A DNA stretch of 24,055 nucleotides from positions 1 through 24,055 of IMG/VR virus record IMGVR_UViG_3300035633_000378; one strand, 5' to 3'. The stretch is from a virus. The notes under the pieces are model-generated. The model did no database searches and was not told the DNA's origin. It saw only the letters and a list, made by a program, of their open reading frames with translations. The position numbers were made by a program, and so were the translations under genes. Positions 1-24,055 of this stretch are shown one piece after another; positions within the stretch are counted from its first letter, which is position 1; each line of letters begins with the position of its first letter.

Positions 1-27
1 CATGCAGCGCGTGTGGAGGCTTGCCCA

Positions 28-633
28 GTGAAGACCATAGACGTATCGAGTCAGGACGAGTTCGACGAGGCGGTGGGCCGAGGCGACAAACCGAGCGTGC
101 GAAAAGGGCGGCTCGTGGCGCGGGGCTCGGCTTCGGTCGAGGCGTGGGACTCGGCTTCGGTCGTGGCGTGGGACTCGGCTTCGGTCGAGGCGGGTCCGTG
201 CGTCGTGATCCGCGTCCGCTCAGGCCGAGCGACCATCAGCGGCGGCGTTTGCGTAAAGCCCCCCGCCACCGCGCGGGAGTGGGTGGAGCGCGCCGGGCTA
301 AAGGTGGAAGACGGCATCGTCACGCTCTACAAGGCGGTGACGGAAAACTACGCGTCGAGCCGCGGCTTTCTCTACACGCCCGGCACAGTGCCAGAAGCTT
401 CCTATTGGGACGCGGGCCCTGAGTGCGGAAGCGGCCTGCACTTTGTATCCCACCCCAAGCAAGCCCTCTCGTTTCACCCTGGCCCGAAGTTCGTCGCGTG
501 CCCTGTGCGCGTAGACGAGATCGTCGTGCATCAGTGGGGGCATAGCCCGTGGAAGGTGAAAGCGCCGCGTTGTGCGGGTCCGGTTTGGGAGTGTGACGAG
601 AGCGGAAACGCGATGGAGGCTTTCGATGAGTGA
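28..633 (+). CDS. DUF7666-like phage protein with SASV repeats
   Basis: The GTG at 28 is chosen because GGAGG lies at 15-19, 8 bases upstream; the frame is also open to the left edge, so an upstream start cannot be excluded. The N-terminal part carries three 8-residue repeats of the type (D/G)SASVEAW. The C-terminal part, with motifs VTLYKAV, GFLYTPGT, ECGSGLHF and VDEIVVH followed by KVKAPR, resembles the DUF7666 domain seen in many phage and some bacterial proteins whose function is unknown. The repeats would form a short beta-solenoid-like stalk. It overlaps the next gene by 8 bases (ATGAGTGA), so the two are probably translationally coupled. The family call is from memory of its motifs; no activity can be proposed. 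Confidence 0.75.
   Translation: MKTIDVSSQDEFDEAVGRGDKPSVRKGRLVARGSASVEAWDSASVVAWDSASVEAGPCVVIRVRSGRATISGGVCVKPPATAREWVERAGLKVEDGIVTLYKAVTENYASSRGFLYTPGTVPEASYWDAGPECGSGLHFVSHPKQALSFHPGPKFVACPVRVDEIVVHQWGHSPWKVKAPRCAGPVWECDESGNAMEAFDE
126..195 (+). repeat. Three 24-bp tandem repeats inside the DUF7666-like gene
   Basis: Copies begin at 126, 150 and 174 with the core CTCGGCTTCGGTCG; the middle copy differs at one base (gtcgtggcg instead of gtcgaggcg). Each encodes one SASV(E/V)A(W/G) unit. Tandem in-frame repeats like these expand and contract by slippage or recombination, so copy number may vary between relatives. Confidence 0.9.
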
Positions 634-1207
634 GTTCGGGATTTACGGGAGGGCGATGCGGATCGAGCCGCACGCCGATCTGCTCGGGGCCGAGCTGAGC
701 GGGGCCGATCTGCGCTGGTCCGCTCTGCGCCAAGCCGATCTGCGCAAAGCCGATCTGCGCGGAGCCGATCTGCGCTGGTGCGATCTGCGCGAGGCCGATC
801 TGCGCTGGGCCGATCTGCGCGGGTGCGATCTGCGCTGGTCCGATCTGATCGGGGCCGATCTGATCGGGGCCGATCTGCGCGAGGCAGATCTGCTCGGGGC
901 CGATCTGCGCTGGGCCGATCTGATCGGGGCCGATCTGCGCGAGGCAGATCTGCTCGGGGCCGATCTGCGCTGGGCCAAGGGTGCCCATCTCCTCAGCATC
1001 ACAATGCACGGCTACGCGGTCACGGCTGTCTGGTGTGGTGCCGAGTGGCGCATTCGCGCCGGGTGCCGAGACCTCACGGTGCCCGAGGCCCGCGCCCACT
1101 GGAACCCGCAGACCTACAAGTACCCGCCTGACGCCGAACGTATCGCGCTGATGCTCGATTGGCTGGAGAAACAGCCGGTGCCGGAGGGGCCCAGCGAAGG
1201 GGGGTGA
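626..1207 (+). CDS. Pentapeptide-repeat protein
   Basis: The start is the ATG at 626, with GGAGG at 615-619 and a 6-base spacer; it overlaps the previous stop. Residues about 15-115 are roughly twenty A(D/E)LxX units (ADLRG, ADLRW, ADLLG, ADLIG), which in this family fold as a right-handed quadrilateral beta helix. About 80 non-repeat residues follow, with a conserved-looking TMHGYAVTAVW and WRIRAGCRDLTVPEARAHW. Such tail domains occur in phage pentapeptide proteins, but the role is not established. Some pentapeptide proteins mimic DNA and bind gyrase; nothing here proves that. The gene ends one base before the methyltransferase start, which points to an accessory operon with genes 1 to 4. 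Confidence 0.85.
   Translation: MSEFGIYGRAMRIEPHADLLGAELSGADLRWSALRQADLRKADLRGADLRWCDLREADLRWADLRGCDLRWSDLIGADLIGADLREADLLGADLRWADLIGADLREADLLGADLRWAKGAHLLSITMHGYAVTAVWCGAEWRIRAGCRDLTVPEARAHWNPQTYKYPPDAERIALMLDWLEKQPVPEGPSEGG
674..976 (+). repeat. 15-bp repeat array coding for pentapeptides
   Basis: The core GCCGATCTG recurs every 15 bases. Within the array, 852-916 is repeated exactly at 912-976 with a 60-base period, so four pentapeptides were duplicated recently with no base change. This is a coding repeat, not a CRISPR: there are no unique spacers. Confidence 0.92.
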
Positions 1208-1208
1208 G

Positions 1209-2105
1209 ATGAATGGCGTTTCTGTATGTGCCGGGATTGGAGGACTCGACCTCGGCGTCGAGCTCGCGCTCGGTCGCCCCTTCGATGCCTGCCTGTACGT
1301 GGAGAGGGAGCTCGGTGCAGCCGCGATCCTGGCCGCGCGTATGGCGGCGGGTGACCTCGCACCGGGGCCTATCTGGGACGATGTCGAGACCGCTGCGCGC
1401 ATTCCAGGCATTCAAGCGATGGGCTGCGACGTCGTCACGGCCGGGATCCCATGCCAGCCGTTCAGCGTCGCAGGGAAGGGCCTCGGACTCGAGGATAAGC
1501 GATGGCTCGGAGAGGCGTTCCTGGATCTCATTCGGGTCGTGGGACCGAGTCTCGTCGTCGTGGAGAACGTCCCAGGCTTCGCTCTTCGGGGAGCCGCCCG
1601 CATCTGTGGGGGACTTTCCGAAATGGGGTTCGATGCGGAATGGGGCCTGTTTTCTGCGGGAGCCACTGTCGGCGCCCCCCATCGCCGCGAGCGGTTCTTC
1701 CTGGTCGCGTGGCGTGTATCCGACGCCGAACGCGGTCGCCATCTGGCCGACGCCTACGGCGGGCGATGCGAAGGCGAGCGGGAGCAGGAACGCCCCAGGA
1801 TCGAAGGCGAATCAGGGGGTCTCGCTTACGGATGCCATCCGGACGGGCGACTCCCATGGCCGCCGGGACCGGACGATCGAGCAGGATGGATCGAATGGCT
1901 CGCCCGAGGATGGCCCGCTCCGGCTCTTGAATCCCCGATTCGTCGAGGCTCTGATGGGCTTGCCCCTCGATTGGACGAGAGATCCGACAGACTAAGGGCG
2001 CTCGGGAACGCAGTCGTCCCAGATCAGGCGGCATATTCGATTCGGGCCCTGCTACACAGAGCAGGAATTGAGGTTGTCCACCATGCCCCGCCCTGGGCCG
2101 CGTGA
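1209..2105 (+). CDS. DNA (cytosine-5-)-methyltransferase
   Basis: This 298-residue protein would transfer a methyl group from S-adenosylmethionine to C5 of cytosine in a specific DNA site, probably to hide phage DNA from host restriction. The expected motifs are in order: I (CAGIGGLDLG, residues 7-16), IV with the catalytic cysteine (GIPCQPFSVAGKG, Cys82), VI (ENVPG, 120-123 region), VIII (GAPHRRERFFLVA, from about 155) and X (RLRALGNAVVP, 261-271). The target-recognition region between VIII and X is short and rich in Gly, Arg and Asp. The start ATG follows AGGGGGG at 1199-1204 by only 4 bases; a second ATG in another frame lies at 1213. Codon third positions are GC-rich in this frame in the first half but less so after about 1690, where the other frame looks better. 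No restriction partner is visible apart from the neighbouring HNH protein. Confidence 0.9.
   Translation: MNGVSVCAGIGGLDLGVELALGRPFDACLYVERELGAAAILAARMAAGDLAPGPIWDDVETAARIPGIQAMGCDVVTAGIPCQPFSVAGKGLGLEDKRWLGEAFLDLIRVVGPSLVVVENVPGFALRGAARICGGLSEMGFDAEWGLFSAGATVGAPHRRERFFLVAWRVSDAERGRHLADAYGGRCEGEREQERPRIEGESGGLAYGCHPDGRLPWPPGPDDRAGWIEWLARGWPAPALESPIRRGSDGLAPRLDERSDRLRALGNAVVPDQAAYSIRALLHRAGIEVVHHAPPWAA
1213..1995 (+). CDS. Overprinted ORF inside the methyltransferase gene, phage ORF family
   Basis: A 260-codon ORF starts 4 bases after the methyltransferase ATG, in the +1 frame, with a better spacer (8 bases) to the same AGGGGGG. Its translation is not random: MAFLYVPGLEDS at the N-terminus, FPKWGSMRNGACF at 135-147, YPTPNAV and WPTPTAGD at 169-185, SLTDAI at 204-209 and LNPRFVEALMGLPLDW at 239-254 resemble motifs I recall in many uncharacterised phage proteins encoded at or after Dcm-type genes. 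In the second half this frame has the more GC-rich third positions. The first half is serine- and arginine-rich, as expected of a shadow frame. It could be a true overlapping gene, or the 3' part could be reached by frameshifting from the methyltransferase. Function unknown; existence as a protein is uncertain. Confidence 0.42.
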   Translation: MAFLYVPGLEDSTSASSSRSVAPSMPACTWRGSSVQPRSWPRVWRRVTSHRGLSGTMSRPLRAFQAFKRWAATSSRPGSHASRSASQGRASDSRISDGSERRSWISFGSWDRVSSSWRTSQASLFGEPPASVGDFPKWGSMRNGACFLREPLSAPPIAASGSSWSRGVYPTPNAVAIWPTPTAGDAKASGSRNAPGSKANQGVSLTDAIRTGDSHGRRDRTIEQDGSNGSPEDGPLRLLNPRFVEALMGLPLDWTRDPTD

Positions 2106-2418
2106 TCGAGGATACGATCGGAACTGGGAGCGCGTGCGCGCGCTGTTTCTCGCCGGATGGACCGAGGCGGACGGAGCCTGCGCCATGTGCCGCCGTCGGA
2201 TTCGCGCAGGCGAACGGGTCGAGGTCGACCATATCGTCGAGGTACGAGTAGACCCGTCGCGCCGCCTCGACCCGTTGAACCTGCGCGCGCTCTGCGGGCG
2301 ATGTCACCGGCAGCGCACCGGCCGCAGCGTCGCCGCCAGGAACCGGGGATTCGAGGGCGCCGTCGGCGCCGATGGGATGCCCCTCGACCCGCGGCACCCG
2401 TGGAACTCTGACGAGTGA
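2083..2418 (+). CDS. HNH endonuclease
   Basis: The start is the ATG at 2083 (MPRPGPRDRGYDRNW), preceded by GAGG at 2070-2073; it overlaps the methyltransferase end by 23 bases. The 111-residue protein has a compact HNH fold: zinc cysteines CAMC (33, 36), the DHI core (Asp49-His50), Asn66 in PLNLRALC, and CGRCH (71-75). This small single-domain type commonly sits next to terminase genes in phages, where HK97 gp74-like HNH proteins stimulate the terminase during cos cleavage. The alternative is a nuclease paired with the methyltransferase. The gene precedes terS by about 120 bases, which fits the packaging role. That assignment is inferred from location; the domain itself is clear. Confidence 0.85.
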   Translation: MPRPGPRDRGYDRNWERVRALFLAGWTEADGACAMCRRRIRAGERVEVDHIVEVRVDPSRRLDPLNLRALCGRCHRQRTGRSVAARNRGFEGAVGADGMPLDPRHPWNSDE

Positions 2419-2421
2419 AGG

Positions 2422-2463
2422 CCGAGGGGGGGGCGTCTAGAGGACGTCAGGGCCCCCTCTCGG
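2422..2463 (+). terminator. Hairpin after the HNH gene, possible terminator
   Basis: CCGAGGGGG (2422-2430) pairs with CCCCC-T-CTCGG (2453-2463) with one bulged T. The apical region contains a small CGTC-tagag-GACG hairpin (2434-2446). No T tract follows, so intrinsic termination is not certain. It lies 4 bases after the HNH stop and just before an AT-rich island. Confidence 0.35.
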
Positions 2464-2476
2464 GACCGTCGCCTCC

Positions 2477-2510
2477 CATTTTCCTTTCGATAAAACGGTA
2501 AAATCGCCTA
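2477..2510 (+). promoter_or_regulatory. AT-rich island, candidate promoter for the structural operon
   Basis: Between GC-rich flanks, 2478-2504 is unusually AT-rich. TAAAAT at 2499-2504 could serve as a -10 box; CATTTT at 2477-2482 is a weak -35 at 16 bases. The next gene, terS, starts at 2541 behind a strong AAGGGGGGG ribosome site. The placement fits a late promoter, but the boxes are poor and a phage-specific activator could be needed. Confidence 0.3.
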
Positions 2511-2540
2511 CGGTACGGCCTCGAAAAGGGGGGGATACCC

Positions 2541-2984
2541 ATGGCGAAGGGTAAGCGGTCGCACGACTCGAGCGCGCGCCGGATTCCGGTCTCATCGCTA
2601 GAGGCTCTGGGCGGGGACGAGCTCGCTCGGACGATCATGCGCGCGACGATCCAGGCGGCGCCGCCGGATCACTTCTCGGAACTCTCCAGGGGTCCGCTCG
2701 AGGTCTACGCGCTGGCGCTCTCGGAGCTCCGCGCGGTCGAGCCGAAACTCCGCGATCCGAAAACGCCCTGGAAACAGCGGCCCTACTGGGCGACCAGGGC
2801 GGACAAGTGCCGCGCGGCGGTTCTCAGCTCGACGACGAAACTCCGGATCACGCCCCAGGCGACGACCTCGAAACACTCGAACCCGCACCGCCCCTCGAGT
2901 GCCCCGCCCCGACCGCGCGGCGCCCTCGGTCGGAATCCGTTGGCCGACGTGCCGACCGGGTCGGGCGAGGGTCCGCTCCACTAG
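2541..2984 (+). CDS. Putative terminase small subunit (P27-like)
   Basis: This 147-residue protein sits directly before the large terminase gene, 6 bases upstream of its start, which is the usual place for TerS. TerS recognises phage DNA and recruits the large subunit. A central helical region (FSELSRGPLEVYALALSEL, residues about 45-63) is followed by an Ala/Leu stretch and KLRITPQATT, reminiscent of the L.LTPxxR segment of P27-type small terminases. The C-terminal 40 residues are rich in Pro, Arg and Ser and probably disordered. The start ATG has an extended purine ribosome site at 2527-2534. The call rests mostly on position and size; sequence support is modest. Confidence 0.6.
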   Translation: MAKGKRSHDSSARRIPVSSLEALGGDELARTIMRATIQAAPPDHFSELSRGPLEVYALALSELRAVEPKLRDPKTPWKQRPYWATRADKCRAAVLSSTTKLRITPQATTSKHSNPHRPSSAPPRPRGALGRNPLADVPTGSGEGPLH

Positions 2985-2990
2985 GTCGCC

Positions 2991-4583
2991 ATGGGCAAGC
3001 GGTCGAAGATGCTCTCGCGCGGTGAACGCCTCGCCGACGAGCTCGTCCGGTTTGCGGAGCGGCACAAGGTGCCGGAGGGATCTCTCGCCGGGGAGCCGAT
3101 CCAGATCCTCGACTGGGAACGCGAGTTCTTCCGCGGCGCATTCGGGACGGACGCCGACGGCGGACCGATCCGGACGGCGATCCTCACGGTCGCCAGACGG
3201 AACGGGAAGACGTTCCTAATCGCGATCATCGTCCTCGCTTGCCTCTACGGCCCTCTCCACAAGGCGGGCGCCCGGATCGCCTCGCACGCCCGCTCCAGGA
3301 AACAGGCCCGGATCATCTTCGAATACTGCGTGAAACTGATCGAGATCTCGGGCTTCTCGCACCTCGTCCGGATCAAGCCGTCGGCGGGCGAGATCGTCGG
3401 GTTCCGCTACGAGGGAGAGGCCCCTCCCGAATACGTGGCGATGAGCGCGGAGGCGTCCACGGCGGTCGGTTTCGGCCTCTACCTGGCGATCGGCGACGAG
3501 GTCGGACAGATCAAGGGTCCGAACGATGCCCTCTGCGAGAACATCGCGACCTCGCTCGGCTCCTATGAGGACTCGCTCGAGATCCTAATCTCGACGCAGG
3601 CCCCCTCGGACCAGGACTATTTCTCGATCCAAATCGACGCGGCGCTCGCCGACCCCTCCGCCTACGTCATGATCCACGCCGCCGACGAGGAGGACGACCC
3701 CGGCGACCCGGTCGCGTGGCGGAAGGCGAACCCCTCAATCGGGCATTCCAGGTCCGAGACCGACATCCGCCGCCAATACGAGCGCGCCGAGAGGGCGCCC
3801 TCGCTGATGGCGAAGTTCCGGAATCTCATCCTGAACCAGCGGGTAAGCGCGGACGCGGGCCTCTTCGACGCGGCGACGTGGCGGAGCTGCGCCGAGGAGA
3901 TCGACCTCGAGGTCTTTCGGGCGGGCGTCGTCTTCGGGGGGCTTGATCTCTCGATGCGTTCGGACCTGACCTCGCTCGTCCTCCTCGCCGCCGACGACGA
4001 GGGCGACGTCCACGTTCTCACCTACGCCTGGACGCCTGCCGGGACGCTGCTCGGCCGCGAGCAGATGGATCATGCGCCGTATTCGCTCTGGGCAGACCAG
4101 GGCTACCTGACTCCCGTCCCCGGAAACGTCATGCGGATCGGCGACCTCGCGGAGCGCGTCGTCGCCGAGATCGAGCGGTATGACGTGACGCGCTGCTACT
4201 TCGACCGCTGGCGGATCGAGGAGCTCCTCTCCTACGTGGACGAGTACGCGGGCGGCTACCTGGCCGCGCGCTGGGACGAAGACGAGACCGCCACGTTCGC
4301 GCCATGCGGGCAGGGATTCCGCGACATGGCCCCGGCGATCGACGCTCTCGAGGAGCTCGTCCTCTCCGGTCGGCTCCGACACGGCGGGAACCCGGTCCTC
4401 AACGCCGCCATCGCCAACGCGATCGTCTCCCAGGACGCAGCCGGGAATCGCAAACTGGTGAAGCAAAAGAGCGCGGGCCGCATCGACCCGGCCGTCGCCC
4501 TCGCCATGGCCGCGAAGGCGTTCGTCGATGGCGAGGCTCCCGAGTGCCTGGGCGACTCCGTGGGCGTCGTCTTCTCCGACTGA
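2991..4583 (+). CDS. Terminase large subunit
   Basis: This is the packaging motor and nuclease, which pumps DNA into the procapsid and cuts the concatemer. The 530 residues show a HK97-type Terminase_1 layout: a deviant Walker A ARRNGKT (68-74), Walker B YLAIGDE (164-170) with the catalytic Glu170, and a coupling motif ISTQ (200-203). The RNase H-like nuclease domain follows, with GGLDLS (Asp319), CYFDRW (Asp405) and GRIDPAVA (Asp499) as the three acidic metal ligands. All expected catalytic residues are present, so the enzyme should be active. The start ATG at 2991 has only a weak AGG; coupling to terS, which ends 6 bases earlier, is likely. Confidence 0.95.
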   Translation: MGKRSKMLSRGERLADELVRFAERHKVPEGSLAGEPIQILDWEREFFRGAFGTDADGGPIRTAILTVARRNGKTFLIAIIVLACLYGPLHKAGARIASHARSRKQARIIFEYCVKLIEISGFSHLVRIKPSAGEIVGFRYEGEAPPEYVAMSAEASTAVGFGLYLAIGDEVGQIKGPNDALCENIATSLGSYEDSLEILISTQAPSDQDYFSIQIDAALADPSAYVMIHAADEEDDPGDPVAWRKANPSIGHSRSETDIRRQYERAERAPSLMAKFRNLILNQRVSADAGLFDAATWRSCAEEIDLEVFRAGVVFGGLDLSMRSDLTSLVLLAADDEGDVHVLTYAWTPAGTLLGREQMDHAPYSLWADQGYLTPVPGNVMRIGDLAERVVAEIERYDVTRCYFDRWRIEELLSYVDEYAGGYLAARWDEDETATFAPCGQGFRDMAPAIDALEELVLSGRLRHGGNPVLNAAIANAIVSQDAAGNRKLVKQKSAGRIDPAVALAMAAKAFVDGEAPECLGDSVGVVFSD

Positions 4584-4596
4584 GGGGATTTCCGAT

Positions 4597-4625
4597 CGGC
4601 TCGTTTGAGGCTCCCAAATGAGCCG
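4597..4625 (+). other. Hairpin 1 of three after terL
   Basis: An 11-bp stem, CGGCTCGTTTG (4597-4607) with CAAATGAGCCG (4615-4625), includes one G-T wobble and has a 7-base loop. It lies 13 bases after the terL stop. No T tract follows directly. It may be a terminator-like or processing element at the terL/protease boundary. Confidence 0.75.
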
Positions 4626-4658
4626 TGCCGCCGGAAGTGGCGCCACCTGTTGCGGCAC
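4625..4658 (+). other. Hairpin 2 of three after terL
   Basis: GTGCCGC (4625-4631) pairs with GCGGCAC (4652-4658). Its loop contains the perfect 10-base palindrome GTGGCGCCAC (4637-4646). It shares base 4625 with hairpin 1, so the two stems would be adjacent or mutually exclusive at that base. Confidence 0.65.
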
Positions 4659-4675
4659 GTGACAGATCCAGTCAC
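4659..4675 (+). other. Hairpin 3 of three after terL
   Basis: GTGAC (4659-4663) pairs with GTCAC (4671-4675) around a 7-base loop, directly abutting hairpin 2. It ends about 10 bases before the protease ribosome site (GGGGGAGAGGG, 4686-4696), so it could affect translation initiation. Confidence 0.5.
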
Positions 4676-4696
4676 ACTCCGACCTGGGGGAGAGGG

Positions 4697-5323
4697 ATGG
4701 AACTTCCGGGCCTGGGGCTACTGGGCGGGATCGAGGCCGCGTCGAACGGCCGCTATCGATTCGTCGCCTCGACGGACACGAAGGACGACGCCCGCCGGAT
4801 CGTGATCCAGGCGGGATGGGAGCTCGCCGAGTTCCGCGCGAACCCGGTCCTCCTCTGGGATCACGGCCATTCCGAGGCCCTCGAGCGCGAGCCGATCGGC
4901 CGCGTCCCCTCCATCGAGGTCGGCTCCTACGCGGGGCGTCCGGCCCTCATCGCTGAGATCGAGCGGAACTCGAACCCGAACCCGGCCGCGGATCGACTCT
5001 GGGGCATGGTAGACGCGGGTGATCTCCGCGCGGTCTCGGTCGGCGCCGTCGCCACGGTCCCGCCCGAGTATCGGTTCGGGGACGACGGAGACCTGGAGGC
5101 CGTCGTCTACGCGGGCGCGCGTCTGATGGAGCTCTCGCTCGTCTCGGTCCCCTCGAACCCCGACGCCCTCCGCATCGCAGCAGGCGCGTTGGGCGCGGGC
5201 TTCGATCCACTCTTCGGTCTCGGGACGCGCCGCAAGGCGACCCCCCCGTCCCGAGACCGCCAACGTCCCACGCGCAACGCGTGGCTCGAGAAGCAACGTA
5301 TGGCGCCGCCGACGCGCCGATAG
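4697..5323 (+). CDS. Prohead protease (HK97 family, peptidase S78)
   Basis: The ATG at 4697 is chosen because it follows GGGGGAGAGGG immediately and starts just before the conserved fold; an upstream ATG in the hairpin region is less likely. The 208-residue protein shows the S78 pattern: the His site LLWDHGH (53-58), the catalytic Ser in AVSVGA (Ser114), and MELSLVSVPSNPDA (144-157) with the Glu that completes the active centre. It would cleave the N-terminal scaffold segment of the capsid protein and itself during head maturation. The tail after residue 170 is basic and Pro-rich, probably a targeting segment. The capsid gene follows 11 bases downstream. Confidence 0.9.
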   Translation: MELPGLGLLGGIEAASNGRYRFVASTDTKDDARRIVIQAGWELAEFRANPVLLWDHGHSEALEREPIGRVPSIEVGSYAGRPALIAEIERNSNPNPAADRLWGMVDAGDLRAVSVGAVATVPPEYRFGDDGDLEAVVYAGARLMELSLVSVPSNPDALRIAAGALGAGFDPLFGLGTRRKATPPSRDRQRPTRNAWLEKQRMAPPTRR

Positions 5324-5334
5324 GAGATCCACCC

Positions 5335-6756
5335 ATGAAGCGAAAGCCGATCGGGGTCGCCATCGACGAGCGCATCGACGCGCGCGCGGCCCTCCTCGAG
5401 GAATACGAGACGCTCCAGGCGAAGGCGCACGACGAGGACCGCGTTTTCGACGAGGACGAGCGCAAGCGCGCCGACGAGATCAAGGCGAGCGTCGAGAAGA
5501 TCAACACGCAGCTCGAGGAGCTCGGCGAGCGCGAGCGCCTCCTGGCGAGCTCGACCGAGACGACCCCGCTTCCGAAGCGCGGCTCGGACTCCGACGAGCG
5601 ATACGTCGAGGCGAAGAGCGCCCGCACCCGCGAGCGCGACGCCTCGGATCGCTGGAAGGGCGTCGGTCTCGCGCTCCAGGCCCATTGCCTGCACGCGGTC
5701 GGCGGAAACAATCACGCCGCCGCGGCCGACTACGCCCGGAAGACCCTCGACGATCACGCGCTCTCGAAGATCTTCGAGTTCCGCGCCGGTCACACTCCCG
5801 AGGAGTTCAATCGCGCCGTCTTCCAGGCGGCGGCGGTCGACCAGGGCACGTCGACGGATGCGGACTACCTGGCCCCGCTCCAGGAGTATCGCCGCGCCGC
5901 CGATCAGTTCATCGGGCTCTGGCGATCGAAGACGATCCTCGGGCGCCTCATGACGACCTCGCTCTCGTTCGGCGTGGATCGCGACGTCGAGATCCCGCGG
6001 ATGACGACCGGCACCTCGACGGCCTGGGTCGGAGAGGGTTCGCCGATCCCCGTATCGGCCATGGCGTTCGACTCGATCGCCCTCGAGCCGCGGGAGATGG
6101 GCACGATCGTCGTCATGACGGAGAAGAGCATCCGCCACGCGAACCCGTCGGCGCTCATGATCGCGCAGAACGATATGGTCGAGAGCGCCGCGCGACACGC
6201 GGACGTCACCGCCCTCGACGCGAACACGTCGAACCCGGCGCGACCGCGGGGCCTCTTCAACGGGGTTACGCCGATCACCGCGACGTCGGGCGGCGGCTAC
6301 GCCGCGGCCGACGGCGACGCGAAGGCGCTGATCGGCGCGATGACCGGGAACGACATCCCGATCGTCGGCGGCGGCTGGGTCATGTCGCCCGAGGCGCTCC
6401 TCGAACTCCAGTTCATGCGCGACGGGAACGGGAACCTCATCTATCCCGAGACCCTGAACGGCAGCTGGCGCGGCTATCCGGTGATCGATTCCTCGCAACA
6501 GACGACCGACACGATCGACTTCATCTGTGCCGGCCACGTCATCATGGCCGACGACTTCGGCCCGGAGATCTCGCTCTCGAACGAGGCTACGATCCACCGG
6601 GACGACGCGCCCGAGGCCGACCTGAACGCGGCGGCGACCCCGGTCCAGAGCCTCTGGCAGACGGCCGCGGTCGGAATCCGCGTGATGCAGGGCCTCGACT
6701 GGGAGCGCCGACGGGACAACGTCGTCGCCCGTATCACGGGCGCGACCTGGGTCTGA
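5335..6756 (+). CDS. Major capsid protein (HK97 fold) with N-terminal delta domain
   Basis: The ATG at 5335 follows GGAG at 5323-5326 by 8 bases. In the 473-residue protein, residues about 20-75 are highly charged and helical (ERKRADEIKASVEKINTQLE type), matching the HK97 delta domain that acts as internal scaffold and is removed by the protease. The mature part starts somewhere after residue 100 and has the usual signatures: the DADYLAPLQ region, TSTAWVGEGSPIP, REMGTIVVMTEKSI, and a C-terminal AAVGIRVMQGLDWERRR strand as in HK97-fold capsids. No decoration protein gene is obvious, though the next gene is a candidate for an accessory head protein. Confidence 0.92.
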   Translation: MKRKPIGVAIDERIDARAALLEEYETLQAKAHDEDRVFDEDERKRADEIKASVEKINTQLEELGERERLLASSTETTPLPKRGSDSDERYVEAKSARTRERDASDRWKGVGLALQAHCLHAVGGNNHAAAADYARKTLDDHALSKIFEFRAGHTPEEFNRAVFQAAAVDQGTSTDADYLAPLQEYRRAADQFIGLWRSKTILGRLMTTSLSFGVDRDVEIPRMTTGTSTAWVGEGSPIPVSAMAFDSIALEPREMGTIVVMTEKSIRHANPSALMIAQNDMVESAARHADVTALDANTSNPARPRGLFNGVTPITATSGGGYAAADGDAKALIGAMTGNDIPIVGGGWVMSPEALLELQFMRDGNGNLIYPETLNGSWRGYPVIDSSQQTTDTIDFICAGHVIMADDFGPEISLSNEATIHRDDAPEADLNAAATPVQSLWQTAAVGIRVMQGLDWERRRDNVVARITGATWV

Positions 6757-6761
6757 TCGGT

Positions 6762-6791
6762 AGCGGCGCCCTCCGAGTGGGGGGCGCCGCT
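6762..6791 (+). terminator. Perfect 10-bp hairpin after the capsid gene
   Basis: AGCGGCGCCC (6762-6771) pairs perfectly with GGGCGCCGCT (6782-6791) around a 10-base loop, starting 6 bases after the capsid stop. No T run follows, only ctgatcccctt. A stem here could stabilise the abundant capsid mRNA 3' end or partly terminate, lowering portal expression downstream. Confidence 0.55.
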
Positions 6792-6820
6792 CTGATCCCC
6801 TTCCCGTAGGAGGCCCCCGC

Positions 6821-7162
6821 ATGGCCGCGAAGCCGAAGGCGCCCGCGAAGAAGAGCGCCGCGAAGAAGCCGCCCGAAGACGCGCCGCCCGAGGAGACCGA
6901 CGAGCCGTCCGGTCCGATCGACCGGCCTCGAGGGCACAAGGGCGAGCCGAAGAGCCCCGACCAGCCGCGTGCGCGCGCGGCGGCGTTCTCGATCGTCCAC
7001 GACGTGATCGTGACGAAGGGGCCGATCCATCCCGTGACGGGCGAACCCGTCGAGGCGGGCGAGCGGATCTCCCTGAAACCGTCCTGGGCGCGGAACTTCG
7101 TCCGCGAGGGCCGCGGGCGCTACGCGACCGCCGAGGATGACGCCGAAACTGACGAGGGGTAG
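6821..7162 (+). CDS. Small protein between capsid and portal, Lys/Pro-rich N-terminus
   Basis: The start ATG has a near-ideal AGGAGG at 6808-6813. The 113-residue protein has a low-complexity N-terminal half rich in Lys, Ala, Pro and Glu (residues 1-50), probably disordered. The compact C-terminal half (AAFSIVHDVIVTKGPIHPVTGEPVEAGERI, split here across residues 55-84, then SWARNFVREGRGRYA) looks like a small beta-barrel. Similar small domains are found in phage head modules, but I do not recognise the family. It may be a minor head or head-completion protein. It ends 3 bases before the portal start. Function unknown. Confidence 0.75.
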   Translation: MAAKPKAPAKKSAAKKPPEDAPPEETDEPSGPIDRPRGHKGEPKSPDQPRARAAAFSIVHDVIVTKGPIHPVTGEPVEAGERISLKPSWARNFVREGRGRYATAEDDAETDEG

Positions 7163-7165
7163 GCC

Positions 7166-8503
7166 GTGCCGGACTGGCTCGTTCGCGTGCCCCGTCGGAG
7201 CCGCCCCGCGGCGCCGGAGACCGTCAGTCTCTCGACGGGCGAGACGTCGCTCACGGCGGCGTCCGCCCTCGAGTGGCCGACGCGGACCCGCGCCCGCAAC
7301 TCCTGGCAAATGGGTCTACGGGCCGCGAACCCGACGACCGGCGAGGAGCTCGCCGCGGTCTACGCGTGTCAGGCTCTGATCGCGAACTCCGTCGCGCCCG
7401 TGCGGATCCGCCACGTCCGCTATGAGGACGGCGTCCCCGTCGAGATCCCCGCCTCGCGAAAGGCGGCGGTCCTAGCACGGCCGAATCACTACCAGACCGG
7501 GCTCGAGTTCCGGTCCTACGCGATCCACTGCGCGCTCTCCAACGGGAACGCCTACGCCTGGAAGGAGCGCGACGCGGTCGGTCGGGTCGTGGCGCTGCAC
7601 CCGATCGCCCCCGACGCGGTCGCCCCGGAGCGGATGCGCGAGACGGGGGACATCTACTACCGGGCGCCCCTGAACTTCGACGAGCCGGTCGAGCGCCCGG
7701 AGCGTCTCGCGCAGCGGGACGTCTGGCATTGGCGCCCCCGGACGACGCGGGATCCGCTCTGCGGGATCTCGCCCCTCCAGGCGCTGATCTACGTCCGGAT
7801 CATGCAGGGCGAGATCCAGCAGACGTCCGCCGAGTTCTTCGCGAACAAGGCGCAGAACGGCGGCTATCTCGCGACCGACGCGAACGTCTCCGAGAAGCAG
7901 GCGAAGATCTACCTCGCGTCCTGGGAGCGCGCCGCGCGCGAGCGCCAGGCGGGGCGCGCAGCGTTCCTGGACAAGGGCATCAAGTGGCACGATCAGAGCC
8001 TCTCGGCCACGGACGCGGCCCTCATCGACCAGTACCGCCTCACGGTCGAGGAGATCGCGCGCGCCTACGGGGTGCCGGGGTGGATGATCGGACTGGGCGA
8101 TCCCTCGTATTCCAACGCGGAGACGATGGATCGGACCTATCACGCCCAGACGCTACGCTTCTACTTCGACTCCCTCGAGGCGAGCCTCGGGATGACCTTC
8201 AATCTCTCGGAGGGCGAGGCGTTCGATCACGCCGTCGAGGAGCGCATCGCGAAGAGTGACACGAAAAGCCAGATCGAGGGCCTCGCGCGAGCCGTCCAGG
8301 GTGGGATCATGACCCCGAACGAGGCTCGGAAGCGCCTGGGCCTCCCGAAGGACGTGGACGGCGACACCCTCCTCGTCCAGCAACAGATGATTCCGGTCGG
8401 GACCGCCATCGATCCCCCGGAGCCCATTGCGCCGCGCGCGGCGACCGGGCTCCAGGCGGTCGACGACGACGCCGACGATGATGCCGACCAGGGGGCCGCG
8501 TAG
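7166..8503 (+). CDS. Portal protein (HK97-type)
   Basis: The portal forms the dodecameric ring at the capsid vertex through which DNA passes. The 445-residue protein starts with GTG behind GAGGGGTAGG. It shows the HK97-portal pattern: EELAAVYACQALIANSVA near residue 60, FRSYAIHCALSNGNAYAW near 115, GISPLQAL near 200, TSAEFFANKAQNGGYL near 220, EEIARAYGVPGWMIGLGD near 295 and the C-terminal MTPNEARKRLGLP. The last 20 residues are Asp-rich. Its position downstream of the capsid gene, rather than between terL and protease, is unusual for this family. Confidence 0.92.
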   Translation: MPDWLVRVPRRSRPAAPETVSLSTGETSLTAASALEWPTRTRARNSWQMGLRAANPTTGEELAAVYACQALIANSVAPVRIRHVRYEDGVPVEIPASRKAAVLARPNHYQTGLEFRSYAIHCALSNGNAYAWKERDAVGRVVALHPIAPDAVAPERMRETGDIYYRAPLNFDEPVERPERLAQRDVWHWRPRTTRDPLCGISPLQALIYVRIMQGEIQQTSAEFFANKAQNGGYLATDANVSEKQAKIYLASWERAARERQAGRAAFLDKGIKWHDQSLSATDAALIDQYRLTVEEIARAYGVPGWMIGLGDPSYSNAETMDRTYHAQTLRFYFDSLEASLGMTFNLSEGEAFDHAVEERIAKSDTKSQIEGLARAVQGGIMTPNEARKRLGLPKDVDGDTLLVQQQMIPVGTAIDPPEPIAPRAATGLQAVDDDADDDADQGAA

Positions 8504-8504
8504 G

Positions 8505-9488
8505 ATGGGGTTCGTCGTCTCGTTCGCACCGTGGCCCGGTCTGACGTCCGCGCTCGATGGCGTCGCTCGAGAGTTTGTCACGCTCCCCGCCGCAGGGTCG
8601 TGTGATCGCCTCGACGCGCGATTGAACGTGGCCTCGACCTCGGACGTCACCGTCACCGTCTCCGACGGCACGACGAGCGTCGTCCTGACGATTCCGGCCG
8701 GAAACCTCCACGCGAGCGCCGCGGTATCGGGCGCCTTCCCCACCCTGGCGACGCTCACGGTCCAGACCGACGGAGCCTCCGTTGGGGCGCAGGGATTCTC
8801 CGGCTCCGCCTGGTTCAATCTGTCGAGCTCGATGCCGGCGGGCAGCGGGAGCGGGATCGTCACGCTCGCCGACGTGAAGGGCGCCCTCGGGATCACGGGC
8901 GCGACGACGGAGCAGGACGCATGGCTCGAGCGCCAGATCGACGTCTTCTCGTCGAAGATCCGGCTCTACTGCAATCGGCATTTCAACGTCCGGCGGATCG
9001 TCCAGGTCTTCGACCACCCGGAGCTCGTCGTCACGGCCGACGCCCCGATTACGACGATCCACACGGCGACCGCCTCGGGCCAGTCGATCGACCCCGCGAC
9101 GCTGCGCGTTGATGCGGATGCGGGGCTCATCTCGCCGCCCCAGGAGCAGGGATCGCCGGGGTGGAACGAATACCACCCTCTCGAGATCGACTTCGAAGCC
9201 GGATTCGCGACAGTCCCGGCCGACGTTGCGGAGCTCATCTACACCGGGATCGCGAAGCGGTGGGGCGCATTCCAAGCCGGGGCCTACGCGCCCGAGGCGC
9301 GCGGCGTCGTGAAGCGCGAGACCGTCGCCGACGCGGGGACGCTCGAGTACGCGACCCCGTCCTCGACCATGCGCTACGAGGCCGCGGACTACCTCCTCGG
9401 GCTTCCGCTGGCGCAACTGGATCCGTGGATCCGACCCCTCCACGTCGGCGCCTCGGAGATCATGGCCTGGGCCGAGGTGCAGCCGTGA
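8505..9488 (+). CDS. Head-tail connector (gp6-like) with an extra N-terminal beta domain
   Basis: The ATG at 8505 lies one base after the portal stop and has AGGGGG at 8490-8495. The C-terminal part from about residue 115 (VTLADVKGALGITG, then DAWLERQIDVFSSKIRLYC) matches the Phage_connect_1/HK97 gp6 adaptor family, which seals the portal ring. Such adaptors are usually about 100-200 residues. This protein is 327 because it begins with about 110 residues of Val/Thr/Ser-rich sequence that looks like a small beta-sandwich (VASTSDVTVTVSDGTTSVVL) joined by a Gly/Ser linker (MPAGSGSG). An internal ATG at 8832 would give the adaptor alone but has no good ribosome site. The fused domain may be exposed on the virion neck. 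Confidence 0.78.
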   Translation: MGFVVSFAPWPGLTSALDGVAREFVTLPAAGSCDRLDARLNVASTSDVTVTVSDGTTSVVLTIPAGNLHASAAVSGAFPTLATLTVQTDGASVGAQGFSGSAWFNLSSSMPAGSGSGIVTLADVKGALGITGATTEQDAWLERQIDVFSSKIRLYCNRHFNVRRIVQVFDHPELVVTADAPITTIHTATASGQSIDPATLRVDADAGLISPPQEQGSPGWNEYHPLEIDFEAGFATVPADVAELIYTGIAKRWGAFQAGAYAPEARGVVKRETVADAGTLEYATPSSTMRYEAADYLLGLPLAQLDPWIRPLHVGASEIMAWAEVQP

Positions 9489-9802
9489 CCTTCGGGACCG
9501 ACGTGATCGGCGCCGTCGGGCGCCCTCTGGTCGTCCTGGATCCGGACGGAGTCGAGCTCGGGACGCTCTCGGGGTTCATCCGCGGTACCGCCGACCGGGA
9601 CGAAGAGGGTGGGTTCGCCGTGTCCGACGCCCTGGGCGTCGTCCTCACCGCGGCTCGCACCGCGGCCGGGATTGAGGAGATCCGGCGGATGTACCGGCTC
9701 CGCGACGTCGGCGGCGAGGAGTACGTCGTCGAGGCGGTCCGGTTCGCCTACGGGCCGGGAGGGGGGCGGATCGAGAAGTTCGCCCTCTCGGGGCAGCGAT
9801 GA
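9485..9802 (+). CDS. Putative head closure / head-tail joining protein
   Basis: The gene starts with the GTG at 9485, which overlaps the previous stop (GTGA), so translation is coupled. The 105-residue product has a central beta-rich part (RPLVVLDPDGVELGTLSGFI, then MYRLRDVGGEEYVVEAVRF). By place and size it corresponds to the stopper or head-closure protein that follows the adaptor in siphoviruses and plugs the portal channel. I do not recognise a specific family, so the call rests on gene order. It overlaps the next gene by ATGA. Confidence 0.55.
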   Translation: MTFGTDVIGAVGRPLVVLDPDGVELGTLSGFIRGTADRDEEGGFAVSDALGVVLTAARTAAGIEEIRRMYRLRDVGGEEYVVEAVRFAYGPGGGRIEKFALSGQR

Positions 9803-10218
9803 GCTCGCCCACGGTCCGGCAGGCGGCTCGCGGGTGTCTCGAGTCCCCGGCGTGGCCCTCCTCGATCCCCTACGTGGAGACGTTCAACCGGGCTCCGGAT
9901 CCGGCCGACGTGCGCGACGCGTTCTCGACCGTCTACTTCTCGCCGACCGACACGTCCAGGATCTCGCTCGGGATGAACGAGTTTGAGGAGCGGGGCGAGA
10001 TCGAGGTCGTCGTGTTCGCGTCTCGAGGGCGGGCGTTCGCGGACATCGAGGCCGCGGTCTACGCGATCCGTCCCGTGATTCTGGGGCACCTGTGGCCCTC
10101 GTCTATTACGATCCTCTCCGTGGACGCTGGCGAGGTCGTCTCGCCTGGCGGAGACGGACTGCACGTAGAGGCCCGAGTCGCGGTCCCCTACGTCTACTAT
10201 CACACCGGAGGGACCTGA
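9799..10218 (+). CDS. Putative tail terminator / tail completion protein
   Basis: The 139-residue protein starts in an ATGA overlap with the closure gene and stops one base before the tail tube start. It contains SIPYVETFNRAPDP near the N-terminus and a C-terminal strand ending LHVEARVAVPYVYYHTGGT. This arrangement (a mixed alpha/beta protein of about 140 residues with N-terminal segment for an input sequence and a C-terminal strand, located before the tube gene) is typical for gpU-like or DUF4128-like tail terminators, which cap the tail at the correct length. Family assignment is tentative; position is the main support. Confidence 0.6.
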   Translation: MSSPTVRQAARGCLESPAWPSSIPYVETFNRAPDPADVRDAFSTVYFSPTDTSRISLGMNEFEERGEIEVVVFASRGRAFADIEAAVYAIRPVILGHLWPSSITILSVDAGEVVSPGGDGLHVEARVAVPYVYYHTGGT

Positions 10219-10219
10219 G

Positions 10220-11191
10220 ATGGCACTCTCGGATACCGTTCGAATCGCGATCATCGAGGAGACCACGGAGGGCGTGACCCCCGCGACCCCGGCGTTCGAC
10301 CTGATGCGCGTGAATTCCGACACACTCCAGATCGAGCGCGAGTCTGTGAACGATCCGGAGCTCAACTCGGCGCGGACGCTGCGCGACGTGATCCCGACGT
10401 CCAGGGCGAACCGGGGCGCGATCGAGACGAACTTGGCCCGGAATACGGTCTTCGAGAACATCCTCGCCGGGATCTTCGGCGGCGCCTGGGTTTCGGACGA
10501 CCTCGTCACCGGCACGACCCGGAAGACGTTCACGATCGAGAAAACGTTCCTGAACGCGAATAACCGCCAGACCTATCACCGATACCGGGGCGTCATGCCC
10601 TCGAGCCTGCAACTGGTCTCGAACCCCGACGAGCCGGTCCGGGCGACGTGGAGTTTCGTCGGCGGGACGTTTGAGGTCGCGCAGGACGCCTCGACGATCG
10701 GCGACGCGGAGATCACGGGCGCCACCTACGTCGAACCGTCGCCCGCGCACGACGCGGCCCCGGCGATGCGGGGACAGGACGTCGTCGTCAGTACGTCCGG
10801 GTCGCAGCCGATGGCCTTGACGATCTGGACGGCGATGGATCTGACGATCGACTCCCAGGTACTCGCGACGAAGCAGCTGGGCGTCGAGGGTGAGTCGTCG
10901 CTCCACCTGGGGAAGTTCATCTGTCCCGTCCAGGCGACGATCGTCTTCCGGAACCAGACCCCGGACACCCTCGCCGAGTCGGGCGGGCGGATTGGTCTCA
11001 CCGTGAACTACTTCGATCGGATCGCCTCGCCCGCCCAGAACCTCTACAGCTTCGCCTTCACGGACTTCGTGATTACGAACGCGCCGACTCCGACTCCCGC
11101 GACGGGCGAGCTCCTCGTCCAGGAGATCACGGGCGAGATCGTGACCCCGTCGTCCGGGGAGTTCGTCACTCTCAGCCGAAGCGTCGTCTAA
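10220..11191 (+). CDS. Major tail tube protein
   Basis: A strong GGAGG at 10207-10211 precedes the ATG. The 323-residue protein begins with the characteristic VRIAIIEETTEGVTPATPAF and contains LNSARTLRDVIPTSR and SRANRGAIETNLAR segments, as in the phage tail tube family Phage_TTP_13. These proteins stack as hexameric rings around the DNA channel. The C-terminal half (from about residue 150) is beta-rich and longer than a minimal tube protein, so it may carry a surface domain. The next genes are the tail chaperones, as expected. Confidence 0.82.
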   Translation: MALSDTVRIAIIEETTEGVTPATPAFDLMRVNSDTLQIERESVNDPELNSARTLRDVIPTSRANRGAIETNLARNTVFENILAGIFGGAWVSDDLVTGTTRKTFTIEKTFLNANNRQTYHRYRGVMPSSLQLVSNPDEPVRATWSFVGGTFEVAQDASTIGDAEITGATYVEPSPAHDAAPAMRGQDVVVSTSGSQPMALTIWTAMDLTIDSQVLATKQLGVEGESSLHLGKFICPVQATIVFRNQTPDTLAESGGRIGLTVNYFDRIASPAQNLYSFAFTDFVITNAPTPTPATGELLVQEITGEIVTPSSGEFVTLSRSVV

Positions 11192-11213
11192 GACGCACAC
11201 GAAAGGGGAACCC

Positions 11214-11759
11214 ATGGCATCGGACTCGCTCTCGCATTGGGAGTCGGACCGTCACCTGGACGTCGTCGGCGTCTGGATCGACCTCGGGGAGGGGGTCGAG
11301 TGGCGCGTCGCGCGCGCCGGAGGGCACAACTTCGCCCACGCGAAGGCGCTCGCGGAGATCAAGAAACCCGGCCCGAACGCGTCGGCCTGGGACGAGTTCT
11401 CCTACACGGCGTCGTGCCTCGCGGGCGTCTACGTGAAGGACTGGCGGGGCATGGTGGACCGGGACACGGGCGAGGCGCTCGAGTTCAATCCGGGGCTTTG
11501 CTTCCAGGAACTGCTCGGGAAGCCGGACCTGGTCTCACACCTGATGGAGGTGATCCTCGATCGGGACCGCTTTCGCGACCCTCGTCGCCAAGGCGAAGGC
11601 GGAGATCGGGGAGTTTCTCCGCTGGTCGAGGGCGATGGAGGATCACGGGCCGCATCTCCGAATGGCCGCGGAGACGTTCGAGACGTCCCTGTCGCCGCCG
11701 GAGATCTCTCACGTTTCGGAGTGGGCGATCGAGGCGTATCGGATGGCTCGGTCTGGTAG
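11214..11759 (+). CDS. Tail assembly chaperone (lambda gpG-like), unshifted frame
   Basis: The gene follows the tube gene with the ribosome site AAAGGGGAA. The first 120 residues look like a real globular chaperone: HLDVVGVWIDLGEGVEWRVAR, then FSYTASCLAGVYVKDW and PDLVSHLMEVILDRDRF. After residue 120 this frame becomes Gly/Arg/Asp-rich and loses protein character, although it stays open to 11759. That pattern is what is expected when ribosomes leave this frame to make the longer GT product. The chaperone coats the tape measure protein during tail assembly. The family is inferred from position between tube and tape measure and from the frameshift layout. Confidence 0.72.
   Translation: MASDSLSHWESDRHLDVVGVWIDLGEGVEWRVARAGGHNFAHAKALAEIKKPGPNASAWDEFSYTASCLAGVYVKDWRGMVDRDTGEALEFNPGLCFQELLGKPDLVSHLMEVILDRDRFRDPRRQGEGGDRGVSPLVEGDGGSRAASPNGRGDVRDVPVAAGDLSRFGVGDRGVSDGSVW
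11568..11575 (+). promoter_or_regulatory. Candidate +1 programmed frameshift site (TTT_C)
   Basis: The zero frame reads CGC TTT CGC at 11568-11576. If the Phe tRNA on TTT slips forward by one base it pairs with TTC, its better codon, and the next codon is GCG in the frame of the T segment. The T frame has its last upstream stop (TGA) at 11551-11553, so the shift must occur after that. The perfect anti-Shine-Dalgarno match GGAGGTGAT at 11546-11554 lies 16 bases upstream and may pause ribosomes. Confidence 0.5.
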
Positions 11760-11907
11760 CGCGGACGGCGCCCCACGGTTCGAGGCGGTCGCCGTGATCG
11801 CCGACCGGGCCGCCGTCGATGTCTGGGAGGCCTGGGCGCTCGTCCACGCCGCCCATCAAGAGGTCGAGGATCTCCTGGATGGCTCGAGAGTACAGCCTGA
11901 AAAGTGA
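11575..11907 (+). CDS. T segment of the tail chaperone GT fusion (reached by frameshift)
   Basis: This frame is open from 11554 and reads ATLVAKAKAEIGEFLRW, then a helical AMEDHGPHLRMAAETFETSL and VDVWEAWALVHAAHQEVEDLL, ending at 11907. It has no plausible start codon near its beginning; the first ATG (11635) cuts off a well-structured region and lacks a ribosome site. The simplest reading is a +1 shift from the G frame, giving a product of about 230 residues (120 from G and 110 from T). In lambda-like phages GT binds the tape measure and the tube protein during assembly. The coordinates given assume the TTT_C site; the exact crossover is inferred. Confidence 0.65.
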   Translation, partial: ATLVAKAKAEIGEFLRWSRAMEDHGPHLRMAAETFETSLSPPEISHVSEWAIEAYRMARSGSADGAPRFEAVAVIADRAAVDVWEAWALVHAAHQEVEDLLDGSRVQPEK

Positions 11908-12373
11908 GGGATTCGACGAGACGATGCGCGAACTCCGCGGGTTCGAGTCGAAGGTCGTCGGGCGCGTCCTCGCGTTCGCGAATCGGAAAGCCGTGGAGCC
12001 CCTAAAAAAGGCCGTGATCGCGGAGGCGCCCACGCGGAGGGAGCCGGGGACTGCGGGGCGCCGCTACAAGCGCGTCGGCCAGGCGGCGATCCGCGGGCCC
12101 GGGTTTCTGCGCCGCTCCGTGAAGGCGGGGGCGAAGAAGCGCGGGAAGAAGCGTCATTCCGTGACGCATCGCGTCTGGCTCGGGCCTGCCTGGTACGGCC
12201 GGATCGTCGTGCGAGGGCGGAAGAAGGGAAATCCGATGCCCCGGAACCCGTTCGTGAACCGGGCGGAGCGCCGCGCAGGGCCGCAGGCGATCGAGACGTG
12301 GCGTCGGGTGTTCGCAAAACGCGTCCAAGTCGAGCTCAGGAAACAGAAGCGGCTCAAGGGGAGGGCGGGGTAG
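11879..12373 (+). CDS. HK97 gp10-like / tail completion family protein
   Basis: The ATG at 11879 (MAREYSLKSEGFDETMREL) overlaps the T segment by 29 bases and ends directly before the tape measure. The 164-residue basic protein has LRGFESKVVGRVLAFANRKA near residue 20, followed by GPGFLRRSVKAG, a WYGRIVVRG turn, and NPMPRNPFVNRAE near residue 120. This is the pattern of the HK97_gp10/minor tail Z-like family (AP, then LRxSI, then NPFxxPA). These proteins act at the head-tail joint. In most phages they are encoded before the tube gene, so its place behind the chaperones is unusual. Confidence 0.7.
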   Translation: MAREYSLKSEGFDETMRELRGFESKVVGRVLAFANRKAVEPLKKAVIAEAPTRREPGTAGRRYKRVGQAAIRGPGFLRRSVKAGAKKRGKKRHSVTHRVWLGPAWYGRIVVRGRKKGNPMPRNPFVNRAERRAGPQAIETWRRVFAKRVQVELRKQKRLKGRAG

Positions 12374-14107
12374 ATGGCACGCAGCGACGCGGCGATCCTG
12401 ATCGACCTCGAGGCCCGCACCGCCCAGTTCGATCGGCAGCTGAAGCAGAGCGCGCGGCAGCTGAACCGCCTCGAGCGCCAGACGAAACAGACCGGCCGCG
12501 CGATGCGGACTCTCGCCCGCAGCGTCCGCACAATGGGCGCGGCGCTCGCGACCGGCGCCATTGCGAAGGCGACCCGCGACGCATTCCGGCTGGGCGAGGC
12601 GATCCGCCTCACCTCGGAGCGCGTGGGATTCACGACCCGCGCCTACCAGGAACTCAGCTACGCCGCGCAGACGACCGGCGTGAATCAGGCGACGCTCGAT
12701 CTTGCCCTCCAGCGGTTCACCAAGCGGTTGGGCTTCGCGCAGCAGGGCGTTTCGGAGTGGGTGAAGACCTTCGCCGAGATGAATGTGGAGATCGTGGACG
12801 CGGAAGGGAACTACCGCACCTCCGAAGCGGTCTTCGCCGACTTCGCCGACGCCGTGGCGAACTCCGACACGCAGGCCCAGGGGCTCGCCCGGACCGTGAA
12901 GGTCCTGGACTCCGAGGGCGCCCGGATGTACGGGGTGATCGTCGGGGGCTCGGAGGCGCTCCGCGAGTTCGGGAACGAGGCCGCGAACGCTGGCGTGATC
13001 CTGAGCGAGCAGACGATCGAGAGCCTCTCTCGAGCCCAGACTGCGATCGACCGCTTCACGCTGAAGGTGAAGGTCGGATTCACGGAGATCGTGGGCGGCG
13101 CCCTAATCAAGTTCGCCCAGGAGATGGGCGAGATGGAGGCCCGGACCGCCCAGAACCTCGCGAAGACGGCCGATAGTCTTGAGTTCCTGGGATTCACGGC
13201 GAAGGCGGCGGAGCGCCGCATCCGCGCCCAGGAGGTGGCGAACTCGGCGATCGACTGGTTCACCTGGGCGAACGCGACGAACGAGGCCGCGGACGGGATC
13301 AATCGCGTCGCGAAGGCGACCGAGAACGCGGGGCGGGTCGCCCGGACGTCGCGGGGCTGGAGCCCCTTCGATCCGAACGGCGGGATCCTGGGATTCCCCC
13401 TCCCGTCGGCCCCGGCCCAGCGGAGCGGGGGTCGAGGCTGGGGACCGCTCGATCCGAATGGCGGCGTCCTCGAGTTCCCCCTCCCGAATGCCGACCGGAC
13501 GCGCGCCCAGTTCCGGAGCCTCGAGGACGAGTTCAAGAGCTCGAACGAGGTCATGCTCCAGACGACGCTCTCGACGACCAGCCGGATGGCCGACGCGTTT
13601 ACGCAGTTTGCTCTCACCGGGAAACTCGACATGAAGGAGTTCGCCCGCAGCGTGACGGCCGACCTGCTCCGGATCATTACCCTCCAAGCGCTCGTCCGCG
13701 GCGCGGCCGGGATCGGCTTGGGGGGCCTCTTCCCCAACGCCGACGGGAACGCGTTCAGCGGCGGGCGGGTCGTCCCGTTCGCTCGAGGCGGCGTCGTTAC
13801 GGCGCCTACGCTTTTCCCGATGTCGGGCGGGCGCACAGGCCTGATGGGCGAGGCGGGGGCGGAGGGGATTCTCCCCCTCCGGCGAACAAAGACTGGCCGA
13901 CTCGGAGTCTCGGCGGAGGGCGCCGGGGGCTCCGTCTTCGCGCCCCAGGTCTCCGTCGTCGTGAACGAGCCGCAGGGCGGGAAGACCGAGGGGGAGGCTT
14001 TCGGGAAGGGCGCAGGGCAGGAACTAAACCGCGAGCTCCGCGGGCTCTTCCGAGCGTTCCTGCGCGACGAGACCCGGCCGGGTGCGACCCTCCGGCCGTT
14101 CGGATAG
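12374..14107 (+). CDS. Tail tape measure protein (lambda gpH-like C-terminus)
   Basis: The ATG follows the previous stop directly, with GGCGGGG upstream. The 577-residue protein is helical and Ala/Arg/Gln-rich at the N-terminus (FDRQLKQSARQLNRLERQ), has a middle region of TMP-type helices, and ends with AFSGGRVVPFARGGVV and GEAGAEGILPLRR, the signature of lambda-type tape measure C-termini. By the usual 0.15 nm per residue, the tail would be about 85-90 nm long. Two similar blocks, RGWSPFDPNGGILGFPLPSA near residue 327 and RGWGPLDPNGGVLEFPLPNA near residue 354, form an internal tandem repeat that interrupts the helices. The length is at the short end for siphoviruses. Confidence 0.9.
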   Translation: MARSDAAILIDLEARTAQFDRQLKQSARQLNRLERQTKQTGRAMRTLARSVRTMGAALATGAIAKATRDAFRLGEAIRLTSERVGFTTRAYQELSYAAQTTGVNQATLDLALQRFTKRLGFAQQGVSEWVKTFAEMNVEIVDAEGNYRTSEAVFADFADAVANSDTQAQGLARTVKVLDSEGARMYGVIVGGSEALREFGNEAANAGVILSEQTIESLSRAQTAIDRFTLKVKVGFTEIVGGALIKFAQEMGEMEARTAQNLAKTADSLEFLGFTAKAAERRIRAQEVANSAIDWFTWANATNEAADGINRVAKATENAGRVARTSRGWSPFDPNGGILGFPLPSAPAQRSGGRGWGPLDPNGGVLEFPLPNADRTRAQFRSLEDEFKSSNEVMLQTTLSTTSRMADAFTQFALTGKLDMKEFARSVTADLLRIITLQALVRGAAGIGLGGLFPNADGNAFSGGRVVPFARGGVVTAPTLFPMSGGRTGLMGEAGAEGILPLRRTKTGRLGVSAEGAGGSVFAPQVSVVVNEPQGGKTEGEAFGKGAGQELNRELRGLFRAFLRDETRPGATLRPFG

Positions 14108-14116
14108 GGGGAGAAC

Positions 14117-14467
14117 GTGGACACCTTCACGCCCGCGAAGGCGCCCTCGATCAATGGCGCCGCGTCCCAGACGACGCCGCTCATGTTCGTCGCCGAGATG
14201 GGCGACGGCTACTCCCAGCGCGTACAAGCGGGGATGCAGCCGGAGCGCGAGTCGCTCGTCCTCCGGTGGGACTTTCTCAGCTACGCCGACATGAGCTCGA
14301 TCTGGGGGTTTTTGCGAAATCACATGATCGAGCCGTTCCGCTACCAGCCCCCAGGCTCGCCCGACGCGGCGAAGAAGTGGCGATGCGCCGACGTCGGACG
14401 GTCGCCGAACACTGACCTCACGCACGCCGTCGACGCGAAACTCGTCCAAGTCTGGGATCTCGACTAA
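14117..14467 (+). CDS. Minor tail protein M (lambda gpM-like)
   Basis: A 116-residue protein starting with GTG at 14117 behind GGGGGAGAA. The core MFVAEMGDGYSQRVQAGM and FLRNHMIEPFRYQPPG agree with the phage minor tail protein M family (PF05939). It caps the tape measure end at the tail tip and is followed, as in lambda, by L and K. Its stop overlaps the L start by one base (TAATG), so the two are probably coupled. Confidence 0.88.
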   Translation: MDTFTPAKAPSINGAASQTTPLMFVAEMGDGYSQRVQAGMQPERESLVLRWDFLSYADMSSIWGFLRNHMIEPFRYQPPGSPDAAKKWRCADVGRSPNTDLTHAVDAKLVQVWDLD

Positions 14468-15204
14468 TGACTGCCCCCACGCTCCCGCCCCCGGACGGCG
14501 GCGTTGATTCCGAGATCCAGAAGTTCGTCCCCGGTCCCCTCGTCGCGCTCTACGAGCTCGACCTGTCGGAGATCATCGACTCCGGCCCGACGCTCCACTT
14601 CACCCCGGACGTCCACCCCGACGGCGCGTTTCTCCGCTGGGGCACGAAGGTCTACGTCCCCGTCCCGATCCAGGCCGAGGGCTATGACATGGACTCGAGG
14701 GGCGCGGTCCCCCAGCCCTTGATCCGCGTCGCGAACGTCTCAGGGATCCTGCTCCCGATCCTCGAGGAGACGCAGCACCTACGCGGCGCCACGCTTACCC
14801 GCTACCTCCTGATCTCGGACTGGCTCGTAGACGGCGCCGACCCTCATGCGGACTGGTGGATCCGTCGGGACCAGCATCGGATCGAGCAGATGGCCTCGAT
14901 GAACCCCGAATGGATCGAGTTTCGCCTGACGGCGGCGATGGACCGCGGGGACGAGAAGACGCCCGGACGCCAGGTCGTGCGCGACCTCTGCCTCTGGACG
15001 TATCGGGTCTGGGACGGCGCCGCCTGGGACTACAGTCGGGCGACGTGCCCCTACCAGGGGAGCGCCATGTTCGAGGCCGACGACTCCACGACGACGAACG
15101 AAGGGGAAGACGTATGCAGCAAGCGACTATCGGGGTGCCGGGCCCGCTACGGTACAGATCCCGTCCCGTTCGGGGGGTTCCCCGGAAGTGGGCAGCGGCG
15201 CTAG
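14467..15204 (+). CDS. Minor tail protein L (lambda gpL-like, Fe-S type)
   Basis: The 245-residue protein starts at the ATG overlapping the M stop. It has the gpL-like N-terminal beta domain (LVALYELDLSEI near residue 25, GAFLRWGTKVYVP near 53) and a C-terminal domain with four cysteines: Cys175 in DLCLW, Cys194 in ATCPY, and Cys217 and Cys224 in VCSKRLSGC. The family's C-terminal domain binds a [4Fe-4S] cluster through such cysteines, and the short motif GGFPG ends the protein. All four ligands are kept. The K gene starts inside its 3' end, a 91-base overlap that covers the last cluster cysteines. Confidence 0.88.
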   Translation: MTAPTLPPPDGGVDSEIQKFVPGPLVALYELDLSEIIDSGPTLHFTPDVHPDGAFLRWGTKVYVPVPIQAEGYDMDSRGAVPQPLIRVANVSGILLPILEETQHLRGATLTRYLLISDWLVDGADPHADWWIRRDQHRIEQMASMNPEWIEFRLTAAMDRGDEKTPGRQVVRDLCLWTYRVWDGAAWDYSRATCPYQGSAMFEADDSTTTNEGEDVCSKRLSGCRARYGTDPVPFGGFPGSGQRR

Positions 15205-15893
15205 CGCAGCTCGGCCGGGAGGCGGAGCGTCACCCCGCCCATGAGCTCGTCGCGTTCCTGTGGGACGAGTATGAGGGCGTCCGTCTGGAGATCCTGGAGA
15301 ACGAGAGCCCGAACCCGGCCGTTTGCTTTCGGGTCGAGGGCGGCATTCCGGCGGGCGTCGGGGTGATTGCTCACACTCACCCGATCGGTCTCGAGTTCCC
15401 GTCGGAGCTCGACCAGGCGCAGCAGATCGCGACAGGGAAGCCGTGGGCGATCGTGCCCCGAGGCGGGAAGCCGTTCATGTGGGGCGACACGTTGGCGCCC
15501 GAGGATCTCCGCAATCGCCCCTTTCGGTGGGGCGTGACGGACTGTTGGAGCGCCGTCCGCGACGGCCTCCGCGAGCTCTTCATGGAGAGGGTGGGGAACT
15601 ACCCTCGGGCGTGGCAGTTTTGGACGCACCTGGACTCCGCCCCGTTCGAGCAAAACCTACGCGCCGAGGGGTTCACGATCGTCTCGGAGGATCCCTCCCG
15701 CGCCATCCCCGGCGACGTTGTCCTCCTGAAACTCCGGAGCGCGGTCTACAACCACGCCGCGCTCGTCGTGGACGAGAACACGATCTATCACCACCTGGCA
15801 GGGCCGAAGCCGTTCGACCCGACCTATCTCCCCAGGGTGGAGGCCCTCGACCGCTATGCCGCGTTCCCTCTCGCCGTCTGCCGCCGTCTGTAG
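15114..15893 (+). CDS. Tail tip peptidase (lambda gpK-like): JAMM plus NlpC/P60
   Basis: This 259-residue protein combines two enzyme domains. The first has the JAMM/MPN+ motif HTHP, then seven residues to SELD (His87, His89, Ser97, Asp100), with Glu44 in HELVAFL as likely proton acceptor. The second is an NlpC/P60 peptidase: TDCWSAVRDG with the nucleophile Cys144, YNHAALVV with His214, and a polar third residue in IYHHLAG. In lambda-like phages this protein processes tail tip components and may degrade peptidoglycan on entry. The ATG at 15114 has AAGGGGAAGA before it; no later start would keep the JAMM domain, so the 91-base overlap with L is accepted. Confidence 0.85.
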   Translation: MQQATIGVPGPLRYRSRPVRGVPRKWAAALAQLGREAERHPAHELVAFLWDEYEGVRLEILENESPNPAVCFRVEGGIPAGVGVIAHTHPIGLEFPSELDQAQQIATGKPWAIVPRGGKPFMWGDTLAPEDLRNRPFRWGVTDCWSAVRDGLRELFMERVGNYPRAWQFWTHLDSAPFEQNLRAEGFTIVSEDPSRAIPGDVVLLKLRSAVYNHAALVVDENTIYHHLAGPKPFDPTYLPRVEALDRYAAFPLAVCRRL

Positions 15894-18800
15894 CCTGCGC
15901 CTTGAGGGTGCCCTCGAGGAGATTGTGGGGTCGAGCTCGCTGGAGCTCGCGGTCTCGAGTCCGTCGGAGGCGGTCCGGGCGCTCTGCGTCCAGTTCCCGC
16001 GCGCTCGGCGCGTGATCGACGGCGCCGAGTGGCTCGTCGAGGTGGACGGAGAGCCGGTCGATCTCCAGGCGCTCGTCGCCGTCCGCCCGATGAGCGAGGT
16101 CGCGCTCCGCCCCGCGCTCGCTGGCGCGGCCGACGGGAAGGCGGGTCCGGCGAAACTGATCCTGGGCTCGCTCCTGATCTTCGCCGCGTTCGCCGGGGCC
16201 GCGGCTCTGGGCGGCGTTCAGTTGGCGGGGCAGCTCGGCGGCGGGACGGCGCTGAAACTCGGCCTCACGGCGAAGTTCTTGGGCGTCTCGCTGGGCACCT
16301 ACGCGAAACTCGGCGCCCTCGTCGCCCTCTCGGGCATCGTCCGCACAATGCAGCCGTCCCCGAACACGGACTGGAGCGATCTCGAAAACGACCCGCCCTC
16401 GTTTACGTTCGGCTCGATCGGACAGCAGGTATTCCAGGGCGCCCCGATCCCGATCGCCTACGGCGAGGCCGCGGCCGGATCCGTCCAGGTCTCCGTCTTC
16501 GAAAGGACGATCGAGAAGTACGGGAGCGTCGGAGGCTCCCCGTTCAAAACCGAGTACACCTACGAGAGCGAGATCCAGCCCCTCGACGTGATCTCCGAGG
16601 GTCCGATCGACGGAATCGTGGACGGTCTCCAGGGGGTGTTCTTCGGCGACCAGCGGGTGAACGCCGTCGAGGGCGGCGAGAACTTCCCCAACGTCGATCT
16701 AATCGAGCGAAAGGGCGTCGCGCACGACGACGACGACGGCGGCGCCGCTGCGGCGCTCGGTCGGCCGACCGATGTCGGCCTCACTATTCGCTACGACAAT
16801 AACACGACCTCCGACGAGGGCGCCGTCGAGTGGACCGTCACGGACCCGGCCGTCGATGAAACCTGGGCGACCGTCACGATCGGACCCGTCTACCAAAACG
16901 TCCTCGGAGATCTCGGCGGCGGCGAGATTCACTTCGACATGGAGATCCGCCCCTCCGGCGGGTCGTGGCAGGGCGCCATCGCCCCGAATCACTGGGATCA
17001 GTTTTGGGGCTCGAACGGCTGGTACTACGCCCTCGAGGAGGACGGAGACGAGGTCTGGATCGGGAACTCCGCGGCCGGGAGCGGGGGCGGGCGTGGAGGC
17101 CGTCCGGGGGGCATCTGGGCGCGCTGGTGGGTCGTCCACGACGGAGCTCTGCCGGACGGCGACCTCGATCACGGCGATCAGGTCACCGGCTACGTGGAGG
17201 TCGGCCTCTCCAACTCCCAGACGGTCCCGCCGACGACGTGGCACAAGTTCCCCGCCGTGGGGCTCTTCCGCGAGGACTACACGGCCGACGCGACGCTTCA
17301 CGGGTCAATGCCGGGACCGACGGCCCGCGGCGTCGCGAAGTGCGAGCGGATGATCGGCTACACGGAGATCCCCGGATGGACGGACACGGATGAGGTCTGG
17401 GTCCGCGTCGGGCATGAGGGCGCGACCGAGTACCCGGGTAAGACCTTCTACGCCGTCACCTCGATCGGGGGTATCGGGAATTGGCGCAACAATCTTTTCT
17501 GGGGAATGTGGAGCGAACACTACAACGAAGTCGCCTGGGTCACGGAGCCGATGGACGTCGTCCTTAAGAGCGGACCCCTCTCGCACTACGGCTCCCCGCC
17601 CTACGATGTCAGGGTGAAGGCCCTCGTAAGGACCGACGAGGACACCCCCGCGAACTGGTCGAACACCGGGATCCTAAAGCGCCACACGGAGATTATCCGC
17701 ACGCCAACGACGATGCCTTACTCCGCGACCGCGAACCTCACGATCCCGGCGTCCGCGACCGACGGCCAGAACCCGCGGCGGGCCTACCGGATGCGGGGGC
17801 GGACCGTCCGGATCCCGTCCAACTACAACCCGACGACGAGGGTCTACACGGGAACCTGGGACGGCCTCTACGCCGCCGACGAGGCGTGGACGGACAATCC
17901 CGCCTGGTGCCTCCTCGACTACCTGACCGCCACCCGCTACGGGATGGGGCTCGCGGACGATCAGATTGACAAGTGGAGTCTCTACGAGTGCGCGCAGCGA
18001 TGCGACGAGAGCGTCTTCGCCTACCCCTCCGGAACGGAGCCCCGCTACCGATTCGGCCACGTCTTCCAGAAGCGGGAGGACGCCCTCGCCATCGCGACCG
18101 CCATCGCTTCGGCCATGGATGTAACGCTCTTCTGGGCCGACGGGCGGGTCTACTTCTCGCAGAACGCTCCTCGAGATCCCGTCCGGATCTTCTCTCCCGC
18201 CAACGTCGTCGCGGGAGAGTTCTCCTATTCTGGCGCGTCGATGCAAGCGACGAAGAGCGTCGCCCTGGTGGGCTGGGTCGATCCCGCCGATCCCTTCGAT
18301 GAGCGCGTCGCCACGGTCGAGCGCCCTTTCGTCGAGTCCCGATTCGGGCGCCGGACGCTTGAGATTCAGGCGATGGGCGCGATCTCCGAGGGGCAGGCCC
18401 TCCGGAAGGGGCGGCTCGAACTCCTCTCGGCCGAACATGAGAGCGAGATCGTCACGTTCCGCCTCTCGCTGGCCGAGATGAACCTGGCCCCCGGCGACAT
18501 CGTCGCGATCTCCGACCCCGCCCGGACGACGGCGCGCCTCGCGGGCCGCATCGCCGGATGGCGCTCGTTCGGGACGGAGATCACGGCGGACAAGTTTGTA
18601 AGCGCAAACGAAGCCTCGGACGGAGACGAGCTCTGGATCCTCTACACGGACGGGTCGCTCCACTCCGAGACCCTCGACGGGTTCACCGGGGGAAACGGCC
18701 TGACCGTCGATACCGGATTCGACGAGGCCCGCCTCCGCGAGGGCATGCCGTGGATGATCGCGGCGCCGTCGCTCGAGACGTGGCGCGTCGTCTCGAGCGA

Positions 18801-19530
18801 GGACGCGGGGGATTCCCAGTTTGTCATCGAGGCGCATCGGGTCTACCCCGACCTCTGGACGGAGATCGAGGACTACGCGGATCAGGGATCGCCGCTCTCG
18901 CCCGCGCTCCCGTCGGCGCCCCCGAATCCGGGGATCTCGACGTGGAACTGGCAGCTCTACTACTCCGACGAGCTCGACACCGTCCACGCCTCGCTCTCGG
19001 TCCGTTGTAACCTGGTGACGGACGCCCAGGCCACGCGCCCGGACTGGGTCGAGTTCGAGCCGGACGCCGCCGACGCCGCCGCGTTCGCGCGGGGCTTCTA
19101 CGAGTTCGGACCGGCGGGCGGGGAGATCGACCTCCTCTCGATCCCGTCCGGATGGAACGTTGCGGGCCAGATCCGGGGCTGGGACATGGCGAGGACCGCC
19201 GCGAGCGCCTGGGTCGCGACCGGGCAGGGCGACGTCGATCTCTCGAGCCCGACTCCAGGGGCGCTGGTCTTCTCGAGAGAGATCCAGAACGAAGAGGATG
19301 GGACCGTTACCATCCTGGTGGATTGGAATGCGGCGTCGGGGGCGGACTGGTACGTCGCCATCGCCTCGCATAACGGCGAGACCGTGGAGGATGCCCGATG
19401 GAGGGTCGAACCCGACTATCGACGCGCGCAGTTCACCTGGGAGGCGGGGGAGACGGACTACACGATCCGGATCGTCGGCCGGAACGCGAACCGGATCGGC
19501 GGCGCCGCCGCCTCGACCTATACGCCCTGA
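15856..19530 (+). CDS. Tail tip fusion: gpI-like domain plus gpJ-like host specificity protein
   Basis: The 1224-residue protein starts inside the K gene (ATG 15856, GGAGG at 15839-15843). Residues about 1-225 match lambda gpI: PSEAVRALCVQFPRARRVI near 36, a hydrophobic Ala/Gly/Leu segment (100-165), then FQGAPIPIAYGEAAAGSV near 193-210. From about residue 240 the gpJ part begins with LDVISEGPIDGIVDGLQGVF. It continues with tail-hub and fibronectin-like regions and YGMGLADDQIDKWSLY and DVTLFWADGRVYFSQ, typical for J-type hubs. The product forms the central fibre that recognises the receptor. I and J are usually separate genes. The C-terminus overlaps the next gene by 133 bases. Confidence 0.88.
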   Translation: MPRSLSPSAAVCSLRLEGALEEIVGSSSLELAVSSPSEAVRALCVQFPRARRVIDGAEWLVEVDGEPVDLQALVAVRPMSEVALRPALAGAADGKAGPAKLILGSLLIFAAFAGAAALGGVQLAGQLGGGTALKLGLTAKFLGVSLGTYAKLGALVALSGIVRTMQPSPNTDWSDLENDPPSFTFGSIGQQVFQGAPIPIAYGEAAAGSVQVSVFERTIEKYGSVGGSPFKTEYTYESEIQPLDVISEGPIDGIVDGLQGVFFGDQRVNAVEGGENFPNVDLIERKGVAHDDDDGGAAAALGRPTDVGLTIRYDNNTTSDEGAVEWTVTDPAVDETWATVTIGPVYQNVLGDLGGGEIHFDMEIRPSGGSWQGAIAPNHWDQFWGSNGWYYALEEDGDEVWIGNSAAGSGGGRGGRPGGIWARWWVVHDGALPDGDLDHGDQVTGYVEVGLSNSQTVPPTTWHKFPAVGLFREDYTADATLHGSMPGPTARGVAKCERMIGYTEIPGWTDTDEVWVRVGHEGATEYPGKTFYAVTSIGGIGNWRNNLFWGMWSEHYNEVAWVTEPMDVVLKSGPLSHYGSPPYDVRVKALVRTDEDTPANWSNTGILKRHTEIIRTPTTMPYSATANLTIPASATDGQNPRRAYRMRGRTVRIPSNYNPTTRVYTGTWDGLYAADEAWTDNPAWCLLDYLTATRYGMGLADDQIDKWSLYECAQRCDESVFAYPSGTEPRYRFGHVFQKREDALAIATAIASAMDVTLFWADGRVYFSQNAPRDPVRIFSPANVVAGEFSYSGASMQATKSVALVGWVDPADPFDERVATVERPFVESRFGRRTLEIQAMGAISEGQALRKGRLELLSAEHESEIVTFRLSLAEMNLAPGDIVAISDPARTTARLAGRIAGWRSFGTEITADKFVSANEASDGDELWILYTDGSLHSETLDGFTGGNGLTVDTGFDEARLREGMPWMIAAPSLETWRVVSSEDAGDSQFVIEAHRVYPDLWTEIEDYADQGSPLSPALPSAPPNPGISTWNWQLYYSDELDTVHASLSVRCNLVTDAQATRPDWVEFEPDAADAAAFARGFYEFGPAGGEIDLLSIPSGWNVAGQIRGWDMARTAASAWVATGQGDVDLSSPTPGALVFSREIQNEEDGTVTILVDWNAASGADWYVAIASHNGETVEDARWRVEPDYRRAQFTWEAGETDYTIRIVGRNANRIGGAAASTYTP

Positions 19531-20483
19531 TCGCGCTGGCGCTGCTCGCGCCGCTCGAGGCCGCGGCCCAACTGCTCGAGATCCCGGCGTCGATCACGAT
19601 CTTCGACGACTCGGACACCCTCCAGGAGAAGTTCGACGCGGGATCTCTGGGCGGCGGGGACCTGGACTGCGCCACGACGCCCGGGTCGTGCGTCCTCCTG
19701 AACCCGACGACCGACGGCCTCTGCATCGGCGACGACCAGGGCCAGAGCTCGACGTGCGCGATCTACCTGGACTCGAGCGGCTCGATCACCCTGAACGTGC
19801 CGGGGGCGGGGCTCCCGACGACGCCCTCGCTTACGGAGGGCGAGTCGTGGACGTTCGAAGAGTCCCAGAACGCCCCAGGCTCGGAGCGGGTCCGGCTCTA
19901 CGTCCCCGACGATCTCGAGTATGACGTCGATGTGAATCTCGCCCGCCTGGAGGCGCCGCTCGCGATTGCGCCCGTCGTCCAGGACTACGGGAGGCACCCC
20001 GCGACGGCCTGGTGGAACGCCCAGACTCTCACCTCGCCGTTCATCGGGTCGGACGCGCTCCAGCTGCCATCCGGCGCGGTCGTCACGGTCGAAATCGTGG
20101 GCTCGTTCCTGATCCGCGACACGGCCACGGTCCCCGGATTTTACGGGATGACCCTGAACCCCTACACGACCGACGTCGGAAACGGTCTCCTCTGGCAGTA
20201 CCTGAATGACACGGTCATGGAGTGCGGCGTCTACGTGACGACGGCGCCCTCGACGGCCTCCTACACCTGCACCTATCGGGATATCACGCTCGGGACCGCG
20301 AGCTCGGGGAGCCTGGTCTCGCTCTACTTCGAAGTCCTCCCGATCGCGCCCTCACCCTCGACGCATCGGATCCCAGGCCAATACGATTTCACCGCCCCTG
20401 GCACGCACGACGGAACCGGCTCGAGCCCCGGCAGCGCCAACGTCGGGGCGCGATCGGAGATCCGCGTATGGGTGCAGCAGTGA
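19398..20483 (+). CDS. Putative exported, cysteine-containing protein downstream of J
   Basis: The ATG at 19398 is supported by GGAGG at 19386-19390 with a 7-base spacer, although it lies in the J gene. The first 40 residues are polar and end with five arginines (34-38), followed by a hydrophobic stretch LYALIALALLA (41-51) and a cleavage site AAA/Q (55-58), so this is a signal peptide with an unusually long n-region. The mature part (about 300 residues) is acidic and beta-rich, with cysteines in LDCATTPGSCVLL and STCAIYLDS. No known domain is recognised. It may be a tail-tip accessory or an exported protein. The translation start could be a non-ATG closer to the arginines, but I see none with a good ribosome site. 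Confidence 0.68.
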   Translation: MEGRTRLSTRAVHLGGGGDGLHDPDRRPEREPDRRRRRLDLYALIALALLAPLEAAAQLLEIPASITIFDDSDTLQEKFDAGSLGGGDLDCATTPGSCVLLNPTTDGLCIGDDQGQSSTCAIYLDSSGSITLNVPGAGLPTTPSLTEGESWTFEESQNAPGSERVRLYVPDDLEYDVDVNLARLEAPLAIAPVVQDYGRHPATAWWNAQTLTSPFIGSDALQLPSGAVVTVEIVGSFLIRDTATVPGFYGMTLNPYTTDVGNGLLWQYLNDTVMECGVYVTTAPSTASYTCTYRDITLGTASSGSLVSLYFEVLPIAPSPSTHRIPGQYDFTAPGTHDGTGSSPGSANVGARSEIRVWVQQ

Positions 20484-22243
20484 ATCGCGCCGCGCTCCTC
20501 CTCGCCCTGGTCGTCCCGAGTCTCGCGTGGGCCGGGGGCTGGAATGCCCTCGAGCCCCCGCCGCGCTCGTTCGTTCTCCTCATGTCGGACGACCTCTCGG
20601 CGCGCCAGTACGCCGACGTCGCCGCCGCAATCGGGACGGCGCCCGAGGTCGAGATCACCGCCCCGCGCCTGGACGCGATGGCTGCGTCGGGCGTGGCCGG
20701 GGCGATCCACGTCTATCCCCAATGCTTCATTACGCGCGCGTCTCTGATGCAGGACGTGAACCAGGTCGAGTCGGGACTGTGGAACATCCAAAACGCCGCC
20801 TCGAGGCGGGAGGGCACGCTCGCGGAGAACGTCTGCGACCTCGTCGAGGGGTTCGACGAGTGCGGCACGTTCGGGAAACAGGCCTGGGTCGTCTCCGAGG
20901 GCTACTGCGACGACGACGGGAGCGGGTGTCTGGACGATTCGGAGTGTTCGGGAACGTGCGTCCTGACGTGGCCGAACTACTCCCAGCAGGCCCGCGGAGG
21001 ATGGGGCACCGTCGAGGGTCGCAACGGCGCGAACCCCTCGAGCCTCGCCCACTGGACCGCGTGGGATCAGCGGAGCGCGACCCGGACCGACCCCGTCACG
21101 TTCTCGGCCGGGATCACCCCGGAGACCGGCTACCTCGACCAGCGGATGACGGACGATTTCGCCGCCTGGTGGAGCTCGCACGCGGGGCGCCGCCGCTTTG
21201 CCTGGGTCTCGACCCATCAGGCTCATAGCCCGCACCACGTCCCCGGCACCTCGAGCGATTGCACGGACACGGCCGACGAGTGCGTCCAGGCCCACGGGAC
21301 CGATCTCGACGCTCGAGTTCTCGGCGGGATCCTCGACGCCGTGGCGGACGACCCCCGCACTTGCGTCGTCTACGTTTCGGATAATGGGCATTTTGGGAAG
21401 TTCAATCCCACGCAGGACGGAACCCGGTCGCCGCTCGTCCTCTCGGAGGGGTGCCTCCGTGGAGCTCCGACCCCCACGCTCGGCGCGACCTGGGATCTCG
21501 ACGATTTGGGGCGCCTCATCCGCGAGATCGCGGGCGCGGCGCCGCGGAGCTCGACCCGCGCGAGCTCGGCGTATGACGCCAGATATGACGGCGGGACGAG
21601 ACTCGTCGATGCGGCCGACCTGGGCGGGGCGCTCTGGGGGCGCTGCCGCTCTCGAGACTGTGCGGCCCGCACCGCCCACCCTGGAATCTACCGCTGGGTC
21701 GTGGGTCGCGAGATCGTGACGAACGCGACGCATCAGCTGGAGATCACCGCGAACGCCGACCTCCTGACCCCTGAGCTCCATGCGATGTGGCTCACGACGG
21801 ACTCGGCGCAGACGGATGTCTGCGCGGGCGACTGCGCGGGGAATCTCACCGGGGGCGATCTGGCGTCCTACCAGGAACTCCTCGCCATGGCCGCGCGGCA
21901 TCGGGCGCACCGGGCGGGAGCGGTACCGAACATCGACCCGGAGGTCTCGCTCACGACGGTCTCGACCGGGCAGAGCGTCTCCCTGCGAACCGATCTCTCG
22001 GTCGGCGCCGACTCCTGGGCCACGGCGCCCCAGCCTACCTATGTTCTCTGCGATCTGAACGTGACAGACTACGGCGACGTGACAGCCGGGGGGCAGATGT
22101 CGGGCCTCGATGCGGATCACACGGTCGGACTCGGCTCCTATACCTGGTTCACGACCGGCGCGAAGACCTTCTCGGGTTCCTGCTGGGACTCGCGAGACCC
22201 GTCGAACGTGGCGACCGTGAACGAGCTCGTCACGGTCGAATAG
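20468..22243 (+). CDS. Sulfatase-superfamily protein with signal peptide
   Basis: A 591-residue protein with a Sec-type signal peptide (LLLALVVPSLAWA/G, cleavage near 22) and GGAGA at 20456-20460 before the ATG. The order of conserved sites is that of sulfatases in the alkaline phosphatase superfamily: MSDDL with metal ligands Asp41-Asp42, APRLDAMAASGV (65-76, like TPNLDRLAAEGV), CFITR (Cys86-Arg90) at the place of the formylglycine motif CxPSR, GTFGKQAW with Lys137 (like the GKWH motif), THQAHSPHH (His253), and YVSDNGHFGK (Asp305-Asn306, Lys311). It would hydrolyse a sulfate ester outside the cytoplasm. The proline of CxPSR is Ile88, which may prevent formylglycine formation. Residues 147-164 form a Cys/Asp-rich insert. 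The C-terminal 150 residues are probably a beta domain for binding. Confidence 0.8.
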   Translation: MGAAVNRAALLLALVVPSLAWAGGWNALEPPPRSFVLLMSDDLSARQYADVAAAIGTAPEVEITAPRLDAMAASGVAGAIHVYPQCFITRASLMQDVNQVESGLWNIQNAASRREGTLAENVCDLVEGFDECGTFGKQAWVVSEGYCDDDGSGCLDDSECSGTCVLTWPNYSQQARGGWGTVEGRNGANPSSLAHWTAWDQRSATRTDPVTFSAGITPETGYLDQRMTDDFAAWWSSHAGRRRFAWVSTHQAHSPHHVPGTSSDCTDTADECVQAHGTDLDARVLGGILDAVADDPRTCVVYVSDNGHFGKFNPTQDGTRSPLVLSEGCLRGAPTPTLGATWDLDDLGRLIREIAGAAPRSSTRASSAYDARYDGGTRLVDAADLGGALWGRCRSRDCAARTAHPGIYRWVVGREIVTNATHQLEITANADLLTPELHAMWLTTDSAQTDVCAGDCAGNLTGGDLASYQELLAMAARHRAHRAGAVPNIDPEVSLTTVSTGQSVSLRTDLSVGADSWATAPQPTYVLCDLNVTDYGDVTAGGQMSGLDADHTVGLGSYTWFTTGAKTFSGSCWDSRDPSNVATVNELVTVE

Positions 22244-22254
22244 GAGAGCCGCCC

Positions 22255-22515
22255 ATGAATCGCCTTCCGATCCTCGTCGCCGTATTCGCCCTCTCCGTGG
22301 CGCTCGCCTGCGTGACCCTCCCATCCGGCGATCGGGAGGTCGATCGGTCGGAGTGCATCCGGACGGCGAACATGGTCGCCGAGGCGGGGCGGCTGGGGTG
22401 CCCCATGATCTCCGAGGATCCCGACGACGTAGAGATCTGCAACGCGAGCGTCGAGACCGCCCGCGGCGCCGCCGTCCTGGGGTGCCAGTTCGCGAAGGAA
22501 CACCCGGATGAATGA
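22255..22515 (+). CDS. Small cysteine-rich lipoprotein
   Basis: AGGAG at 22242-22246 precedes the ATG. The 86-residue product has a hydrophobic N-terminus ending in the lipobox-like VALAC (Cys19), so it is probably lipidated and membrane anchored. The mature part is acidic with four cysteines (34, 49, 62, 77), which could form two disulfides in the periplasm. A small lipoprotein just before a one-TM protein recalls outer-membrane spanins, but spanins usually follow an endolysin, and none is visible here. The alternative is a superinfection-exclusion lipoprotein. It overlaps the next gene by 8 bases. Confidence 0.72.
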   Translation: MNRLPILVAVFALSVALACVTLPSGDREVDRSECIRTANMVAEAGRLGCPMISEDPDDVEICNASVETARGAAVLGCQFAKEHPDE

Positions 22516-22822
22516 GGTGCTCGACGAGCGGATCGAGATCGTCATAGGGCGCCTCGCGCGCGTCCTGCTCGTCGCCACGATCGCCGGAGTCTCCGCAATC
22601 GTCGGGGCCGCGGTTTTTATCACGCGGATCGACATGCGGCTCGCGTTTGTGGAGGAGATGCTACCGACCGTCATCGAGGCCCAGGAGCAGACGAACGCGC
22701 AACTTGCGGCCCTCCGGATCGAGAATCACCGTCTCGGCATTATCATGGCGGAGCAGGAGAGACTCCAACTACAGATCGACCGCGTCGAGTGCATCCAGCG
22801 CGGCGAGAAGAGCTGTCACTAG
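22508..22822 (+). CDS. Single-TM protein with coiled coil (possible i-spanin or holin-like)
   Basis: A 104-residue protein starting in an ATGAATGA overlap with the lipoprotein gene. Residues about 18-39 (ARVLLVATIAGVSAIVGAAV) form one membrane segment with the N-terminus likely inside. The remainder is helical and charged (FVEEMLPTVIEAQEQTNAQL, then ERLQLQIDRVE), so it should be a periplasmic coiled coil, with two cysteines near the end. This topology fits inner-membrane spanins. With the preceding lipoprotein it could make a two-component spanin pair bridging both membranes. Functional assignment is inference from topology. Confidence 0.65.
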   Translation: MNEVLDERIEIVIGRLARVLLVATIAGVSAIVGAAVFITRIDMRLAFVEEMLPTVIEAQEQTNAQLAALRIENHRLGIIMAEQERLQLQIDRVECIQRGEKSCH

Positions 22823-22833
22823 GAGACCGACCC

Positions 22834-23136
22834 ATGGACGAGAACCCCCTCACCTTTCTCCTCGCGAATCAGGAGAAGATCGCCGGAGCGATCGGCGCCG
22901 TCGTCGAACTCGGAGCCTACGCGGGCGCCCTCTTCATCGTCGGCAAGCTACAGCCGTTCGTCGGGGACAAGCGCCCCGCGGCGTTCATGGCCTCGATGGC
23001 GCGTGCATTCGCAGCGGGCGTCCAGCGGGCGGACCCGCAGCGTCACGACCCGCCGAAGACGCCGCCGCCGGAGGTTTCGGGCCTCGCGCCCTATCTCGAG
23101 GGCGACTCCCTCGATGATCGCTTCCGAAACCTGTGA
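22834..23136 (+). CDS. Small membrane protein, unknown function
   Basis: AGGAG at 22821-22825 and an 8-base spacer precede the ATG. The 100-residue product has one hydrophobic segment (GAIGAVVELGAYAGALFIVG, about residues 18-37) and a basic middle part, then a Pro-rich tail (PPKTPPPEV) and a short acidic C-terminus. It may be a holin or another envelope protein of the lysis module; the position between two other membrane or exported proteins supports an envelope role, but no family is recognised. Confidence 0.65.
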   Translation: MDENPLTFLLANQEKIAGAIGAVVELGAYAGALFIVGKLQPFVGDKRPAAFMASMARAFAAGVQRADPQRHDPPKTPPPEVSGLAPYLEGDSLDDRFRNL

Positions 23137-23609
23137 ATGACGGATTCGATTGGAGCGAGTTCGGACCGTCGCCCGCGTGCGCCGTCCGCGTCCGGTTCCT
23201 GGACCGGAACGCGCCACCCGCACAGTACCTCGACGCTCGTCCAGTCTCGGCCTCCGGCGACCCGGTTGGCGAAACGCGCCGGTTCACCGGCTCCGATGAA
23301 TCCCCCTCCTCCGCCCACCCCGACGCGCGGGCGGTCTGGATCCGCGCAAGCGATTGGGCGGGCGGAACGTGCGCGGAGCGTCAAGGCGTCGAGGTGCGTC
23401 TCGCGGATGGGGCGTCCGTGTCTCCGTGGGTGACGGGCGAGTTCACGGAGGTCGCGCCGATCCACGTACAAGAGCCCCCGCAATCGCTCGCGGGGGCTCT
23501 CGGTCTTCTCATGGTGGCGGCGTTGTGGGGGAGTCGTCGTCGCCGCCGTCGCCCGTCGGAGGGGCTTTCCCTTTCACCCTCCGGCGGGCGACATGGCGAT
23601 CCAGCGTAG
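23133..23609 (+). CDS. Protein with a PEP-CTERM-like C-terminal tail
   Basis: The frame starts with GTG at 23133, overlapping the previous stop, with no clear ribosome site, so coupling is assumed. Codon third positions are strongly GC-rich for most of its length. The 158-residue product has no obvious N-terminal signal peptide. It has a beta-rich middle (VWIRASDWAGGTC, VEVRLADGASVSPW) and ends with EPPQSLAGALGLLMVAALW followed by a run of six arginines and a short tail. That tripartite end (EP, hydrophobic helix, Arg cluster) resembles the PEP-CTERM class of sorting signals used by some Gram-negative bacteria. A perfect hairpin lies over the EPPQSLAGA codons. The function is unknown; a real gene is likely, the sorting call is tentative. 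Confidence 0.62.
   Translation: MNDGFDWSEFGPSPACAVRVRFLDRNAPPAQYLDARPVSASGDPVGETRRFTGSDESPSSAHPDARAVWIRASDWAGGTCAERQGVEVRLADGASVSPWVTGEFTEVAPIHVQEPPQSLAGALGLLMVAALWGSRRRRRRPSEGLSLSPSGGRHGDPA
23471..23500 (+). terminator. Perfect 11-bp hairpin, terminator-like
   Basis: AGAGCCCCCGC (23471-23481) pairs perfectly with GCGGGGGCTCT (23490-23500) around an 8-base loop. Pyrimidine-rich cggtcttctc follows. It looks like an intrinsic terminator but sits inside the CTERM-like ORF and 74 bases past the stop of the convergent minus-strand gene, so it may serve either strand. Confidence 0.55.
23548..23592. terminator. 16-bp hairpin at the convergent gene boundary
   Basis: Bases 23548-23563 pair with 23577-23592 through 16 positions with one G-T wobble; the loop is 13 bases. 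The stem covers the end of the minus-strand gene (stop at 23574-23576 in the loop) and the 3' end of the plus-strand ORF. It is likely a bidirectional transcription barrier. No T run is present on either strand. Confidence 0.6.
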
Positions 23610-23768
23610 AAGCCAATCGACCGCCCAGATCCCCCCGCCGAAGAGGCCGAGCGTAATCAGGTAGTTCAGGCTCCGCCGGACCCGCCGCCCGAGGCGGGCG
23701 TCCGCCTCGTAGCGGCGCTGCGCGACCTCCGCATCGTGCAGCAGATCGGCGAGGTCGGCCTCAGTCAC
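23574..23768 (-). CDS. Small single-TM protein on the minus strand
   Basis: The first minus-strand gene with full support: GTG at 23768 with GGGAGGG and a 7-base spacer upstream, and GC-rich third positions throughout its 64 codons. The N-terminal half is charged and helical (ADLADLLHDAEVAQRRYEADARL) and the C-terminal half contains one membrane segment (NYLITLGLFGGGIWAVDWLL, about residues 35-54). It converges on the tail operon, overlapping the CTERM-like ORF by 36 bases. Function unknown; small one-TM phage proteins may be holins or exclusion factors. Confidence 0.72.
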   Translation of the reverse strand: MTEADLADLLHDAEVAQRRYEADARLGRRVRRSLNYLITLGLFGGGIWAVDWLLRWIAMSPAGG

Positions 23769-23817
23769 GATCGAACCCTCCCGTCCGCGCCAACACCGGC
23801 CGACATTCCTCGTTCAT
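23761..23817 (-). CDS. Possible 18-codon leader ORF before the minus-strand TM gene
   Basis: On the minus strand an ATG at 23817 follows AAAGGAAAGACG and reads MNEECRPVLARTGGFDRD, stopping at 23761-23763, eight bases inside the TM gene. Its last codons contain the ribosome site and GTG of that gene, an arrangement typical for translational coupling. It may equally be chance; length is too short to judge by codon use. Confidence 0.35.
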   Translation of the reverse strand: MNEECRPVLARTGGFDRD

Positions 23818-23905
23818 CGTCTTTCCTTTCGTCGTCGGGGTCTGCTATTCACCCCGTATCGGGTCGGCATCAGGCCGACACCGGAAGAATAGGGAAACGA
23901 TACCG
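23818..23905. promoter_or_regulatory. Divergent intergenic region with dyad and possible promoters
   Basis: The gap between the minus-strand genes and the rightward gene at 23906 is less GC-rich than its surroundings. On the plus strand TTCCTT and TATTCA stand 17 bases apart, a weak sigma70-like pair. On the minus strand TATTCT (complement of 23885-23892) is a possible -10. GTCGG-catcagg-CCGAC forms a dyad near 23862-23878, and ACACCGG occurs here and again near 23793. This could be an operator region; support is weak. Confidence 0.3.
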
Positions 23906-24055
23906 ATGGGAAATAGAACGAAAGGCGAAACGCTGAGACTTCTCTCGCGCTACGCGGACGGGCGGCTCGCCTTCGCCGCAAGGTCGCTTGCGCTCCTGGG
24001 CGACCGGAAGGTCGAGGCGGGGGCATGGTACGCCCCGACCGAGACTGAGCTCCTC
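23906..24055 (+). CDS. Unknown gene, 5' part, runs off the window
   Basis: An ATG at 23906, with AGGGAAA at 23891-23897 upstream, opens a frame of 50 codons that continues past the edge without a stop. Third codon positions are mostly G or C after the first few codons, as in the other genes. The product starts MGNRTKGETLRLLSRYADG, helical and basic, then RLAFAARSLALLGD and WYAPTETELL. No family is recognised. Its rightward direction after a minus-strand gene suggests a new transcription unit, possibly early or regulatory. Confidence 0.6.
   Translation, partial: MGNRTKGETLRLLSRYADGRLAFAARSLALLGDRKVEAGAWYAPTETELL

Follow-up and report, generated by a model that had tools for sequence, protein, structure and literature searches.

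In the C5 cytosine methyltransferase M.EcoHK31I, the gene of the large polypeptide also encodes the small one in an alternative frame, and this two-polypeptide methyltransferase was reportedly described by Lee, Kam and Shaw in 1995. According to PMC3404938, the large polypeptide of M.EcoHK31I (YGGCCR) carries motifs I-VIII and X, motif IX lies on the smaller polypeptide, and the target-recognition domain (TRD) is assigned to the large subunit. The small subunit of M.AquI comprises half of the variable region together with motifs IX-X (PMC3404938). The multispecific C5 methyltransferases of Bacillus phages, cited in PMC8936443, hold tandem TRDs in a single methyltransferase frame. In phages, orf13 and orf14 of Streptococcus phage MM1 (1998) are annotated as C5 methyltransferase alpha and beta, with beta nested at +1, and gp62/gp63 of Bacteriophage Lily ('g62 internal gene') follow the same nested +1 layout, the Lily beta having a PTP module and a motif IX-like NPNYCELIMGFPIKWTDL. 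No direct report of overprinted methyltransferases was found in a literature search limited to open-licence papers; the nearest case there, phage methylases with an HNH insertion out of frame (PMC11855218), is of a different kind.

The window, meaning the whole stretch of DNA analysed, is a 24,055-base IMG/VR virus record in which two open reading frames, 1209-2105 and 1213-1995, overlap in +1 relation. This locus very probably encodes a C5 cytosine methyltransferase of the M.EcoHK31I kind, made of two polypeptides: a catalytic alpha in frame one and a beta in frame two that holds motif IX and the TRD. The features of the locus and the landmark genes of the window are as follows.

1197..1204, plus strand: Shine-Dalgarno-like AAGGGGGG, common to both frames (from the sequence)
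1209..1215, plus strand: staggered double start ATGAATG, with alpha ATG 1209 and beta ATG 1213
1209..2105, plus strand: alpha (frame one), 298 aa, putative catalytic subunit of a C5 cytosine methyltransferase, carrying motifs I-VIII and X
1213..1995, plus strand: beta (frame two), 260 aa, putative subunit overprinted at +1, carrying TRD-like modules and motif IX
1227..1244, plus strand: motif I CAGIGG (AdoMet site), frame one (translation, alignment A2)
1449..1466, plus strand: motif IV PCQPFS (catalytic Cys), frame one
1554..1571, plus strand: motif VI VVVENV, frame one
1621..1644, plus strand: beta signature KWGSMRNG, frame two (near-invariant in alignment A1)
1680..1697, plus strand: motif VIII HRRERF, frame one
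1717..1839, plus strand: TRD-like unit(s) YPTPNAVAI and WPTPTAGDAKASGSRNAPGSKANQGVSLTDAI, frame two (module family in frame two)
1927..1977, plus strand: motif IX equivalent LNPRFVEALMGLPLDWT, frame two (frame one there reads ESPIRRGSDGLAP)
2001..2021, plus strand: motif X LGNAVVP, frame one
2991-4583: TerL
5281-6756: capsid
7166-8503: portal

Tail genes are also present in the window. AAGGGGGG overlaps the 3' end of the preceding ORF (stop 1205-1207), a pentapeptide-repeat protein gene (572-1207) that ends one base before the methyltransferase start and whose repeats hold several other frames open on both strands.

The initial annotation had described two long, +1-shifted frames opening at ATG 1209 and ATG 1213 behind one Shine-Dalgarno-like site, and both ORFs are found there. 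The frame-mates it quoted (LADAYGG/WPTPTAG and LNPRFVEALMG/ESPIRRGSDG) are correct, and WPTPTAGD, SLTDAI and LNPRFVEALMGLP are located in frame two as it proposed. Its span of 1209-1995 for the gene needs extension, since frame one runs to 2105 and only frame two stops at 1995. Its statement that frame one holds all C5 methyltransferase motifs has to be withdrawn: motif IX is missing there and present only in frame two, and this absence is the key to frame-two function.

GC content at frame-one positions 1, 2 and 3 is 0.74, 0.52 and 0.72 over motifs I-VIII and 0.78, 0.63 and 0.58 over the linker and motif IX, bearing out the earlier remark that third-position composition favours frame one early and frame two late; the position-3 GC of TerL, capsid and portal is 0.89-0.91. 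Judged from the window by itself, an open frame two is no more than mildly surprising (P = 0.015 against synonymous shuffles), since long spurious frames are common at 66% GC, and the case therefore rests on relatives. The major capsid gene (5281-6756) has a +2 frame open across 491 of 492 codons, probably a composition effect given its GC3 of 0.91.

Frame one matches PF00145 over residues 1-172 only (E 1.6e-22) and phrog_363 (E 7e-45); the alpha profile aligns with M.HhaI residues 14-177 only, and the Pfam and PDB profile matches end near residue 170-177. Motifs I, IV, VI, VIII and X stand on one polypeptide, as in C5 cytosine methyltransferases (PF00145), whereas the TRD and motif IX that a monomeric enzyme carries on the same polypeptide are not found on it. 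The split across two polypeptides is shared with M.AquI, but motif X (LGNAVVP) remains in alpha here and is not on a second polypeptide. The division of motifs I-VIII and X from motif IX, with the small subunit in an overlapping +1 frame, is that of the M.EcoHK31I type, whose motif division is described in PMC3404938. The present locus differs from M.EcoHK31I in that beta starts 4 nt past the alpha start and covers most of the gene, that the candidate TRD modules evolve in beta, where they are repeated and exchanged, and that it belongs to a phage orphan enzyme with no apparent restriction partner in the window. In Lily, the two starts lie 184 nt apart, that of beta being the downstream one. 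The Bacillus phage multispecific enzymes also have several TRD units in tandem, but theirs lie in the methyltransferase frame, whereas the candidate units here lie in the overprinted frame.

Closer to M.AquI is Mycobacterium phage Flux (L370:977-2072), in which gp80 carries motifs I-VIII and gp79, in the +1 frame, carries three PTP units with motifs IX and X; its motif content identifies gp80/gp79 as a putative AquI-like split with partly overlapping frames. In MM1, motifs IX and X are both found in alpha (L368:1001-2158), and beta (1152-1577) is without PTP units and motif IX; because alpha is complete in this way, the beta annotated in MM1 may for the most part be the shadow that motifs IV-VIII cast, and is perhaps non-functional.

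Frame two matches phrog_1008, 'DNA methyltransferase' (E 2.4e-18), while searches of beta against Pfam, NCBIfam and PDB profiles gave no hit, and a search for related loci with the window beta alone returned none. Modelled alone with AlphaFold, beta gives poor structures (mean pLDDT 54 and 58), with the motif IX helix scoring 93 in the window-beta model. Keeping the signature KWGSMRNG fixes which synonymous codons frame one can use for EMGFDAEWG, and the Gly codon GGG is fixed in the clade. Motif IX of frame two has the form LNPxFVEWLMGxPxGWT; E. coli Dcm has the counterpart LTPRECARLMGFE and phage Papez has VSAEFYEWLMGLPRGWVTD, each followed by motif X in the same frame.

In C5 methyltransferases the TRD is located between motifs VIII and IX. 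Within the C-terminal parts, PTPxAxD-type motifs number 216 in frame two, 7 in frame one and 21 in the third frame. Relatives carry 1 to 5 PTP units per gene, with linker length growing with unit number (r = 0.78), and the window gene has one full unit and one short unit. When a module recurs in different backgrounds, its mean identity is 0.71 in frame two versus 0.35 in frame one, and all 248 of 248 pairs are so directed. Two pairs of alphas (L155/L169 and L173/L199) are 90-95% identical yet have unrelated linkers. Because the units recur, repeat and swap between close alphas, we infer that they are exchangeable target-recognition modules, and frame two most likely encodes the target-picking half of the methyltransferase. 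The TRD would thus be placed in beta, whereas that of M.EcoHK31I has been assigned to the large subunit.

Units of this type also occur in other arrangements. A second, distant C5 methyltransferase family in the E. coli PT62 prophage (L066:1044-2030) has a +1 frame that reads GWPTPVANDSTGS...QLNPAHSRWLMGLPRAWD, with PTP units and a motif IX-like end, which suggests that the dual-frame layout extends to other C5 methyltransferase subfamilies. In Mycobacterium phage Papez (L275:589-1416) and Gordonia phage Neville (L276:589-1452), motifs IX and X are both in frame one, and frame two holds a PTP unit (LLPTPLARDSKGTS and LFPTPRSADAIAG, respectively) and then stops; it is possibly a TRD-only overprinted ORF.

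A real beta with another job, for example as an anti-restriction or regulatory protein outside methyltransferase target recognition, would be compatible with the missing Pfam, NCBIfam and PDB hits and the low-confidence fold, but is quite unlikely: frame one has no motif IX or TRD match and frame two has exactly those in the correct order, beta always co-occurs with alpha, and Flux gp79 joins PTP modules, motif IX and motif X in one frame.

In the proposed two-polypeptide enzyme, alternative initiation at the staggered ATGAATG would yield alpha from ATG 1209 and beta from ATG 1213. Alpha would bind AdoMet and catalyse the reaction through motifs I-VIII and X, and beta would contribute the missing part of the small domain, namely motif IX and a target-recognition region of PTP-type modules, exchanged among relatives and repeated 1 to 5 times. 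Translated from its own start, beta would assemble with alpha into an active enzyme, as in M.EcoHK31I, and its modules would recognise the target. The enzyme probably marks phage DNA against host restriction, a role we infer because it is the usual one for phage orphan methyltransferases.

The start region was compared in 77 distinct start loci fetched without the start pattern. A beta ATG at +4 is present in 71 of them, whatever the alpha start codon, and 69 of these 71 have an NTG start for alpha (ATG 35, GTG 19, TTG 15). A Shine-Dalgarno-like core is found in 63 of the 69 relatives having both starts. The N-termini of the clade read MSWLFS(Q/R)ALVEEYS in frame two and MNELALFAGAGGG in frame one.

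These starts bear on the suggestion of the initial annotation that the C-terminal region is reached by frameshifting. Programmed frameshifting would begin at ATG 1209 and slip by +1 after motif VIII, giving one polypeptide with the TRD and motif IX, and the order of motifs I-VIII in frame one followed by the TRD and motif IX in frame two is indeed the canonical monomer order. To recover motif X from frame one, such a single product would need a second shift, frame-two conservation already begins upstream at its own ATG, and no conserved nucleotide signal or block follows motif VIII, where information drops to 0.2-0.6 bit per codon; frame one is moreover open and selected through the linker, in genes chosen for a long alpha. 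Frameshifting is very unlikely because of the second shift, the separately conserved start and the missing signal. The other option in the initial annotation, real overprinting, is supported by frame-two openness, start-codon conservation, the substitution pattern and module conservation.

Screening with frame-one peptides yielded 49 viral and 4 genomic loci, and the window frame two matches essentially all of these alpha-fetched loci in the +1 frame of their methyltransferase, a frame that runs without interruption over the whole gene in nearly all of them; the frame homologous to the window frame two is open and conserved in more than 100 relatives. At 46-60% GC, relatives keep the +1 frame open throughout and have about 10-21 stops in the +2 frame, and synonymous-codon shuffles rarely reproduce the +1 openness (P mostly <0.01). 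The 21-base start pattern brought 80 further loci, 64 of them independent with both frames complete. Both frames are long in 57 of these 64 genes, only frame one in 1, frame one is broken and frame two intact in 4, and neither is long in 2; the median number of stops in the third frame is 16. Frame-two stops beside an intact methyltransferase frame, which the initial annotation had named as evidence against overprinting, occur in 1 of 58 long alpha frames, an apparent deletion chimera. This gene, L163, has a long alpha and a short beta, and its protein passes from alpha to beta-like sequence after 'MNELALFAGAGGGILGG', so that it looks like a chimera created by deletion. Over the linker and motif IX of 92 genes, stops number 0 in frame one, 0 in frame two and 493 in the third frame, against an expected 249 in frame one under frame-two-only selection and 101 in frame two under frame-one-only selection; the set was picked for long alpha, which biases the frame-one count and not the frame-two count. 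A chance ORF was ruled out by the openness in relatives at 39-68% GC, the shuffles and the stop counts.

Substitutions were counted in disjoint close pairs. Over motifs I-VIII, differences at frame-one positions 1, 2 and 3 number 400, 206 and 900, as for a frame-one gene with added restraint at position 3, and over the linker they number 542, 365 and 425 (Fisher 9e-32 for p1/p3, motifs I-VIII versus the rest), some linkers in these close pairs being non-homologous through swapping. Where the linkers are clearly homologous, in seven pairs (L029/L047, L007/L011, L064/L205, L066/L068, L168/L179, L204/L226 and L055/L190), the counts are 96, 20 and 16. Frame-one position 1 is the wobble position of frame two, and linker substitutions concentrate there; frame two dominates selection in the linker.

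Because the MM1 beta scores on the beta profile even though its alpha is complete, a synonymous-shuffle null was applied and reliance was placed on the linker, motif IX and the start codon; the frame-two similarity over motifs IV-VIII appears to be partly a shadow of alpha conservation. Against synonymous shuffles, the frame-two similarity of the window to its relatives has a median z of 4.2, compared with 1.4 for the control frame. In the MNE clade, excess frame-two similarity is seen in every 20-codon block of motifs I-VIII (codons 1-156), with synonymous conservation raising the control frame too. Both frames are under selection. That frame two merely reflects the codon bias of alpha together with high GC, with no second protein, as the abundance of long spurious frames at the window's 66% GC and its single-window P might suggest, is barely credible given the openness at 46-60% GC beside about 10-21 third-frame stops, the linker substitutions at the frame-two wobble, the module identities and the conserved beta start ATG.

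The double reading recurs in hundreds of phages, and also in prophages. Hosts whose phages or plasmids have the +1 arrangement are Vibrio, Acinetobacter, Klebsiella, Salmonella, Pseudomonas, Leptospira, Bacteroides, Paenibacillus and Mycobacterium, with the beta start deeper inside alpha in Lily, Bacteroides and mycobacteriophages. A beta-motif scan of viral contigs found 333 relatives. Among 369 genomes of one bacterial class, 12 have beta and 13 have a phrog_1008 match. In bacterial genomes (the one class and a phylum-wide draw), beta lies at +1 of alpha in 60 of 62 segments; the remaining 2 are contig ends in which alpha motif X is still seen in the expected frame, and the departures seen elsewhere are truncated loci and local frameshifts. 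A stand-alone beta was not found, beta searches always returning to an overlapping alpha; these searches speak against a separate stand-alone beta family, which entries for 'hypothetical' proteins had led us to expect.

Most records examined annotate only one of the two proteins. In the closely related Vibrio phages 1.091.O (L056) and 1.236.O (L057), one record annotates the alpha frame as methylase and the other the beta frame as a hypothetical protein. In Mycobacterium phage Llama (L065, about 1501-2260), a frameshift near codon 121 shifts the alpha and beta frames, and the annotation is split into gp74/gp75. In E. coli PCP07014 (L067, 4011-4772), the stops of the two frames coincide, and a single short lesion thereby breaks both subunits.

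To our knowledge, same-strand overlaps of about 250 codons with both frames selected are rare in DNA genomes. M.EcoHK31I, the nested 'alpha/beta' of MM1 and the 'internal gene' of Lily were already known; new here are the near-complete overlap with 4-nt staggered starts, the modular candidate TRD in the overprinted frame, the breadth and the lack of a stand-alone beta. Somewhat more tentatively than for the locus itself, we favour the view that dual-frame coding is a main architecture of short phage C5 methyltransferases, that specificity evolves by swapping or multiplying overprinted TRD cassettes with the catalytic frame merely kept open, and that many 'hypothetical protein' entries are hidden subunits. 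The finding may bear on M.BatI, an active prophage C5 methyltransferase that is 20-30% shorter than usual, with a short TRD and an unusual CxGxxG motif I, and whose toxicity in E. coli is independent of the catalytic Cys (PMC8936443); this enzyme may carry a hidden beta frame. If the wider view is true, short phage methyltransferases deemed truncated or short-TRD would each be half of an enzyme, with the specificity subunit left unannotated, and the family would offer a natural test bed for how new specificity evolves in one frame without breaking the other.
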